NCBI RefSeq assembly: GCF_024204665.1
Contig: NZ_CP100355.1
Location: 3,081,451 to 3,145,450 of the forward strand
Direction: 5' to 3'
Origin: Natronosalvus rutilus
GTDB taxonomy: Archaea > Halobacteriota > Halobacteria > Halobacteriales > Natrialbaceae
Length of the DNA stretch: 64,000 nucleotides
Positions within the stretch are counted from its first letter, which is position 1; the number at the start of each line of letters is the position of its first letter. The notes beneath the pieces were generated by a model. That model was not told where the DNA came from, did no database searches, and saw nothing but the letters and a program-made list of their open reading frames with translations. This document shows, one piece after another, positions 1 through 64,000 of the stretch. The translations under genes were made by a program, and so were the position numbers.

Positions 1-502
1 CGGCCTGGGTCGTCGCGGCGTCCGCACGTCCGTGTGGAATCTCGAACGTCTCGTCGAAGCCAACGTTGACGACGACGTGGATCCCTGGCTCGAGCGTCGT
101 CGTCCGCAGCCTGCCGTCCCACTCCAGGACGAAGGCGTCGTCGCGGTCGGCCACCACGAGACTGAAGCCCGCGAACTCCACGGCGTCGACGGCCTCCGCC
201 ACGAACGTCCGGGCCTCGTGCGCGGAGGGCCGTGAGAGCGCGTCGGCGACGAGGCGGCCGCGAGAGCGCTCGCCCGCGAGATCGGCGTCGGTCCACCGGT
301 TCGTAATTCCCACGAACAGGTCGTGGTCGTTGAACCCGATCCAGGTACCGCCGGCCTCGGCGTCACGCGGGGCGACGACGAGGGGGTCGGTCGCGTACAG
401 ATCCGGGGAGTCGCTCGGTCGCTCGAGGCCCTCGTCGCGGTTGGCGGCGACGACGACCGGCGCTTCCTCGAACACCTGCCAGGCGAGCGTCAGGGTGCAC
501 AC
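1..502 (-). CDS. NRDE (TANGO2-like) family protein, C-terminus cut by window edge
   Basis: The minus strand reads openly from a GTG at 502 to the window edge, about 167 codons. The start gives MCTLTLAW followed by VVVAANRDEGLERP, which is the N-terminal signature of the NRDE/TANGO2 family. Cys2 directly after the initiator is typical and resembles an Ntn-hydrolase-like nucleophile, and this decides the GTG start. GGTWIGFN and the LVVADRDDAFVLEW stretch also fit. The family role is poorly defined; eukaryotic TANGO2 has been linked to lipid and haem handling. It lies 100 bases downstream of menE on the same strand. The C-terminus is outside the window. Confidence 0.8.
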   Translation of the reverse strand, partial: MCTLTLAWQVFEEAPVVVAANRDEGLERPSDSPDLYATDPLVVAPRDAEAGGTWIGFNDHDLFVGITNRWTDADLAGERSRGRLVADALSRPSAHEARTFVAEAVDAVEFAGFSLVVADRDDAFVLEWDGRLRTTTLEPGIHVVVNVGFDETFEIPHGRADAATTQA

Positions 503-602
503 GCTGAAAAGGACGGGCGCGACGCCCTTAGCGCTTTAGCAGACCGCACTGACCGCTCGGCATTTCATCGGTCACTCGAGATATCGACGCCCGTTCGGCA
601 CC

Positions 603-2249
603 TCACCGGCCGCTCGAGACGTCGACGCCCACCTCCTCGAGCCGCCCGCGGACCTGCTCGCGGTCGACGGTTCCGGAGTGTGTTCGCGGGAGCGACGACG
701 CGACCCCGATCGTCTTCGGACACTTGAACCCGGCCAGGCGGTCGCGGCAGTACGCTCTGAGCGCGTACGGATCGACCTCTTCCCCGCTCGAGGCGACGAC
801 CAGCCCGCCGACGCGCTCGCCCCACTCCTCGTCAGATAAGCCGACGACGGCGGCGGCCGACACCGCGGGATGGTCCTCGAGAACGGTCGCGACTGCCGTC
901 GGATCGACGTTCTCGCCGCCAGTGACGATCCGGTCGCTCTGCCGGTCGAGAATCCAGAGGCGACCGTCCTGGTCGCGCTGGCCGAGGTCGCCCGTGTGGA
1001 GGCCACGCTCGTCGAACGCGGCCCGCGTTCGCTCGGCCTCGAGGTAACCCGGCGTCACGGTCGGGCCGGAGACGACGATTTCGCCCATCTCGCCCGCCTC
1101 GACGGGGTCACCGTCGTCGTCGAGAATCGTCACCTCCGTGCAGACGAGGGGGCGGCCCACGGTACCCTCGTGGGCCACCGCCTCCTCGGGCGTCGCCGTC
1201 GCGATCTGGGAGGCCGTCTCGGTCATGCCGTAAGTCGGGCATGCAGGGACGCCACGTCGCCCACAGCGGTCGATCAGGTCCGGGCTCGCGGGAGCGCCGC
1301 CGAGCAGGACGAACCGGAGGCTTGTCGGCGGCCGCCAGTCGGCCTCGAGCAACCGCGAGAGCATCGTCGGGACGAGCGAGACGCCAGTCACGTCGTGCGA
1401 TTCCATCGTCCGTGCGGTCGCGTCCGGGTCGAACTCGCGCTGGAGGACGACCGTCGTCCCGTACAGCGCCGACCGGAAGACCGGCGCCAGCCCCCCGACG
1501 TGGTACATGGGGAGACAGCAGAGCCAGCGGTCGTCGGGGTCGACGCCGAGTCTGAACGCCGACGCCGTGGCGCTCGAGACGAGGTTCTCGGTAGTGAGGC
1601 GGACGCCCTTGGGTTCGCCGGTGGTGCCCGAGGTGAAGGCGATGAGGAGTTCCTTACCGCTGTTGCGCCCGTCTGGGTTGGCCAGCTCTGGGGTTCGATT
1701 CGTCTCACCTCCCGTGCCCGGCTCCGGCTCGAGTGTCGGGTCTCGTCCCACACACGACTCGAGTGACCGGTCTCGCTCCGCGTTCGGCTCGAGGGGTGCC
1801 AGCGACGCGAGCGGACTCGAGTCGTTCCCGCCCTGTTTGCCGTCCACCGAGTAAATCGGAACAGACTCGCCGCCGATGTCGCGTGCCAGCCCCTCGGTCT
1901 CGTCCTCACAGAGCAGGGCGGAAACACCCGCTCGAGCCGCCTTCGACCGCAATTCCTCGGCCGTCTCGCGGACGTTCAGGAGGACGAGAGCTCGCCGACC
2001 GCGCATCGCCGCGAAGAGCAGCGTCACGAACGCGGGCCGGGTCGTCAGGACGATGCCGAGTCGTTCACCCGGCTGGCCCGGCAGCCCCTCGAGGAGGGCG
2101 TCCACGGCCTTGTCGAGGTCCCCGTAGCTGTATCGACTGCCCTCGTCGGCATCGATCAGCGCTGTCCACTCGGGCGTCGTCGCCGTTCGCCGCGCGAGGA
2201 GGTCATCGGTCGCCCACTCGAGTCCTGCTGGTTCGATTGCACCCGTCAC
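603..2249 (-). CDS. menE: 2-succinylbenzoate--CoA ligase (MenE)
   Basis: Acyl-adenylate-forming enzyme of about 548 residues that activates o-succinylbenzoate with ATP and CoA in menaquinone synthesis. The AMP-binding P-loop LLIAFTSGTTGEPKGV, the YGMTETASQ motif and the LHTGDLG / DRQSDRIVTGGENV motifs are all present in order. A much longer open frame runs upstream to 3110, but that part is antisense noise over menC. The GTG at 2249 overlaps the menC stop in a GTGA arrangement, which supports coupled translation. There is an extra acidic insert before the P-loop (about 130-165). It is the last gene of the men cluster. Confidence 0.93.
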   Translation of the reverse strand: MTGAIEPAGLEWATDDLLARRTATTPEWTALIDADEGSRYSYGDLDKAVDALLEGLPGQPGERLGIVLTTRPAFVTLLFAAMRGRRALVLLNVRETAEELRSKAARAGVSALLCEDETEGLARDIGGESVPIYSVDGKQGGNDSSPLASLAPLEPNAERDRSLESCVGRDPTLEPEPGTGGETNRTPELANPDGRNSGKELLIAFTSGTTGEPKGVRLTTENLVSSATASAFRLGVDPDDRWLCCLPMYHVGGLAPVFRSALYGTTVVLQREFDPDATARTMESHDVTGVSLVPTMLSRLLEADWRPPTSLRFVLLGGAPASPDLIDRCGRRGVPACPTYGMTETASQIATATPEEAVAHEGTVGRPLVCTEVTILDDDGDPVEAGEMGEIVVSGPTVTPGYLEAERTRAAFDERGLHTGDLGQRDQDGRLWILDRQSDRIVTGGENVDPTAVATVLEDHPAVSAAAVVGLSDEEWGERVGGLVVASSGEEVDPYALRAYCRDRLAGFKCPKTIGVASSLPRTHSGTVDREQVRGRLEEVGVDVSSGR

Positions 2250-3289
2250 GTCGCCCCCCACACGTCGTCGATGCCGAGCCCCTTCGCCTGCGGGACGACG
2301 GCGGCCCCCTTCTCGAAGAGCACGGGATCGCGGCCGAGGTCCGTCTTCAGCAACTCGCCCGTCGCCAGGCCACAGGGCGGGACGTCGGGCACCGAGGCTG
2401 CGAGGTGAACCGCCGCCGTCCGCGCCACGACGCCGTCGATGGTCGTCGTCACCAGGCTCTCGAGGCCGAGTTCGTCGGTCCAGGTGACGACTTCTCGGGC
2501 GACGTCCAGGCCACCGAGGGCCATCGGTTTCAGGATCAGCACGTCGGCGGCACTCGCTTCGCAGATCGCGTCGACGCCGTGCTCGAGCAGGCCCTCGTCC
2601 AGGGCGATCTTCGGACCGCGGCCCCGGAGGTCGGCGTGTCCCTCGAGCGCCCCGGCCGGTAGCGGCTGTTCGACGATCGAGACGTCCGCGTCGTCGAGTC
2701 CGCGGATAGCCTCGACGGCCTCGTCGAACGTCCACGACCCGTTCGCGTCGACCCGAACCTCGACGTCGTCGCCGACGGCCTCCCGAACGCGCTCGACGCG
2801 CGTCAGGTCCTCGTCGACCGAACGCCGGCCGACCTTGAGCTTGCACGACCGAAACCCGCGGTCGACGGCGTCGCGTGCGGCCGCCGCGGTCGCGTCCGCG
2901 TCGTCGTCGCCGACGGTCGAATTGACCGGAACCCTGGCGACTCGAGAGCCGTCGCCCAGGTACTGATAGAGCGGACGCGCCCCGCGGGTCGCGTAGCAGT
3001 CGGCGATCGCCAGCGAGACGCCGTGCCTCGCCGCCGCCGTGTCCTCGACCGCGTCCAGGACGGCTCCCGACCCGTCGTCGGCGGCGTCGACGGCTTCCTC
3101 GAGCGCGCACTCGCAGTCCTCGAGCGATTCGGTCCAGCCCGGAAGCGGGGTCGCCTCGCCGATGCCGACGACCTCCTGGAACTCGGCGCGAATCAGGAAC
3201 CCCTCTCGGGTCGTGATCGTCGCGTCGCCCGACTCGAACGGCTGCTCGAGTTCGAGTTCGAAGGGGCGAAACTGGAGGTCGAGGCTCAT
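2246..3289 (-). CDS. menC: o-succinylbenzoate synthase (MenC)
   Basis: Enolase-superfamily enzyme of 347 residues that dehydrates SHCHC to o-succinylbenzoate. The catalytic Lys motif CKLKVGRR, metal ligands RVDANGSW, EQPLP and KIALDEGL, and the second Lys in ILKPMALGG are visible in order. It begins [18 protein letters not shown]. Its ATG overlaps the menA stop by one base (TGATG) and its stop overlaps the menE GTG, so menA-menC-menE form a tightly coupled string. Confidence 0.93.
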   Translation of the reverse strand: MSLDLQFRPFELELEQPFESGDATITTREGFLIRAEFQEVVGIGEATPLPGWTESLEDCECALEEAVDAADDGSGAVLDAVEDTAAARHGVSLAIADCYATRGARPLYQYLGDGSRVARVPVNSTVGDDDADATAAAARDAVDRGFRSCKLKVGRRSVDEDLTRVERVREAVGDDVEVRVDANGSWTFDEAVEAIRGLDDADVSIVEQPLPAGALEGHADLRGRGPKIALDEGLLEHGVDAICEASAADVLILKPMALGGLDVAREVVTWTDELGLESLVTTTIDGVVARTAAVHLAASVPDVPPCGLATGELLKTDLGRDPVLFEKGAAVVPQAKGLGIDDVWGAT

Positions 3290-4257
3290 CAGAGTCCCAC
3301 CCCGGTTCCGACCGAAGGTCCAGCCTCGAGGGCGATACCGATCGCGAACAGGAGCGCGTGGCCCGCCAGGAGTTTCCCGGTCTGCTCGAGGGCCGGGTTC
3401 AGCGCCTCGCCATCGGTTCTGGTCCAGACCGTGCGAGTGATCGCGAGCGCGTACGGGACGGTGAGGAGCGGCAGGAGCACCGAAGCGGAGAACCCCCAAC
3501 CGAGCCAGAACCAGAGCGGGACGACGTAGGCGAGGGAAACGAGCGCCGCGAACTCGAGCCGACTGAATCGGTAGCCCAGTCGTACGGCCAGCGTGCGCTT
3601 GCCCGTCTCGGCGTCGGTCTCGAGGTCGCGGACGTTGTTGACGACGAGAATCGCCGTCGAGAGGCCGGCGACGGGGAGGCTCGCCGCAAACGCTTCGGGA
3701 GGCATCGTCCCGGCCGGAATCGTCGTGATCAGGGGTTCGATGTGGGCGGCCGCCTGGACGTAGAAGGTGCCGACGACGGCGACGACGCCGAAGAAGACGA
3801 AGACGAAGAGGTCCCCGAGGCCGTGGTAGCCGAGGGGATAGGGGCCGCCGGTGTAGGCCCACCCGCAGAAGACGCTCACCAGGCCGATGACGAGAATGGG
3901 GAGGCCGCCGACGTAGACGAGGTAAACGCCCGAGAGGATGGCCGCGGCGAAGGTGACGAGCGTCGCGAATTTGACCGCTCCGGCGTCGATCAGCCCCGAC
4001 TGGGTGACCCGGGTGAACCCCTCGCGATCGTCCGTGTCGGCGCCCTTCACGGCGTCGTAGTAGTCGTTGGCGAAGTTCGTTCCAATCTGGATCAACGCGG
4101 CCCCGACGAAGGCCATCAGCGCGGGGAGCGCCGCGAACACGCCCTCGGAAACGGCGAGACCCGTTCCCACGAGCACTGGCGCGGCAGCAGCCGGCAGCGT
4201 CTGGGGACGAGCGGCCATCACCCAGGCCTTCGTTCGAGATACCTCTGCCGTACTCAT
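3289..4257 (-). CDS. menA: 1,4-dihydroxy-2-naphthoate polyprenyltransferase (MenA)
   Basis: UbiA-superfamily integral membrane prenyltransferase, 322 residues, attaching the polyprenyl tail to dihydroxynaphthoate. The first Asp-rich motif is seen in [16 protein letters not shown] and the second in [19 protein letters not shown]; about eight or nine hydrophobic segments follow one another. [16 protein letters not shown] at the N-terminus is typical of MenA. It is upstream of and overlaps menC, with 70 bases to thiE on its other side. Confidence 0.93.
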
Positions 4258-4327
4258 TGTTCGAACGTGCCACTCGAGAGAGTGTTAACGTTGGCATTGC
4301 GGCCGCGGTGGCGCCTTTCGGTGACTG

Positions 4328-4978
4328 TCAGCGATGGACCGCCGTCGCCAGCCGCTCGCTCGCCGCTTTCGGATCGTCGGCGGCCGTAATCTCGCTGATC
4401 ACCGCGACGCCGGCAGCACCGGCCTCGACGACGGGACTCGCGTTCTCAGCGGTGATCCCGCCGATGCCGATCACGGGGATCGAGACGGCGTCGACGACGC
4501 TGGCGATTCGTGCCGGCCCGACGCCCGATTCGTCGGGGTCGACGTCCTTCGAGGACGTGGCGTAGACGGCGCCGACGCCCAGGTAGTCCGCGCCGTCGGC
4601 TTCCGCCCGCTTCGCGTCGGCGACGGTGGAGGCCGAACAGCCGACGATCGCGTCGGGACCCAGGAGGTCTCGAGCGACGCCCACGGGGAGGTCGGACTGC
4701 CCGACGTGGACGCCGTCGGCCTCGATCGCCAGCGCGAGGTCGACCCGATCGTTGACGATCAGGGGGACGCCCGCGGCCGCGGTCCGCTCGCGGAGTTCGA
4801 GCCCGAGTTCGTACCGACAGCGGGCGCTCGCGTCCTTTTCCCTGAGCTGAATCACGTCCACGCCCCCCTCGAGCGCCGCGTCGACGACCTCGAGGGTCGA
4901 CCGCCCGGCCGACACCGACTCCTGGGTGACGAGGTAGGTGTGCCACCCGCCCGGATCCGTTGCGCTCGAGTCGGTCAT
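4328..4978 (-). CDS. thiE: Thiamine-phosphate synthase (ThiE)
   Basis: TIM-barrel enzyme of 216 residues joining HMP-PP and the thiazole phosphate. VIQLREKD, VNDRVDLALAIEADGVHVGQ, the VGCSAST stretch and the phosphate-binding VIGIGGIT are the family signatures. It sits between menB (13 bases) and menA. The product leads to ThDP, which is the cofactor of MenD in the same cluster; that functional link is an inference. No other thiamine gene is nearby. Confidence 0.92.
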   Translation of the reverse strand: MTDSSATDPGGWHTYLVTQESVSAGRSTLEVVDAALEGGVDVIQLREKDASARCRYELGLELRERTAAAGVPLIVNDRVDLALAIEADGVHVGQSDLPVGVARDLLGPDAIVGCSASTVADAKRAEADGADYLGVGAVYATSSKDVDPDESGVGPARIASVVDAVSIPVIGIGGITAENASPVVEAGAAGVAVISEITAADDPKAASERLATAVHR

Positions 4979-4991
4979 CGTCGCTCTCGGG

Positions 4992-5879
4992 CTAGTAGTG
5001 CCACGGGTACTCCGAGAAGTCGGGTTCTCGTCCCTCGTTGAAGGCGTTTCGGCCCTCCATGGCCTCGTCGGTCATGTAGCCCAGTCTTGTCGCTTCGCCG
5101 GCGAACACCTGCTGCCCCACGAAGCCATCGTCGGCCATGTTGAACGCGTACTTGAGCATCCGCATCGCGTTCGGGCTCTTGGCGTTGATCTCTGCGGCCC
5201 ACTCGAGGGCGGTCTCCTCGAGATCCTCGTGGGGGACGGCCTCGTTCACCATCCCCATCTCTGCGGCCTCCTCTGCGGAGTAGGTCTTCCCGAGGAAGAA
5301 CACTTCGCGGGCTTTCTTCTGGCCGATCTGGCGGGCGAGGTAGGCGGAGCCGAAGCCGGCGTCGTAGCTCCCTACGTCGGGATCGGTCTGGAGGAACTTC
5401 GCGTGCTCCTCGCTCGCGAGCGTGAGGTCACAGACCACGTGCAGCGAGTGGCCGCCGCCGACGGCCCAGCCCGGAACGACGCAGACGACGATTTTCGGAA
5501 TGTGGCGGATCAGGCGCTGGACCTCGAGGATGTGCAGTCGACCCTGTTCGGACGCGCGCGCTTCGTCGCCCTCGTACTCGTAGCCGGCCTCGCCCCGAAT
5601 CGACTGATCGCCGCCCGAACAGAAGGCCCAGCCGCCATCCTTCGGCGAGGGGCCGTTTCCCGTCAGCAGGACGCACCCAACGTCGGTCTGGCGCTTGGCG
5701 TGGTCCAGGGCGTCGTACAGTTCGTCGACGGTCCCCGGGCGAAAGGCGTTGCGCACTTCGGGGCGGTCGAACGCGATGCGGACGGTCCCCGACTCGAGCG
5801 AGCGGTGGTACGTGATATCGCGGAAGTCGAACCCCTCGACCGGCTCCCACCGGTCGGGGTCGAACGTTTCCGAAACCAT
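4992..5879 (-). CDS. menB: 1,4-dihydroxy-2-naphthoyl-CoA synthase (MenB)
   Basis: Crotonase-superfamily enzyme, 295 residues, closing the second ring of the naphthoquinone from succinylbenzoyl-CoA. The oxyanion-hole segment WAFCSGGDQSIRG, VPGWAVGGGHSLHVVCDLT and DPDVGSYDAGFGSAYLAR are MenB hallmarks. It ends SEYPWHY, a conserved MenB tail type. ATG at 5879. Upstream 72 bases separate it from the Kef-type antiporter; thiE follows 13 bases downstream. Confidence 0.95.
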   Translation of the reverse strand: MVSETFDPDRWEPVEGFDFRDITYHRSLESGTVRIAFDRPEVRNAFRPGTVDELYDALDHAKRQTDVGCVLLTGNGPSPKDGGWAFCSGGDQSIRGEAGYEYEGDEARASEQGRLHILEVQRLIRHIPKIVVCVVPGWAVGGGHSLHVVCDLTLASEEHAKFLQTDPDVGSYDAGFGSAYLARQIGQKKAREVFFLGKTYSAEEAAEMGMVNEAVPHEDLEETALEWAAEINAKSPNAMRMLKYAFNMADDGFVGQQVFAGEATRLGYMTDEAMEGRNAFNEGREPDFSEYPWHY

Positions 5880-5951
5880 GGTTCGACGTGGGTTCGAGGT
5901 CGTGAAATAGGTTCTCGTCCGCGTTCGCTCTCGACGGACCGTCGCACTCGA

Positions 5952-7190
5952 TCACTCGACCTCGAGGGTAGCGTCGTCCATGAAGACGAGTTCGCCGGAT
6001 CGCTCGAGCCACTCGACGCCTAGCTTGACCGTCGGTGGGACGAGCGCCGTGGTGAAAATCGCCGTGAAGACCAGAATTGAGAAGAGTTCCTCGCCGATGA
6101 CGCCCGCCGAGAGCGCGATCGAGACGATGACGATCTCGACGGTGCCGCGGCCGTTCATCCCGAACCCGATAACCAGGCCCTCCCTTGAGGTGAGTTTCGT
6201 CGGAAGCGTAAACAGCCAACTCCCGAGAATTTTGCTGAGAAATGCGGTCACGACGATGAGCACGAGGAGTCCCAGACTGTCGGTGAACACGTCGAGCGTG
6301 AGGTCGAACGCGATGGTGACGAAGAAGATCGGCGCGAACAGCCCCATCGCCAGGTCGTACATCACGTCGTACATGTGCTCGTAGATGTCCGGCTCGAGCT
6401 GGGCCTGGCGGAGGAACAGCCCGGCGATGAATCCGCCGATGATCATGTGGAGTTCGACGAGCGCCGCAAAGAACGCGAAGATGAGGGCGACGATGAGCGC
6501 GACGGTGAACGCGGACGTCTTGTCGACGAATCGATGACGCTCCATCCAGTCTTCCATCCCGCTCCAGACGTACGGCAGGAACCGATTGCCGAAGACGAGC
6601 GCCGCCGCGAAGTACAACAGGGCTTCGCCGACGACCAGGCCGAGGCCCAGTGGGGTGACGTTGCCCGTTTCGACGAAACTCATGACGCCAGTAAACACGA
6701 CCATCACCCCCACGTCGGACAGCAGGGCACCGCCGAGGAGCACCCCTGCGATCCGCGTGTCGAGGATGTCGAGGTCGACGAGAATCCTGGACTTCGTGGC
6801 CAGGGAGGTTGCAGCCATGGCGATGCCGATGAAGAGCGCCTGCTCGATCGAGACGCCGATGAAGACGCCGACCAGGTAGCCGAGTCCGAACGGGACGATG
6901 AAGCCGCCGAACGCGACCATCAGCGCCTGGGGTCCGAGTTCGAATAGGTCGTTGATGTCGACCTCCATCCCGACGTAGATCATCAGCAAGAAGACGCCGA
7001 ACTCGGCGAAGACGTCGAGCGTCTCGCTCGGGTGCAAGAGCCCCAGCAGCGCGGGCCCAAAGAGGATTCCTGCGAGGATCTCCCCCATCAGGGCGGGATA
7101 GCCGACGCGCTCGACGAGGAGCCCGAATATCCACGCGAGCGTGAGCACCAGCAGCAGGTTCAGGAGATCGATACCGGCGGCTTCGACCAT
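5952..7190 (-). CDS. Kef-type (CPA2) cation:proton antiporter
   Basis: Polytopic membrane protein of 412 residues with about 12 hydrophobic segments and the CPA2 pattern (LVERVGYPALMGEILAGILF near the N-terminus, IGIAMAATSLATKSRILVD, GFGMNGRGTVEIVI late). Family members exchange Na+ or K+ for H+. There is no TrkA-N or TrkA-C domain, so gating through NAD(H) or a nucleotide is not suggested. It lies inside the men cluster between menD and menB on the same strand (78 and 72 base gaps). Its relation to quinone synthesis is unclear; it may be a passenger. Confidence 0.85.
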   Translation of the reverse strand: MVEAAGIDLLNLLLVLTLAWIFGLLVERVGYPALMGEILAGILFGPALLGLLHPSETLDVFAEFGVFLLMIYVGMEVDINDLFELGPQALMVAFGGFIVPFGLGYLVGVFIGVSIEQALFIGIAMAATSLATKSRILVDLDILDTRIAGVLLGGALLSDVGVMVVFTGVMSFVETGNVTPLGLGLVVGEALLYFAAALVFGNRFLPYVWSGMEDWMERHRFVDKTSAFTVALIVALIFAFFAALVELHMIIGGFIAGLFLRQAQLEPDIYEHMYDVMYDLAMGLFAPIFFVTIAFDLTLDVFTDSLGLLVLIVVTAFLSKILGSWLFTLPTKLTSREGLVIGFGMNGRGTVEIVIVSIALSAGVIGEELFSILVFTAIFTTALVPPTVKLGVEWLERSGELVFMDDATLEVE

Positions 7191-7268
7191 CTATGGGTCT
7201 GAGTACCCCAGCCAGCGGTAAGAGGATTGGTAACGAGGCATATACTCGGATCGTACCGCCGAGGTCTC

Positions 7269-9065
7269 TCACTCGAGGTCACGAACCGCCTCCAGGACGC
7301 GCCCCTCGAGCACTTCCCGCCGACGATGGCTCGCCTCGGCGTCGAACGACACCGAGAGCAGTTGCGTCCCTGATGTCGCGAACGACTCGCGGTAGGCGTC
7401 CTCGAATTTATCTGGCGCGACGTGGCGGACGTCGAATCCGTACAGTTCACCGAGGGGATCGAACTCGAGGCCGTGAGGCGTCCGGAACTGCTCCGTGAAG
7501 GGAGGATCGAACGACTCGATGGGAAGTTTGTGGAAGATGCCGCCGCCGTCGTTGTCGAGCAGGACGATCGTCGCGTCGACGCCGCAGCGTTTGAGCGCGA
7601 GCAGGCCGTTCGAGTCGTGGTAGAGCGCGAGGTCGCCGGTGACGAGCACCAGCGGGTCGTCGGTCGCGCTGCCGGCCCCCAGTGCGGTACTCACGATGCC
7701 GTCGATCCCGCTGGCCCCGCGGTTCGCGAGGACGGTGAGATCCGCGTCTCGAGGCTCGCCGAAGCGGTTGGCGTCTCGAATCGGCATGCTGTTGGAGACG
7801 AAGACAGTCGAGGGGTCGGGGGCGGCCTCGAACACTGTCGCGAGAATCGCACCCTCGAAGGGAGCGGACTCGAGGTCGGCTCGACCTGACGTCGAAACCG
7901 CCCAGTGGTGCGCTTCGGCGGCCGCGAGCGTCTCGAGCCAGGCGTCGTCGACTCGCGCGCGCGCCGTCTCCGTCTCGAGTTCGCTCGAGACGGCCTCGAA
8001 GAGGGACGTCGGTTCGGAGACGACGAGATCCGACGCGGTGAACGTCGCCTCGCGCCACTCGCCCGCGGGGTCGACCAGGAACTGCCGACAGTCAGCGTCC
8101 CGCAACGCGTGCCGGAGGGGTTTCGACGTGGGCGAGGCGCCGAATCGGATGACGGCGTCGGGGTCCGGGACGGCCTCGACGTACGTGTCGTAGCCGCCGT
8201 AGACCACCGGTTCGTCCTCGTCCGGCGTCTCGAGGTGCGACCCGAACCGCAGCGTCGACAGCGGGTCCGCGAAGATCGGTGCGCCGACGGCAGTCGCAAG
8301 GTCGACGACGGCGCTCGTTGCTAATTTCCTGACCGGCGGGTCCGCGGGCCCCGCAACGATCAGCGGTCGGGCGGCGTCCTCGAGCGCTCGAGCGATGCGT
8401 TCGGGTGTTCGCGAGTCCTCCGTCGAGGTCGTCTCCCCCGTAGACACCCGAACAAACGGCCCGTCGCGTCCCCGCCCGGCCAGCGTGTCCTCGAGTCCTT
8501 CTGGCACCGCGTCCGGCACTCGCGTCGGCTCGAGGGGCTTTCGGAACGGACAGTTCAGGTGAACCGGACCGGCCGGTATTCCCGAGGTCCGGGCGAGCGC
8601 TCGAGCGGCCGTCGTCCGCAGGCTTCGAAGCGCGCGCTCGTCGGGTTTGGGAACCGGGAGTTCTACGTACCAGCGAACGGCGTCGCCGTAGAGTTTCACC
8701 TGGTCGACCGTCTGGTTCGCCCCGCTGTCGCGCAGTTCGGGCGGCCGGTCAGCGGTCAGGACGAGCAGCGGAACCCGGGCCTGACTCGCCTCGATCACCG
8801 CCGGGTGGAAGTTCGCCGCGGCCGTTCCCGAGGTGCAGACGAGCGCCGTGGGCTCGCCGGTTCGTCGTGCGCGTCCGAGAGCGAAAAAGGCCGCCGAACG
8901 CTCGTCGAGGTGGGAGTACGTCTCGATCTCGGGATGCTCGGCGAACGCCACCGTCAGCGGCGTCGACCGACTGCCGGGGGCGAGACAGACGGCCTCGAGG
9001 CCCCCGGCGGCCAGTTCGTCGACGAGCGTGCGACCCCAGAGCGTCGCGCGGTTCGGTGCCGTCAT
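7269..9065 (-). CDS. menD: 2-succinyl-5-enolpyruvyl-6-hydroxy-3-cyclohexene-1-carboxylate synthase (MenD)
   Basis: ThDP-dependent enzyme of 598 residues condensing isochorismate with 2-oxoglutarate-derived succinic semialdehyde. The start MTAPNRATLWGRTLVDEL and APGSRSTPLTVAFAEH (with the activating Glu in DERSAAFFALG) are typical. The ThDP motif runs from LVTGDLALYHDSNGLL to LLDNDGGGIFHKLP. ATG at 9065, four bases after the menF stop, so menF-menD is a coupled pair. Confidence 0.95.
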   Translation of the reverse strand: MTAPNRATLWGRTLVDELAAGGLEAVCLAPGSRSTPLTVAFAEHPEIETYSHLDERSAAFFALGRARRTGEPTALVCTSGTAAANFHPAVIEASQARVPLLVLTADRPPELRDSGANQTVDQVKLYGDAVRWYVELPVPKPDERALRSLRTTAARALARTSGIPAGPVHLNCPFRKPLEPTRVPDAVPEGLEDTLAGRGRDGPFVRVSTGETTSTEDSRTPERIARALEDAARPLIVAGPADPPVRKLATSAVVDLATAVGAPIFADPLSTLRFGSHLETPDEDEPVVYGGYDTYVEAVPDPDAVIRFGASPTSKPLRHALRDADCRQFLVDPAGEWREATFTASDLVVSEPTSLFEAVSSELETETARARVDDAWLETLAAAEAHHWAVSTSGRADLESAPFEGAILATVFEAAPDPSTVFVSNSMPIRDANRFGEPRDADLTVLANRGASGIDGIVSTALGAGSATDDPLVLVTGDLALYHDSNGLLALKRCGVDATIVLLDNDGGGIFHKLPIESFDPPFTEQFRTPHGLEFDPLGELYGFDVRHVAPDKFEDAYRESFATSGTQLLSVSFDAEASHRRREVLEGRVLEAVRDLE

Positions 9066-9069
9066 GGGA

Positions 9070-10428
9070 TCACTCGCGGAGTTCGTCCAGGATCGGTCGG
9101 TACTTGAGCACGACCTCGTCCCACTCGTCGTCGGGGTCGCTGTCGGCGACGATGCCGTTGCCGGCGAATAGCGTCACCGCGTCCTCGCGGGCGACCCCCG
9201 AGCGGATGCCAACGGCGAACTCGCCGTCGCCGCCGGCGTCGAACCAGCCGATCGGCGCCGCGTACCACCCCCGGTCGAACGTCTCGACGTCGCGAATAGT
9301 CTCCCAGGCGGCTCCAGGAGGAATGCCGCCCACCGCGGGCGTCGGGTGCAGGGCCTCCACGACGTCGAGCACGTGGTGGCCGGCCTCGAGCGTCGCCTCG
9401 ATCGGGGTCCAGCAGTGTTGAATCGTGGCCAGCCGTTTGACCCGCCGCTCGTCGACACGGATGTCGGCCGCGAGCGCCTCGAGCTGGTTGCGAATCGTGT
9501 CGACGACGATGCCGTGTTCGCGCCGGATCTTCTCGCTGTCGAGGAGTCGGTCGGCCAGTTCCTCGTCGGCCTCCCTGGAGTCGCCGCGAGGGGCCGACCC
9601 CGCGAGCGCCTCCGTCCGAACGTCGGTGCCGGACTTCCCGACCAGGCGCTCCGGTGGGGCACCGAAGAACGTACCGCTCTCGCCGTCCCGGAAGAGAAAC
9701 CGGTAGCAGTTCGGGTACCGTCGGCGCAGTCGCTCGAGACAGGCCGGCACGTCGAGGGGGGTCTCGAGGTCGACCTCGAGGGCCTGGGCCAGGACGACCT
9801 TCTCGAGGACGCCGTCCGCGATGCGCTCGAGGGCCGTTTCGACGCCCTCGGTCCACTGCTCGCGCGATGTCGTTCGCCGGGTGTCGTCGATTCCGGGGCC
9901 TGTCCCGCTCGAGCGCATCGCGGGTCCGTCCGAAAGTCGGTCGTACCAGGACTCGAGTGCCCTCGTCGCGTCGTCGTCGCTCGTGTCGACCGCGGTGAGC
10001 CACGTTCCCTCGTCAGTTCGCGCGAGAATCACCGACGGAACGACGAACGTCGCCGCGGTGAACCCCGTCCAGGGGTCGCGCGGCTCGTGGCCGTCGTGGA
10101 AGGCGAATCCGCCGAACGCCCGCGGGCGGGCGACGGCGGGCCCGTCGTGGTCGACGCCGTCGAACGCCGCCGTTGCCTGCGCTCGAATCTCGTCGAACCG
10201 ATCCGGTCCGCTCGCGGTCAACCGGGCGGTCTCACCCCAGCCGACCAGTTCGAGGCCGTCGGCCGTCGCCCACTGCACCCGTGTTCCGCTGGCGTGTTCG
10301 AGTGCGGTCCCGAACGAGACGTCGCCGATGGAACGGCTCCGACTCACCAGTCGGCGGCCCGCTCCGGTCGCGGACGCCGTCGCCCGCCCGCTCGCGTCGA
10401 CTCGTCCCTGTCCCGACGGTCGATCCAT
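9070..10428 (-). CDS. menF: Isochorismate synthase (MenF)
   Basis: Chorismate-binding enzyme, 452 residues, committing chorismate to menaquinone. The C-terminal half carries EKVVLAQALEV, FRDGESGTFFGAPPERLV, EALAGSAPRG, the EHGIVVDTIRNQL helix and HPTPAVGGIPPG, all conserved in MenF/EntC. The N-terminal about 35 residues are low-complexity, so a somewhat later start is possible. It is the first gene of the men cluster and diverges from the small ORF and P1B ATPase at 10528. Confidence 0.93.
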   Translation of the reverse strand: MDRPSGQGRVDASGRATASATGAGRRLVSRSRSIGDVSFGTALEHASGTRVQWATADGLELVGWGETARLTASGPDRFDEIRAQATAAFDGVDHDGPAVARPRAFGGFAFHDGHEPRDPWTGFTAATFVVPSVILARTDEGTWLTAVDTSDDDATRALESWYDRLSDGPAMRSSGTGPGIDDTRRTTSREQWTEGVETALERIADGVLEKVVLAQALEVDLETPLDVPACLERLRRRYPNCYRFLFRDGESGTFFGAPPERLVGKSGTDVRTEALAGSAPRGDSREADEELADRLLDSEKIRREHGIVVDTIRNQLEALAADIRVDERRVKRLATIQHCWTPIEATLEAGHHVLDVVEALHPTPAVGGIPPGAAWETIRDVETFDRGWYAAPIGWFDAGGDGEFAVGIRSGVAREDAVTLFAGNGIVADSDPDDEWDEVVLKYRPILDELRE

Positions 10429-10496
10429 TGGCGCATTTCGGTGTGGGGGCGCCTTCAGCGTTTCGAGGTCGCTTTCTCGAGGTCCGATTTCGAACT

Positions 10497-10505
10497 CGTT
10501 TAACC
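10497..10505 (+). promoter_or_regulatory. Probable TATA box for the 10528 leader ORF/ATPase transcript
   Basis: CGTTTAACC lies about 23-31 bases before the ATG at 10528, the usual spacing for leaderless haloarchaeal transcripts. No in-frame start for the ATPase lies near this position, so the transcript would begin with the small ORF. Confidence 0.5.
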
Positions 10506-10527
10506 GCTCGCGTCCCTACGGTCGCCA

Positions 10528-10629
10528 ATGGTCTCGAGATCGGGCAGCCGGCGCAGTCCCGTCGAGCGACTCGCACGGACCCTCGAACAGGGGTGGATCG
10601 CCGACCACCCGGTGGTCTGCAGTGGCTGA
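10528..10629 (+). CDS. 33-codon leader ORF overlapping the P1B ATPase start
   Basis: ATG at 10528 opens 33 codons (MVSRSGSRRSPVERLART...) ending with TGA at 10627-10629. The stop lies 5 bases inside the ATPase gene, whose GTG is at 10622. A TATA-like element sits at the right distance for a leaderless mRNA starting at this ATG. The peptide is basic, unlike most proteins here, and has a single Cys three residues from its end. It may be a leader peptide that couples translation of the ATPase by termination-reinitiation. Whether the peptide itself has a function is unknown. Confidence 0.45.
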   Translation: MVSRSGSRRSPVERLARTLEQGWIADHPVVCSG

Positions 10630-13360
10630 GGACGACCAGGCGCCAGCGGCAACTATCTGCTCGCTGTGTGGCCGGGAGGTCGACGAGCCGTCGCCCGGAG
10701 AGAAGGCAACGCTCGAGGACGAAGCGACGTTCTGCTCGCCGGGCTGTCGACGTGTCTGGGAGACGCTCGAGCCGGATCCGTCGGCGGATCTCGCGGTGGA
10801 ATCCGGACCTCCGGGCCCCTCGAGTGAGGCACGCGACGAACACCTCGGTCCAGCAGACCCCGACGGTGAGGCGGAGGAGTCCCTGGAGGGCGTGGGCTCC
10901 AACGTCGCATACGGAGGCGGTCCGGACGATGCCGCTGGTGACGCAACTGCAGGCGCGAACGAGGCTGCCTCGGGAGACGTATCTGAAACCAAAGCCGTAG
11001 CCGAAGCCGACGCTGAAACCGAAGCCGACGAACAGGACGATCGCCCGCCGATACGCACCCACCTCCGGGTCGACGGCATGCACACCGCCACCTGCGAAGC
11101 CTACCTCGAGTCCGTCGCCACCGACCTGGACGGCGTCCTCGAGGCCGAGGCGAGTTACGTCACCGAGTCGGTTCGCGTCGATCACGACCCCGCGACCGTC
11201 TCGCCGGCGGACCTCCGCGACGCCCTGAGCATCACGGGGTACACGGCGTACCTCCGCGAGGATGCGGGATCACAGATCCAGGCTGACCAGATCGGAAAGA
11301 GCCGCCGCTCGCGCGAGATGAGCGGCGTCCGCAAGCGACGGACCGACGACATGCGTCAGGTCCGGTACGTCCTCGGTGTCGTCTTCGGGTCGTTCCTGCT
11401 CTTGCCCTACGTCGTGATGCTCTACCCGTCGTACATGGCGAACATGGCACCGATCGGCCCGCTCTCGTCGTTCCAGACGATCTTCACCGACGGCGGCATC
11501 ATGTTCATGCGGGTCTACTTCGTCCTGACGGGAATCGTCCTCTACGTCACCGGAATGCCGCTGCTCCGGGGCGCCTACGTCAGCCTCAAGCTTCGGCGCC
11601 CGAACACGGACCTGCTCGCGGCGATGACCATCGTCGGTGCCTACCTCTACAGCTCCGTCGCCGTCTTCGTGACCAGCCCGAACGTCTACTTCGACCTCGT
11701 GCTCGTCGTCGCCTCCGCCGTCATGGGTGCGATCCTCTACGAGTCGATGGCCAAACAGCGCGCGATGGATCGCCTGACCGAACTCACGATCTCCCAGGTC
11801 GACAGCGCCCGCCGATACGAGACCGACGGATCAGTCACCGACGTCGACGTGGCCGACCTCGAGGCCGGGGACACCGTCCTCGTCAAGCAGGGCGAGCGCA
11901 TCCCGATCGACGGCGTCCTCGCGGAGGGGACCTGCACGGTCGACGAAGCAATCGTGACCGGCGAATCCGTTCCCATCGCCAAAGACGCGGGCGACGAGGT
12001 CGTCGGCGGCTCGATCGTGACCGCCGACGCCGCCGTGATCGAGGTCGACGACCGCGGCTCGAGCAGCCTCGACCGTCTCACCGAAACGGTCTGGGACCTC
12101 CAGACCGCCGTCCACGGAACCCAGCGGCGGGTCGACGACCTGGCCGGCCGACTCGTTCGACCGCTTGTCGGCACCACAATCGCCGCCGGCGTCGTCGCGC
12201 TCGTCCTCGGGCGCGGTCCAGGCGAGGCGACCCTCTGGTCGCTGACGGTCGTCCTGGTCGGCACCCCCTGGCTGCTCGGCGTAGCGACGCCGCTATCCAT
12301 CGCGACGAACATCGAGGCGGCGCTGGAGCGCGGCGTCGTGGTCTTCGACGAGACCGTCTTTGAGCGGCTTCGAGCGATCGACACGATCGTCTTCGACAAG
12401 ACCGGCACGCTCACCCGCGGCGAGATGACCGTCCTCGAGGCCGAGGCTCCCGTCGACTTGTTGTCGGCGGCGGGAGCGCTCGAGCAGCGGGCGTCCCATC
12501 CCGCTGCGGACGCCATCGCTCGAACCTACGGCGTGGGTGGGTCCGACTCGAGCGACAGCGATCGTGGCGACGATACTGCGACTCGCCCCGACGGCGGTGC
12601 GGCCGGCGAACACGCCACCGCAAACCGGGTGTCGGACTTCGAGAGCCACGGAAACGCCGTCGAGGGAACCGTCGGCGGCAGTCGCGTGCTCGTCGGCCAC
12701 CCCGACGCGTTCGCCGATCGGGGGTGGACGCTGGGTGAGGACATCGAAACCCGCGCGAGCGAGGCGCGCGGCTTCGGACGCCTCCCCGTCGTCATCGGTC
12801 GAGACGGAACCGCCGAGGGCGTGATCGTCGTCGGCGACGAGCCCCGCCCCGGCTGGGAGGAGACGCTTTCGGGGCTCGAGGCGCGCGGCATAGACGTGGT
12901 CGTGTTGACCGGCGACGACCCGGAGGCCACGGACGCCTTTGAGGCCCACCCGGCAGTCTCCCACGCGTTCGCGGGCGTCCCACCCGAGGGGAAGGTCGCG
13001 ACGGTTCGCCACCTCCGGGAGCGCGGGCGGGTGGCGATGGTCGGCGACGGGACGAACGACGCGCCCGCGCTGGCCGAGGCGGACCTGGGTATTTCGCTTG
13101 GAAGCGGCACCGACCTGGCCTCCGACGCCTCCGACCTGGCGATCGTCGAGGACGACCTGGCGTCGATCGAGACGGCGTTCGAACTGGCCGCGGCCGCCAG
13201 CAAACGGGTCGAGCAAAACGAGCGACTCGCTTTCTCGTACAACGTGCTCACCATTCCCGCCGCCGCTGCAGGACTGTTGAACCCGCTCGTGGCGATCCTG
13301 GCAAGCGTCGTCGGGCTCGGCCTGCTGGGCGGGAACTCCCTCCGATCGCTCCTCGAGTAG
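10622..13360 (+). CDS. P1B-type heavy-metal ATPase lacking the CPC motif (CcoI/FixI-like layout)
   Basis: About 912 residues from GTG 10622. An N-terminal Cys-rich segment (CSLCGREV ... FCSPGCRRVWE) resembles the metal-binding domain found at the front of CcoI/FixI ATPases, followed by an acidic linker and an HMA-like domain with the altered loop GMHTATCEAY. The P-type core is intact: VTGESVPI, FDKTGTLT with Asp592, an SHPAAD nucleotide-site motif, and VGDGTNDAPALAEA. The sixth membrane helix, where Cu or Zn pumps carry CPC, reads GTPWLLGVATPLS (Thr548-Pro-Trp550). The last helix lacks the MxxSS motif. The transported ion therefore cannot be assigned. The open frame continues 5' to 9821, but that part is antisense to menF. 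Confidence 0.85.
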   Translation: MAEDDQAPAATICSLCGREVDEPSPGEKATLEDEATFCSPGCRRVWETLEPDPSADLAVESGPPGPSSEARDEHLGPADPDGEAEESLEGVGSNVAYGGGPDDAAGDATAGANEAASGDVSETKAVAEADAETEADEQDDRPPIRTHLRVDGMHTATCEAYLESVATDLDGVLEAEASYVTESVRVDHDPATVSPADLRDALSITGYTAYLREDAGSQIQADQIGKSRRSREMSGVRKRRTDDMRQVRYVLGVVFGSFLLLPYVVMLYPSYMANMAPIGPLSSFQTIFTDGGIMFMRVYFVLTGIVLYVTGMPLLRGAYVSLKLRRPNTDLLAAMTIVGAYLYSSVAVFVTSPNVYFDLVLVVASAVMGAILYESMAKQRAMDRLTELTISQVDSARRYETDGSVTDVDVADLEAGDTVLVKQGERIPIDGVLAEGTCTVDEAIVTGESVPIAKDAGDEVVGGSIVTADAAVIEVDDRGSSSLDRLTETVWDLQTAVHGTQRRVDDLAGRLVRPLVGTTIAAGVVALVLGRGPGEATLWSLTVVLVGTPWLLGVATPLSIATNIEAALERGVVVFDETVFERLRAIDTIVFDKTGTLTRGEMTVLEAEAPVDLLSAAGALEQRASHPAADAIARTYGVGGSDSSDSDRGDDTATRPDGGAAGEHATANRVSDFESHGNAVEGTVGGSRVLVGHPDAFADRGWTLGEDIETRASEARGFGRLPVVIGRDGTAEGVIVVGDEPRPGWEETLSGLEARGIDVVVLTGDDPEATDAFEAHPAVSHAFAGVPPEGKVATVRHLRERGRVAMVGDGTNDAPALAEADLGISLGSGTDLASDASDLAIVEDDLASIETAFELAAAASKRVEQNERLAFSYNVLTIPAAAAGLLNPLVAILASVVGLGLLGGNSLRSLLE

Positions 13361-13482
13361 GCGTTCCAGTCGCTCCTCGACTAGGCGCCGGACGCATCTC
13401 CAGGAAGCGCTCGCTTTCGCCGATTCCCACGCGGTGAGAACGTGGCGAACGATTCGAACGTCGCGACCAGGTAGGGCCGACA

Positions 13483-13842
13483 ATGGCACCACAAGTGTAC
13501 GCCAAAATCGGAGGACGGAAAGCCGTCGAATCGGTCGTCACGGACTTCTATGACAAGGTTCTCGCGGACGACCAGCTCGCGGGCTACTTCGAGGGCTACG
13601 ACCTGGAGGAACTGTACGCCCACCAGGTCCAGTTCATCAGTTCGGTGGCCGGCGGTCCCGTCACGTACACGGGTGCGGACATGCGCGAGGCACACGCTGA
13701 TCTTGATCTCGACCCTGCCGATTTCGACGCCGTCGCAGCTTACCTCGAGACGGCCCTCATCGAGAACGGCGTCGACGAGGACCACGTTGAGGCGATTCTC
13801 GCGGAAGTAAGTGAACTCGAGGAACCGATCCTCGGTCAGTGA
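13483..13842 (+). CDS. Group I truncated haemoglobin
   Basis: 119 residues with the 2-on-2 globin pattern: YAKIGGRKAVESVVTDFYDKV, a glycine pair before the B helix, Tyr23 at the B10 position, HQVQF in the E helix, the GGPVTYTG loop and proximal His71 in MREAHADL. Such proteins bind O2 or NO and can dioxygenate NO to nitrate. It follows the P1B ATPase by 122 bases on the same strand; both could serve haem/copper respiration or NO stress, which is inference. Confidence 0.9.
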   Translation: MAPQVYAKIGGRKAVESVVTDFYDKVLADDQLAGYFEGYDLEELYAHQVQFISSVAGGPVTYTGADMREAHADLDLDPADFDAVAAYLETALIENGVDEDHVEAILAEVSELEEPILGQ

Positions 13843-13925
13843 CTGACGCGAGAACGAGTCTCAGTCGGTAACTGACACGAGACTCGATCCTCGGTCGGTA
13901 GCAACCCCTCGAGAGCCACGGCCCG
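13829..13925 (+). repeat. Imperfect direct repeats after the globin gene
   Basis: Just at and after the globin stop the sequence carries near-copies of a roughly 20-base unit (CGGTCAGTGACTGACGCGAG, CAGTCGGTAACTGACACGAG, then GATCCTCGGTCGGTAGC). The block lies in the globin-ABC transporter gap and has no open frame of its own. It may be a slippage product or part of a terminator region. Confidence 0.5.
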
Positions 13926-13950
13926 GATCGTTCCGCAAATATCCCAGACT

Positions 13951-13968
13951 ACTGGTAACTCCACCAGT
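13951..13968 (+). promoter_or_regulatory. Inverted repeat ahead of ABC exporter operon
   Basis: ACTGGT-AACTCC-ACCAGT, a perfect 6-base-arm dyad, lies 34-51 bases before the ATG at 14002, in the zone where BRE/TATA would fall. It looks like an operator for a dimeric regulator. This is a pattern only; the regulator is unknown. Confidence 0.45.
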
Positions 13969-14001
13969 ACAACCAAATGGCCGTGCTGAGTAGACTTAGG
14001 T

Positions 14002-14979
14002 ATGGCCGTCATCGATCTCGAGGGGCTCACGAAGGACTACGGCGACGTGCGAGCGGCCGACGATCTCACGCTCACCGTCGACCGGGGCGAAATCTTCGGC
14101 TACCTCGGTCCCAATGGGGCGGGCAAGACCACGACGATCCGCATGCTGCTCGGCTTCATCTCGCCGACGGCAGGATCGGCCCAGGTCCTCGGCGCGGATA
14201 TCCGCGACCGGAAGGCGTTGCTCGAGGCCAGGCGCCAGGTCGGCTACCTCTCGGACGACCCCGGGTTCGACGAGGAGGCGACCGGAACCGAAATCCTCGA
14301 CCTCCACGCCGCGGTGAAAGGGGGCGAGCGCCGGGACGAACTGCTCGAGTTGTTCGATCCGCCGCTCGACCGCCAGGTACGCGAGTACTCCCGCGGGAAC
14401 GTACAGAAGCTGGGCATCGTCACGACGTTCATGCACGACCCCGACCTCGTGATCCTGGACGAGCCGACCAGCGGGCTCGATCCGCTCATGAAACAGCGCT
14501 TCTCGGAGTTCCTGCGAGCCGAACGCGACCGGGGCGTGACCACGTTCTTCTCCTCGCACATTCTGAGCGAAGTTCGCCGGCTCTGTGACCGCGTCGGCAT
14601 CATCCGTAACGGGCGGCTGGTCACGGTCGACCCGATCGAGACCCTGCTCACCCGGAGCGGGAAAGTCGTCCGCATCCACGCCAGCGAGTCGATTCCTGTC
14701 GAAGTCCTCAACCTCGAGGGCGTTCACGGCCTCGAGACGAGTACAAGCGATAGCAGCGGAGGCAACGGAAGCGAGAATGGCGACACGGGCGACGGTGACA
14801 GCCCGGCCGTCGCGGGCGAACAGACGGCGCACTTCAGCGAGTGCGCGTTCACCTTCACCGGCGACATCAACGCCCTGCTCGAGCGCCTCGCCCCCTACGA
14901 CCTGCTCGACCTCTCAATCGAGGAGGCACCACTCGAGGACGTCTTCATGCGGTTCTACGGAGGTGAGGACGATGTTTGA
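14002..14979 (+). CDS. ABC-2 type exporter, ATP-binding subunit
   Basis: 325-residue ATPase of the CcmA/DrrA type. Walker A is GPNGAGKTTT, Walker B is LVILDEPTSGLDP, and the switch His is in FSSHIL. The signature loop is YSRGNVQKLGI rather than the canonical LSGGQ, a variation seen in ABC-2 exporters. A Gly/Ser/Asn-rich linker (about 248-270) separates the ATPase from the C-terminal domain. It overlaps the permease gene by 8 bases. Substrate unknown; antibiotic, lipid or polysaccharide export and membrane-protein roles are all possible. Confidence 0.88.
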   Translation: MAVIDLEGLTKDYGDVRAADDLTLTVDRGEIFGYLGPNGAGKTTTIRMLLGFISPTAGSAQVLGADIRDRKALLEARRQVGYLSDDPGFDEEATGTEILDLHAAVKGGERRDELLELFDPPLDRQVREYSRGNVQKLGIVTTFMHDPDLVILDEPTSGLDPLMKQRFSEFLRAERDRGVTTFFSSHILSEVRRLCDRVGIIRNGRLVTVDPIETLLTRSGKVVRIHASESIPVEVLNLEGVHGLETSTSDSSGGNGSENGDTGDGDSPAVAGEQTAHFSECAFTFTGDINALLERLAPYDLLDLSIEEAPLEDVFMRFYGGEDDV

Positions 14980-15757
14980 ATTCCTCCGGTACGAGGCCCG
15001 AAAGCGGGTGAAAGGCAGCCTCTACCTTTCGCTCGGGATGATCGCGCTGGCCGCGATGATCGTCTGGGTCTATCCGTCCTTCCGCGACTCGTTCCAGGAG
15101 GACGAACTCCTCGATGCCTACCCGCCACAGATCCTCCAGCTGTTCGACGTCGAGACGATGGCATCGCTCGAGGGCTTTCTCGCCTTCGAGTTCTACGTCT
15201 TCGGCTGGGTCATCCTCCTCGGGCTCTACCTGGCCTACAGCGCCGCCGGACTGATCGCTGACGACGTCGACCGCGGCCGGATGGACACCATCCTGGCGAT
15301 GCCGGTTTCGCGACCGCAACTGGTCGTCGAGAAGTTCGCCGCCCTCGCCGTGCCCATCGTCACGGTGAACCTCCTCCTCCCGCCGGTGATCCTCGCGGGC
15401 GGGTGGCTCATCGACGAGTCGCTCTCCGTGGCGGACGTCTTCGCGGTCCACCTGCTCTCGATTCCCTACCTGTTCGCCTGCGCCGGAATCGGACTCTGCT
15501 GTTCGGTCGTCTTCGATCGGGTGGGAATTGCCCAGCGCGCCGCCCTCGGAATCACCTTCGGAATCTTCCTCGCCGAATCGCTGCTCGAGGGGACCGGCTA
15601 CGAGTTCCTCGGGGCCGTCGTCCCGATGCGCTACTACGATCCGAACAATATCCTCCTCCAGGGCGAGTACGACTTCGTCGGCGTCGCGATTCTCGTTGCG
15701 ATTACGCTCGTCCTGGTCCTCGCCAGCAGCGCCTGGTTCACGCGAAAAGACGTCTAA
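14972..15757 (+). CDS. ABC-2 type exporter, permease subunit
   Basis: 261 residues from the ATG at 14972, inside the end of the ATPase gene (ATGTTTGA overlap). About six hydrophobic segments and the motif DDVDRGRMDTILAMPVSRPQLVVEKFAA are typical of ABC-2 membrane subunits. It pairs with the upstream ATPase. It converges with the molybdopterin gene, with a single base between the two stop codons. Confidence 0.85.
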   Translation: MFEFLRYEARKRVKGSLYLSLGMIALAAMIVWVYPSFRDSFQEDELLDAYPPQILQLFDVETMASLEGFLAFEFYVFGWVILLGLYLAYSAAGLIADDVDRGRMDTILAMPVSRPQLVVEKFAALAVPIVTVNLLLPPVILAGGWLIDESLSVADVFAVHLLSIPYLFACAGIGLCCSVVFDRVGIAQRAALGITFGIFLAESLLEGTGYEFLGAVVPMRYYDPNNILLQGEYDFVGVAILVAITLVLVLASSAWFTRKDV

Positions 15758-15758
15758 G

Positions 15759-16349
15759 CTAGCTGTACCGCTCTTCCTTCCAGGGATCGGCCGTCTCGGA
15801 GTACCCCCGTCGTTCCCAGTATCCCAGTTCCGGTTCGGTCAGAAACTCCACGCCGGTGACCCACTTCGCCCCCTTGTAGGCGTAGCGGTGTGGCGTTACG
15901 ACTCGAAGTGGCCCACCGTGTTCGCGCGCGAGCGGTTTTCCGTCGAAGGCCCACGCGAAGAGCACTTCGTCGCGGAGACAGTCCTCGAGCGGGAGGTCCG
16001 TCGTGTAGTCGTCGAGGGCCACGAACATGACGTGGACCGCGTCGTCCGTCACCCCGGCGCGCTCGGCCAGGTCGGTGAAGGGCACGCCAGTGAACTCGCA
16101 GTCGAACTTGCTCCACCCGGTGACGCAGTGAAAGTCCTGGCGCTGGGTTTCTGTCGGCAGGTCGCGAAACTCCTCCCACGTGAACGAGAGGGAGTTCTCG
16201 ACGGCGCCGGTGACGGTAAATTCCCAGGTGTCGGGGTCCCACGTCGGCGTCTCGCCCTTCGAGAGGACCGGGAACTTCGACGTCTCGCGCTGTCCGGGTG
16301 GCAACCGTTCGTCGCCGAACTCCTGGTAGAGGTTCGTGACGTCCTTCAT
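15759..16349 (-). CDS. Molybdopterin-dependent oxidoreductase (sulfite-oxidase fold, MsrP-like)
   Basis: 196 residues with the sulfite oxidase catalytic-domain pattern: FTVTGAVENSLSFTWEEFRDLP, the Mo-ligand Cys75 in DFHCVTGWSKFD, and GGPLRVVTPHRYAYKGAKWV. It lacks a Tat signal and a cytochrome domain, so a cytoplasmic soluble enzyme is likely. Substrate unknown; methionine sulfoxide reduction or sulfite oxidation are possibilities from the family. The ATG at 16349 gives the conserved length; an open frame extending upstream to 16562 is not convincing. Confidence 0.85.
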   Translation of the reverse strand: MKDVTNLYQEFGDERLPPGQRETSKFPVLSKGETPTWDPDTWEFTVTGAVENSLSFTWEEFRDLPTETQRQDFHCVTGWSKFDCEFTGVPFTDLAERAGVTDDAVHVMFVALDDYTTDLPLEDCLRDEVLFAWAFDGKPLAREHGGPLRVVTPHRYAYKGAKWVTGVEFLTEPELGYWERRGYSETADPWKEERYS

Positions 16350-16549
16350 CGTCAACTCGTCCGTGCGGGACGACCGTAACCGTACCGCTCGAGGTCGACG
16401 GGCGCTCTGTTTCGCGCAGTAAATCCAAGATTCCCCGCCCGTTGACCCCAATGGAACCGGATGGAACGAACGCTCGAGGGAACCAATCCCTCGGTACCGA
16501 GGGATACGCGCTTTATAACCAATACGGGCGTGGGCGATGGGTCTATCGC

Positions 16550-16843
16550 ATGGCGAGTACACAACGACTCACAGAGCGAGAGACGAGTGGCGAGATGGAA
16601 GCGAAGGGATCCCAGGCCATGGGACCTGCGGTTATGGCTGCAGCCGCGTCGGTCGGCCTCTCGTGGTATTACTTCTTCGCGCGAGGAGACAAGGAGCGAG
16701 GACTCTTTGTCGGCCTCTGGCCACCGACGATCCTGGCGTTCGCGAGCTACTTCAATCAGCGGAAAATGAGCCGACAATTGGACATGCTGGCGAAGCCGGC
16801 CTCGTCGATCAAGAACACGCTCGAGTCGATGATGAGCAAGTAG
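16550..16843 (+). CDS. Small membrane protein, unknown function
   Basis: 97 residues with a hydrophilic N-terminus, two hydrophobic stretches (MGPAVMAAAASVGLSWYYFF and GLFVGLWPPTILAFASYF) and an amphipathic C-terminus ending NTLESMMSK. CTTTATAACC at 16511-16520 is a good TATA box about 30 bases before the ATG, which supports this start over the in-frame upstream positions. I do not recognise the family. Confidence 0.65.
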   Translation: MASTQRLTERETSGEMEAKGSQAMGPAVMAAAASVGLSWYYFFARGDKERGLFVGLWPPTILAFASYFNQRKMSRQLDMLAKPASSIKNTLESMMSK

Positions 16844-16965
16844 CGAGCGCCGACGTTTCTGACGCACGTATTTTTCACCGGTACACCGTCACGAGCGACT
16901 GCACCGTAGACGCTCATTCCCGGCCCCGTCAATCTTAAATACCCCCTCACCGAAACCCGAATCAG

Positions 16966-17178
16966 ATGCCGAAAGTAGAGATCACGATACCGGAACATCT
17001 CGAGATGCAGATCGCGCAGATGGTGGAACGCGGCGAGTTCGTCAACCGCGAAGAAGCGATCGAAGACCTGCTCTCGACGGGGATCAAGGCGTACAAAACG
17101 AGCGGCCCGATGGACGAGGAGGAGCCGGGCCTCGAGAACGACGGGATGATGGGCCACGACGACGAGTACGTTTTCTGA
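16966..17178 (+). CDS. Ribbon-helix-helix (CopG-like) small protein
   Basis: 70 residues: MPKVEITIPEHLEMQIAQ MVERGEFVNREEAI is a clear RHH strand-helix-helix pattern, followed by an acidic tail ending DDEYVF. Such proteins normally bind DNA as dimers. CTTAAAT at 16934-16940 provides a TATA box at leaderless spacing. It resembles a family common in haloarchaea; the target is unknown. Confidence 0.75.
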   Translation: MPKVEITIPEHLEMQIAQMVERGEFVNREEAIEDLLSTGIKAYKTSGPMDEEEPGLENDGMMGHDDEYVF

Positions 17179-17364
17179 CTCTCTCCGGTGGCTGTGGAGG
17201 CCTCCGACGCCGTTTTTATCTCTCCGACGGAGTGCCCGGTTACGACCGGGCCGTGGGGTTTCCCGTGTTAGGCGCAGTGTGCTCAGCGTGCCGTGTTCGA
17301 CGTGGCGTGCTCGAGCGAACCGAGGGCCTCGAACGACGGCGAAAATGCGGATAGCAGGTAGCAG
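17179..17364. other. Intergenic region with T-run and hairpin
   Basis: Between two small genes. It holds CGTTTTTATC (17210-17219), which could end the CopG-like transcript or act as a TATA-like element, then CCCGGT-TACG-ACCGGG, a perfect 6-base stem with a TACG loop (about 17233-17248). No open frame is convincing. Confidence 0.3.
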
Positions 17365-17547
17365 TTAGAACAGACCCATCGGGATCGCGAGGGTGATCGC
17401 GACGCCGATGACCATCACGACGAACCCGAACGCCGCATCGCGCGGCGAGAAGGCGCTCATCGGCGCGGTCGTTCGCTCGTCCTCGAGGTCGTGGCCGACC
17501 GTGGCTCCCGAATCCTCGTCGTGGGTGGGTTCCGTCTCGTCTGTCAT
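17365..17547 (-). CDS. Small haloarchaeal membrane protein (DUF7550-like)
   Basis: 60 residues: an acidic hydrophilic N-terminus (MTDETEPTHDEDSG) and one C-terminal membrane segment FGFVVMVIGVAITLAIPMGL. The organisation matches a small one-pass family I associate with DUF7550; that name is from memory. Diverges from hisF. A longer frame upstream to 17736 is not supported by composition. Confidence 0.6.
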   Translation of the reverse strand: MTDETEPTHDEDSGATVGHDLEDERTTAPMSAFSPRDAAFGFVVMVIGVAITLAIPMGLF

Positions 17548-17747
17548 ACGCGAGTGTTTCGGACTCGAGCACTTAAGCGCTACTAGACGACGGAAGACGA
17601 GTGGCGGATCACGAACGACTGACGACAGACGGCCGACCACCGTTGACTGGCCATAACACGCGCGGCTACACAATCCGAATCGGCGCGGACACGGGCATCT
17701 GCCGTGGTCGAAACCGTCAAACCCCGGTCGGCCCAACCTCGAGACAG

Positions 17748-18560
17748 ATGCTCACCAAGCGAATTATCCCGTGTATCGACGTCGACGTCGACGACGACGG
17801 GAACCCGGCGGTCTACACCGGGGTCAACTTCGAGAACCTCGAGTACACCGGCGACCCCGTCGAGATGGCTCGCGCGTACAACGAGGCCGGGGCCGACGAG
17901 TTCGTCTTCCTCGACATCACCGCCTCCGCCGAGGACCGCGAGACCATGCTCTCGGTCGTCGAGCGAGTCGCCGACGAGGTATTCATCCCGCTCACCGTCG
18001 GCGGCGGCATCCGAACCGTCGACGACATCAAGGAGACCCTGCGCGCGGGGGCCGACAAGGTCTCGATCACCACGGGCGCCCTCGAGCGTCCGGAACTCAT
18101 CAACGAGGGCGCCCGTGCGTTCGGCAGCCAGTGCATCGTCATCAGCGTCGACGCACGGCGACGGTTCGACGAAGGCGGCGAACACTACGTCGACGTCGAC
18201 GGCGAGTCCTGCTGGTTCGAGTGTACGAAGAAAGGCGGCCGCGAGGGGACCGGCATCGACGTCGTCGAGTGGGCCCAAGAGGCCCAGTCCCGGGGCGCCG
18301 GCGAGCTGTTCGTCAACTCGATCGACGCCGACGGGACGAAAGACGGCTACGACGTCCCGCTGATGCGGGCGGTCTCTGACGCGGTCGACACGCCGGTCAT
18401 CGCCTCCTCGGGCTGTGGCGGCCCCGAGGACATGTACGAGGTGTTCACCGAGGCGGACGCCGACGCCGGACTGGCCGCTTCCATCTTCCACTTCGGGGAG
18501 TACTCGATCGAGGAGGTCAAGCACTATCTCGACGAGCGCGACGTGCCGGTCAGGCTGTGA
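17748..18560 (+). CDS. hisF: Imidazole glycerol phosphate synthase cyclase subunit (HisF)
   Basis: 270 residues of a (beta/alpha)8 barrel forming IGP and AICAR from PRFAR in histidine synthesis. [13 protein letters not shown] holds catalytic Asp11; the phosphate sites LTVGGGIRT and [12 protein letters not shown], and [14 protein letters not shown] with the second catalytic Asp, are present. The ATG at 17748 gives the conserved N-terminus; the open frame back to 17601 is not coding. Standing alone here, away from other his genes. Confidence 0.96.
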
Positions 18561-18783
18561 CCGCTCGCCGTCACCGCCGTCACTTTCAGGACTGAACGGG
18601 CGCGTTCGTCTTCGGGGCTCGCGTTCCGTCTCTCGAGTTGGACCATCCAGGACGGCCGATGCCTTCGCACTACTCATTCGGTTCGTATGACTCGAGACGT
18701 GCGACTCATGGCTGACGACTCACGCAGCGACCGGACCACGAACTATCCGTCTGTCACACCTGGCGAGAACAGCATCGAGATCC
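18561..18783. other. Convergent intergenic region, nothing recognised
   Basis: 223 bases between hisF and rpoL ends. Short frames exist but have unlike composition (Arg/Ser-rich) and no homology I can see. Confidence 0.4.
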
Positions 18784-19068
18784 TCAAATCGCCGCTTCGA
18801 ACGCGTCCCGGAACGCCGCCGTCTTCGACCGAACGTCGCCGGCCGCCTCCTCGAGCGCGTCGAGCGGTTCGACGTCGCCCTCGGTCTTGATCGTCAGAAT
18901 GGGATCTGTCTGACCGCCCGACTGCTCGGGGTTCATGTCGTACGTTGCCGCGCTCACGTCGTTGTGCTCGAGCAACGCGCCCTTGAGCACGTTCATGAAC
19001 GTGTGATCCTCGCCGACGATTTCGATCGAGAGTTCGTTCTCGCTGCTCTCGGTGACCCGCAGTTCCAT
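18784..19068 (-). CDS. rpoL: DNA-directed RNA polymerase subunit L
   Basis: 94 residues, archaeal Rpo11 homologue of eukaryotic RPB11/AC19. [35 protein letters not shown] and [10 protein letters not shown] are the conserved dimerisation-domain features; it pairs with RpoD. The ATG at 19068 fits the family length; the frame continuing to 19173 is probably untranslated. Diverges from the rhomboid gene. Confidence 0.95.
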
Positions 19069-19226
19069 GTCCCACTCTCCGGCCGTTGGCCGCTTGTACC
19101 TTTCGAAGCCGCTGGGGTCCAGCACTCGTTCGGGGTCGCCGTCGAATTCCCCTCGTCGAAAGTCGAACGACATTCGAGGCCTGCAGAGAGGGAAATCCCT
19201 ATACGGCTCCCCCCTTACCAGCAGAT

Positions 19227-21050
19227 ATGAACTGGCTGACGACCGGACTCACCGTACTCGTCGTCCTGACGGTGCTCGGCTCGCTGTTCGTCGTCAGCCG
19301 ACTCGATCCACGGGAGCGCCGCTGGCGGGACGTCCTCGAGGACCGGTTGGTACTCGGCGTGCCGTGGGGTACGCTGGTCGTCGTCGGCTTCGTGATCGCC
19401 GTCTACCTCTTCGTCCAGGACGGGATCACCGATTTCGACAACCCCGTCGTGACGCCGTTTCGTGCCTGGTCGTTCTTCTACCCGCTGGGCATCCTCACCG
19501 CCCCGTTCGCTCACGCCTACCCCGGCCACCTCACGGGGAACCTCATCGGCACCGTCGTCGTGGCTCCCATCGCCGAGTATGCGTGGGGGCACTACGCGGA
19601 CGGGAGCCGAACTCGAAACGTCAAGACGAACTCGAGCACGTCGCGCAGCCTCGCCTCGAGTCTCCTGACGAACCCGTGGCTCCGGGCGCTCGTCGTCTTC
19701 CCCGCAGGCGTCATCGTCGTCGGCGTGGTCACCGGCCTCTTCGCGCTGGGCCCCGTCATCGGCTTCTCGGGCGTCGTCTTCGCCTTCGCGGGCTTCGCGA
19801 TCGTTCGGTACCCGATCGTCACGTTGATCGGCGCAATCGGCGTCCACGGCACCTTGTCGACGATCTACGGCGCCCTCCAGCGCCCCATCGGGTGGTACGT
19901 CGTCCAGCCCCGACCGCCGACGGCTCCGTGGTGGGCGTCGACGGCCATCCAGGGCCACGCTCTCGGGTTCTTCGTCGGCCTCGTCGTCGCGCTCGTGATT
20001 TTCGACCGTCGGAACGACGGCTACCGGCCGGACCCGCTCGCACTCTGGCTCGCCGTCCTCGTCTACGGCTTCTCGAAGTCACTCTGGGCGATCTACTGGT
20101 TCGACGGCGCGAACCGGTACGTCCTGTTCCGGGGACCCGGCGTCGTGATCGTCGCCGCACTCGCCCTCGTTATCACTATCGCGGTGGCTGGCTCTCAGCA
20201 CTCGATCCTTCCCGCCCGCCTCGAGCGCAGGCTCTCGCGGCCGACCGCGCCGATACTCGAGGACGGCGGCCTCCTCTCCAGATTCCTGGCCGACGACGCG
20301 GCGACCGACGAGCGGATTCGCGAACTCGTCGCGCGACCGAAATCCCGGGTTCCGTCGCTCGCGAAGACGTCGCGCCAGTACACGGCCGTCGTGGTCGTCG
20401 TCGTCGTTCTCGCGGCGATTAGTGGGCCAGCGGTGCCGGTCAACCTGTTCGTCCTCGACGGGGACGACGCAGGCTCGACGGAGGGCGCGCTCGCCGTCGA
20501 GGACTACTTGATCACGTACGCCGAGAACGCCCAGAACCCGATCGCCTCCGTCGTCGACCTCGAGGCGTTCGACGCGGAAGGGGTCGAAGGCAGCGGCGTG
20601 ATCGTCTCGAGTCCCGACCGTCACATCTGGTCGGAGTCCGTCTCCGCCCAGCGCCTGGCCTTCAGCGGCTCGGAAACCATCCACGTCGGCGGTCCGGGCT
20701 GGCGGGAGTCGATCACCGCCACTCGCGCGGGGTGGACCCCCGCCGGGAACGATACCGTCTACCAGGTCTGGCTCGAACACGACGACCGGCGGGTGCTCGC
20801 TCACGCCTCTGAACCGTCGACGGCCAACGCGATAATCGACGGCAAGAACGTCACGATCGTACCCGACGACGGCGCGTTCGTCCTCGAGGTCAGCGCGAAC
20901 GAATCGGCCGACCCGGCTAGGGCAGACGTTCCGGCCGCCGACGAGTCAGTGACGGTCGACGGCCTGGAGTTCACTCGCCTCAGGAACGACCTGTTCGTGA
21001 CCACCGGCGAGACGACAGTCCAGATCGCGAGCAAGGAGCGGTACAAGTGA
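19227..21050 (+). CDS. Rhomboid intramembrane serine protease with long extracytoplasmic domain
   Basis: 607 residues. The first ~370 form a multi-pass rhomboid core with HLTGN (101-105), nucleophile Ser181 in GFSGVVFAF and general base His244 in [11 protein letters not shown]. Residues ~405-425 form a further membrane segment after a cytoplasmic linker, followed by a ~180-residue soluble C-terminal domain (from [16 protein letters not shown]). ATG at 19227 gives a typical hydrophobic start. Substrate unknown. Confidence 0.85.
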
Positions 21051-21068
21051 CCGCGATCCGAACTCGAA

Positions 21069-21767
21069 CTACGACCGCGACCCCCTCTCCCGCCACTCGA
21101 CCCGAAACACCTCGGCCTCGAGCACCGCCCGCTCGCGGTCGTGGAAGGGGAATCGGTGGTCGACCGGAAACTCGGCTCCGAACGCGTGGGTGACGGTTCC
21201 ACCCTCGTCGGCCGCGAACGACTCGACGAACGCCTGGCTCCCCTCGTTGTGGATGGTGTAAGAGACGTCGGCCAGGTCGGCGGCGGCCTCGAGGAACCGT
21301 CGGTCGGCGTGGCGGTTACCGCGTTGTGCGCCGAACGGCGGGTTCGACAGGACGGTGACTGGCGCGGAGAATCTCCCCCGCTCGAGCGGGAGCCGAGTCA
21401 CGTCGGCTCGAATCCACTCGTAACCCGAATTCGGTCCGACGATCGAAGTTGCTCCGACCTCGCGGGCCGCCTCGTCGACGGTTTCTTCGTTGAGTCTCGC
21501 CTGGACCAGGGCGTCGGCGTCGACGTCGACCCCGACGACCCCATCGGGGGCGTACTGGCCCGCGGCCAGCGCCAGCATCCCTGTTCCGGTTCCGAGGTCG
21601 AGGACCGTCGCGCCGGTGAGGTCGCCCTGGACGGCGGCGAGGTGACCGAGGTGGGCGGCGAGCTCTGCGGGCGTGAGATACTGCTCGAGGTCGATATCGG
21701 GAGTAGGAAAATCAGCAACTGATTCGAGGACGCGGGCGAGTTGTCGGCGGGAGAGCCCCGAGGGCAT
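21069..21767 (-). CDS. METTL5-like N6-adenine methyltransferase
   Basis: 232 residues of a class I SAM methyltransferase. DLEQYLTPAELAAHLGHLA precedes the SAM motif VLDLGTGTGMLALAAG, and the catalytic SNPPFGAQRGNRHADR is the NPPF motif with the extension seen in METTL5-type rRNA m6A enzymes. A late NEGSQAFVESFA also fits. Probably modifies rRNA. It starts 3 bases after the stop of the 21771 gene, forming a two-gene operon. Confidence 0.87.
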   Translation of the reverse strand: MPSGLSRRQLARVLESVADFPTPDIDLEQYLTPAELAAHLGHLAAVQGDLTGATVLDLGTGTGMLALAAGQYAPDGVVGVDVDADALVQARLNEETVDEAAREVGATSIVGPNSGYEWIRADVTRLPLERGRFSAPVTVLSNPPFGAQRGNRHADRRFLEAAADLADVSYTIHNEGSQAFVESFAADEGGTVTHAFGAEFPVDHRFPFHDRERAVLEAEVFRVEWRERGSRS

Positions 21768-21770
21768 CGC

Positions 21771-22178
21771 CTACGCTTCGCGGTCGAGGGTAATGGGTGC
21801 GTCGAGTTCGAACGCGAGCCCCTCGCGGTCGGCGCGTTCCGCGCAGGCCTCGAGCGCGGGGCGGACCTTCTCGGCGTTCGCGACGTCGTCGCAATCGACG
21901 GTCACGGTGCCGACGCCGAGGAACGCACCGGCGCGAACGTAGCTTCGCACCCGGTCGATTTCGGCTTGCGTCTCGAGCGAACAGTCCTCGGCGAAACAGG
22001 CGTTGACCGTCAGCCCGGCCGGGAAGAGGTCGTTTCGCGTGAACACGCGCTTGAGGTCGCGCAGGTACTCGGGGGCCGTCGAGTCGAGATCCGAGGCGTC
22101 GAGTGCCACGGGAGTGACGTCGGTCGGCCGACAGCGGTCGATCGTTCGCTCGAACTGGGGGGACGAAGTGGTGCTCAT
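21771..22178 (-). CDS. Conserved hypothetical protein upstream of METTL5-like gene
   Basis: 135 residues starting MSTTSSPQFERTIDRC. Alternating beta/alpha features and GVGTVTVDCDDVANAEKVRP are visible, with four Cys (e.g. NACFAEDC), but I recognise no family. An AT-rich element (AATTATTT on the minus strand, about 22206-22213) lies at leaderless spacing from the ATG at 22178. Tight coupling with the methyltransferase suggests a role in rRNA or translation, which is inference. Confidence 0.7.
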   Translation of the reverse strand: MSTTSSPQFERTIDRCRPTDVTPVALDASDLDSTAPEYLRDLKRVFTRNDLFPAGLTVNACFAEDCSLETQAEIDRVRSYVRAGAFLGVGTVTVDCDDVANAEKVRPALEACAERADREGLAFELDAPITLDREA

Positions 22179-22309
22179 ACGACGGCATACACAGGCTGCA
22201 TACAAATAATTTTGCAAATGCTCAGTAGTAATATGGCCTGGGGTTGAACGACGGTAGTTCGCCGTGAGCGCCAGTGCCAGTGTCAGCGCCAGCGGACCGA
22301 GAACATACA

Positions 22310-22318
22310 CTTAAGATA
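22310..22318 (+). promoter_or_regulatory. TATA box for the 22340 zinc-ribbon gene
   Basis: ACTTAAGAT is 22-30 bases ahead of the ATG at 22340. It supports the short 56-residue product over a longer in-frame extension. Confidence 0.5.
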
Positions 22319-22339
22319 GCTGCCTGTCATGCCGTAGCC

Positions 22340-22510
22340 ATGGACGACTGCCCACGGTGCCAGGCTCCACTCGAGCGGCTCACGCTGGGGGAGGTCACGA
22401 CGATCGCATGTAGTCGATGCGGTTTCGCGGACGTACCCGTCGAACACGAGAGCCGAGAGATGGCGTTCGAATCCTGGCAAGACGCATTCAACCGCTTTTA
22501 CGAGACCTGA
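22340..22510 (+). CDS. Small zinc-ribbon protein
   Basis: 56 residues with two CxxC pairs, CPRCQAPLERL and IACSRCGF, forming a zinc ribbon (MDDCPRC start). The C-terminal half (FESWQDAFNRFYET) is probably helical. Haloarchaea have many such one-domain proteins; partner and role are unknown. The start is supported by the TATA box at 22310-22318. Confidence 0.75.
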   Translation: MDDCPRCQAPLERLTLGEVTTIACSRCGFADVPVEHESREMAFESWQDAFNRFYET

Positions 22511-22587
22511 CGGTCGCTGACGGCCGTCGAGTTCGGGGGAAACGCCGTCGAAGAAAAACGTGAATTGGGAACCGAGAACCGAACGAG

Positions 22588-23613
22588 TTACTCGCTCGCA
22601 GCCGTCGCTTCGGCTTCCTCTTCCTCGTAGTCGACGTCCTCGTCCGAACGAGCGGCGACGAGTCCACCGCGAGCGACGCTGTACAGCGGCTCGTCGGCGT
22701 GGCTCACACCGCTGATCGAGAACGGGATCGCCGCGTCCTGGAGGTGGTCGCGGAACAGCGCCTCGAAGCCGTTGGGGCTCGAGGTCCCGCCGGTGACGAC
22801 CACGGGTACGTCGAGGCCTTCCTCGACGTCTTCGTCGTCGACTTCCTTGACGATGTTCTCGATGACGTAGTCGAGGAGGTTCTCGTAGTAAATCGAGAGC
22901 GCACCTTCGACGCCGCCGACGTCAGTGGTGAAGTCGAGTTCGAAGTTGTCCTCCTTGATGGAGGTGACCTTGTCGACCGGGGTACCGGTCGCGCGGGCGG
23001 CCTGCTCGTCGATCCAGTCGCCACCGCGGGCGACGGAGAACTTCATGACCGGGACCGCGTAGTACGCCAGACAGACGTTCGTCATCCCGGCGCCGAAACT
23101 GATGCCGAGGCCGGTGAAGTTGTTGTCCGCGAGTTCCGAGTAGATGACGGACATCCCCTCGTTGATCGGTTCGGCGTCGTAGCCGATGTCGTTGAGGAAC
23201 GACTCGATCGTCTTCTGGTGATAGAGCGTCGAGAGATCGTCGTCGATCGGATCGGCTGGCGTCGAGAAGTAGAGTTTCTCGTCGGGGTAGGACGGTTCGC
23301 CGACGACCTGCTCGATGATGAGTTTCATCATCGGAATGGCGCTCTTCTCGTCGGCCGAGAGGATGCCGTGTTTCATCGGCCGGCGAGTTTCTTTGTTGAA
23401 GATGTTCGCGAAGTTGAGGGCGTCGTCACCGACGACGTACACCTTGTCGTCCTTTCGGATGTGAAGGACTTCGCTCCGCGAGAGCATCTGCTCCGCCATG
23501 TCGGAGTATTCGATTTCCACGAAGGAGTTACGCTGCTGCACAAATACGGTATCGGAACCATCCTGCTGTGCCGACAGGATGTTCATTGTTCCAACGTCTA
23601 GGCCTTTGGCCAT
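22588..23613 (-). CDS. Salactin-type actin homologue
   Basis: 341 residues of the actin/MreB/ParM superfamily. Phosphate-1 loop GLDVGT (4-9), phosphate-2 loop [12 protein letters not shown] (169-180) and adenosine motif TGGTSSPNG (274-282) are present. Sequence style and length fit salactin, the dynamically unstable haloarchaeal actin known from Halobacterium; that assignment is from memory. The acidic C-terminal tail ([18 protein letters not shown]) is extended. The gene 97 bases upstream on the same strand encodes a membrane protein, a possible partner. Confidence 0.87.
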
Positions 23614-23635
23614 GTTTCCTCAACTCCACTGACGG

Positions 23636-23644
23636 ATTATAAAT
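23636..23644 (-). promoter_or_regulatory. Promoter TATA of the salactin gene
   Basis: ATTATAAAT (minus strand ATTTATAAT) is 23-31 bases ahead of the ATG at 23613 in an AT-rich gap, matching a strong leaderless haloarchaeal promoter. Salactin thus likely has its own promoter apart from the upstream membrane-protein gene. Confidence 0.65.
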
Positions 23645-23709
23645 CTATGTGCGTTTATTTCCAGTACTGATAGATATTATAAACTCGGATTACTCCACTC
23701 GCCAGCGCG

Positions 23710-24618
23710 TTAATTACGATTTACCAGCGAACGCAAGCGCTCGAGCAGCCCCGAGAACGGGTTCGCGATGCGACGACCCCCGGCCTCTTCGGCGGCCTGT
23801 TCCTTGCGTCGCTGTTCGCGCAGTTCCTTGAGTTTCTGGGTCTGGTCGTCGACCGACGACTCCGAGACGGCGGTCTTCTTCTCCCCACCTTTGAGTCCCT
23901 TGAGGCCCGCGACCTGCGTGTCGACGCCGCTCGAGCGGGTCGTCTTCGTCGCCATGTTCGTGTCCAGGTTCTCGCTGTCGAACTCGTGGTCCGAAAAGGT
24001 CAGTCGCTTGTGCTCGGACTTCTCGACGCCACCCCAGGAGAGTTCGACGCCCTCCATCGCGGCGTCGATGTCGTCTCGAATTTCCTCGTCGGAGTAGGTG
24101 AGTTCCTCGCCGTCGTCGTCCGTTTTCACGTCGTCGACGGCTCGGGCCATCTCGAGGTAGTGCGCGATCAGCGCCGCCCCCGTCGAGGCGGTGACGCCGG
24201 CGAGTCCGACGGCGTAGACCGCGACGATCTGGGCGGTGTAATCGTTCCCGTACCCGTTCCAGTGATCGGGGTAGGCGTACAGGAATCCACCGACGGCCAC
24301 GACCGTGACGGCGAGCCCGGCGATCGAGGTGTACAGGACCCGTCGTTCCGACGGGAGCAAGACCACGATCCCTAGCATCAGGACGGGAAGCGAGACCATC
24401 GCGACGGAGTACGCCGGCTGTACCCACGCGAGGTGCGCCGGGGAGCGAGGCTCGAGCGTGCTACTCCACAGGTAGATGAGTAGCGCGACGATCGCGAATC
24501 CGATACCACCGAGAAACAGTCCGAACCCGACGTACACATCGGTCCGGTCGTCCGGTTCGCCGATGTAGCGCCGGTAGAGGTCGAACAGGTACCCATCTGC
24601 AGGGTCTTCGGCTGCCAT
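23710..24618 (-). CDS. Membrane protein upstream of salactin (DUF7139-like)
   Basis: 302 residues: about five hydrophobic segments (FGLFLGGIGFAIVALLIYLW, YSVAMVSLPVLMLGIVVLL, LYTSIAGLAVTVVAVGGFLY, IVAVYAVGLAGVTASTGAALIAHYL) up to about residue 155, then a charged cytoplasmic tail with a Lys/Glu/Arg helix (TQKLKELREQRRKEQAAEE). I associate it with DUF7139 from memory. Neighbourhood suggests it could tether or regulate the salactin filament; untested. Confidence 0.65.
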   Translation of the reverse strand: MAAEDPADGYLFDLYRRYIGEPDDRTDVYVGFGLFLGGIGFAIVALLIYLWSSTLEPRSPAHLAWVQPAYSVAMVSLPVLMLGIVVLLPSERRVLYTSIAGLAVTVVAVGGFLYAYPDHWNGYGNDYTAQIVAVYAVGLAGVTASTGAALIAHYLEMARAVDDVKTDDDGEELTYSDEEIRDDIDAAMEGVELSWGGVEKSEHKRLTFSDHEFDSENLDTNMATKTTRSSGVDTQVAGLKGLKGGEKKTAVSESSVDDQTQKLKELREQRRKEQAAEEAGGRRIANPFSGLLERLRSLVNRN

Positions 24619-24738
24619 TGACCTCCATTTACCCTCCAGTATTATGACTGTTGGGACGAAAAATACTCGCTTCGTTTGCGATTGGTTCGAGCTGAACGCG
24701 AGTGACCAGAACGGTGGTTCAGGTCGATGGGACGCCGC

Positions 24739-25131
24739 TCAGTCGTGACAACAGCCGCCAGCCTCGCCGCCGAAGTCGACCGCGAGCGGGTCCGAAATCG
24801 CCCGGTTGATCGACTCGAGGCGCGCCGTCAGGTCGCCCTTCGCCTCGAGGAAGTCGGCCATCGGTTCCATCGCGTGCAGTTCCTCCTGAGTCTCCTGGAG
24901 GTGTTGCAGGTCCTCCTGGGAGGCCGTCCCCGTCTGACGGGCCATCATGAACTCCTGGCGTACGCGCTCGAACTCGTCGATCTTCGCCTGGACCTCTTCG
25001 TCCGCTTCGACGGCGCGCTGGGCCTCTTCGAAGGCCTCGTACTCGGGCAGGGTCGTGATAGCTTCGCCGAGTTCTTCGCCGAGGGATTCGACGTCGGTCT
25101 CGGTCGGGTCGGGGGCGGTTTCGACGCTCAT
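24739..25131 (-). CDS. YlbF/YmcA (RicA-type) family protein
   Basis: 130 residues, mostly helical: LGEELGEAITTLPEYEAFEEAQRAVEADEEVQAKIDEFERVRQEF is the YlbF-type helical core. The unusual C-terminus ends GGEAGGCCHD, a Cys-Cys-His cluster that could bind a metal or Fe-S cluster; in Bacillus the Ric complex also carries Fe-S clusters, so the link is suggestive but inferred. Diverges from dph2. Confidence 0.8.
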   Translation of the reverse strand: MSVETAPDPTETDVESLGEELGEAITTLPEYEAFEEAQRAVEADEEVQAKIDEFERVRQEFMMARQTGTASQEDLQHLQETQEELHAMEPMADFLEAKGDLTARLESINRAISDPLAVDFGGEAGGCCHD

Positions 25132-25228
25132 GAACCCAGGTTGGGACGCGGGCCGTTTGTATGTGCCGGATCAGTCGTCGGCGCCGCAAACCCGCGTCGT
25201 TTTACGTCCGCGTCCGCAATATCGTCCA

Positions 25229-26278
25229 ATGAGCCAGGAGTCGGAGTACAGCGAGGGTGACCTCCGGAACACGGGTATGTCCCTCAAACACGATCGGGAA
25301 TGGGACTACGAACTCGAGCGAATCGTCGAGGCCGTTGAGGAGAAGGACGCAAAGAAGATTGGGTTGCAGTTTCCCGAGGGATTGAAACGCCGCGGCCCGA
25401 AGGTGGCCGATGACCTCCGGGAACTGGTCCCCGAGGACGTGACGATCATGCTCTCGGGCCAGCCCTGCTACGGCGCCTGCGATCTGGACACCTACCTGAT
25501 GAAACGCACCGACGTGTTCGTCCACTTCGGCCACTCGCCGATGAAGGACACGGACAAGGTGATCTACGTCCCGCTGTTCTCGAACGTCGAGGTGACCCCG
25601 ATCATCGAGGAAGCCCTCGAGACGCTCGAGCCGGCCGAGGAGACGCCGGAAGTCGGGCTCGTCACCACCGCCCAGCACATGAACCGGTTCGAGGAGATGC
25701 GCGATTTCCTCGAGGATCGGGGCTACGACGTGAAGACGCGTCGCGGCGACGACCGCCTGACCCACGAGGGACAGGTGCTAGGGTGCAACTACGCCAGCGC
25801 GGACGTGCCCGCCGACCAGGTGCTCTACGTCGGCGGCGGCAAGTTCCACCCGCTCGGCCTGGCGATGGAACACCCAGACAAGCATGTCGTCATCGCCGAC
25901 CCCGTCAACAACGTCGTCACCGTCGCTGACACGGAGAAGTTCATGAAACAGCGCTACGGCGCCGTCCACCGCGCAATGGACGCCGAGAAGTGGGGCGTCA
26001 TCTTCTGTACCAAAATCGGGCAGGGCCGCTGGGAGAAGGCCCAGGAGATCCTCGAGGACAACGACGACGCCTACCTCATCACGATGGACGAGGTCACCCC
26101 CGACCGCCTGCGCAACTTCGACATGGACGCGTTCGTCAACACCGGCTGTCCCCGAATCACGACCGACGACGGTCCCCGCTTCCACAAGCCGATGCTCACC
26201 CCCGGCGAGTACGAGATCGCCGTCGGGAACGAACCCCTCGAGAACCTCGAGTTCGACACGTTTCACGGGACCTGGTGA
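25229..26278 (+). CDS. dph2: Diphthamide synthase Dph2
   Basis: 349 residues, radical-SAM-like enzyme that transfers the 3-amino-3-carboxypropyl group of SAM to the EF-2 histidine. GLQFPEGLKRRGPKVADDL and cluster-binding Cys: Cys80 (or Cys84) in SGQPCYGACD, Cys186 in VLGCNYAS and Cys307 in VNTGCPRI. GVIFCTKIGQGRWEKA is also conserved. ATG at 25229 gives the family length; a longer 5' frame is shadow of the YlbF-like gene. Confidence 0.93.
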   Translation: MSQESEYSEGDLRNTGMSLKHDREWDYELERIVEAVEEKDAKKIGLQFPEGLKRRGPKVADDLRELVPEDVTIMLSGQPCYGACDLDTYLMKRTDVFVHFGHSPMKDTDKVIYVPLFSNVEVTPIIEEALETLEPAEETPEVGLVTTAQHMNRFEEMRDFLEDRGYDVKTRRGDDRLTHEGQVLGCNYASADVPADQVLYVGGGKFHPLGLAMEHPDKHVVIADPVNNVVTVADTEKFMKQRYGAVHRAMDAEKWGVIFCTKIGQGRWEKAQEILEDNDDAYLITMDEVTPDRLRNFDMDAFVNTGCPRITTDDGPRFHKPMLTPGEYEIAVGNEPLENLEFDTFHGTW

Positions 26279-26304
26279 GCACAGACGCAACCGATTCGAC
26301 TTTA

Positions 26305-26319
26305 CTATATCTACTATAG
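26305..26319. promoter_or_regulatory. CTATA-N5-TATAG dyad downstream of dph2
   Basis: CTATATCTACTATAG, arms CTATA and TATAG around 5 bases, within an AT-rich block. A nested dyad (ACTATAG at 26313-26319 with CTATAGT at 26335-26341) extends it. Matches a second site at 37882-37896. Could be an operator for the MBL-fold gene or a terminator of dph2. Confidence 0.4.
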
Positions 26320-26436
26320 CATTCCCCATAAATTCTATAGTATCTCTGACAGCTGCCAGTGCTCGAGAGAACCCAGAATTTTGCGAGTGAAAATCGAACG
26401 ACAACACTTACCCACCGTCCTCACACAGACTTGAGT

Positions 26437-27279
26437 ATGGCAACGAGCGACTGGGGAGACTGGCTCCCGAACGCGATCGAATCGGCCGACCCAGACGGGG
26501 TCGCGCTCTGGTACTTGGGCTGTAACGGCTTCGTCCTGAAGGGACGCGAGGGGACGACCATCTACGTCGATCCCTACGTCGGCCTGGGCGACCCGCCACG
26601 GACGGTACGGATGGTTCCAGTGCCCTTCGACCCCGAGGACGTCGACCACGCCGACGCCGTCCTGGTCACCCACGAACACACCGACCACGTCCACGGGCCG
26701 AGTCAGGCACCGATCCTGGCGAACTCGAGCGCCACACTGTACGGCCCCGACGACAGCCTCGCGGTCGCGCGCGAAGACGAAGCTTGGCCCGACAACTGGG
26801 ACGTGACGGACGACCAGTTCGCGGAAGTGACGGAGGGAGACACCATCGAGGTCGGCGAGTTCACGGTCCACGTCGAGCCGGCCAACGACCCCGACGCGAC
26901 CCATCCCGTGAGTTACGTGATCGAACACAAGACGGGCACGGTGTTCCACGGCGGCGACACCAAACCCCCCGAGGACGATTCGTTCGAGCGCATCGGCGAG
27001 GCGTACGACCTCGACCTCGGCATCCTCGCGTTCGGCACGGTCGGCACCATCCCCGACAAGGAGACGGGCGAACCAAAACGTACGCGATGGTACAACGACG
27101 AGAATCAGATTATCGAGTGCGCCGAGGCACTACAACTCGAGACCCTGCTCCCCAGTCACTGGGACATGTGGAAGGGGCTAACCGCTGACCCGAAAGTGCT
27201 CCACCACCACGCCCGGAGTTTCGATCACCCCGAGCGACTCGAGGTCGTCGAGATCGGCGATCGGGTCGATCTCACCTGA
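26437..27279 (+). CDS. Metallo-beta-lactamase fold hydrolase (UlaG-like)
   Basis: 280 residues with the metal motif THEHTDHVHG (HxHxDH), a further metal site in FHGGDTKPPED and the late conserved SHWDMW. The pattern WYLGCNGFVLKGREGTTIYVDPY resembles the UlaG/L-ascorbate-6-phosphate lactonase branch. Substrate cannot be predicted; cytoplasmic. Preceded by an AT-rich gap with dyad elements (26305-26341). Confidence 0.87.
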   Translation: MATSDWGDWLPNAIESADPDGVALWYLGCNGFVLKGREGTTIYVDPYVGLGDPPRTVRMVPVPFDPEDVDHADAVLVTHEHTDHVHGPSQAPILANSSATLYGPDDSLAVAREDEAWPDNWDVTDDQFAEVTEGDTIEVGEFTVHVEPANDPDATHPVSYVIEHKTGTVFHGGDTKPPEDDSFERIGEAYDLDLGILAFGTVGTIPDKETGEPKRTRWYNDENQIIECAEALQLETLLPSHWDMWKGLTADPKVLHHHARSFDHPERLEVVEIGDRVDLT

Positions 27280-27318
27280 GGAAGAACGCGTCCGGTCGCC
27301 CCGAACGAACGCCCGTTC

Positions 27319-27326
27319 GTTTTAAG
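27319..27326 (+). promoter_or_regulatory. TATA box for the 27352 gene
   Basis: GTTTTAAG is 26-33 bases before the ATG at 27352; leaderless arrangement. Confidence 0.5.
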
Positions 27327-27351
27327 GTAATGCTGAATTAACGTTGCTCGC

Positions 27352-29136
27352 ATGAGTGAAACCGCGGATGGTGAGAAAGTGGTCGAGGTGACCGACAGTG
27401 GGATAACGGTGCGAAAGTCGTTCACCGCAGACGAGTTCCCCGTGCCGGCCGTCCGGTTCGAATTCGAGTCGACGCGAGACGAACCGGCGACGGTCCGACT
27501 CTCCGAGGACATTCCCGAATCATTTCCGATGGACAGCGTCGGCTTCCACCCGGAGTACCACAGCGAAAACTGGACGGCGTTCCAGGACAACCACGTCGAG
27601 TTCTCCGGCGTCGTCTCGCCCGACGACCCGCTGGTCACGGTCTACGGAGTCCGCCTCGACGAGGAGACGGATCAGACCGACTTTCTGACCGAACCGACGA
27701 TCGAGGGTGTGTCCTCGGACGAGGACGGGGACGAGGATGAGGAGCTGGAGGACGAAACCGAGGCGGACGACGAGGCGGCTGGCCACCTCGACGAGACGAT
27801 GATCGACGACATCATCGCCGACGACAGCAACCAGGTGGTCAAGGATATGCTGTCGGGGGAGGCCGACAGCGTACCGGGCCTCGAGGACGACGCGGATGGT
27901 GTGGACGATGGAGACGATGAGGAGTCGAGCGAAGTAGAGGACAAATCCGCGGAAGCGACTGCAGAAGCCGCGAACGAGGACGAAGCCGTAGAAGCCGAAG
28001 ACGACGAGCCCACAGTAGCTGAAAACGAGGACGAGTCGATCGACCTCGACTTCGATGAATCGGAAAGCGAGGACACGGCCTCTGACGACGCTGGCGACGC
28101 TGACGAAGACACCGGCGGCTTCCTCGACGAGGACAAGGGACTCGACCTCGACCTTGGCGACGTCGACACCGACCCGACCCCCGTCGACGCGGACGAAGGA
28201 GACGACGAGGACGCCCCCGACATCGACCTCGGATTCGACGGTGAGGAACTGCCAGATCCCGCAGACGAGGCCGAAGCGGAAGACGACGACGCGCCGACGA
28301 TCGAACTCGACCTCGAGGCGGCGGCCACTGAGGCAGACGACGCGGAGGACGCGGTAGACGACACCGAAGCAGACGCCGACACCGAAGACGCCGAGGCAGA
28401 GAAACTGGACCTCGAGGATCCCACCGACGGCCAAACGGACGGCGATACGGACGAGGATGAGGACGCAGACGAAACCGACGTAACCGACGACCAAACCCCA
28501 GACGCGGTGACCGACGAACAGTCACCCCCAGCCGACGCCGCGTCCATCGGCGCGGCCCTCGCCGCAGAACTCCGCTCCGGTGAACTCGCCGAGGACGACC
28601 GCGAGGCGATCCGGTTGGCCCTGGACGTAGATGTCGACTCAGAACCACCAGAGGCCACCCTCTCGGGAAGCGACGCCGCGAAGATCGAGCACCTCCAGTC
28701 CCGGGTCGAAGAACTCGCCGCCTACACCGGCGCCCTCGAGGAGTTCCTCGACGAGAACGGAACCGGCGAACAGCTCATCACCGAGTTCACGGAACTGGTC
28801 GACTCGTTCGAGGCCGACCTCGAGGCGGTCAGCAAGACGGTCGAAACCGTCGACGAACGTACCGAGAACCTCGAGGCCGAACTCGCTGACACCGATTCGG
28901 CAGTCGACAACCTCGAGGCCGATCTGGAGGACGCCGAGGACGATCTGGAGCGCGTCGAAGGTGACCTCGAGGAGGTCGAAAGTGATCTGCAGGAAGGTAT
29001 CGACGACGTCGAATCGTCGGTCGGGGACGTCCAGTCCGACGTCGAGACCCTCAAGGAGGACCTCGAGGAGGTTCGAGACGAGGTCACTGACATTACGGAG
29101 TGGCGAAACCAGCTGGGTTCGATGTTCTCGGAGTAG
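27352..29136 (+). CDS. Acidic three-part protein: beta domain, disordered linker, coiled coil
   Basis: 594 residues. The first ~115 form a compact domain rich in strands (SGITVRKSFTADEFPVPAV, VGFHPEYHSENWTAF, LVTVYGVRLDEETDQTDFL). About 120-400 is an extremely acidic, Asp/Glu/Ala-rich disordered linker containing repeats such as LDLDLGD. About 440-590 is a long heptad coiled coil (ENLEAELADTDSAVDNLEAD) with SMC-like spacing. Cytoplasmic, no signal peptide. No family recognised for certain. Followed by the HisG-like gene. Confidence 0.8.
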   Translation: MSETADGEKVVEVTDSGITVRKSFTADEFPVPAVRFEFESTRDEPATVRLSEDIPESFPMDSVGFHPEYHSENWTAFQDNHVEFSGVVSPDDPLVTVYGVRLDEETDQTDFLTEPTIEGVSSDEDGDEDEELEDETEADDEAAGHLDETMIDDIIADDSNQVVKDMLSGEADSVPGLEDDADGVDDGDDEESSEVEDKSAEATAEAANEDEAVEAEDDEPTVAENEDESIDLDFDESESEDTASDDAGDADEDTGGFLDEDKGLDLDLGDVDTDPTPVDADEGDDEDAPDIDLGFDGEELPDPADEAEAEDDDAPTIELDLEAAATEADDAEDAVDDTEADADTEDAEAEKLDLEDPTDGQTDGDTDEDEDADETDVTDDQTPDAVTDEQSPPADAASIGAALAAELRSGELAEDDREAIRLALDVDVDSEPPEATLSGSDAAKIEHLQSRVEELAAYTGALEEFLDENGTGEQLITEFTELVDSFEADLEAVSKTVETVDERTENLEAELADTDSAVDNLEADLEDAEDDLERVEGDLEEVESDLQEGIDDVESSVGDVQSDVETLKEDLEEVRDEVTDITEWRNQLGSMFSE

Positions 29137-29156
29137 GCCGTTTCGTTCCGTCGGTT

Positions 29157-29190
29157 GTTCTGTTCTGCCGATCGTTCTGTTCTGCCGGTC
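29157..29190 (+). repeat. 17-base tandem repeat, two copies
   Basis: GTTCTGTTCTGCCGATC (29157-29173) is followed directly by GTTCTGTTCTGCCGGTC (29174-29190), one mismatch. In the same gap CGCCACGGACACCAC occurs exactly at 29227-29241 and 29281-29295. The gap to the HisG-like gene is otherwise without genes (29137-29355). Confidence 0.7.
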
Positions 29191-29355
29191 GCTCCGTGCT
29201 TTTGTTTCGATCCGAGTTCCGGTTGGCGCCACGGACACCACGCCGGCCACGATCACCGCAGACACCATCGTCGACACAGCCGCCACGGACACCACAAGCA
29301 CGACAATCTCACCTGAAACGCAACCGGTTTAGCCGCCCGTCTCACAGCTACGTCA

Positions 29356-30285
29356 ATGGGCGAGCGTATTCCACTCGCGATACCGCGAAAGGGTCGACCG
29401 CTCGAGTCGGTCCTCGACCTGCTGGCGCGTCGACTCGACGTGGCGGATCTCGCGGACGACGTCATCACGACGCTTCGACACGAGAAGGCCGTGACCAAGG
29501 GCTCCGTCGAGCCCGACGAACCCGACGTCTACCATCGCCTCGCCACCTACAGCGCCGTCGACGATCCGATGGCCCCCGAGTACACCCTCCTCCGGGACGA
29601 CCGGGCCGGCAAGCCCCGGCGAATCGTCTTCGATAGCGTCACGATCCCGCTCGAGGGCGTCGACGGCGTCTCCGGAGGAACAGAACTCGTCCTCGTCGGC
29701 CGCGAGGAACCGTTTCGCGCACTCCGAACCCACGAGTTCGCGCTCGGGTTCGACAGCGCCGACCTCATTCTCGAGGAGGTCGTCGACCTGCGTTCGGACC
29801 CTCTCGAGCGCATCGCCGACATCAACGCGCGGATCGATCCAGCGAACACCGACGTCCAGGTCGTTTCGGGCCTCGGCGACACCGTCTACCACACGCTGAT
29901 GGCGACGCCCGACGCGGCGCCCTCGGGCGAGCAGATCGATCGGGACTTCCTGCGAGACTACGCAGGGCCGCTGTGTATCACCCCACGCTACGAACGGCTG
30001 GTTCGGGCCGTCCTCGGCACCGATAGCCTCGAGAACGTTCGGTTTCAGTACCCCGACGAGGGCGTCGAGGAGGAGCGTGCCATCGCCGAGGCGGGCGTCG
30101 GCGTCTACCTGACCGTCACCGGGTCGACCGCCAGAGACCACGGGTTGGTGCTGGGCGAGCAACTGTTCCCCAGCGAGACGGTGTTGATGGAGAACGCGGC
30201 CGAAATTTCCCCAGAGGTGGCCACCGTACGGTCGCTACTCGCGGGTGACGACACGGAGACCGAACTCGAGGTCGCCCTCTCGTAG
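29356..30285 (+). CDS. HisG-fold protein (ATP phosphoribosyltransferase-like paralogue)
   Basis: 309 residues. N-terminus PLAIPRKGRPLESVLDLLARR parallels the HisG opening (AxPNKGR). Near the C-terminus TGSTARDHGL (255-264) followed by EQLFPSETVLMEN matches the PRPP/phosphate loop TGxTLRxNGL and following strand-helix of HisG. The middle (EFALGFDSADLILEEVVDL) is consistent with the two-lobe fold. The residues diverge enough that a housekeeping HisG is doubtful; the enzymatic activity is unknown. It follows the acidic coiled-coil gene on the same strand. Confidence 0.6.
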   Translation: MGERIPLAIPRKGRPLESVLDLLARRLDVADLADDVITTLRHEKAVTKGSVEPDEPDVYHRLATYSAVDDPMAPEYTLLRDDRAGKPRRIVFDSVTIPLEGVDGVSGGTELVLVGREEPFRALRTHEFALGFDSADLILEEVVDLRSDPLERIADINARIDPANTDVQVVSGLGDTVYHTLMATPDAAPSGEQIDRDFLRDYAGPLCITPRYERLVRAVLGTDSLENVRFQYPDEGVEEERAIAEAGVGVYLTVTGSTARDHGLVLGEQLFPSETVLMENAAEISPEVATVRSLLAGDDTETELEVALS

Positions 30286-30327
30286 TCGCAACACCTCACC
30301 GGACCACCGGGTACACCACGCCAACCC

Positions 30328-31038
30328 TCAAACGCCGAGTCCGTCCAGGTACGAGTCGACGTGCGCGCGCTGTCTCGTCGCGATTTCGGTGACAATGTCG
30401 GCCATCCGTCTGGGAGATTCACCCCACAATCCTGGATGGACCAGCAGTTGCATCCGCTCCGGTCGTCCCTCCGGGAACGGCGGTTCTGCGCGCCACTTCT
30501 GGCTCGAGTCCGACCGGTAGTTGATCTCCGAGAAGTACGCCGGCTGGTAGGTGTTCTCGAATCCGTCGAAATCGACGTCGAGCACCCACTCGGGCGGGCG
30601 GTGAAACGAAACGACGTCGACGTGGCGGTTGAGAATCGTCCCCAGCACGTCGCACTCGGCGCGCACCTGCGTTCGGAGTTCGTCGTCGCTCGGTCGGTCG
30701 TCCCAGTAGTGGTGAGTGTTGAAGTGGACCGCCACGTCGTGACCCAGCGCCTGGATCTCCGCCAGGGCCTTCGATCGGTCGACCTCGAGCAGGTTGTAAA
30801 TCGGCGTCGTCACAAGCACGCAGTAGGTCGACGAGATGTCGAGCGCGGCCTCGAGCCGCGCCATCCGGAGGGCTAGCTCCGGGGAGAGGTCGACGTCGTG
30901 GCGCAGGATCACCTCGTCGCGGTCGAGGGGGCGGCCGAAATCCACGAAGGAGACGCCGTCCTCGAGCAACGTCCGAAGGAGGTGTTCGTACTCATCGAGC
31001 GTGTACTCGAGGCGCTCGAGCGTCGAGAGTTCAGGCAT
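30328..31038 (-). CDS. Polysaccharide deacetylase-like protein
   Basis: 236 residues with a carbohydrate-esterase-like NodB-type fold: EVILRHDVDLSPELALRMARLEA carries a metal Asp (RHDVD), DVAVHFNTHHYWDD the His motif, and DVVSFHRPPEWVLD a late His. It starts MPELSTLERLEYTLDEYEHLL, typical of small deacetylase-like proteins acting on glycans. It overlaps the formyltransferase gene by 8 bases, so the two likely act on one amino-sugar. Confidence 0.75.
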   Translation of the reverse strand: MPELSTLERLEYTLDEYEHLLRTLLEDGVSFVDFGRPLDRDEVILRHDVDLSPELALRMARLEAALDISSTYCVLVTTPIYNLLEVDRSKALAEIQALGHDVAVHFNTHHYWDDRPSDDELRTQVRAECDVLGTILNRHVDVVSFHRPPEWVLDVDFDGFENTYQPAYFSEINYRSDSSQKWRAEPPFPEGRPERMQLLVHPGLWGESPRRMADIVTEIATRQRAHVDSYLDGLGV

Positions 31039-32158
31039 CGGTGGCACCCGGAGCAGAATCTGAAGCCGTATTCGAACCCGAATCCGACCCCGAACTCGAG
31101 AGGTTTTCGTGGTGACCGGGCCGATCCACACGATCCGGTTCGCCACGAGACTCGAACCGGCCACCCGCGACCGGTTCCCAACCTGAGTTCGAATCCACTT
31201 CCCACTCGCGGACGAGTAGGGTTCCGTCACCGGTCGCGACGACGAACTCGTCCGTCCAGAAGACTTCGACGATCGTTCCGGGCGGAGCCGACTTCGCGAG
31301 GTCCGACGAGAACGGAATGGCGTCCCAGATCATGACCTGCTCGAGTCGGTTACGGGAGGCGTCGTCGTTGCTGGTCGCGTCGGTGTTCGCATCGCCGCCA
31401 ACGTTGCCGTCGCCGTCGACGTAGGTGAACGCACCCGGGTAGGGATCGGCTACCGCCCGAACGAGGTTGTACAGTTCTCGAGTGCCGTTCGCCCAGTGCA
31501 TCTCCCCGTCCTCGGGAGTGCGCTTCGGATAGTACGTCGGCTCCCCGGTCTGCGGTTCGAAGGGCCGCTCGCCCTCGAGAATCGGCTCGACGACTTCCAG
31601 GAGCATCGCCTCGAGACACATCGAGACCTTGTAGTACAGCGTCTCGATGGTGTCGAACTCGGTGACGTCGAACTTTCTGGTCGTCACCACGTCCCCGGAG
31701 TCGGCGCCGGGGTCCAGTCGAATCACCGAGAGAAGGAACCGGTCGCGGTCCTCGATGAGCGACCAGTTGAGCGGCGAGCGACCGCGGCCCTTCGGCAGGC
31801 CGAACGCGCTGCCGTGGTTCCCGAGCGCACCGTGGGTCGCCGTCTCCAGGATCGATTCCGGGATCAGTCGCTGCCAACCGTTGACGATCAGGATGTCGGG
31901 GTCGATGGTCCGGAAGTGATCCAGGTCGGCCGCGTCGGTCATCGAGTACGTCCGCGGGTGGTACACCTCGAGGTCGTGGGCCTCAGCGATTGGGCCGAGG
32001 GACGCGTAGCCAGAGACGGCGTTCGTCTCGGCCATCTCGGGGTCGATCGTCACGACCGAGTCGATGGGCAGGCCGTGCTCGAGGAGGGCTTCGAGAACGT
32101 TCCGACCGGGTGCGGTACACCCGACGTAGACGATCGAGTGCTCGCTGTCGGCGGTCAT
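31031..32158 (-). CDS. Formyltransferase family protein (N10-formyl-THF-dependent)
   Basis: 375 residues from ATG 32158 (MTADSEHSIVYVG); an upstream in-frame ATG at 32185 is also possible. Fmt/ArnA/sugar-formyltransferase fold: IDPDILIVNGWQRLIP, GNHGSAFGLPKGRGRSPLNW with the catalytic His, and LDPGADSGDVVTTR with the catalytic Asp. The usual NxH is GNH here, with Asn directly before His. A Fmt-like C-terminal domain (WANGTRELYNLVRAVADPYPGAF) and a low-complexity Ser/Gly tail follow. Likely an amino-sugar formyltransferase. Confidence 0.77.
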   Translation of the reverse strand: MTADSEHSIVYVGCTAPGRNVLEALLEHGLPIDSVVTIDPEMAETNAVSGYASLGPIAEAHDLEVYHPRTYSMTDAADLDHFRTIDPDILIVNGWQRLIPESILETATHGALGNHGSAFGLPKGRGRSPLNWSLIEDRDRFLLSVIRLDPGADSGDVVTTRKFDVTEFDTIETLYYKVSMCLEAMLLEVVEPILEGERPFEPQTGEPTYYPKRTPEDGEMHWANGTRELYNLVRAVADPYPGAFTYVDGDGNVGGDANTDATSNDDASRNRLEQVMIWDAIPFSSDLAKSAPPGTIVEVFWTDEFVVATGDGTLLVREWEVDSNSGWEPVAGGRFESRGEPDRVDRPGHHENLSSSGSDSGSNTASDSAPGATDA

Positions 32159-32478
32159 GTCCGCAGTGAAGACAGACGGCCACATTGTTAGATGCCGATT
32201 TCCACCACGTGGGCGATGCCTTCCTCGATCGCGTCGACCCGCCGATCAGCAACTCGAGTTCGATCGCTTTCGCGGTGCTACGACGAGAGGGTAAGGACAT
32301 CCTCCTCGAGACATTTCACACTCGTCACGGCGATCGGGATCGTCAACCTCTTTTCTGGCCGTATCACCCAAAATCGACGCCACAGCGTGGCGCCTGCTCG
32401 AGCAATTGGTGTCCGCAGAGCGTAGTAACGTCGAGGGAATCGCCAATCGTGCTCGAGTTGCACGATCCCAGAAGACAA
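32159..32478. other. Gene-free stretch between formyltransferase and UspA
   Basis: 320 bases with no convincing gene. It contains the possible alternative start (32185). Short plus-strand frames have basic, Ser-rich composition unlike the acidic genes here. Nothing further recognised. Confidence 0.4.
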
Positions 32479-32877
32479 TCAGGCGTCCCGTTCACTGCAC
32501 AGCAAGACAGACCGGTTCGTGTTGAGAAATACGCCCTGAGCCACGCTGCCGAACAGTGCCTTTCCGGCCGGCGACCGTTTTCGACCGGCGATCGTAATGA
32601 CGTCCGCGTCGTGCTCGTCCGCGGCGTCGAGAATTTCGTCGACGGGATCCCCACTTCGGCCCTCGACCTCGACGTCGAATCCGGCGGCCTCGAGCACCGC
32701 CTTCGCTCGACGGACGGCGCCGAGCTGTGTGACAGACGCCCCTTCGGGGTTATTGGTGAAGATGTGGACGACTCGGACTCGGGTCGACGCCGACTCGAGT
32801 TCGAGATCGACGATGGACTCCGCCTGTGCGACCGCCCTGTCCTCGTCTCGATCGACTGCCAGCAGAATCGTGGACAT
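32479..32877 (-). CDS. Universal stress protein (UspA family)
   Basis: 132 residues: MSTILLAVDRDEDRAVAQA opening strand with Asp, a central helix-strand VVHIFTNNPEGA, and the nucleotide-binding motif AGRKRSPAGKALFGSVAQGVFLN in place of the usual GxxGxxxxxxGS. Cytoplasmic and probably ATP-binding. The longer in-frame start at 32925 adds only a basic, unlike N-terminus, so 32877 is preferred. Precedes the gene-poor region. Confidence 0.85.
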   Translation of the reverse strand: MSTILLAVDRDEDRAVAQAESIVDLELESASTRVRVVHIFTNNPEGASVTQLGAVRRAKAVLEAAGFDVEVEGRSGDPVDEILDAADEHDADVITIAGRKRSPAGKALFGSVAQGVFLNTNRSVLLCSERDA

Positions 32878-33998
32878 AGGTGGACAGTCACGACGCGGTG
32901 ACAAATAGGTACGGTCGAGTGGCACCTGGCCGGAACGAGATCAGTCCGTGACCCGGACGAAACGACTCGAGAAACCGACTCCGGCTATCGCGGTGGCCAC
33001 GCCGTCTAGCGATATTCCTGGCGATACTCGAGATCACGTCTTCCTTCTCAGCGGCGCCGATTCGGTATATCGTTATGGAGTTTATGCGTCGCACGACAGT
33101 CTCGGCCAGACAGGATTTAATGACACTTCACCAAGACAAATTTCGCTATTTTCATCAATTCATCCCAGTTTCGACGAGATCAGGCGAAGATACCGAGGTG
33201 ACCGAACCTTGGTGTATTTCCGGCTCAGCTGTGCGTGGCTGAGGCAGGAAATTGGCCGAAAGGTCTGGTACGAGGGGCAATCGAGCGCGTGAACCGGGCG
33301 ATACGGTCACGTATCCATGGATATTCATGGACGTCGTTACAGGATGTACGTCGACCGCTCTCGTCACCAGTACCGAAGCTATCGTGAGACGAACGGCTGT
33401 CAGGTCGGACGAAATCGCCAGTAGCTGGACGCAACACACCGCTGGGACAATCTGGGCTTAGGGGGCGTAACCGTGACGTCGAACACCCTCACGGGTCGCG
33501 TGAGCGGTTCTCTTCCCTACGAGAAGATGCCTTCGAGATCCCTGGCTGGCCCGCTCTCACCCGTACACTGACGTCCGCACGCACTGATCTGGAGTGGATC
33601 CAGATTCGAAAGGCTCGAGGCGACCTGGCCGAGTCGAAGGAATGCGACCCCTCTCGACGACCAGGACGCACTAACCCAATCAACAAAAACCTGCCCAGGT
33701 CACTCGAGCGGTCGATCAGAGTTGGCTTCAACTGCGCACTCCTCGAGCGGTTCAGTTGCAGTTCAGTTGCGATGAACGGCGAGTGTAGGGAGTGTCGAGA
33801 GTACAGCGACACGAAGTATATCCAGGAGTCCAATGAAACTCGTTATCGAATACGGGGCGAATTCCCGTCCCGGACAGTCGCTATTCTCGCTCCAGCCAAA
33901 CGAAGGCTTCCCAACACTGCTATGGCGTTGTCAGTACTGCCTCAGTGTCGCAATCGGCCCCAGACGGTGTCTCTCGTGGAGCGAATGTACCCTCCGAT

Positions 33999-34012
33999 CC
34001 CCCCCCCCCCCC
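33999..34012 (+). repeat. 14-base C homopolymer
   Basis: A run of 14 C between GAT and TGACC inside the gene-poor region. Long G/C homopolymers slip readily and are uncommon here. Confidence 0.8.
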
Positions 34013-34671
34013 TGACCAAAACCCCGGTGAAACCCCTCTAGAACGGTATCAGCCGACTCTCCATCCTGCAGAACGAGTCGTTTCCGGTCTTCGGATGAGC
34101 TCGGACCGATAGCGTCCTGGTCGCGATACACAATCCGGGTTTGTGGGTTCCGTTCCGTCCCTCCCTCAGACGCTCGAGTCCGCTCGGTGGATAAACACTG
34201 CCCACCCGATACCGGAGTAATGTGCGTGCTACGGCCGGTCTCCGGTATGGCTGATATACGGTTCTAGCCCGGCGTATTCGCGAAAGCGACTTGCCCCGCC
34301 GTTGCTCGCTACCAAGAGATGGATCCCTGGCAATGTCAGACGAACGCATTCATCGACGCTCTTGAGCTAACGTCTGAACGCCATTCGACCGTCGTTCGAT
34401 CGCTCGACTGGAGCGGTCGTCGCTACCGAGCTCCGTTGCTCGATAGCCGTCGTATCATATATAAGAAAGATGGTAGAATCCTGCTTCGGATAATCAGAGA
34501 TACGGGACGTAAACGACACGAACTCTGAAGAAAGCGTCCTCAGTTCAGTTTCGTTATGCACAACTCACCAGGCTAGTCCTCGAACGCAGTGCCGATCGGG
34601 TAGATTTTAATCTCGAGCCACGTACCTATTCCAGCTATCATATAATCTCAACTAGTAGCCTATAGGGCCAC

Positions 34672-34700
34672 CAAATATAGAATAGCATACTCAAATATAG
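34672..34700 (+). repeat. CAAATATAG direct repeats upstream of DUF5805-like gene
   Basis: CAAATATAG at 34672-34680 and again at 34692-34700, 20 bases apart (about two helical turns), in an AT-rich leader region; CCTATAGG (34659-34666) lies just before. Layout suits a cooperative RHH-type operator. Confidence 0.5.
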
Positions 34701-34724
34701 GCGAAAATCGGGTATTCATGTTTA

Positions 34725-34740
34725 GATAAGGTCTCTTATC
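34725..34740 (+). promoter_or_regulatory. GATAAG-GTCT-CTTATC inverted repeat
   Basis: Perfect 6-base arms with a 4-base spacer, 47-62 bases before the ATG at 34787. May be an operator or part of the promoter of the DUF5805-like/recombinase operon. Confidence 0.45.
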
Positions 34741-34786
34741 TCGAGTAACAGCTAGATTAATTATCCTCGAGTACGGACCGTCGTTC

Positions 34787-35179
34787 ATGAGTGACGATCC
34801 GAGTTCCGAGACTGTCGTCGTCAGAACTTACGTCCCCAGATACCAGAAAGAGAACTGGACCGCCCACGCCGACGAACTCGACATGAGCCAGAGCGAGTAT
34901 GTAAGGAGTATGGTACAAGCCGGCCGGAAGGGATTCGAGTCGCCGACAGAGCAACCCCGTTCTCCGGATGCTACCCCTGGGGGTAGCGGCCTCGAAACAC
35001 AGGTCCTCGAGTTGCTTCGTTCCGGCACCTATTCGTGGGAAGAATTGCTTGAGGCGGTGAGCGACGACATCGAGTCTCAACTCGACGAGACGCTCGAGCG
35101 CCTCCAGGCAACGAACCAGGTTCGATACAGCGGTCGCCACGGCGGATACACCCTGAGCGGTGATATCGATGGCAACTGA
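34787..35179 (+). CDS. DUF5805-like DNA-binding protein (RHH plus winged helix)
   Basis: 130 residues. The N-terminus VVVRTYVPRYQKENWTAHAD followed by ELDMSQSEYVRSMVQAG is an RHH-type strand-helix-helix. The C-terminal half (LELLRSGTYSWEELLEAVSD ... LERLQATNQVRYSGRHGGYTLS) reads like a winged-helix. The combination and its position before a tyrosine recombinase match DUF5805, from memory. It overlaps the recombinase by 11 bases, so the two are coupled; it probably regulates recombinase expression or directs it to DNA. Confidence 0.8.
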   Translation: MSDDPSSETVVVRTYVPRYQKENWTAHADELDMSQSEYVRSMVQAGRKGFESPTEQPRSPDATPGGSGLETQVLELLRSGTYSWEELLEAVSDDIESQLDETLERLQATNQVRYSGRHGGYTLSGDIDGN

Positions 35180-36209
35180 CCGAGCGAGCGAGCCAGCCAC
35201 GATCGAGGAGCCAGTTTCCTACTTCCTCGAGGAGCAACGTTATCACGGCAAGAGCGAGCGGACAGTCGAGGCCTACGAGCGCGTTCTCGGGCAGTTCGAG
35301 GCGTTCGTCGAGGACGAGAGCGGCGTCTCGCCTGCAAACGCGACCCGACGGGAGTGTATGGCCTGGGTGCACTCCCTGCGCGGCCGTCTCGAGCCGAGTA
35401 CGATCGCCACCTACGCCTCCTACGTCCACCGGTTTTACGACTACATGACCCGCGTCGACGCCTTCGAGGGGAATCCGATGACGCTGGTCGTCGAGGAGAT
35501 GAACGAATCGATCGACACGAACCCAACCAGACGTGAGATCTCGATCCCCGAAATGCAGTCGTTCGTCGGGGACCTCGCACACCCTCTCGAGCGTGCCGTG
35601 GTCGTCACTCTCCTCAAGACGGGAATGCGTGTCGGCGAGCTCTGTAACCTGGATCTACGCGATCTGCACGCAGACATCGAGGCGGTCGATCTCGAGTGGA
35701 CTCCGCGAGTTCAACTCGAGGCCCGTCCCGATTCGCTGTACGTCGACGAGAAACCCGTCCGCGGCGTGGTCGTCAACGGAGAGGAACGGACGGCGTCGAA
35801 TAAGCGCAAGCGCGGAACCGTTATCCCGGTCGATTCGGAGCTACAGGCGGTTCTGACGGCGTGGCTGGCGATTCGACCCGACGCGCGGTCGACGGCCGAA
35901 CCGCTCTTCCTGGACACCGGCGATAGCTGGGGACGGCGCCTCGAGCCCTCGGACGTGCGCTATATCGTCGAGGAACACGCTCGCGACCGAGGCTGGTATC
36001 GTACCGGCGGCGGTGCAAGCGAGAACGTGACGCCCCACTACTTCCGTCACTTCTTCACGACTCACCTTCGCGATCGGACGGGTGATCGTGGAGTCGTCAA
36101 GTACCTGCGGGGGGACGTCGCGAGCGACGTGATCGACACGTATACCCACGACTGGGGTGATCAGGTCCGAACGGTGTACGAATCGAACATCTACTCGCTG
36201 GGAGTCTGA
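35169..36209 (+). CDS. XerC/D-like tyrosine recombinase
   Basis: 346 residues from ATG 35169 (a GTG at 35160 is an alternative). SAM-like N-terminal core-binding domain (EEPVSYFLEEQRYHGKSERT), then the catalytic domain with Arg154 in TGMRVGELCNL, HYFRH (His290, Arg293), and the C-terminal His327 and nucleophile Tyr337 in YTHDWGDQVRTVY. An Arg/Lys-rich insert lies near 207-216. The catalytic residues look intact. Could integrate an element or act in chromosome dimer resolution. Confidence 0.9.
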   Translation: MATDRASEPATIEEPVSYFLEEQRYHGKSERTVEAYERVLGQFEAFVEDESGVSPANATRRECMAWVHSLRGRLEPSTIATYASYVHRFYDYMTRVDAFEGNPMTLVVEEMNESIDTNPTRREISIPEMQSFVGDLAHPLERAVVVTLLKTGMRVGELCNLDLRDLHADIEAVDLEWTPRVQLEARPDSLYVDEKPVRGVVVNGEERTASNKRKRGTVIPVDSELQAVLTAWLAIRPDARSTAEPLFLDTGDSWGRRLEPSDVRYIVEEHARDRGWYRTGGGASENVTPHYFRHFFTTHLRDRTGDRGVVKYLRGDVASDVIDTYTHDWGDQVRTVYESNIYSLGV

Positions 36210-36331
36210 ACGAGCGATTTTCGGAATTTCGAGTTGTGAATTGAGCAGTAATTGTTGTATTATTGTCCATAATGCCCGATCCACACCGGACAAATAAATC
36301 GTATACCGCTATATCGAATTCGGTCCAGTTT

Positions 36332-37717
36332 TTACCGATTGGCGATGCCCCGTTCGACGACGAGGGCTCGAAGATCGTTGACGTTCGTTCCGGTCGCTCC
36401 CATCCGAACCAGCGCGTTCGCCGCCTCAAGCGCCGGATAGGCGTCGTTTCGCTCGAGCGCCCGTCGTGCTTTCAGCGGATCGAGCGGTCCGTCCAGAGAG
36501 ACGGTTCCCTGGTCGACGATGGCTCCCGCCGCGTCCGTCGTACCGTCGATGCCGTCGGTGTCGACGCTGGCGACGACCGCCGGGACCTCGAGTTCGAGCG
36601 CGCCACCGAGAACGAACTCCTGGTTCGGTCCGCCTCGTCCGTGGTCCTCCGCGAGCGTGACGGTCGTTTCCCCGCCCGAGAGGACGACGGCCGGTGGCTC
36701 GGCCGGCGTCCCCGTGCGGGCGATTTCCTCGGCAATGGCGACCTGCGTTTTCGCAGCCTCGCGTGCTTCGCCCCGCACGGACGAGGAGAGCACGAGTGGC
36801 GCGTAGCCACGGTCGACGGCGACCTCGCGGGCTGCCTCGAGCGCCGTGGTCGCGCTAGCGACGACGTGGCAGTCGACGTCGTCGAACGCCGGGTCGTCGT
36901 CGACCGGCGTCTCTCGTTCGTTTCCGTCGGCACCGCGTCGAAGATGCTCGAGGACCGGCTCAGGAGCGGTGATTCCGTAGCGCTCGAGCACGTCGAGCGC
37001 GTCAGCGAAGGTCGTCTCGTCGGGCGAGAGCGGCCCGCTGGCGATCACGCTCGGGTCGTCTCCGGCGACGTCGCTGACGAGCAGGCCGACGACGGTCGCG
37101 GGATCCGCGACACGGGCGAGGTTCCCGCCCTTGAGCCTCGAGAGGTGTTTGCGGACGGCGTTGAACTCGTCGATGGACGCGCCGCTCGCGAGCAGTGCCT
37201 CGGTGGTCTTCCGGAGGGCCTCGAGCGAAATGTTCTCGGCGGGTGCCGGAAGGAGAGCGCTCCCGCCACCGGTGAGACAGCCGAGGACGAGGTCGTCCGG
37301 ACCGGCGTCGGCGGCCCGTTCGAGGACCGCGTTCGTCCCTTCGACCCCGCGTTCGGAGGGCACGGGGTGATCGCCGGGCATAACGTCGATCCGGTCGGTT
37401 TCGACGGGGTCGTCGGTGACCACGACGCCGTCGTCGATTCGATCCCCTAGCAAAGCCTCGAGCGCCGCGGCCACGTGGCCCGCCGCGTTTCCGCCACCGA
37501 GAACGACGACGTCGCCGTACGTCTCGAGGTCGTACGTTCGTGACGGGCCGGCGACCGGAGTGACGGTGAGGTGCTCGCCCTCGAGCGTGAGCGCGTCGAA
37601 TACGACCCGTCGCGGGTGGGCCGCGTCAATACCCGCGATCAGACAGTCCAGGGCGACCGTTCGCGGCTCGCTCGAGGCGAGCGCGTCGTAGTCCTCGATG
37701 GAAACACGCGAGGTCAT
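36332..37717 (-). CDS. gckA: Glycerate 2-kinase (type II, DUF4147/MOFRL)
   Basis: 461 residues of the type II glycerate kinase family (DUF4147 plus MOFRL), phosphorylating D-glycerate to 2-phosphoglycerate in the haloarchaeal sugar route. VVVLGGGNAAGHVAAALEAL, VLGCLTGGGSALLPAPAENI, NAVRKHLSRLKGGNLAR, and the MOFRL GGETTVTLAEDHGRGGPNQE are conserved. The start overlaps a 19-codon leader ORF (ATGA). Confidence 0.92.
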   Translation of the reverse strand: MTSRVSIEDYDALASSEPRTVALDCLIAGIDAAHPRRVVFDALTLEGEHLTVTPVAGPSRTYDLETYGDVVVLGGGNAAGHVAAALEALLGDRIDDGVVVTDDPVETDRIDVMPGDHPVPSERGVEGTNAVLERAADAGPDDLVLGCLTGGGSALLPAPAENISLEALRKTTEALLASGASIDEFNAVRKHLSRLKGGNLARVADPATVVGLLVSDVAGDDPSVIASGPLSPDETTFADALDVLERYGITAPEPVLEHLRRGADGNERETPVDDDPAFDDVDCHVVASATTALEAAREVAVDRGYAPLVLSSSVRGEAREAAKTQVAIAEEIARTGTPAEPPAVVLSGGETTVTLAEDHGRGGPNQEFVLGGALELEVPAVVASVDTDGIDGTTDAAGAIVDQGTVSLDGPLDPLKARRALERNDAYPALEAANALVRMGATGTNVNDLRALVVERGIANR

Positions 37718-37773
37718 CCCGAAACCGCCCTCTCGAGTCGCTGTCGCAAATCGGTCGTCGGGTGTTCGTGCAT
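37714..37773 (-). CDS. 19-codon leader ORF overlapping glycerate kinase start
   Basis: On the minus strand, ATG at 37773 opens MHEHPTTDLRQRLERAVSG and ends with TGA that overlaps the glycerate kinase ATG in ATGA. GCTTTAGG (37796-37803) lies 23-30 bases upstream, the spacing for a leaderless mRNA starting at this ATG. It would couple glycerate kinase translation through termination-reinitiation. No homology to judge peptide function. Confidence 0.45.
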   Translation of the reverse strand: MHEHPTTDLRQRLERAVSG

Positions 37774-37795
37774 ACGAGCGTGTTCGGGACGGTCG

Positions 37796-37803
37796 CCTAA
37801 AGC
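37796..37803 (-). promoter_or_regulatory. TATA box of the glycerate kinase transcript
   Basis: Minus strand GCTTTAGG, 23-30 bases from the leader ATG at 37773, and about 79 from the glycerate kinase ATG, so it fits the leader ORF rather than the kinase start. Confidence 0.45.
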
Positions 37804-37881
37804 GTTGGACGTCGAACCACCGTCGTGCACCGTTCTACTCGTGAACACGCGTGCTCCCTCGAATTCTTCCCTGAGTTGATA

Positions 37882-37896
37882 CTATACTATCTATAG
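37882..37896. promoter_or_regulatory. CTATA-N5-TATAG dyad near glycerate kinase
   Basis: CTATACTATCTATAG, arms CTATA and TATAG around 5 bases. Flanks TA before and C after match the site at 26305-26319. Lies 165 bases upstream of the glycerate kinase ATG and 60 from the end of the hydrolase gene. Confidence 0.4.
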
Positions 37897-37956
37897 CTAG
37901 CGGGGCCGAACTCGGCTGATCAGCAGGACGGCGTGGGTGCTGCCATCAAAAGCGAC

Positions 37957-38901
37957 TCAGAACGCAGACCGGATTCGGTCAGTGAGTTTCTCCATCGCTT
38001 CGGCCGACCGCTCGACCTCGTCGGCCAGACTCAACGCACCGTGGGGCAACGACGGGTAATGGTGATGGCTCACGGGCACGCCCGCATCCTCGAGCGCCTC
38101 GACGTAGGCGATTCCTTCGTCCCGAAGCGGGTCGTGACCACAGGTGACGACAGTAGTGGGCGGAAGCCCATCGAAGGAGGGTGCCCGGAGGACCGACGCA
38201 TAGGGGTTCACACCGTCGACCGGGTGGCGGAGGTACTGGTCCCAGAACCAGCGCATGTCTGCGCGGGTGAGCAGCGGGCCGTCCGCGTTCTCCGCGTACG
38301 AGGGCGTGTCGAACGCGTGGTCGGTGATCGGATAGCAGAGCACCTGCTGGGCCAGCACGTCGGCTCCTTCCCGAGCGTCCCACTGGGCGACCGCGGTCGC
38401 GAGGTTGGCCCCCGCGCTCGAGCCACAGACCCCAATCCGATCCGGGTCGCCGCCGACGGCCGCCGCGTGCTCGTGGACCCACTCGAGGGCGGCGATGGCG
38501 TCCTCGAGCGGGGCCGGAAACGGGTGTTCGGGGGCGAGGCGATAGTCGACCGAGACGACCAGCGACTCCGTCTCTGCGGCGAACGCCCGACAGAGGTCGT
38601 CGGCGGAATCGAGCGTGCCGAGCGTCCAGCCGCCGCCGTGGTAGAAGACGAGGACCGGGAGGTCGTGAGCCTCGAACGGGCGATAGACGCGAATCGGAAT
38701 CTCGCTTGCCGCGTCGGCTCCGGGAATCGCGGTGTCTGTCACCTCGGGGAGCGAAATCGTCGGGTCGCCGCCAAAGACGTCGTCCTCGAGTCGGCGGGCC
38801 GCCTCGACCGAGAGGGCGTGCCACGGCCGAAGCGATTGGTAGGTCGGCTCCTCGAGCAGCGTCGCGACCTGCGGGTCGAGATCTGTCCGTTGGGCGTCCA
38901 T
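37957..38901 (-). CDS. Alpha/beta hydrolase of the hormone-sensitive-lipase type
   Basis: 314 residues from ATG 38901. HSL-type esterase signature: oxyanion HGGGWTLG, nucleophile elbow GVCGSSAGANLATAVAQ, an Asp in GHDPLRDEGIAY and His in SLPHGALSLAD. A longer in-frame start at 38958 adds a short non-conserved peptide. It diverges from kynureninase with 55 bases between starts, so a role as kynurenine formamidase is plausible but inferred. Confidence 0.87.
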   Translation of the reverse strand: MDAQRTDLDPQVATLLEEPTYQSLRPWHALSVEAARRLEDDVFGGDPTISLPEVTDTAIPGADAASEIPIRVYRPFEAHDLPVLVFYHGGGWTLGTLDSADDLCRAFAAETESLVVSVDYRLAPEHPFPAPLEDAIAALEWVHEHAAAVGGDPDRIGVCGSSAGANLATAVAQWDAREGADVLAQQVLCYPITDHAFDTPSYAENADGPLLTRADMRWFWDQYLRHPVDGVNPYASVLRAPSFDGLPPTTVVTCGHDPLRDEGIAYVEALEDAGVPVSHHHYPSLPHGALSLADEVERSAEAMEKLTDRIRSAF

Positions 38902-38956
38902 ACCGGCCCCTTGCCGCGGCACAAAGATGAATGGGGGTGGCCGCGAAGGGGAGGAC

Positions 38957-40261
38957 ATGAGCGACCCCGAGGGCGGATCCGGACCGGATAGCGACCGGGA
39001 GTTCGACGCCAGCGAATCGACAGCCCGCGAACTCGACGCGAGCGATCCGCTCGCGGGCTTCCGCGACCGCTTCGACGTACCCGATACCTGCTACCTGGAC
39101 GGCAACTCGCTCGGCCCGGCGAGCGACGAGGCCGTCGCCGCCCTCGAGCACGTCGTCGAAGAGTGGCGCACCCTCGGAGTGCGCGGCTGGACCGAGGGCG
39201 ACCCGCCGTGGTTCTGGTACGGCGAGCGCCTTGGGGACCGACTGGCGCCGATGGTCGGCGCGAATCCCGACGAGGTCGTCGTCGGTAACTCCACGACGGT
39301 CAACATCCACACGCTGATTGGGACCTTCCTCGAGGCGGCCGACGGCGACACCGTCGTGGTCAACGAACTCGACTTTCCGACCGACCACTACGCCATCGCC
39401 TCCCAGCTTCGAGCGCACAGACTGGACCCCGACGAGCACCTCGTTCGCGTCGAGAGCGAGGACGGCCGAACCATCGACGAAGACGCGATTCGTGCGGCCG
39501 TCGACGACGAGACGGCCATCGTCTTCTTCCCCTCGGTACTCTACCGGAGCGGCCAGTTGTTCGACCTCGAGGCGCTCACCGAGATTGCCCACGAGCACGA
39601 CGCGTTCGCGGGATTCGACCTGGCACACTCGGTCGGCGCAATGACCCACGACCTCTCGGGAATCGGCGCGGACTTCGCCGTCTGGTGTCACTACAAGTAC
39701 TGCAATGCCGGGCCCGGCGCGGTCGCCGGCCTCTACGTCAATGAACGCCACTTCGGGACGCGTCCTGGACTCGCCGGCTGGTGGGGCCACGAGAAGGAGA
39801 CCCAGTTCGACCTGAACCTCGAGTACACGCCCGCCACGTCGGCCGGCGCCTGGCAGATCGGGACGATTCCGATCTTTTCGGCCGCGCCGCTCGACGGGGC
39901 GCTGTCGATCCTGGAGGAGGCCGGACTCGAGGCAATCAGGCGAAAGTCGGTCGCGCTCACCGAGTATCTCGTCGAACTCACCGACGAAAGCCTGAGCGAG
40001 TACGGCGTCGACGTCGGCACCCCTCGCGATGCCGACCGCCGCGGCGGCCACGTCGCTCTCGAGCACGAACAGGCCTACGCGCTCGGGGCGGCCCTCCGAG
40101 AGCGCGGATACGTCGTCGACGTCCGTCCGCCGAACGTGGTTCGAGTGTGCCCTGCACCCCTGTATATGGGCTATCACGATGTCTGGACTTTCGTGGACGT
40201 AGTGGAGACGTTGTTCGAGGAGAATTTGCTCGAGGCGGCCGATCCTGACGCCGTGACCTGA
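38957..40261 (+). CDS. kynU: Kynureninase
   Basis: 434 residues, PLP-dependent fold type I, cleaving kynurenine to anthranilate and alanine. CYLDGNSLGPASDEA, NSTTVNIHTLIGTFL, the PLP Lys in WCHYKYCNAGPG, and GWWGHEKETQFDLNLEYTPA are kynureninase signatures. ATG 38957 has a GGAGG Shine-Dalgarno-like block 6 bases before it; an in-frame ATG at 38927 is the alternative. Divergent from the hydrolase. Confidence 0.93.
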   Translation: MSDPEGGSGPDSDREFDASESTARELDASDPLAGFRDRFDVPDTCYLDGNSLGPASDEAVAALEHVVEEWRTLGVRGWTEGDPPWFWYGERLGDRLAPMVGANPDEVVVGNSTTVNIHTLIGTFLEAADGDTVVVNELDFPTDHYAIASQLRAHRLDPDEHLVRVESEDGRTIDEDAIRAAVDDETAIVFFPSVLYRSGQLFDLEALTEIAHEHDAFAGFDLAHSVGAMTHDLSGIGADFAVWCHYKYCNAGPGAVAGLYVNERHFGTRPGLAGWWGHEKETQFDLNLEYTPATSAGAWQIGTIPIFSAAPLDGALSILEEAGLEAIRRKSVALTEYLVELTDESLSEYGVDVGTPRDADRRGGHVALEHEQAYALGAALRERGYVVDVRPPNVVRVCPAPLYMGYHDVWTFVDVVETLFEENLLEAADPDAVT

Positions 40262-40297
40262 GTGATGTGATGGTTCTCGACGTGGTTCGGCCGCCTC

Positions 40298-42037
40298 TCA
40301 GTCACTGGCCGACCCACCACTTTCGTGAGACCGAACTCGTCGTTGCTCTTGTAACCGCTCCTCGAGCGTCCACTGGACCTCGAGCGCCCGCTCGGCGTCG
40401 ATGTCGTGGGCCGTCGCCGACCGTCCGAGGAGAGTCGCCGAACTGGCCGTGTCCGCCGTCACGCTCGCGAGGCGACGCCGCCGCTGGAACACCGTCTGTG
40501 CGTTCAGCACGGACTGCACCCGGTAGGCGGGGACGATCTTGGTCGAGCGCCGCCAGAAGCCGGTTCGGGCGTAAAAGTACGCCTCGCCCACTCGATAGCC
40601 GCGATTGCGCCACTTCAGGTGGGCGGCGAGCGGGACGAGGAAGAGCAGTGGCGCGAACGCGTACCAGTCGCGCACGATTTCGGTTCGGGAGGCCAGGACG
40701 TAGCCGGCGGCGAGCACCACGGTGATGACGGCGATGTACCGGACAGCGTAGCGTTCGCGGGCTCTGAGTGGCGGTCGATCGAGTGATGGGAGGTCACTGT
40801 CGTTCGATTCGTCGGTTGGCGCGTCTATTGCGTCAGCGGGAGCGTCAACGGCGTCGGGGGCGTCACCGGCGCTAACGGCGTCAGGAGCGTCGAGGGCTGA
40901 TCCCGTCGAATCGGCTGTCTCGCCCGTTCCGCTAGTCCTGCTCGCCTCCCCCGCCTCGAACGGCTCGATCGACCTGGCGAGCGCGACGACGCGACCGAAC
41001 TCGGCCAGCGGAATCGCCGACTCGGTCCCGCGGGAATCGGACTGTTCGGGACCGTAGCCGGCGGTCTCGACCGCCAGGGAGGCGTAGCCGAACCACCGGT
41101 AGGGGACGGACTCGGTGATCGTGAGCGTCTGGACTTTCTCGAGCGGGATAGTCCCACTGTAGCGCTGGACGAGGCCCCGTTCGTAGTAGAGTTCGTCGCC
41201 GACTCGCGTCAGCCGGAAGCCGTAGTAGCGCGTCAGCGTGAGGAGCGCGCTCAGAATCCAGGCCGCGAGCAAGAAGAGGAACCCCGCCCAGAGAATGGCC
41301 ACCAGTCCCGTCCCGGGGAGGTCGCTCTCGAGGAGGTCGATGGGGACGAGCGTCGTCGGGTCGAACCCGCTAGCGAACGAGAGGATGAGTCCCCCGAGGA
41401 GGCTCGCGCCGGGGTCGATCGTGAAGACGCTGAGGATGGCGAGTTCCTTCGGTTTGATTCGAAAGAGGGTCCGTTCGGCGTCCGCATCTCGAGCGCCAGC
41501 GACCCCGTCACCGGGTTCTCGAGGCGCGCGGCCAGCGTCCGTCTCTGCGGTCGTCGGCTCTCCGCTGTCGGCGTCTCCGAGCTCCGCCTCGGCTTCGGCC
41601 TCGGCACCCGTTCGGAGACGACGAGTGAGCGCTCGAGCCTCCGCCTCGTCGACGTACCGGAGCGTGATTTCAGTCCGGCTCCCGCCAGCCGTCTCCACGT
41701 GGACCGCCGCGATGCCGAACAGACGGTGCAGCGCCGTCTGGCGAACGTCGACGTTCTGGACCCGGTGGAGGGGGACCTCGCGGTCGCGTCGCGAGACGAC
41801 CCCCGAGACGACGTCGAACGTGTCGTCGGTGACGGCGTACCGAAACCGCTCGTAGTAGGCCAGTTCGTAGAGGACGCCGACGAGGATCCCACCCAGGACG
41901 AACACGCCGACGACGAAGAGGTTCGCTCCGACCTCGCCCGGAGACGTGACGAGGCCGACGACGAAGAAGAAAAAGCCGAGGTTGAGACTCCGCGAGAGTG
42001 AACGGACGATCACCGACGACGGGTGGAGGCGCTTCAT
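40298..42037 (-). CDS. Triple bacterial-PH-domain membrane protein (YdbT-like), module A
   Basis: 579 residues with membrane pairs and three bPH2 domains. First: [20 protein letters not shown] then [20 protein letters not shown]. Second: [20 protein letters not shown] then [16 protein letters not shown]. Third: [20 protein letters not shown] then [21 protein letters not shown] long Asp/Ala-rich linker separates domains two and three. It overlaps module-partner 42034 by 4 bases (ATGA). Bacterial homologues YdbS/YdbT occur as pairs; role in membrane stress or protein interaction is suggested, not proven. Confidence 0.82.
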
Positions 42038-42522
42038 ACGGCGTCTTCACCGTTGGTTTCGATCGTGAGCTCGCGGAGCCGTTCCTGTAACGCCTCGGCC
42101 CGGTCGGGCGTGAGGCCGGGAATCGCCACGTCGGCGTTCCTGGATCCCGCCGTGTAGACCACGAGCGTCCCGAGTCCGAGGGCTCGCTCGAGCGGCGACC
42201 GCCTGGAGTCGACGTGCTGGACGCGAACGTAGGGAACCACGGTCTTGATTCGGGTGAAGACGCCGCGCTCGATGTACAGCGACTGGTCGCGGAGCGTGAA
42301 GCCGAACACGGCGTACCGGCGCCAGGCGACGGCGGTCCGGACGAGGGAGACGAGGATGACGAGGACGACGGTTCCGAGGAGAATCCGATCCGTGCCGATC
42401 GCCAGCACCTCGCGAGCCTGTAACGCCACCAGGAGGCCCCCCAGGACGGTGCCCAGGATCACGGTTCGAACGACGGCGGCGACGATCCAGACCCAGCGAA
42501 TCCTCGGCTCGAGTCGTTCCAT
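42034..42522 (-). CDS. bPH2-domain membrane protein (YdbS-like), module A
   Basis: 162 residues: two membrane segments then a bPH2 domain ([60 protein letters not shown]). Upstream partner of 40298, stop/start ATGA overlap. TATA-like CGATAAAGC (42547-42555) is at leaderless spacing. Paralogue of 46250. Confidence 0.82.
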
Positions 42523-42645
42523 CGGGTCGGGATTCGACGGACAGCCCGATAAAGCGTCTGACAGCGGGCAGAAATTGAGAGTTGTGGCCGCAACGATTGG
42601 AGAGCCAGCCAGTCAGAAGGGCAGTGGAGTGGTCGATTCAGTCGA

Positions 42646-42879
42646 TCAGTGGGTTGCCTTGCGAATCGCGTCGATTTCGTAGAGGTCCTCGTGGAGTCCC
42701 TCGCCGTCACAGTCCTCCGTCGGGCACGCGTAGTGCCAGCCGTCTCGAGTCGCGTCGCGTTCCCGGAATCGCTCCCCACAGACTTGACAGTATAGTTGCC
42801 CTTTCTCACATGAGTCCCGGTGAATCTCGAGGGCGAGCGACGTCTGGAACGACTGGTTGCAGTTGCGACAGGTGTGCAT
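42646..42879 (-). CDS. Zinc-finger protein (Cys-rich, C2H2-like plus ribbon)
   Basis: 77 residues. MHTCRNCNQSFQTSLALEIHRDSCEKG reads as a C2H2-type finger, followed by LYCQVCGERFRERDATRDGWHYACPTEDC, a Cys ribbon. The tail is acidic and helical. DNA, RNA or protein binding is likely; target unknown. Start ATG 42879; the frame running on to 42906 adds nine residues ahead of it. Confidence 0.75.
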   Translation of the reverse strand: MHTCRNCNQSFQTSLALEIHRDSCEKGQLYCQVCGERFRERDATRDGWHYACPTEDCDGEGLHEDLYEIDAIRKATH

Positions 42880-43113
42880 ACTAGAAGTGACGCGAACCCA
42901 GGCCAAAAATTACGTGGGTTCGTTTATTTCACCGTATTCGCCGCCGATTGGGGTACTCTCGGTCGATTTTGGCAACGCGTTCGAGAAAAAATGAGCGTCA
43001 CGATACGACGAACGTGACGTTGATCTATCAGTCTCGATTACAGGTCCCCTCGCTCTCGTGAGGGTAATTCGCGGTGGAAAAACCCCGCTCGAAGTGTGTC
43101 GAGAACCTGTTAG

Positions 43114-44520
43114 TTACTCGTCGCCGAGGATGCCACGTTCGGTCATCTTCCGCGGGTCGAGCACCTCGTCGGCCTCGTCCTCGGTGAGGTAGCCCTTCTC
43201 GAGGGCGACCTCCCGAACCGTCTTGTCCTCCTTGAGTGCCGTCTTCGCGACCTCGCTGGCCTTGTCGTAACCGATGTGGACATTGAGCGAGGTCGCCAGC
43301 GCCATCGACTGCTCGACCTGCGCCTCGCAGTACTCCCGGTTGGCCTCGAGTTTGCGGACGAAGCGGTCAGCGAACACCGTGCTCGCGTTCGAGAGGAGTT
43401 CGGCGGACTCGAGGAAGTTGTGCGCCAGGACGGGCTTGTAGAGGTTGAGGTCGATCTGACCCTCGGCGGCGCCGGCGGCGACGGCGGCGTCGTTGCCGAC
43501 GACTTGCTTGTGGACCTGGTTGACCGCCTCGGCGACGACCGGGTTGATCTTGCCGGGCATGATGGACGACCCGGGCTGGTTCTCGGGCTGTTCGATCTCG
43601 CCGAGGCCGTTTCGCGGGCCGGACGCGAGCAATCGGAGGTCGTTCGCGATCTTGTTGAGCGACCCCGCGACGACGCGAAGCGCGCCGTGGGCCTCCGACA
43701 TGGCGTCGTGGGCGGCCTGCGCCTCAAAGTGGTCGTCGGCCTCGCGGAACTGGACGCCGGTCTCTTTGGTTATGTACTCGGCGGCGCGCCCGGGGAACTC
43801 GGGATGGGTGTTCAGCCCCGTCCCGACCGCGGTCCCGCCGAGGGCGAGTTCCGCGAGGTGCTCGCGGGTCTTGTCGACGCGGGCGAGTCCCTTCGCGACC
43901 TGGGTTCGGTAGCCGCCGAACTCTTGGCCGAGGGTCACGGGTGTGGCGTCCTGAAGGTGCGTCCGTCCGGTCTTGACGACGTCGTCGAACTCCTCTTCTT
44001 TCGCCTCGAGCGCCTGGCGAAGCGTGTCGAGCGCGGGGATGACGTCCTTCTCGACGGCCTCGAGCGCGGCGACGTGCATCGCCGTCGGGATCACGTCGTT
44101 GCTCGACTGGCCGAAGTTGACGTGGTCGTTCGGGTGGACGACGCGGTCGCCGATTTCCGAACCCATAATCTCGGCAGCACGGTTGGCGATGACCTCGTTG
44201 GCGTTCATGTTCGACGAGGTCCCTGAACCTGTCTGGAACACGTCGACGGGGAACTGGTCGTCCAGTTCCCCGTCGATGACCTCGTCTGCCGCCTCGACGA
44301 TGGCGTCGGCGACGTCGTCGTCGATCAACTCGAGATCGCGGTTGGCCTGGGCCGCGGCCTTTTTGACGACGCCGAGGGCGCGAACGAACCGGCGGCCGAA
44401 CGTGATCCCCGAGATGGGGAAGTTCTCGACCGCGCGCTGAGTCTGTGCGCCCCAGTAGGCGTCGGCCGGGACCTGCATCTCGCCGAGACTGTCCTGCTCC
44501 GTGCGAAATTCGTCTCCCAT
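43114..44520 (-). CDS. fumC: Class II fumarate hydratase
   Basis: 468 residues, fumarase/aspartase superfamily, interconverting fumarate and malate in the TCA cycle. Conserved motifs: TGSGTSSNMNANEVIANRA, VHPNDHVNFGQSSNDVIPTA, KTGRTHLQDATPVTLGQEFG, and the family signature GSSIMPGKINPV. Starts MGDEFRTEQDSLGEMQVPAD. It lies between the two PH-domain modules; 20 bases downstream of 44541, same strand. Confidence 0.96.
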   Translation of the reverse strand: MGDEFRTEQDSLGEMQVPADAYWGAQTQRAVENFPISGITFGRRFVRALGVVKKAAAQANRDLELIDDDVADAIVEAADEVIDGELDDQFPVDVFQTGSGTSSNMNANEVIANRAAEIMGSEIGDRVVHPNDHVNFGQSSNDVIPTAMHVAALEAVEKDVIPALDTLRQALEAKEEEFDDVVKTGRTHLQDATPVTLGQEFGGYRTQVAKGLARVDKTREHLAELALGGTAVGTGLNTHPEFPGRAAEYITKETGVQFREADDHFEAQAAHDAMSEAHGALRVVAGSLNKIANDLRLLASGPRNGLGEIEQPENQPGSSIMPGKINPVVAEAVNQVHKQVVGNDAAVAAGAAEGQIDLNLYKPVLAHNFLESAELLSNASTVFADRFVRKLEANREYCEAQVEQSMALATSLNVHIGYDKASEVAKTALKEDKTVREVALEKGYLTEDEADEVLDPRKMTERGILGDE

Positions 44521-44540
44521 ACCCTAGCGGTTCGCGGGTG

Positions 44541-46253
44541 TCAGGTAAAATCCACCGAAAACCGCGGCCCCTCGTCCGTCGCCTCGCGGCGCTCGCGCAG
44601 GGCGGTCTGTAACCGTTTTCGACCCGTCGACGCGACGATACGGCCGTCCTCGAGGTCGACGTCGTAGATGGTCGGCGTCTTCCAGACGAACGTCTGAGAG
44701 CTGGCCGTGTCGACGACGACCGAGGTCAGCCCGAGTCGACGCTGGAAGATCGACCGGCGATTCGAGACGGTCTGGATCCGGTAGTAGGGAATTACGGTCG
44801 TTCGCCGTCGCCAGAAGCCCCGGCGAATCACGAGGTGATCGTCACCGACGGAGTAGCCGAGGTTGACGTATCGGATGTGGGCTGCTGGGGGTACCGCGAG
44901 GAAGACGGCCACCGAGAGATACCAGTACTCCGTCCCGAAGCCGGTCAGGCTCGAGATCCCGAACGCGACCCCCACGAGAACCGCCGCGACGAGCGCGTAG
45001 CGCACGAAGTAGCGCCGGCGGGCGACTGCCGGCGGCGACTCGAATCGCGGGGGTTCGGTGCCCGTGAGGTTCTCCGCGAACGTCTGGACGCGCTCGACCC
45101 TCGCCAGCGGGACGGCGGACGTGCTCCCGCCGCTCGAGTCCGGGCCGTAGCCGGCGGTTTCGACCCAGAGGCCGGCGTAGCCGAGCGCCCGCTGGAGCGG
45201 ATTGTCGGTGATCGTCACCGACTGGACTTTCTCGGACGGGACCGAGCCGCTGTAGCGCTGGAGCAGGCCGCGTTCATAGACGAAGTCGTCGCCGGCCCGG
45301 CCGAGTCGGAAGTCGTAGTAGGTGGCGAAGGTGTAGGCGACGCTGACGGCGTAGGTGACGACGACGCCGTTGATCGCCGAGGCGAGCCCCAGGGCGACGT
45401 ACCCCGAGGGCGTCGCGTCCGTGAACGAGGCCGGGCCGCCGAACGGTTGGGCCGTCGCGAGCAACAGCGCCTCGACCTGGCTGGTGAAGAAGAACGCGAG
45501 CGCGAGGACACTGGCGGCCGCCGCCGGGCGAACCGTCGTGAACGCGTAGAGCAACAACTCTCGGGCATCGAGTGCGAACAGTAGCGTCGGTTGGTCGTCC
45601 TCGAACGGTGCCTCTGTCCCGGTCTCCGTCCTCGTAGTCGCGGACTCGAGGCCCGAATCCGTGAGGGCCGAGGCCTGGCCGCTCCAGGGGTGATCGCGCT
45701 CGCTCTCACGCTCGTGCTGGTCGGTTTCGTCCGGTGCGGTCGTGGGGCGTGTCGCTGGAGCGGATGTATCGGTGTCGGCCTCGGCTTCGTCGGGTCGACG
45801 CGCGGTTCGTCGCCGAATCTCGCGCTGCAGGCGCTTCGCTTCGTCCTCGCCGACGAAGTCGAGTGCCGCTTCCGTCTCGCCGCCGCCGGCGGTTTCGATC
45901 GAGACGACCGCGAGACCCGCCACGCGGTGGAACACGCCCTGACGAACGTCGACGTTCTGGATGCGCCGGTAGGGGATCTCTCGAGCGCGCCGGGAGAAGA
46001 CGCCGGAGGCGACGTCGACCGTGTCGTCGGTGAGCCCGTACTCGAACCGGTAGTAGTACGCGAGGCCGTAACCGGCGCCGACGAGCAGCCCGATGGGTGC
46101 GAGATACAGGGCCCAGGTGACGGAGACGGCGTCGAAGACGGCGCTCAGCACGCTCACGAGGAAGAACGGCATCGAGAGGCCGACGACGGCCGACCGGAGC
46201 GTGGTCGTGACCGCGCTCAACGGGTGGAGGCGATGGGTACTCGAGTCCGTCAT
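44541..46253 (-). CDS. Triple bacterial-PH-domain membrane protein (YdbT-like), module B
   Basis: 570 residues, paralogue of 40298. Three bPH2 domains again: YRFEYGLTDDTVDVASGVFS then REIPYRRIQNVDVRQGVFHR; FRLGRAGDDFVYERGLLQRY then SVPSEKVQSVTITDNPLQRA; LGYSVGDDHLVIRRGFWRRR then VIPYYRIQTVSNRRSIFQRR. The acidic linker differs most. ATGA overlap with 46250 upstream. Confidence 0.82.
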   Translation of the reverse strand: MTDSSTHRLHPLSAVTTTLRSAVVGLSMPFFLVSVLSAVFDAVSVTWALYLAPIGLLVGAGYGLAYYYRFEYGLTDDTVDVASGVFSRRAREIPYRRIQNVDVRQGVFHRVAGLAVVSIETAGGGETEAALDFVGEDEAKRLQREIRRRTARRPDEAEADTDTSAPATRPTTAPDETDQHERESERDHPWSGQASALTDSGLESATTRTETGTEAPFEDDQPTLLFALDARELLLYAFTTVRPAAAASVLALAFFFTSQVEALLLATAQPFGGPASFTDATPSGYVALGLASAINGVVVTYAVSVAYTFATYYDFRLGRAGDDFVYERGLLQRYSGSVPSEKVQSVTITDNPLQRALGYAGLWVETAGYGPDSSGGSTSAVPLARVERVQTFAENLTGTEPPRFESPPAVARRRYFVRYALVAAVLVGVAFGISSLTGFGTEYWYLSVAVFLAVPPAAHIRYVNLGYSVGDDHLVIRRGFWRRRTTVIPYYRIQTVSNRRSIFQRRLGLTSVVVDTASSQTFVWKTPTIYDVDLEDGRIVASTGRKRLQTALRERREATDEGPRFSVDFT

Positions 46254-46711
46254 ACGGCGTCGTCGGCCTCGCTCTCGACGGCCAGTTCCCGGAGTGTGTC
46301 CTGGAGCCGGCGAGCGCGTTCAGGGGTGAGTCCCGGGACCCGCACGTCGGCGTTTCGCGAGCCGGCCGTGTAGACCACGACGCTCGAGAGGCCCAGTGCG
46401 CGCTCGACGGGGCCGAACTGCGTGTCGACGTGCTGGACGCGAACGAACGGGACGGCCGTCTCGACGAACGTCACGACGCCCCGCTCGAGGTAGAGGGCGT
46501 CCTCCTGAAGGTCGAAGTGCCAGCGCCCGTAGAGCACGACTGCGTAGACGATGCCGAGAACGAGTGCGAGAGCGACGACGGTGACCGTCACGGCGACCGG
46601 TATTTGGACCAGCCACTGGTCGATGGCGCTGACGGCGACGCCGAGGAGGACAGCCAGCAGCACCCACCGAGCGATCCACACCAGGCGAATGCGCGGATGC
46701 AACGATTCCAT
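46250..46711 (-). CDS. bPH2-domain membrane protein (YdbS-like), module B
   Basis: 153 residues from ATG 46711 (a TTG at 46717 is in frame). Two membrane segments and a bPH2 domain with VVTFVETAVPFVRVQHVDTQ and [20 protein letters not shown], closely like 42034. TATA GTTTATCC (minus strand, 46735-46742) is 24-31 bases from the ATG and decides the start. Confidence 0.82.
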   Translation of the reverse strand: MESLHPRIRLVWIARWVLLAVLLGVAVSAIDQWLVQIPVAVTVTVVALALVLGIVYAVVLYGRWHFDLQEDALYLERGVVTFVETAVPFVRVQHVDTQFGPVERALGLSSVVVYTAGSRNADVRVPGLTPERARRLQDTLRELAVESEADDAV

Positions 46712-46774
46712 AGCCAAATCCTCTCAGGAGAGTCGGATAAACGTGCGGATTGGTGGCGCGTTCGGTCGTCGATA

Positions 46775-46848
46775 CGTTGCGGTCGAGCGTTCTGGCGGCA
46801 GGTCGTTGCGGTCGAGCGTTTTGGCGGCAGGTCGTTGCGGTCGAGCGT
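46775..46848 (+). repeat. 29-base tandem repeat upstream of module B
   Basis: Core CGTTGCGGTCGAGCGT recurs at 46775, 46804 and 46833, exactly 29 bases apart; the first two units continue TTCTGGCGGCAGGT / TTTTGGCGGCAGGT and the third diverges after the core. It sits between module B and the BolA gene. Not a CRISPR: only three adjacent copies without spacers. Confidence 0.75.
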
Positions 46849-46908
46849 CCGGTTCGGGTCGTCCGACCTCGAGTCATCGTCGAGCGCTCAACCAGCACCG
46901 ACGTGCGC

Positions 46909-47166
46909 TCAGTCGTCGACGCGCTCGGCGTACTCCGCGGGCGTGTACGTCGACAACTCGAGGGCGTGGATGTCGGTCGTCATGTGGCCCTCGAGGGCGT
47001 CATAGACGCGCTGGTGTTGCTGAACGAGGGGCAGACCCTCGAACGCCGGCGAGACGACCGTCGCCGCCAGGTGATCGTCGTCGTGGTCGCCGCGGGCACG
47101 GCCGACGGTCACGTCGGCGTCCTCGAGTTCGGATTCGATGAGAGATTCGACGGCTTCGGGTTCCAT
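46909..47166 (-). CDS. BolA family protein
   Basis: 85 residues from ATG 47166 (MEPEAVESLIESELEDADVT): VVSPAFEGLPLVQQHQRVYDAL and the end ALELSTYTPAEYAERV are the BolA helix-turn-helix-like core, with the conserved His in LVQQHQRVYDAL. BolA proteins work with glutaredoxins on Fe-S clusters. The open frame continues upstream to an ATG at 47370 through a Gly/Asp-rich stretch, which could add about 68 residues; see the finding. The short form matches the family length. Confidence 0.85.
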   Translation of the reverse strand: MEPEAVESLIESELEDADVTVGRARGDHDDDHLAATVVSPAFEGLPLVQQHQRVYDALEGHMTTDIHALELSTYTPAEYAERVDD

Positions 47167-47337
47167 GTCCGGTTCATCGTCCGAAGTGCCCAAAAGCGCC
47201 CCGGTCTCGTCGTCTCCGTCACCGTCTCCGTTGGCGCCGTCTCCGCCATCGTCCCCGTTACCGTCCTCTCCGTCACCATCCCCATTGACGCCGTCTTCGC
47301 CACCATCCTCGGCGCCGTCGTCGCCATCGGCCGGCGC

Positions 47338-47346
47338 GTTTATACT
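47338..47346 (+). promoter_or_regulatory. TATA box for the 47369 gene
   Basis: GTTTATACT is 23-31 bases before the ATG at 47369, matching a leaderless start there. Confidence 0.55.
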
Positions 47347-47368
47347 GGTCGCCTCCACACCGCCGAAC

Positions 47369-47860
47369 ATGTCACTCGCAGCCGAGACGCGACGGGCAGT
47401 CGACGCCCACCCGTTTCTCCACACCGCGCTCCGTGCAGACGTGGTCAACTATACCGCTGCCGCCCGCTTCCTCGCGGTGGACGATGAAACCGACGCGGTC
47501 GCGACGGCGCTCAGGCGTTACGGCGACGAACTCGAGGCGCTCGGTCCGAGCGACCGATCCGTCCGCGTCCGGATGCAAAGCGGCGTCGGGCCAGTCGACG
47601 ATAACGGCGAAGCGCTCCTGGCGGTCGGTTCAACTGTCTTCGGCACTGGTGCCGACTCGAGTGCGTACACGGCTATCGTCGCGACAGGCGAAGTGGATGC
47701 TCGAGCGGTTTCGACGGCGCTCGCGTCGCTGAGCATCGCAGGTATCGAGGTGGTCGCCGCCGGATTTGAGGCCGAAACGCTGGTCGTCGCGGTCGAGCGT
47801 CTCGACGGGGCGAACGCCGTTCGTGCGGTCGAGGGTGCCCTGGAGACGGCGCTCAAGTAG
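47369..47860 (+). CDS. Haloarchaeal conserved protein (DUF7523-like)
   Basis: 163 residues, starting MSLAAETRRAVDAHPFLHTALRADVVNY with TAAARFLAVDDETDAVATALRRYGDEL (a helical DNA-binding-like half) and a C-terminal alpha/beta half that resembles an ACT domain (VATGEVDARAVSTALASLSI). I associate it with DUF7523 from memory. Possibly a regulator. Divergent from BolA; a start-codon overlap with the longer BolA reading is noted. Confidence 0.65.
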   Translation: MSLAAETRRAVDAHPFLHTALRADVVNYTAAARFLAVDDETDAVATALRRYGDELEALGPSDRSVRVRMQSGVGPVDDNGEALLAVGSTVFGTGADSSAYTAIVATGEVDARAVSTALASLSIAGIEVVAAGFEAETLVVAVERLDGANAVRAVEGALETALK

Positions 47861-47870
47861 CCGCTTTCAC

Positions 47871-49016
47871 TCAGTACACCGGTGCGACTGAGAAGACGGC
47901 GTAGGCGCCGACGGTCGCGACGACCGGGATCACGTGCTGGAGTGTGAGCACGCGGGCGCTCTCGAACGGGTCGAACTCGAGTTCGGATTCGGACGAGTCG
48001 TCCTTCGACGCGATGGTTCCCCTGACCTCGGCAGGGTCGAGCCCGCCATCGCCGACGGGGCCGCGTTTTCGGCCGCCGGAATCGTCGTCAACGCGGAGCG
48101 TTCGACTCCATCCGAGTCCCGCGATGGAGACCGTCGCGACGATCACGAAACTGGCGGGAATACCCAGCAGCGAGAGTGTGATGATGATGGCCGCACTGAC
48201 CGTCGACGCGACGAGCGCGGCAGGGAGCGGAAGTTTGACGATATCGTTGCCCAGCGTCTCGAGGGTTCGTCGAGCGATCGTCAGCGCACCGAGAGCAACG
48301 GCGATCGATCCCAGAACGATGCCGACTGGCATGTCGAGTACGTCACCGCCGATCAGCGGCGCGACGATGTTCGCGATGTTGGAGGTACCGGAACTGAACG
48401 CCATGAGACAGCCGACGACGACCACCACGCCCCCGGCCAGCAATTCGTCGCGCTGGCTCGAGGTGACAGTCATCGAGGGAATCGTACCCGAACGGTCCAC
48501 GGCGAACAGCGGTTCGTTCGAACTCGACTCCGAGATCCAGTCGTCGAACCGTTGGTAGTAGAAGTACCCGATGGCAACCGAGACAGCGAACCCAGCAATC
48601 GGGGCGATGGTCCACCAGAAGACGATCTCGCGCATCGTCGCCCACTGCAGTTCGCCGCTGGCCATGCCGAGGCCGGCGATCGCTCCGACGGTGGTCATCG
48701 AGGTCGAGGCCGGAACTCCGGTCCGGTTGCCGGCGAACAGCACGATGCCGATGAGCCCGAGAATGACGATGCTCGACTCGAGCGTGAAGAGCGACGAATC
48801 GTTGAGTAGTTGCTGTCCGAGCGTGTCGACGACGCGACGGCCGATCGTCGCCGCACCGAGGCCGAAGAAGACGGCCATCAGCCCCCCGGCGACGACCTTC
48901 GGTACCAGCGACGCTCCGACGGCTGGACCGAACGCCGGCGCCGTCGTCGAGCCCCCGATGTTGAACCCGACGAAGACGGCGATGAGAATAGTAAAAATCA
49001 GCAGTAGCTCGGGCAT
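47871..49016 (-). CDS. Inorganic phosphate transporter, PiT family
   Basis: 381 residues and about ten hydrophobic segments. PiT signature is altered: the first NIGGSTTAPAFGPAVGA and the second SSGTSNIANIVAPLIGG replace the usual GANDVANAxG, a style I recall in haloarchaeal PiT proteins. A cytoplasmic loop carries acidic and Ser-rich stretches. Na+ or H+ coupled phosphate import is inferred from the family. Confidence 0.83.
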   Translation of the reverse strand: MPELLLIFTILIAVFVGFNIGGSTTAPAFGPAVGASLVPKVVAGGLMAVFFGLGAATIGRRVVDTLGQQLLNDSSLFTLESSIVILGLIGIVLFAGNRTGVPASTSMTTVGAIAGLGMASGELQWATMREIVFWWTIAPIAGFAVSVAIGYFYYQRFDDWISESSSNEPLFAVDRSGTIPSMTVTSSQRDELLAGGVVVVVGCLMAFSSGTSNIANIVAPLIGGDVLDMPVGIVLGSIAVALGALTIARRTLETLGNDIVKLPLPAALVASTVSAAIIITLSLLGIPASFVIVATVSIAGLGWSRTLRVDDDSGGRKRGPVGDGGLDPAEVRGTIASKDDSSESELEFDPFESARVLTLQHVIPVVATVGAYAVFSVAPVY

Positions 49017-49140
49017 TGTCTCAACGTTTCGAAATCCGCAGATAACGTTTCGCCCAAAATAGCTTGGGGTGGAGAGCACGGAACGCAATCCATCGGGCGG
49101 TCGAGTGAGTCCGTGTCGACGGTCGACACCCCATCCGACG

Positions 49141-49148
49141 CTTTAAGG
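49141..49148 (+). promoter_or_regulatory. TATA box for cysS
   Basis: CTTTAAGG is 25-32 bases before the ATG at 49173. Confidence 0.5.
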
Positions 49149-49172
49149 TACGCCCGCGAGGACACTCGAGTA

Positions 49173-50672
49173 ATGACCCTGCACGTGACGAATACGTTGA
49201 CGGGCGAGACGGAGCCGTTCGAGCCACAGGATCCCCAAAACGTCCTCCTCTACTACTGTGGCCTGACGGTTTCGGACCCGCCCCACCTCGGGCACGCCCG
49301 CTCGTGGGTGCACGTCGACGTGATGCACCGCTGGCTCGAGCACGTCGGCTACGGCGTCCGTCACGTCGAGAACTTCACCGACGTCAACGAGAAGATCGTC
49401 GCCCGCGTCGGCCAGGACGACCTCGGCGACGACGAAGCCGCGGTCGCCGAAACCTACGTTCAGCGGACGATCGAGGACATGCGTTCGCTGAACCTCCTGC
49501 GCGCCGAGGTCTACCCCAGGGTATCGGAGCACATCCCCGAGATCATCGACCTCGTGGAGACACTCGTCGAGTCGGGCTACGCCTACGAGTCCAACGGCTC
49601 GGTCTACTTCGACGTGACGACCTTCGAGGACTACGGGGCGCTCTCGAACCAGGACATCGAATCGATCGAGGCCCAGGGCGAACCCGACGAACAGGCCGAT
49701 AAGCGCCACCCGGCCGACTTCGCGCTCTGGAAGGCGGGACCGGTCTCGGAAGAGGCCGTCCACGAACACAGCAAGGGTGCGACCTGGGAGGAGACGCCGA
49801 CCGGCCAGACCTGGGACTCGCCGTGGGGCGAGGGGCGGCCAGGATGGCACATCGAGTGCTCGGCGATGAGCATGACCCACCTCGGGGAGACCCTCGACAT
49901 CCACGTCGGCGGCCGGGACCTCGTCTTCCCTCACCACGAGAACGAGATTGCCCAGAGCGAGGCCGCGACGGGCCACCAGTTCGCCCGCTACTGGCTCCAC
50001 TGCGAACTGTTCCAGATGGGCGAGACGAAGATGTCCTCGAGTCTGGGCAACTTCGTGACCGTCGACGAGGCCGTCGAGCGGTGGGGACCCAACGTCCTTC
50101 GCACGTTCCTCACCGCGGGTGCGTACAACAGCCAGCAACTCTACAGCGACGACACCATCTCGGAGGCCGAAGAACGCTGGGAACGCCTCGAGCGTGCCTA
50201 CGACGCCGCCGTCGATGTGCTCGATTCCCCCGCCACGAAGTCGAAACTCGTCGACGAGGACCTTCGCGAGTCCGTGGACGCTGCGCGGGAGGCGTTCACC
50301 GAGGCGATGAACGACGACTTCAACACCCGCGAGGCGCAGTCGGCGCTGCTCGAAATTGCGAGCGCGGCGAATCGCCATCACGAGGGCGCCGAAGGCGAAC
50401 ACGGATCGAGGGCGTACGACTACCAGGGCCTGAAACGAGCCGTCGAGACGCTCGAGGAACTCGGCGACGTACTCGGATTGACCTTCGGCGGCGCCAAGGC
50501 GACCGGCAACGTCGAACTCGCGGGCGAGGTCGTCGACCTGGTCCTCGAGATCCGCGAGCAGGAGCGAGACGCGGGTAACTACGAGCGCGCCGACGAGTTG
50601 CGCGACGAACTCGAGGCGATCGGCGTCGAGGTACAAGATACGGACGAGGGGCCGACGTTTCGGCTTCCGTGA
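49173..50672 (+). CDS. cysS: Cysteinyl-tRNA synthetase
   Basis: 499 residues, class I synthetase. HIGH-type motif HLGH, KMSKS-type KMSSS, zinc-binding Cys in YYCGLTV and [13 protein letters not shown] plus [10 protein letters not shown]. The DALR-like anticodon domain and the C-terminal [12 protein letters not shown] helix are in place. ATG 49173 with TATA at 49141 fixes the start; a longer in-frame 5' extension to 49113 is unlikely. Confidence 0.96.
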
Positions 50673-50876
50673 CGGCGGCTGTTCTCCTCCACCCCTCCTT
50701 GTTCGAACGTCGTCAGTGCTCGTGACGGACTCGAGGTCCGAGTTCGTCGCGAAAGCAGGAACGATTGCGGTGGGTATACTCCTGCGATAAAAACGAGAAA
50801 GCGAGGCGAGCTGGCGACAGCGAAGCGGGCGACCGCCGAGTACGACAATGCCGTGTTACGGTAGCCGTCCCGGGGA
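50673..50876. other. Convergent intergenic region
   Basis: 204 bases between cysS and the zinc-ribbon membrane protein. No gene or repeat recognised. Confidence 0.4.
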
Positions 50877-51314
50877 CTACCGGTCTGATTCGGTGGACGT
50901 CTCCTCTTGCGCTTCCAGATTAGAGAAGTCCGAGAGATCGCTCGTACACCAGTGACAGAACTCGAGATCCGTATCGAGTTCCTTCCCACAGTACGGGCAG
51001 TGCGTGAGGCTCCCGTCGGGTGCGGGTGCTCGCCGGGCCACCTGATTGTGCGCCACCGCGAGCAGATACGCATCGACGACGCTGAGAATCGCGACGAACA
51101 GGAGCGGGGACAGTTCCGCCAGATCTGCGCCCTCGCCGGCCGCGAGGGCCTCGAGCGTGGCCGTCTCGACGAACAGGATACTGACGCCGAACAGGAGGAC
51201 GATCCAGCCCAGCGCACGCCGCCAGCGCCGGAGGTAACAGTGACCGAAGCCGGTGACGAGGACCCCGAGTAACGCGGCGAGCCACGGGCGCTTCTTCGAG
51301 AACGACCGATCCAT
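50877..51314 (-). CDS. Membrane protein with C-terminal zinc ribbon
   Basis: 145 residues: three hydrophobic segments (PWLAALLGVLVTGFGHCYLR, ALGWIVLLFGVSILFVETA, LLFVAILSVVDAYLLAVA), then a cytoplasmic zinc ribbon HCPYCGKELDTDLEFCHWC. I recall similar haloarchaeal proteins carrying a DUF7575-like ribbon. Function unknown. The promoter carries a palindrome between TATA and start (51322-51333). Confidence 0.75.
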   Translation of the reverse strand: MDRSFSKKRPWLAALLGVLVTGFGHCYLRRWRRALGWIVLLFGVSILFVETATLEALAAGEGADLAELSPLLFVAILSVVDAYLLAVAHNQVARRAPAPDGSLTHCPYCGKELDTDLEFCHWCTSDLSDFSNLEAQEETSTESDR

Positions 51315-51321
51315 AGGTTAA

Positions 51322-51333
51322 CTAACCGGTTAG
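51322..51333. promoter_or_regulatory. CTAACCGGTTAG palindromic operator
   Basis: A perfect 12-base palindrome 8-19 bases upstream of the start codon at 51314, between that start and the TATA element at 51338-51345. The position would block transcription start if bound by a repressor. Confidence 0.5.
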
Positions 51334-51337
51334 ATAG

Positions 51338-51345
51338 CTATAAGC
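51338..51345 (-). promoter_or_regulatory. TATA box of the 50877 gene
   Basis: Minus strand GCTTATAG, 24-31 bases from the ATG at 51314. Repeats TTCACG TTCACG TTCACG TCCACG follow just upstream (51346-51369). Confidence 0.5.
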
Positions 51346-51419
51346 CTTCACGTTCACGTTCACGTCCACGCCATCGAGACCGCCCCAGGCACAAAACGAT
51401 GTGGTCGAGAGTTGCCGAC

Positions 51420-52535
51420 TCACAACCCGAGCGCCGTCGCGACCGGCACGCCGGCCCAAAGCGCGCCGACGAGGTAGCCGCCGATCGCTCCCGAATTGAG
51501 CAGCGGCAGTCCGGCGTGCGGTCGGCCCCTGAGGACCATGGCCATCAGGACCAGCAACCCCGCGAGCGTGCCCAGCACGCCACCCAGCGCGGGCGCGTTG
51601 AGCGTGATCAGCGGAACGTCGAGCGAGCCAACCTCGAGGAAGGAGGCGGCGCTGGCGATCAGGATTGTCGGGATGACGGCGTCACCGAGACCGATGAAGA
51701 GGGCGTCGCGGACGCCTTCGGATGCGTCGTCCAGTTCTGGCTCTGTTTGCTCAGGCTCTGGCTGCTCTGACTCTGTCCGCTCTCGCTCGCGTTCGTCCTC
51801 GGCAGCCTCGGAATCGGTCGGCTCGGCGGTGGGGCCTTCGAAATCGTCCGCATCGGCTTCCGGGGAACCGCCGTTGGTCGTCGCCGTCGATTCCGCGTCT
51901 CGATTTTCGATTTCACCGGGCACGTCGCCGGCCTCGAGGAAGGAGTACGACAGCGAGGTCGGGACGACGAGGACGACGGGAATGTGCAGGTCCATCACGC
52001 CCTCGGCGAGGTCGAGCATGTGCTCCGTCCGGTAGACGCTAATCGCGTCGTAGACGGCGAGCACGACGAGCAAGACGAGAGCGGGCAAGAGGCCGAAGCT
52101 GATCCCGAAGAGGCCGGCCGCGCCCGCGCCCATGACGACGCCGGCGAGGTCGATGACGTACCACTCGGGATAGATCACGAGGGCGGCGCCGATGCCGAGC
52201 GAGACGAGGAGGGGGAAGACACCGAACGAGGCGATCGTGGCTACGGGCGGGAGAATCTCGGCGAAGACGAACCACGAGAGCATGACGCTGACGCCGACGA
52301 TGAGTCCGCGGATGATCCACTGGAGATCGTACTTGAACGCCGCGAGCATGAACGCCGTCATCACGAGAATCGCCCCGACGTAGACCAGGCTGTTCGTCGG
52401 GTCGGAGGGGTCCTCGACGGCCTGCATCTCGGCGGCGGTGAAGGGTTCGACGAGCGCGAGCGCGCCGAACTGGACGCCGATAAAGAGGAGACAGGTGAAT
52501 CCGACCGCACTGCCCAGACGAATCCGCTCGTTCAT
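51420..52535 (-). CDS. Presenilin-family intramembrane aspartyl protease
   Basis: 371 residues, nine-pass A22-type layout. Catalytic Asp163 in VYDAISVY, Asp285 in GLGDAVIPT, and the PAL-equivalent PHAGLPLLN (339-347). Between the catalytic segments lies a long acidic, disordered loop (about 203-272). Archaeal PSH proteins cleave transmembrane segments. No signal peptidase context. Confidence 0.88.
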   Translation of the reverse strand: MNERIRLGSAVGFTCLLFIGVQFGALALVEPFTAAEMQAVEDPSDPTNSLVYVGAILVMTAFMLAAFKYDLQWIIRGLIVGVSVMLSWFVFAEILPPVATIASFGVFPLLVSLGIGAALVIYPEWYVIDLAGVVMGAGAAGLFGISFGLLPALVLLVVLAVYDAISVYRTEHMLDLAEGVMDLHIPVVLVVPTSLSYSFLEAGDVPGEIENRDAESTATTNGGSPEADADDFEGPTAEPTDSEAAEDERERERTESEQPEPEQTEPELDDASEGVRDALFIGLGDAVIPTILIASAASFLEVGSLDVPLITLNAPALGGVLGTLAGLLVLMAMVLRGRPHAGLPLLNSGAIGGYLVGALWAGVPVATALGL

Positions 52536-52574
52536 GGGTCGCGATTTGACCGGCCGTCGTATTGGTGTTGCGTT

Positions 52575-52706
52575 CTCGAGGCGGATGACCCTTCGCCCGG
52601 GTTCACCGACTTCGCGGTACTCGCCGGCGACGGACGCACCCTCGAGTGGCTGTGCCGGCGGGTGGTCGAGAGTGACCTCGAGGAGGAGAGCGCCACCGAC
52701 CAGTGA
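52575..52706 (+). pseudogene. Orphan C-terminal remnant of a PGF-CTERM-type surface protein
   Basis: In one frame: EADDPSPGFTDFAVLAGDG RTLEWLCRRV and an acidic tail ending ATDQ-stop. This parallels the end of the intact protein at 52900 (ETPGFTGIGALAGGGLTLEW). DNA similarity is evident too (CCCGGGTTCACCG, CACCCTCGAGTGGCTG). No start or upstream domain exists, since the 5' side is the presenilin gene start. Probably a remnant of a partial duplication. Confidence 0.65.
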
Positions 52707-52835
52707 ACGACGTATCTGGATCGATCACCTCTCGTGTCACTTCGTCGAAACGAAGCGGAGCCCGGTTTCGTGAACGGTTATTTTCGACCCAGGGACGTGG
52801 TCCGTTGCTCCCGGCGCAATCGTCTCACGGGTACC

Positions 52836-52865
52836 GTTTCGGTGTCGAAATTGAGTTACCGAAAC
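52836..52865. promoter_or_regulatory. GTTTCGGT-N14-ACCGAAAC dyad
   Basis: Perfect 8-base arms with 14 bases between, 35-64 bases before the ATG of the propeller gene at 52900. Candidate operator. A smaller hairpin CTTCGT-CGAA-ACGAAG sits at 52740-52755. Confidence 0.5.
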
Positions 52866-52899
52866 AGTAGCTAACTGGGTAGAGTCGAAGGGCCGGCGT

Positions 52900-54498
52900 A
52901 TGCCAGACCACAGCCGACGGACGTTCCTCCGGCACACCGGGCTGACGATCACCGCCGGAAGCACCCTCGCCGCAGTGAGTGGGACGGCTGGCGCCACGTC
53001 GTCGACGGCCGCCGATCCGAGCGACTGGCCCTCCCTCGGGGGAAGGCCGGGAAACAACGCGCGGGTCGCCTCGGGGATCAGCGATCCCGGGTCCCTCGAG
53101 GTCGCCTGGTCGTGTGACTGCGGCGGCCATATCGCGGTCGTCGACGAGACGGTTTACCTCCGAGCGGACGACGGCTCCGTACACGCCTACGAAGCCGCGG
53201 ACGGGTCACAGGTGTGGCAATCCGACGACCTCGGCGCCGATCGAACGCCGGCAGTTGCTGACGGAACCGTTTACGTCGGCGGCGAGGCACTCACCGCGGT
53301 CGACGCCGAGAACGGCGAGATTCGCTGGCGGCTCGACCTCGAGTACAGCGACGGGATTCGATCGCCGAAAGTCGCCGATGGGGTCGTGTTCGTCGTCGGT
53401 GACGGCGTCCTCTACGCGATCGACGCCTCGAGCGGCAAAGAGCTCTGGCAGTTCGATCCGGATGACGGAGGGCTACACGAATCACCGGTCCCGATCGACG
53501 ACGGCGCTGTATTCGTCGCGGACGAGACGCGCCTGTACGCCCGCGAGGCCAGCGACGGCGCCGAACGCTGGACGTTCGACCTCGAGGCCAACGACGACGA
53601 TGGACAGTTCAGCGCGGTCACGCCGGTCGTGGACTACGGCATCCTGGCCGCTGGCTACCACGGCGAGTCGGACGCTGGGATCTCCTACCACGACGTCGAA
53701 TCCGGGGGCCGAATCGCTCGCGTGGCCGGTCGAGCGCACAATCACCCACCCGTGATCGGCTCGGAACTCGTCTACACCGTCGACGGGACGAACAACGACA
53801 CCGCGACGGGCCACGACCTCGAGACGGGGGAGAAGGAGTGGGAACCGGACCCGTCCGGCGAAGGGACCAGTCCGTTCATCATCGACGAAGAGCACGTCTA
53901 CGCCGGTCTCGAAAGTGATTCAGAATCGACAGGCGAGGACGAGGGGTCCTGGATGCGCTTTTTCGCGTTCGATGCCTGGGACGGCTCCGTCGAGTGGGAG
54001 AGAGACACCACGGCGGTACTGCGTCCCCTCGCACTCGTCGACGAAACGCTCTACGTCGGGAGCGTCGACGGCGAGGTGCTGGCCGCGTTGCGACCCAACG
54101 GTGAGGACGAAGACGACGAGGGCGACAATGGCGAAGACGGAGACGACGAGTCCGACGGGGGAAGCGAGATCGACGACGATACCGACGACGAAGAGAACGA
54201 CTCCGATGGAAGTGGCGATACAGACGACGGTGGTTCCGAGAACGAATCGAGCGACATCAGCGAGGGCAACGAGAGCGACAGTACCGACAACTCGAGCGGT
54301 TCCGATGAGACGAACGAGACTAACGAGACCATCGGCTCCAACGACTCCAACGACTCTGGAAACGAATCCGCAACCGAAGACGGCGGATCGTCGGCCGACG
54401 AGACCCCCGGGTTCACCGGCATTGGCGCGCTCGCCGGCGGCGGACTCACCCTCGAGTGGCTGCGACGTCGCGTCGACGAAGACGAATCCGAGAAGTAA
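52900..54498 (+). CDS. Tat-exported PQQ-type beta-propeller protein with C-terminal anchor motif
   Basis: 532 residues. Tat signal (HSRRTFLRHTGLTITAGS), then repeated WD/PQQ-like blades (e.g. YLRADDGSVHAYEAADGSQV, LYAIDASSGKELWQFDPDD, LYAREASDGAERWTFDLE), then a low-complexity Glu/Asp/Ser/Asn tail with Asn-x-Ser/Thr sites, then PGFTGIGALAGGGLTLEW and Arg residues. The anchor resembles PGF-CTERM but its hydrophobic run is short. Function unknown; binding of PQQ itself is not shown. Confidence 0.85.
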   Translation: MPDHSRRTFLRHTGLTITAGSTLAAVSGTAGATSSTAADPSDWPSLGGRPGNNARVASGISDPGSLEVAWSCDCGGHIAVVDETVYLRADDGSVHAYEAADGSQVWQSDDLGADRTPAVADGTVYVGGEALTAVDAENGEIRWRLDLEYSDGIRSPKVADGVVFVVGDGVLYAIDASSGKELWQFDPDDGGLHESPVPIDDGAVFVADETRLYAREASDGAERWTFDLEANDDDGQFSAVTPVVDYGILAAGYHGESDAGISYHDVESGGRIARVAGRAHNHPPVIGSELVYTVDGTNNDTATGHDLETGEKEWEPDPSGEGTSPFIIDEEHVYAGLESDSESTGEDEGSWMRFFAFDAWDGSVEWERDTTAVLRPLALVDETLYVGSVDGEVLAALRPNGEDEDDEGDNGEDGDDESDGGSEIDDDTDDEENDSDGSGDTDDGGSENESSDISEGNESDSTDNSSGSDETNETNETIGSNDSNDSGNESATEDGGSSADETPGFTGIGALAGGGLTLEWLRRRVDEDESEK

Positions 54499-54561
54499 CG
54501 ACTCGAGGCTGACGACGGCCACCACGACGCGAATCCGCCACAAAGCACGAAACGCACGACG

Positions 54562-54849
54562 TTATCGTGCGTACAGCGTCGACCCGACGAGGCCGGGTAG
54601 ATGAACGCTCGACTGCGGCGTAACCGCGAGATACGGTCGGTCGACCGGACCGAACACGTCGACGACTCGACCGACGGTTTCGAGGGAGTCGTTCAGGACC
54701 ATCGTGCCGATGGCGTTTCGTCCGCTATCGCCGCCAGTACCGCCGTTACCGTCCCCGCCGTCGTCGCCGTCCCCATCGCCCACAAGCTCAGCCCGCAACA
54801 CCGCGAGCCCCTGAGCCGTCCGGACGACCGTTCCAACCCGCCGCATCAT
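54562..54849 (-). CDS. gar1: H/ACA RNA-protein component Gar1
   Basis: 95 residues: [20 protein letters not shown], then a Gly/Asp-rich insert ([18 protein letters not shown]), then [30 protein letters not shown], the Gar1 beta-barrel core. Helps pseudouridylation guide complexes. Overlaps srp19 by 4 bases (ATGA), as in other haloarchaea. Confidence 0.88.
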
Positions 54850-55127
54850 TCTCGTAACGCGACGACGTACGCCGCGACTGCCTGGACGAGGTCGTTCTTT
54901 GTCGAGTCCTCGGTTCCGCGGACGACGACCCGTCCCCGGGGCACCCAGTGCTCTCGCGAGTAGGCCTTGTCGCGTTCGACGGTCGCGTCGTAGCCAATCT
55001 GCTGGACCGCCTTCGCGATTTCCTCGACCGTCGGCTCTTCGACTGCCAGCTCGAGGGGTACGCGTCGCCCCTCGGCCCGCGTGCGGGTGGAATCCAGGTA
55101 CGCGGGCCAGATGACGTTCTCGACCAT
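54846..55127 (-). CDS. srp19: Signal recognition particle 19 kDa protein
   Basis: 93 residues: [27 protein letters not shown], the SRP19 RNA-binding start, then [29 protein letters not shown] and the VVVRG segment. Binds 7S RNA helices 6 and 8. Start ATG 55127; the frame upstream to 55274 is unsupported. Upstream of and coupled to gar1. Confidence 0.93.
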
Positions 55128-55483
55128 GAGCCAACTCGGCGGGCCGGTGAGTAAACGCTTTTCAAAACGAGACGGGGCGCGCAGATGGGGTGGAATCGGT
55201 TCTCGAGCCGGTATGCGACGTGGAATCGGGACTCGAGTGCCGTCTCGTCTTGAACAACGTTTCGTGAAGATCAACCCTCGGTCGCTTGCGATGCGGTCGG
55301 TTGGGGATCTGCTCGCCGTGGTAGGAGACCGGGAGTTCGGTGACCCTACCTGGTCTGAAGTCCCGGTGTGCGGGGCAATAAGGCGATCATACAGAGAGAA
55401 GGTATTATCGAATCACTGGCCTGGTATCTTTTCACATTTTCAACTCGTCTCTAACAATATCTGGTGACGGTATCGGTGCGCCC

Positions 55484-56281
55484 ATGGGTAACACCATTAA
55501 ACGACGAACGGTACTGGTGGCGACCGGTGTGGCCATGGGTTCGCTGAGCGGGTGTCTCGGATCGCTACAGGACAGCGGGCAGGAGGGGTGCGTGCCGCCG
55601 GGGCAGTACGACTGTCCCAACGGCGAGTTGCTAGCGGTCCACGAGTTCGACGGCTGTTCGGTCGAGCAGGTCGAAGGTGACTGTGCGATTACCGTGGAAG
55701 TGACCGAATCCGAAGGCGAAGGAGAGGGAGACGACTGCGATGCGTACAGCTTCGAATGGACCGTCGACGACGACTGCGTCGTGTACGCCGTACGCGTCTA
55801 CGGCGGCAACGATTGTGAGGATTACGACTACGGCGACGGTGAGACCGAGGGGCTCATCGAGACGGATCTCGAAGCGGGCCAGAGCGGACAGCAAGCTGGG
55901 ATGTCAAATATTCGGTTCTGTGGTGAACTCGAGGAGATCGACGGTGTCGACGGTGGCGACGATGGGGACGACGGAGACGGTGACGATAGCGATGATGGCG
56001 ACGGCAGTGACGGAGATGGCGGAGATGGAGACGACGGAGATGGCGGAGATGGTGACAACGGCGACGGCGGTAATGGTGATGACGGCGGTGACGGAGAAGA
56101 CGGCGGTAACGGCGATAACGGCGACGACGATGATGATAGTGGCAGCGGTGACGACGGCGAAGACAATGACGACGGCGACGATAGCGGCGACGACACTGAC
56201 GACCAGGACGGAAAATCGAAAAAGGAAAAACGAAAGGAAGAGGCCAAAGAGCAATCGAAAACGCAACAGAAATGTGAGTGA
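55484..56281 (+). CDS. Secreted lipoprotein with Cys-rich head and Asp/Gly repeat
   Basis: 265 residues. N-terminus KRRTVLVATGVAMGSLSGCLG has twin Arg and the lipobox LSGC. The head has many Cys (e.g. GCVPPGQYDCPNG, FDGCSVEQVEGDC, GGNDCEDYD) for disulfides. About 150-245 is an Asp/Gly repeat (GDGDDGDGGDGDNGDGG) and the end is Lys/Glu-rich (KSKKEKRKEEAKEQSK). Function unknown; the repeat is prone to expansion. Confidence 0.75.
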   Translation: MGNTIKRRTVLVATGVAMGSLSGCLGSLQDSGQEGCVPPGQYDCPNGELLAVHEFDGCSVEQVEGDCAITVEVTESEGEGEGDDCDAYSFEWTVDDDCVVYAVRVYGGNDCEDYDYGDGETEGLIETDLEAGQSGQQAGMSNIRFCGELEEIDGVDGGDDGDDGDGDDSDDGDGSDGDGGDGDDGDGGDGDNGDGGNGDDGGDGEDGGNGDNGDDDDDSGSGDDGEDNDDGDDSGDDTDDQDGKSKKEKRKEEAKEQSKTQQKCE

Positions 56282-56497
56282 ACGCGAGGACTAATCGACA
56301 CACCGGGGCGGACGAATCAGTCTCACGTCCGTTCTCGGCTTTTGTTCGATCCGACTGGCGTTCCCTCGAGTACCTCAAGTTCTGGCCACCGCCGACTCGA
56401 GCGTGACTGCAGACTCGTCGAACAGACGGCGAACAATGAAACACGTCGCCAAAAGAATACCGGGTAAATTCGTACCAGACCTGTCAGGTCCGGAGCG

Positions 56498-57745
56498 CTA
56501 CAGTCGACGGAGTCCGAGCAGACCCGCGATAGCGGCGAGTGCGACGGGGACGCCGAAGCCGGGAATCGAATCCTCGTCGTCGGATTCGTTTGCGTCCTGG
56601 ACCGTGCCCTCGTTTTCACCCTGGTCCTCGTCTTCCATCTCGCTCTCACTGTCGTTCGCGTTGCTTTTGTTCCCACTGTCGGCGTCTTCTTCGTCAGCGT
56701 TTTCATCGTCAGAGGCACTCGTCTGCAAGTCGGCCAGTGACTCCTCGTAGGACTCGTCGGCCGCCTCGAGGTCCGCTTCGACCTCGCCGTAGGCGTCGGC
56801 GTGAACGGTGGCGAAGATGTCCTCGATGGCGAAGACGACGTTCGGTGCGGGCTGGCTCATCGCGTTCGCGTCGACGCCGAAGTGCTGATCTTCCTGCATC
56901 GCCGTCGTCTCGCCGACCGCGTCGGAGACGGGCGGTTCGTCGTAGGCGTCGTCGCCGTAGAGGATCCACTCGGGGTCCTCGTCGATAATCGTCTCGTCGC
57001 TGATGATGCCCCAGCCCTCGATACCAGCATTCGCGGCCACGTTTTCGACGCCGGCAGTCGTCAGAATCTCGTGCTGGAACGTTCCGGTTCCGGTGGTGTA
57101 GACCTCGCCGTCCATCGCGTAGAGGGCCGATGGGCGCGGCTCGTCCGCGAGTGCGCCCTCGATGATCGAGAGGCGCTCGTCCATCCACTCGAGCGTGACG
57201 TCGCTGCTGTCGCAGGCGCCGGTGAGCTGCCCGGTGATTTCGACCGCCGAGCGCACGTCATCGACAGAACTCGAGGAATCGAACACGTAGACGTCGATGC
57301 CGGCGTCTCGAAGCTGATTCAACTTGTCCTCCTCGAACGTGACGACGTTCGCCGCGAGCACGACGTCAGGTTCGAGCGCGATGATCTCCTCGACGACCGG
57401 TGTCACGCCGTCGTCGGCGGTGATGTCGGTCTTGCCCTCGGTTTCGAGACCCTCGGTGTACGGACCCATCGGCATACCCTCGAGTCGGTCCTCGGCCCCG
57501 ACGCTGTACACCAGTTGCGCGTCGCTCGGGTAGAGCGCGACGATCGATTCGGGCGGTTCCTCGAGCGTCAACTGTTCGCCTGTCGCGTCCTCGAGTTCGA
57601 TCGGGTACTCGCACGTGGAGTCGGCCTGGGCCGGAGTCTGGACCCCGCTCGAAGCCGCTGGTGCAGCGCCCCCGGCAGCCAGCGCAGGACCGGCGCTCGC
57701 GGTGAGCGCGAGTATCGCGATCGTCACGATGAGTAGTCGTCGCAT
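56498..57745 (-). CDS. btuF: Periplasmic-binding BtuF-like substrate-binding protein, PGF-CTERM anchored
   Basis: 415 residues: signal peptide, class III binding fold of the BtuF/FepB type (ESIVALYPSDAQLVYSVGAE, EEIIALEPDVVLAANVVTFE, ITGQLTGACDSSDVTLEWMD), then an Asp/Glu/Asn-rich linker and the C-terminal PGFGVPVALAAIAGLLGLRR, the canonical PGF-CTERM surface anchor. It diverges from btuCD across a symmetric TATA element. Corrinoid is the likeliest cargo. Confidence 0.85.
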   Translation of the reverse strand: MRRLLIVTIAILALTASAGPALAAGGAAPAASSGVQTPAQADSTCEYPIELEDATGEQLTLEEPPESIVALYPSDAQLVYSVGAEDRLEGMPMGPYTEGLETEGKTDITADDGVTPVVEEIIALEPDVVLAANVVTFEEDKLNQLRDAGIDVYVFDSSSSVDDVRSAVEITGQLTGACDSSDVTLEWMDERLSIIEGALADEPRPSALYAMDGEVYTTGTGTFQHEILTTAGVENVAANAGIEGWGIISDETIIDEDPEWILYGDDAYDEPPVSDAVGETTAMQEDQHFGVDANAMSQPAPNVVFAIEDIFATVHADAYGEVEADLEAADESYEESLADLQTSASDDENADEEDADSGNKSNANDSESEMEDEDQGENEGTVQDANESDDEDSIPGFGVPVALAAIAGLLGLRRL

Positions 57746-57770
57746 CGCCCGATGATCGACGGCTATCCAA

Positions 57771-57780
57771 TAAATATTTA
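57771..57780. promoter_or_regulatory. Bidirectional palindromic TATA, btuF/btuC
   Basis: TAAATATTTA is a perfect 10-base palindrome, 26-35 bases from the btuF start (57745) and 25-34 from the btuC GTG (57805). The element can serve both divergent, leaderless genes. Confidence 0.6.
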
Positions 57781-57786
57781 CCTAAA

Positions 57787-57800
57787 GCAAGCGAGCTTGC
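57787..57800. promoter_or_regulatory. GCAAG-CGAG-CTTGC inverted repeat
   Basis: Perfect 5-base arms between the shared TATA and the btuC start (GTG at 57805). An operator for a corrinoid or metal regulator is the simplest reading; a riboswitch is not seen. Confidence 0.5.
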
Positions 57801-57804
57801 CAAC

Positions 57805-58896
57805 GTGAAGCGATCCGGGCTCTCGTGGTCGATCGGGCTGGCGATACTGCTCGTTCTCGTGATGATCGGGAGCGCCGCCCTCGGACCAGTCCGGATCGAC
57901 CCGTTCGTCGTCACGAAAGCGATGCTCAACGTGCTCGTCGTCCCTGCGGGCCTCGAGTGGACCGCGACGGCGGTTCCGCTGCTCGAGCGGTCGATCCCCC
58001 GGCCTGGATTCACCTACGCCTCCGTCTTCGGGTTCGACGTTCCCGCAACCCACCAGACGATCGTCGGCGACGTCCGACTGCCGCGGATCGCGCTGGCGGC
58101 CACGGTCGGCTTCGGCCTGGCCGCCGCCGGGACGGTGATGCAGGGCTTCTTCAGGAACCCGCTGGCCGACCCTTCCATCATCGGCGTCTCGACCGGCGCG
58201 GCCGCCGGCGCCGTCGCCGCCATCGCGTACCCAGCGCTGGTTCCCCTGACGAGCCTGCACCTCTCCGCGTTCGTCGGGGCCATCGCCACCGCGATGCTCG
58301 TCTACGCCATCGCGACCGAGGGTGGACGCACCCCCGTTGCGACTCTCCTGCTCGCCGGCGTCGCCGTCCAGGCGTTCCTGGGCGCGCTCATCTCCTACAT
58401 GCTCGTCCACAGCGGGGACAGCCTCCGGGCGGCCGTCGTCTGGATGATGGGTCACCTCGGCGGGAGCAACTGGGGCGACGTCGGCTTCGCCCTCCCCGTT
58501 GCCCTCGTCGGCGTCGGCGTCCTCGGCGCCTATACCCGCGAAATGAACGTCCTCCTGCTCGGCGAGGAGGACGCCCACCACCTCGGCGTCGACGTCGAGC
58601 GGACCAAACTCCTCTTGCTCGTGATCGCCTCCGTCGTCACCGCTGCGGGCGTCGCCGTCGCTGGCGTCATCGGCTTCGTCGGTCTCGTCGTCCCACACGT
58701 CCTGCGCTTGCTCGTCGGCCCCGACCACCGAATCTTGCTCCCGACGAGCGCGCTCGCCGGCGCGTCGTTTCTGGTCGTGACGGATACCCTCGCTCGAGCC
58801 GGCCCCGCGGAGGTTCCAGTCGGAATCGTCACGGCGGCCCTCGGTGCGCCATTCTTCCTCTTTCTGCTCGTTCGACGGGAGGTGCACTCGCTGTGA
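57805..58896 (+). CDS. btuC: BtuC-like FecCD permease
   Basis: 363 residues, GTG start. FecCD-family permease with about ten hydrophobic segments and LAATVGFGLAAAGTVMQGFFRNPLADPS, VAGVIGFVGLVVPHVLRLLVG, typical of BtuC/FhuB. Overlaps btuD by 4 bases (GTGA). Substrate probably vitamin B12-type corrinoids or iron chelates; corrinoid is favoured by the neighbouring BtuF and BtuD. Confidence 0.87.
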   Translation: MKRSGLSWSIGLAILLVLVMIGSAALGPVRIDPFVVTKAMLNVLVVPAGLEWTATAVPLLERSIPRPGFTYASVFGFDVPATHQTIVGDVRLPRIALAATVGFGLAAAGTVMQGFFRNPLADPSIIGVSTGAAAGAVAAIAYPALVPLTSLHLSAFVGAIATAMLVYAIATEGGRTPVATLLLAGVAVQAFLGALISYMLVHSGDSLRAAVVWMMGHLGGSNWGDVGFALPVALVGVGVLGAYTREMNVLLLGEEDAHHLGVDVERTKLLLLVIASVVTAAGVAVAGVIGFVGLVVPHVLRLLVGPDHRILLPTSALAGASFLVVTDTLARAGPAEVPVGIVTAALGAPFFLFLLVRREVHSL

Positions 58897-60251
58897 CCGA
58901 CGCTCCTGCTCGACCGCTCGTGGAAATCGAGGATCTCGAGGTCGCCTACGGAACTCTTGAGATCCTCGAGGCCGTTTCGCTCGAGGTCGACCGCGGCGAG
59001 TTCGTCGGCCTCGTCGGTCCGAACGGCGCCGGGAAGACCACCCTCCTGCGGGCGCTCAGCGGCGCGATCACGCCCGCGGGCGGCGACGTCCGGATCGATG
59101 GCGAGGACGTCGTGACGCTCGCCTCCCGCGAGGCGAGTCGACTCGTGGGCGTCGTCCCCCAGAACACCTCGCTGTCGTTCGCCTTCGACGTCCGAGCCGT
59201 CGTCGAGATGGGGCGATACCCCCATCGTTCGCGGTTCTCTCCGCCCGCAGAGGAGGATCGGCAGCAGGTCGACCGGGCGCTCGAGCGGACGCGAACGGCC
59301 CGGTTCGCGGATCGGCCGATCGACGCGGTCAGCGGTGGCGAGCGTCAGCGAGTGCTCATCGCGCGGGCGCTCGCCCAGGACACGCCGCTGCTGTTGCTGG
59401 ACGAGCCGACGGCGAGCCTGGATGTGAACCATCAGGTCGAGACGCTCGAGCTGGCCCGCGAGCTGTCCGCGGACGGGCGGGCCGTCGTCGCGGCGATTCA
59501 CGACCTCGACCTGGCGGCGCGCTACTGCGACCGACTGGTCGTCCTCGCGGGCGGTACGGTCCAGGCCGACGGTCCACCGGGCGAGGTGCTGACGGCCGAC
59601 GTGCTCGAGTCGGCCTTCGACGCGAACGCGACGGTCACCCGACACCCGGTGACCGGGGCGGCGAGCGTGACGGCGTTTCCGCGCTCGGAGTCGGGGGATC
59701 GCGGTACTGTGGACGACCAGGAGATCGAATCGACGACTCCGACGAGGCTCGAGGGGCGGCGCGTTCACGTCGTGGGCACAGGAGAAACCGCCGCCGACGT
59801 GATAGCACGGTTCGAGCGAGCGGGCGCCGAGGTGACGTCCGGTCCCGCACCGGCCGGTGGAGTCGTCGACCAGCGTGCGGTCGACCGCGGCCTCGAGTGC
59901 GTGCGAACCGAACCGTTCGCGCCGGTCTCGGCCGCAGCTCGGAAACGCGTGGGCGAACTCGTCGGCCGCGCCGACGCGACGGTGCTCGCCGACTTCGAAC
60001 TCGCACCTGGAACGCAACTCCTGATCGAGGCGCTCGAGGCGGCGCCGTCGCTAGTCGCCCTCGAAACCCGGCCGCTCGACGACCGAAACTTCGTCGGCGA
60101 GGCGGGGACGGACCGATACCGACGGGTCGAGGCAGGCGCACTCGAGGCGACCGAGGGCTCGGTGCTCGAGGTGACGGCGAGAGCCATCGCCGTCCGTGAT
60201 GCTGACGTTCGCGAAACCGCCTTCGACGACCCCTCGAGCGACGACGACTGA
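58893..60251 (+). CDS. btuD: BtuD-like ABC ATPase with ~190-residue C-terminal extension
   Basis: 452 residues; GTG start overlapping the btuC stop. Walker A LVGPNGAGKTTLL, signature SGGERQRVLIARAL, Walker B LLLLDEPTASLDVNH. A C-terminal domain from about 262 starts RRVHVVGTGETAADVIARFE and looks Rossmann-like. Usual BtuD are near 250 residues. The extension may sense a nucleotide or corrinoid precursor. Confidence 0.87.
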   Translation: MTDAPARPLVEIEDLEVAYGTLEILEAVSLEVDRGEFVGLVGPNGAGKTTLLRALSGAITPAGGDVRIDGEDVVTLASREASRLVGVVPQNTSLSFAFDVRAVVEMGRYPHRSRFSPPAEEDRQQVDRALERTRTARFADRPIDAVSGGERQRVLIARALAQDTPLLLLDEPTASLDVNHQVETLELARELSADGRAVVAAIHDLDLAARYCDRLVVLAGGTVQADGPPGEVLTADVLESAFDANATVTRHPVTGAASVTAFPRSESGDRGTVDDQEIESTTPTRLEGRRVHVVGTGETAADVIARFERAGAEVTSGPAPAGGVVDQRAVDRGLECVRTEPFAPVSAAARKRVGELVGRADATVLADFELAPGTQLLIEALEAAPSLVALETRPLDDRNFVGEAGTDRYRRVEAGALEATEGSVLEVTARAIAVRDADVRETAFDDPSSDDD

Positions 60252-60309
60252 ACCCGCTCCCGGGACGGACTGGACGGTTTTTTACCCCTCCGCCACCGAG
60301 TGCTCGCCA

Positions 60310-62181
60310 ATGACCGCGGATTACGACTACGAGGCGCTCGGTCTCGTCGCCGGACTCGAGATTCACCAGCAACTCGACACGGCGACGAAACTGTTCTGTG
60401 CGTGTCCGACTGATCTTCGCGAACCCGACGAGTCGGCCCGTCGGTTCACCCGCTACCTCCACCCGACGCGGAGCGAACTGGGCGAACTCGACGAGGCCGC
60501 CCTCGAGGAGAGCCGGGTCGAACGGGAGTTCACCTATCTGGCTTACGACAGCACCTGCCTCGTCGAAGAGGACGACGAACCACCCCACCGACTCGACGAG
60601 GAGGCTCTCGAGACGGCCCTCGAGGTCGCCCAGTTGATGGACATGATGCCGGTCGACCAGGCGAACGTGATGCGCAAGATCGTCGTCGACGGCTCGAACA
60701 CCTCGGGCTTCCAGCGCTCGACGCTGGTCGCCACCGGCGGGGCCATCGAGACGAGCGCGGGCGACGTCGGCATCGAGGACATGATGCTCGAGGAAGAGAG
60801 CGCCCAGCGCATCGAGGAGACCGACGACGGCGTGACCTACAGCCTCGACCGCCTCGGCATCCCGCTGGTCGAAATCGGCACCGCGCCCGACGTTCGAACG
60901 CCCGAACAGGCCCAAGAAGCCGCCGAGCGCATCGGCATGCTGTTGCGATCGACCGGAAAGGTCAAGCGCGGCCTGGGAACCATCCGCCAGGACGTCAACG
61001 TCTCCATCGCCGACGGCGCTCGCGTCGAGATCAAGGGCGTCCAGAGCCTCGACGACATCGCCGACATCGTCCGTACCGAGGTCGGTCGCCAGGCCGAACT
61101 GGTTTCGATCCGCGACAAACTCGAGGCCTGCGAGGCGGCCGTCCACGAACCCCGGGACGTCTCCGGCGTCTTCGAGGGTACTGACAGCGGGGTCGTCGCG
61201 AGCGCGCTGAACGACGGCGGGTCGGTCTTCGGCGTCCGCCTCGAGGGCTTCGACGGCCTCGTCGGTCGCGAGATCGCGCCCGACCGCCGCCTCGGCACCG
61301 AGTTCTCCGACCACGCGAAGCGCCACGGTGCGGGCGGCATCTTCCACACCGACGAACTGCCGGCCTACGGCGTCACCGACGACGAGGTGATGGCGCTTCG
61401 CGAGGCAGTGGGAGCGACCGACGAGGACGCCGTCGCCATCGTCGCCGCCGCGACCGACGTCGCCGAATCCTCGATCGAGGCCGTTGCCGACCGCGCGCGG
61501 ACGGCCCTCGAGGGCGTTCCGGAGGAGACCCGCGGTGCGAACCAGGACGGGTCGACACGTTACCTCCGCCCGCTCCCGGGTGCGGCCAGGATGTACCCCG
61601 AGACGGACGTGCCCCCGGTCGAACCCGATCCGAGCGAGGTTCCCGAACCGGAACTCCTGACCGACAAGGTCGAGCGCTACCAGGCCGAGTACGACCTCGA
61701 TGCCGGCCTGGCCGAACAGGTCGCCTACGGCACCCACATGCCGCTGTTCGAGCGCGTCGTCGGAGACGGGATCGATCCCACCTTCGCCGCGACGACGCTC
61801 GAGTCGACGCTCACGGAACTACGCCGAGACGACGTGCCGGTCGAGAACCTCACCGAGGGCCACCTCGAGACCGTCTTCACGATGGCCGAGGACGGCGACC
61901 TGGCGCGAGAGGGCGTGCCTGATCTCCTTGCGGCGCTCGCGGACGAGCCCGACCAGGACCCGCGAACGGTCGCCGAGGAGGCCGGACTCGGATCCGCCGC
62001 CGAGGACGACGTGCGCGAGGCCGTCCTCGAGGTCGTCGAGCGAAACGCTGATCAGGTCGAGCGCGAGGGAATGCAGGCGTTCTCGGGGCTTATGGGCGAA
62101 TGTATGGGCGCCTTGCGTGGAAAGGCCGACGGCGACCTCGTGAGCCAGGTGTTGCGCGAGGAGATTCAGGAGCGGGCCTGA
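60310..62181 (+). CDS. gatE: Glu-tRNA(Gln) amidotransferase subunit E
   Basis: 623 residues, archaea-specific GatE that, with GatD, amidates Glu-tRNA(Gln). YDYEALGLVAGLEIHQQLDT, KLFCACPTDL, VKRGLGTIRQDVNVSI with GARVEIKGVQ, and the C-terminal GatB/YqeY-like helices. A GAD domain inserted about 290-400 (VVASALNDGG, GVTDDEVMAL) is characteristic. ATG 60310 with a T-rich TATA at about 60279 sets the start. Confidence 0.95.
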   Translation: MTADYDYEALGLVAGLEIHQQLDTATKLFCACPTDLREPDESARRFTRYLHPTRSELGELDEAALEESRVEREFTYLAYDSTCLVEEDDEPPHRLDEEALETALEVAQLMDMMPVDQANVMRKIVVDGSNTSGFQRSTLVATGGAIETSAGDVGIEDMMLEEESAQRIEETDDGVTYSLDRLGIPLVEIGTAPDVRTPEQAQEAAERIGMLLRSTGKVKRGLGTIRQDVNVSIADGARVEIKGVQSLDDIADIVRTEVGRQAELVSIRDKLEACEAAVHEPRDVSGVFEGTDSGVVASALNDGGSVFGVRLEGFDGLVGREIAPDRRLGTEFSDHAKRHGAGGIFHTDELPAYGVTDDEVMALREAVGATDEDAVAIVAAATDVAESSIEAVADRARTALEGVPEETRGANQDGSTRYLRPLPGAARMYPETDVPPVEPDPSEVPEPELLTDKVERYQAEYDLDAGLAEQVAYGTHMPLFERVVGDGIDPTFAATTLESTLTELRRDDVPVENLTEGHLETVFTMAEDGDLAREGVPDLLAALADEPDQDPRTVAEEAGLGSAAEDDVREAVLEVVERNADQVEREGMQAFSGLMGECMGALRGKADGDLVSQVLREEIQERA

Positions 62182-62323
62182 GTTCGAGACCCGTTTTCAC
62201 TCGAGATAGCCGTCGCGAGTCGGCCGTCACGAGTCGAAGTGGTGACTATTACTACACTTTTCGAAGCAGTTTGGTATAAAAACGATAGCGACTCCGCCGC
62301 GCCGTTCGAGCACCGCCCAGCCG
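62182..62323. other. Convergent intergenic region, nothing recognised
   Basis: 142 bases between gatE and lipoprotein stop. AT-rich GGTATAAAAACG near 62271 could be a terminator-like or promoter-like run; no gene. Confidence 0.35.
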
Positions 62324-63445
62324 TCACTCCTCGATCGGGTCGGTCCCGTAGACGGCGGTGACGAGCGCCGCCGACCCGCCGGTCTCGAGGTCGAACGAAC
62401 GCGCCTCGCCGCCAAGTCCCGACTCGAGGCGCTCGACGTCGACGGCGGTTTCAGACTCGTAGGTGACTATCACGCGGGCATTCGACTCGGACTCCGCGAG
62501 TTGTAGTCCCTGAACGACGCCCGTCGCCCCCTCGAAGGGCGAGAAGTCGAAAGCGACGTCGTCCTCCTGGACCTGGTCGCCCGGTTCGAGGTCGGTGAGT
62601 GATTCGCCTGCGCCGGCGAGACACGACGTGATTCCGGTGTTCGCCCCCGCGCGAAGCAATGTCTCGAGCGTCGTGTCCGATTCGTGGGCCGGCGATTGCG
62701 ACCCCACGTTCGTCTCGACGATGGCGGAGACGACCGCGAGCGACCGGGCCTGGTCGGCGCCGAACGCGTAGACGAACGCGTCGTCGGTGACGCCAACGAC
62801 CTCGCTCGAGGCGTCGTCCGCGAAGACGACGAAGTCATCGGCACCGTCTTCCGCCTCGGCCTGCAGCTCGTAGCCCTCGGCCTCGAGCCCCGAGCGGGCC
62901 GTCTCGAGGTCGTACGCACCGTAGAGGGCGTACGCGCCGTCGACGTAGACGAGGGCGGCGTCGTCGGACTCGCCCTCCGCCTCGGCCTGTACCTGTGCGA
63001 TTGGCGATGATCCCAGAGCGAACAGCCCGTAGATGCCGAGCGACACCACGGCGATCGGATTCTGGAGGAAGGGGTCGTCGGGCACCGTTCCCTCGCCCGG
63101 GTCGTCGTCGAGGGTCCCGACGATGGTCGCGAGGTCGACGGCGGTGAAGAAGTACTCTCGCGGCGTCGTTTCGTCGTCGGCCAGCGCGTCGGCCGACGGC
63201 AGCACTGACGCGTAACTGGGGAGTTCGCCACCCTCGAGCCAGGCGGGCGTCGTCTCCTCGTCGGTTTCGTCGATCTCGTCCTCGTCGGCCCCGTCGGTGC
63301 CATCGTCGGCGTTCGATTCTTCGCTATCCTCGTCATCGTTCGGCTCGAGCGACTGATCGGCCTCGTCGGCGAGGTCGGAACAGCCGGCCAGAAGCGTGCT
63401 GGCGGCGCCGAGCATCGCGAGAACGTGGCGGCGGTGTGCGTCCAT
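62324..63445 (-). CDS. Haloarchaeal lipoprotein, unknown function
   Basis: 373 residues. Signal peptide with lipobox LLAGCSD (Cys22), a Glu/Asp linker, then repeated alpha/beta segments (FFTAVDLATIVGTLDDDPGE, AYALYGAYDLETARSGLEAEGYEL, VYAFGADQARSLAVVSAIVET). No family recognised. Exported and membrane-anchored. Confidence 0.75.
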   Translation of the reverse strand: MDAHRRHVLAMLGAASTLLAGCSDLADEADQSLEPNDDEDSEESNADDGTDGADEDEIDETDEETTPAWLEGGELPSYASVLPSADALADDETTPREYFFTAVDLATIVGTLDDDPGEGTVPDDPFLQNPIAVVSLGIYGLFALGSSPIAQVQAEAEGESDDAALVYVDGAYALYGAYDLETARSGLEAEGYELQAEAEDGADDFVVFADDASSEVVGVTDDAFVYAFGADQARSLAVVSAIVETNVGSQSPAHESDTTLETLLRAGANTGITSCLAGAGESLTDLEPGDQVQEDDVAFDFSPFEGATGVVQGLQLAESESNARVIVTYESETAVDVERLESGLGGEARSFDLETGGSAALVTAVYGTDPIEE

Positions 63446-63528
63446 TGCTCGGTGGTCGTGATCCGAGGACTATATCCCTGGTGGCCACTCCGGGAGTATT
63501 GATACCTCTTCGCGACGGTTCGTACTCC

Positions 63529-64000
63529 TCAGTTCTCCTCACGGTCCGGGCGCTCGGTCGCTCGGCGCAACACGCCGAGCAAGGTGGTGACCTCCTGGAC
63601 CGTGGGATCTGCTCGACCGTGCAGTCGACGAAGCATCCGCATTGTCTTCGCTCGCTTCTCCTCGGGGTGGTTGATCTCCTCGAGGAGGGCCGCCCACTGG
63701 TCGTACAGCCGCTCGAGCGACGGCTCGTCGGCCCGGACGCGCTCGACGTCGGGAAGCTGGACATCTCCGGGATCGAGCGCGATCGTCCGGAGTTCGTAGA
63801 GCGTGATGGTCGCGGCCTGGCCGAGGTTGAGTACCGGGTACTCGGCGCTGGCTGGGATCGAGCAGACCTCGTCCAGGCGGGCGAGTTCCTCGTTCGTCAG
63901 GCCGACGCCCTCCCGACCGAAGACGACGACGGTGTCGGCTTCGACGCGCTCGAGGCGGTCGGCGAGCTCGGCGGGCGTCGTGAACGGAAAGCGCACGTGG
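63529..64000 (-). CDS. TrmJ-like RNA methyltransferase (TrmH/SPOUT), start beyond window
   Basis: C-terminal ~157 residues of a SPOUT methyltransferase: FGREGVGLTNEEL and IPASAEYPVLNLGQAATITLYEL are the SAM-binding knot motifs, as in TrmJ that forms 2'-O-methyl nucleotides in tRNA. The helical C-terminus (LERLYDQWAALLEEINHP) follows. The open frame runs on to the window edge, so the N-terminus is missing here. Confidence 0.85.
   Translation of the reverse strand, partial: HVRFPFTTPAELADRLERVEADTVVVFGREGVGLTNEELARLDEVCSIPASAEYPVLNLGQAATITLYELRTIALDPGDVQLPDVERVRADEPSLERLYDQWAALLEEINHPEEKRAKTMRMLRRLHGRADPTVQEVTTLLGVLRRATERPDREEN

Follow-up and report, generated by a model that had tools for sequence, protein, structure and literature searches.

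A haloarchaeal clade of P1B-type ATPases with Pro-Trp at the position of the Cys-Pro-Cys metal motif

Results

A P1B-type ATPase with an intact catalytic apparatus and a TPW motif in helix M4

The window analysed here is a stretch of 64,000 nucleotides on contig 1 (NZ_CP100355.1) of the Natronosalvus rutilus genome (G000; 4 contigs, 99% complete). A gene on its plus strand (10622–13360, GTG start) codes for a P1B-type ATPase of 912 amino acids (P0001), one of ten P-type ATPases of this genome; the others are two CopA-like CPC pumps, two CPH pumps, one Zn/Cd-type CPC pump, one SPC pump and three non-P1B ATPases. P1B-type ATPases fall into classes according to the metal motif of transmembrane helix M4, which is CPC, SPC, TPC or CPH. 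In P0001, M4 (helix 6 of 8, 12218–12328, +) reads Thr548-Pro549-Trp550 in frame at the Cys-Pro-Cys position (ACC CCC TGG, 12263–12271, +), as the original prediction had stated.

The catalytic motifs that the original prediction had listed as intact were all present in the translation: TGES of the phosphatase step (11957–11968, +), DKTGT with the phosphorylation site (12395–12409, +) and GDGTNDAP (13043–13066, +); the His-Pro of the P1B ATP-binding domain was found as well (12497–12502, +). With these motifs, the A, P and N domains of a P1B-type ATPase are complete. In line with this, E1-E2_ATPase (PF00122), Hydrolase (PF00702) and HMA scored above the Pfam cut-offs (ATPase-cat_bd was a weak match), and the NCBIfam heavy-metal P-type ATPase model TIGR01525 gave 386 bits against a cut-off of 346, whereas the Cu-specific TIGR01511 and the Cd-specific TIGR01512 stayed below theirs.

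Several positions at which copper pumps hold metal are altered in addition to M4. Thr329 occupies the position of the copper-entry Met (11606–11608, +), and the CxxC of the HMA domain (11054–11248, +) has become TxxC (GMHTATC). In helix 7 (13226–13243, +), Leu869 replaces the Trp of CPC pumps and Tyr873-Asn874 is present. The last helix (PLVAILASVVGLGLLGGNSL; 13283–13342, +) was correctly described in the original prediction as free of the usual metal residues: Ser895, Gly898 and Leu899 stand at the CopA Met and Ser-Ser positions. An N-terminal four-Cys site, C13-x2-C16 ... C38-x3-C42 (10658–10747, +), resembles PF12156 at a score under the cut-off.

The Pro-Trp pumps form one clade within the haloarchaeal CcoI-like group

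Of the 392 genomes of the order covered by a protein search, 377 contained P1B relatives, and the 30 best relatives, taken by similarity alone, all had Pro-Trp (xPW) in M4. A pattern of Pro-Trp, 123 bases and DKTGT matched 124 of 384 genomes (backward control, 0), namely 82 of the 94 sampled genomes of the window's family and 42 of 290 others of the order. Altogether, 123 distinct haloarchaeal xPW sequences were collected (SPW 90, CPW 19, TPW 9, APW 4 and NPW 1), so that the first M4 residue switches freely among S, C, T, A and N. The TPW pattern, for which a search among haloarchaea had been proposed, therefore does recur, as a minor variant beside SPW and CPW.

In a tree of 138 rows, all 98 haloarchaeal xPW rows grouped together as a single clade with an SH-aLRT of 100. 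This clade was nested among the haloarchaeal CcoI-like CPC pumps and apart from the CopA, CopB-like and Zn/Cd-type pumps of the host genome. The clade was recovered with a support of 100/99 in a mixture-model tree of 49 rows, from which the TPW, entry-site, helix-7 and helix-8 ligand columns had been removed beforehand. The CcoI label of the parent group comes from its architecture and its linked oxidase and TauE genes, and the tree holds no bacterial CcoI/FixI; with this scope, the nesting bears out the kinship with CcoI/FixI suggested originally, and the xPW clade appears to have descended from a CcoI/FixI-like copper pump. On the 138-row tree the TPW state needs about six changes; the first residue is thus labile, and the Trp is what stays fixed. 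We accordingly rejected TPW as a class of its own, given that it recurs among SPW and CPW relatives; the claim that the pump lies outside the CPC, SPC, TPC and CPH classes holds, and holds for the whole clade, but its signature is Pro-Trp and not the TPW triplet.

Outside haloarchaea, the same family was not found among the matches listed in a global scan for the pattern. A FixI-like gene of Massilia sp. YIM B02763 (L100/L309) has CPW in M4 and keeps the helix-8 MxxSS, but its GDGxND has become GNGIDD and its upstream frame is broken; it looks like a decaying gene unrelated to the haloarchaeal clade. A P-type ATPase of an Acetobacteraceae MAG (L122) with GPW in M4 and GDGINDV lies on a long branch far from that clade. 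On a plasmid of Halarchaeum sp. CBA1220 (L294:3890–6343), a CcoI-like relative reads CPV in M4, has a changed HMA site and lies in a cluster with a P1B-2 Zn/Cd-type pump gene and a cation diffusion facilitator gene; it is another ligand-modified offshoot.

Soft-metal ligands are replaced across the clade while catalytic residues are kept

Metal ligands were tabulated for 119 xPW proteins and 20 CPC CcoI-like sisters, and every ligand was present in 20/20 of the sisters. At the copper-entry position (LpCopA Met148), the xPW proteins have Thr (101), Ala (11) and in no case Met. The helix-8 Met is found in none of the 119 and both helix-8 Ser are mostly replaced, with Thr, Ser and Gly occurring in this helix. 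In the HMA domain, Cys1 is kept in 13 of 119 (Ser in 86) and Cys2 in 113, so that CxxC has generally become xxxC; the N-terminal four-Cys site is retained (117–119 of 119). The third-position Cys of the M4 motif is absent from every member examined. The Trp in its place (119/119) is constant partly by construction, as many loci were fetched by the Pro-Trp pattern (which leaves the other losses unaffected), and is independently backed by the 30 loci fetched by similarity alone. The soft-metal ligands have thus been lost together across the 119 members; the entry Met, HMA Cys1 and helix-7 Trp, on which the original prediction was silent, are among the losses.

The catalytic Asp, the Gly of TGES, the His of HP and the Gly and Asn of GDGxND are each present in 119/119 xPW proteins, as is the M2 Asp, and the helix-7 Tyr and Asn are found in 114 and 117, respectively. 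At position 869 of helix 7, Trp is constant in the CPC sisters and in five CopA-type pumps, while 92% of the xPW proteins have Leu, as if a bulky residue had been moved from helix 7 to M4. When the known sites are compared, the helix-7 Asn alone remains of the CcoI Cu+ sites CPC (TM-MBS1) and N-M-S (TM-MBS2), and the third-position Cys shared by the SPC and TPC motifs of P1B-4 and P1B-5 is Trp in all clade members. Because the Cu+ sites are missing, we do not file the TPW protein as a functional CcoI despite its CcoI-like descent.

The fold is predicted intact and the transport core is relaxed

An AlphaFold2 model built from an alignment of 65 sequences (four plasmid-collection rows were left out) had a mean pLDDT of 80.5 and a pTM of 0.78. 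Its best match in the PDB was LpCopA in the E2P state (4bbj, TMt 0.80). M4 was modelled as two helices (533–547 and 552–569) with a break at TPW (548–551) and a block pLDDT of 94–98 nearby. Model and match together predict that the P1B fold and the M4 kink are intact.

Close xPW pairs had dN/dS values of 0.07–0.28. At matched P-domain identity (0.6–0.7), the mean identity of xPW pairs was lower than that of CPC pairs in M4 (0.46 vs 0.73), M5 (0.52 vs 0.83) and M6 (0.40 vs 0.85) and similar in the HMA (0.59 vs 0.57), A (0.60 vs 0.60) and N (0.55 vs 0.55) domains. The core dN/dS was 0.20 for xPW and 0.07 for CPC, against P-domain values of 0.12 and 0.11 (29 xPW pairs vs 3 CPC pairs). The transport core of the xPW proteins is thus specifically relaxed and the catalytic engine is not, with purifying selection throughout.

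Genomic neighbourhood and co-occurrence

Directly downstream of the pump lies a truncated globin gene (PF01152; 13483–13842, +), which is a neighbour only in the three TPW genomes of the genus, followed by genes for an ABC ATPase (14002–14979) and an ABC-2 permease (from 14972; together 14002–15757, +) that probably stand outside any conserved system. Over 82 loci, no conserved partner or regulated target was found to adjoin the xPW gene, and recurrent MATE, ABC and phosphoribosyltransferase-like neighbours were lineage-specific. A function deduced from neighbours was therefore rejected, also in view of the restriction of the globin to the three TPW congeners.

Some copies do lie among metal-related genes. 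The xPW copy on Haloarcula marismortui pNG600 is part of a metal-resistance island, and at three loci from three families of the order a P1B-2 Zn/Cd pump gene is directly upstream on the same strand (L234:7712–12795, gap of about 90 bases; L237:7972–13085, overlap of 4; L240:5364–9984, gap of 7). The linkage to oxidase assembly expected of CcoI/FixI was not found at the window locus; exceptions elsewhere are one xPW copy adjoining heme-copper oxidase genes (L060) and one adjoining a TauE-like gene (L073).

Relatives with about 47–53% identity are mostly CPC pumps, often beside a TauE/SafE-type gene (HCxGMCGP, PF13386; L061–L080 except L073 and L074, plus L202). In one case (L058), a CPC CcoI-like gene (5641–8103) and an SPW gene (8941–11430) are arranged in tandem on one strand. 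Among the 124 genomes with the Pro-Trp pattern, 113 also matched an SCPC pattern, which can catch a few Zn/Cd pumps too; replacement of the CPC CcoI by the Pro-Trp pump was therefore rejected as a general rule. Within the genus of the window, the SCPC pattern, a TauE/DsbD_2-like gene and a nearby gene for a heme-copper oxidase subunit I of about 590 amino acids were all present in G094, G100, G300 and G321 and all absent from the three TPW genomes (G000, G237 and G297), showing that the TPW gene persists without the oxidase-assembly module. In this genus, the loss of the CPC pump was accompanied by that of the supposed client oxidase and the partner gene.

Discussion

Sequence comparison establishes that the clade is monophyletic and conserved and evolves under purifying selection, that its ATPase engine is intact, and that its members have a relaxed membrane core in which the canonical soft-metal path is missing. 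Since the metal-holding residues are replaced, the xPW proteins probably do not pump Cu or Zn; from the ligand loss, which is directly visible, we infer that Cu+/Zn2+ transport has likely been lost by the clade. Clade members carry the annotation 'cation-translocating' or heavy-metal P-type ATPase; with the ligands gone, these annotations, and copper-resistance inferences derived from them, are likely wrong for a clade carried by most genomes of its family and found elsewhere in the order.

The reading that we tentatively favour, at somewhat less than even chances, is that of a former copper pump that would no longer move Cu+ or Zn2+ and would use its ATPase cycle for sensing or switching. Cys-Pro-Cys in M4 has become (Ser/Thr/Cys/Ala/Asn)-Pro-Trp, and with it went the Met of the entry site, the Met and Ser-Ser of helix 8 and, in most members, HMA Cys1; the ATPase machinery has stayed, as has the four-Cys site at the N-terminus. 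In this reading, Trp550 would occupy what was once the ion pocket, at the kink of M4, ATP-driven E1/E2 cycling would continue, and the cycle could signal metal binding or redox state at the N-terminal cysteines, making the protein a sensor or regulator derived from a transporter and no longer an exporter of soft metals. The single nested clade, the ligand losses beside fully kept catalytic residues, the relaxed M4–M6, purifying selection throughout, the retained four-Cys site, the CopA-like predicted fold and the reciprocal Trp all speak for this, as do the defects of ligand mutants: changing CPC to Ala in Caulobacter FixI gives the deletion phenotype (PMC12617631), and mutations of the CPC Cys, YN and MxxSS of AfCopA impair Cu+ binding (PMC9433437). 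On the other side, a working pump would be expected to keep its catalytic residues just the same, the relaxed core could reflect a substrate that makes few fixed contacts, the helix-7 Tyr-Asn and M2 Asp persist in the membrane part, and no conserved partner or regulated target adjoins the gene. The broader proposition, that a whole P1B clade has given up metal pumping and now consists of ATP-hydrolysing sensors or regulators, in which a conserved Trp plugs an unconstrained transport site while the catalytic cycle is kept, is conceivable but on balance doubtful; we found no described precedent for such a pump-to-switch conversion in the P1B family. Eukaryotic P1B pumps have been raised as possible transceptors (PMC10654040). 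The original choice between a different ion and a regulatory role was well posed; the relaxed transport core tilts it towards regulation without proving it.

A serious competitor, although we would not expect it to be correct, is that the xPW proteins still transport another substrate, either a hard cation held by hydroxyl and carbonyl groups, or else a hydrophobic or organic molecule for which few fixed ligands suffice. The full P-type catalytic set, purifying selection and the retention of Tyr-Asn and the M2 Asp would fit such a pump, as would Thr or Ala at the entry position, Ser or Thr in M4 and Thr, Ser and Gly in helix 8, and several copies are found within metal-resistance islands or immediately follow a P1B-2 Zn/Cd pump gene. 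However, M4–M6, the expected seat of a new specificity, are the least conserved part of the protein, and the first M4 residue varies freely. The combination of relaxed core and constrained engine is the main reason why we rank a role other than transport slightly above a new specific pump. If the clade does transport something else, it would define a new substrate class; if no metal is transported during the ATPase cycle, it would offer a natural test of uncoupling P-type catalysis from transport.

It is unlikely that Cu+ or another soft metal is still pumped by way of the remaining Cys, Tyr and Asn, HMA Cys2 and the four-Cys site. The CcoI-like descent, the single Cys kept by the 19 distinct CPW members and the copies in copper-resistance islands or adjoining heme-copper oxidase or TauE/DsbD_2 genes would agree with this, but the third-position Cys, the entry Met and the helix-8 Met are missing from every member examined, equivalent mutations abolish FixI function and impair CopA copper binding, and in the genus of the window the TPW gene has outlasted the CPC pump, the TauE-like gene and the oxidase. 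The lost ligands, the relaxed core and the truly decaying Massilia gene could suggest that the gene is the decaying remnant of a copper-pump duplicate, but this is very improbable and largely refuted by the present data, given its occurrence in 82 of 94 family genomes, the low dN/dS values and the catalytic motifs in 119/119 members. A sequence error at 12263–12271, which the original prediction had considered, was ruled out, as the same TPW is repeated in two other congeneric assemblies (L012 and L013) and Pro-Trp occurs in more than 100 other genomes; together with a dN/dS of 0.12–0.14 among the three TPW congeners and xPW in the 30 similarity-fetched relatives, this leaves neither error nor chance as an explanation.

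Comparison with known systems

A search of the literature, covering few subscription journals, found no paper on xPW pumps. In hydroxyl residue at the first M4 position, the TPW protein resembles P1B-4 (SPC) and P1B-5 (TPC) pumps; the third position is Cys in those classes and Trp here. The Massilia gene shares CPW with some haloarchaeal members and, unlike them, keeps MxxSS and has lost GDGxND and its upstream frame. CopA pumps (P1B-1; LpCopA 4bbj/3rfu, AfCopA), which include the best fold match, share DKTGT, TGES, HP, GDGxND and the helix-7 YN; the TPW protein differs from them in lacking CPC, MxxSS and the entry Met and in having a four-Cys N-terminal site not found in CopA.

CcoI/FixI proteins (CopA2-type P1B-1) supply Cu+ for cytochrome oxidase assembly, and CcoI exports Cu+ and has two sites at its N-terminus, which are important but not essential (PMC8475189). 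With them the TPW protein shares the domain order (N-terminal Cys site, HMA, eight transmembrane helices, A, P and N domains) and the catalytic motifs, whereas in the xPW clade xPW stands for CPC, the Met of the entry site and the Met and SS of helix 8 are lost, HMA Cys1 is lost in most members, and the genes generally have no adjoining TauE/DsbD_2 partner. The haloarchaeal CPC CcoI-like paralogue has the same architecture and often occurs in the same genome as an xPW gene, but, unlike the xPW proteins, it retains all Cu+ ligands, often has a partner gene and is strongly conserved in M4–M6.
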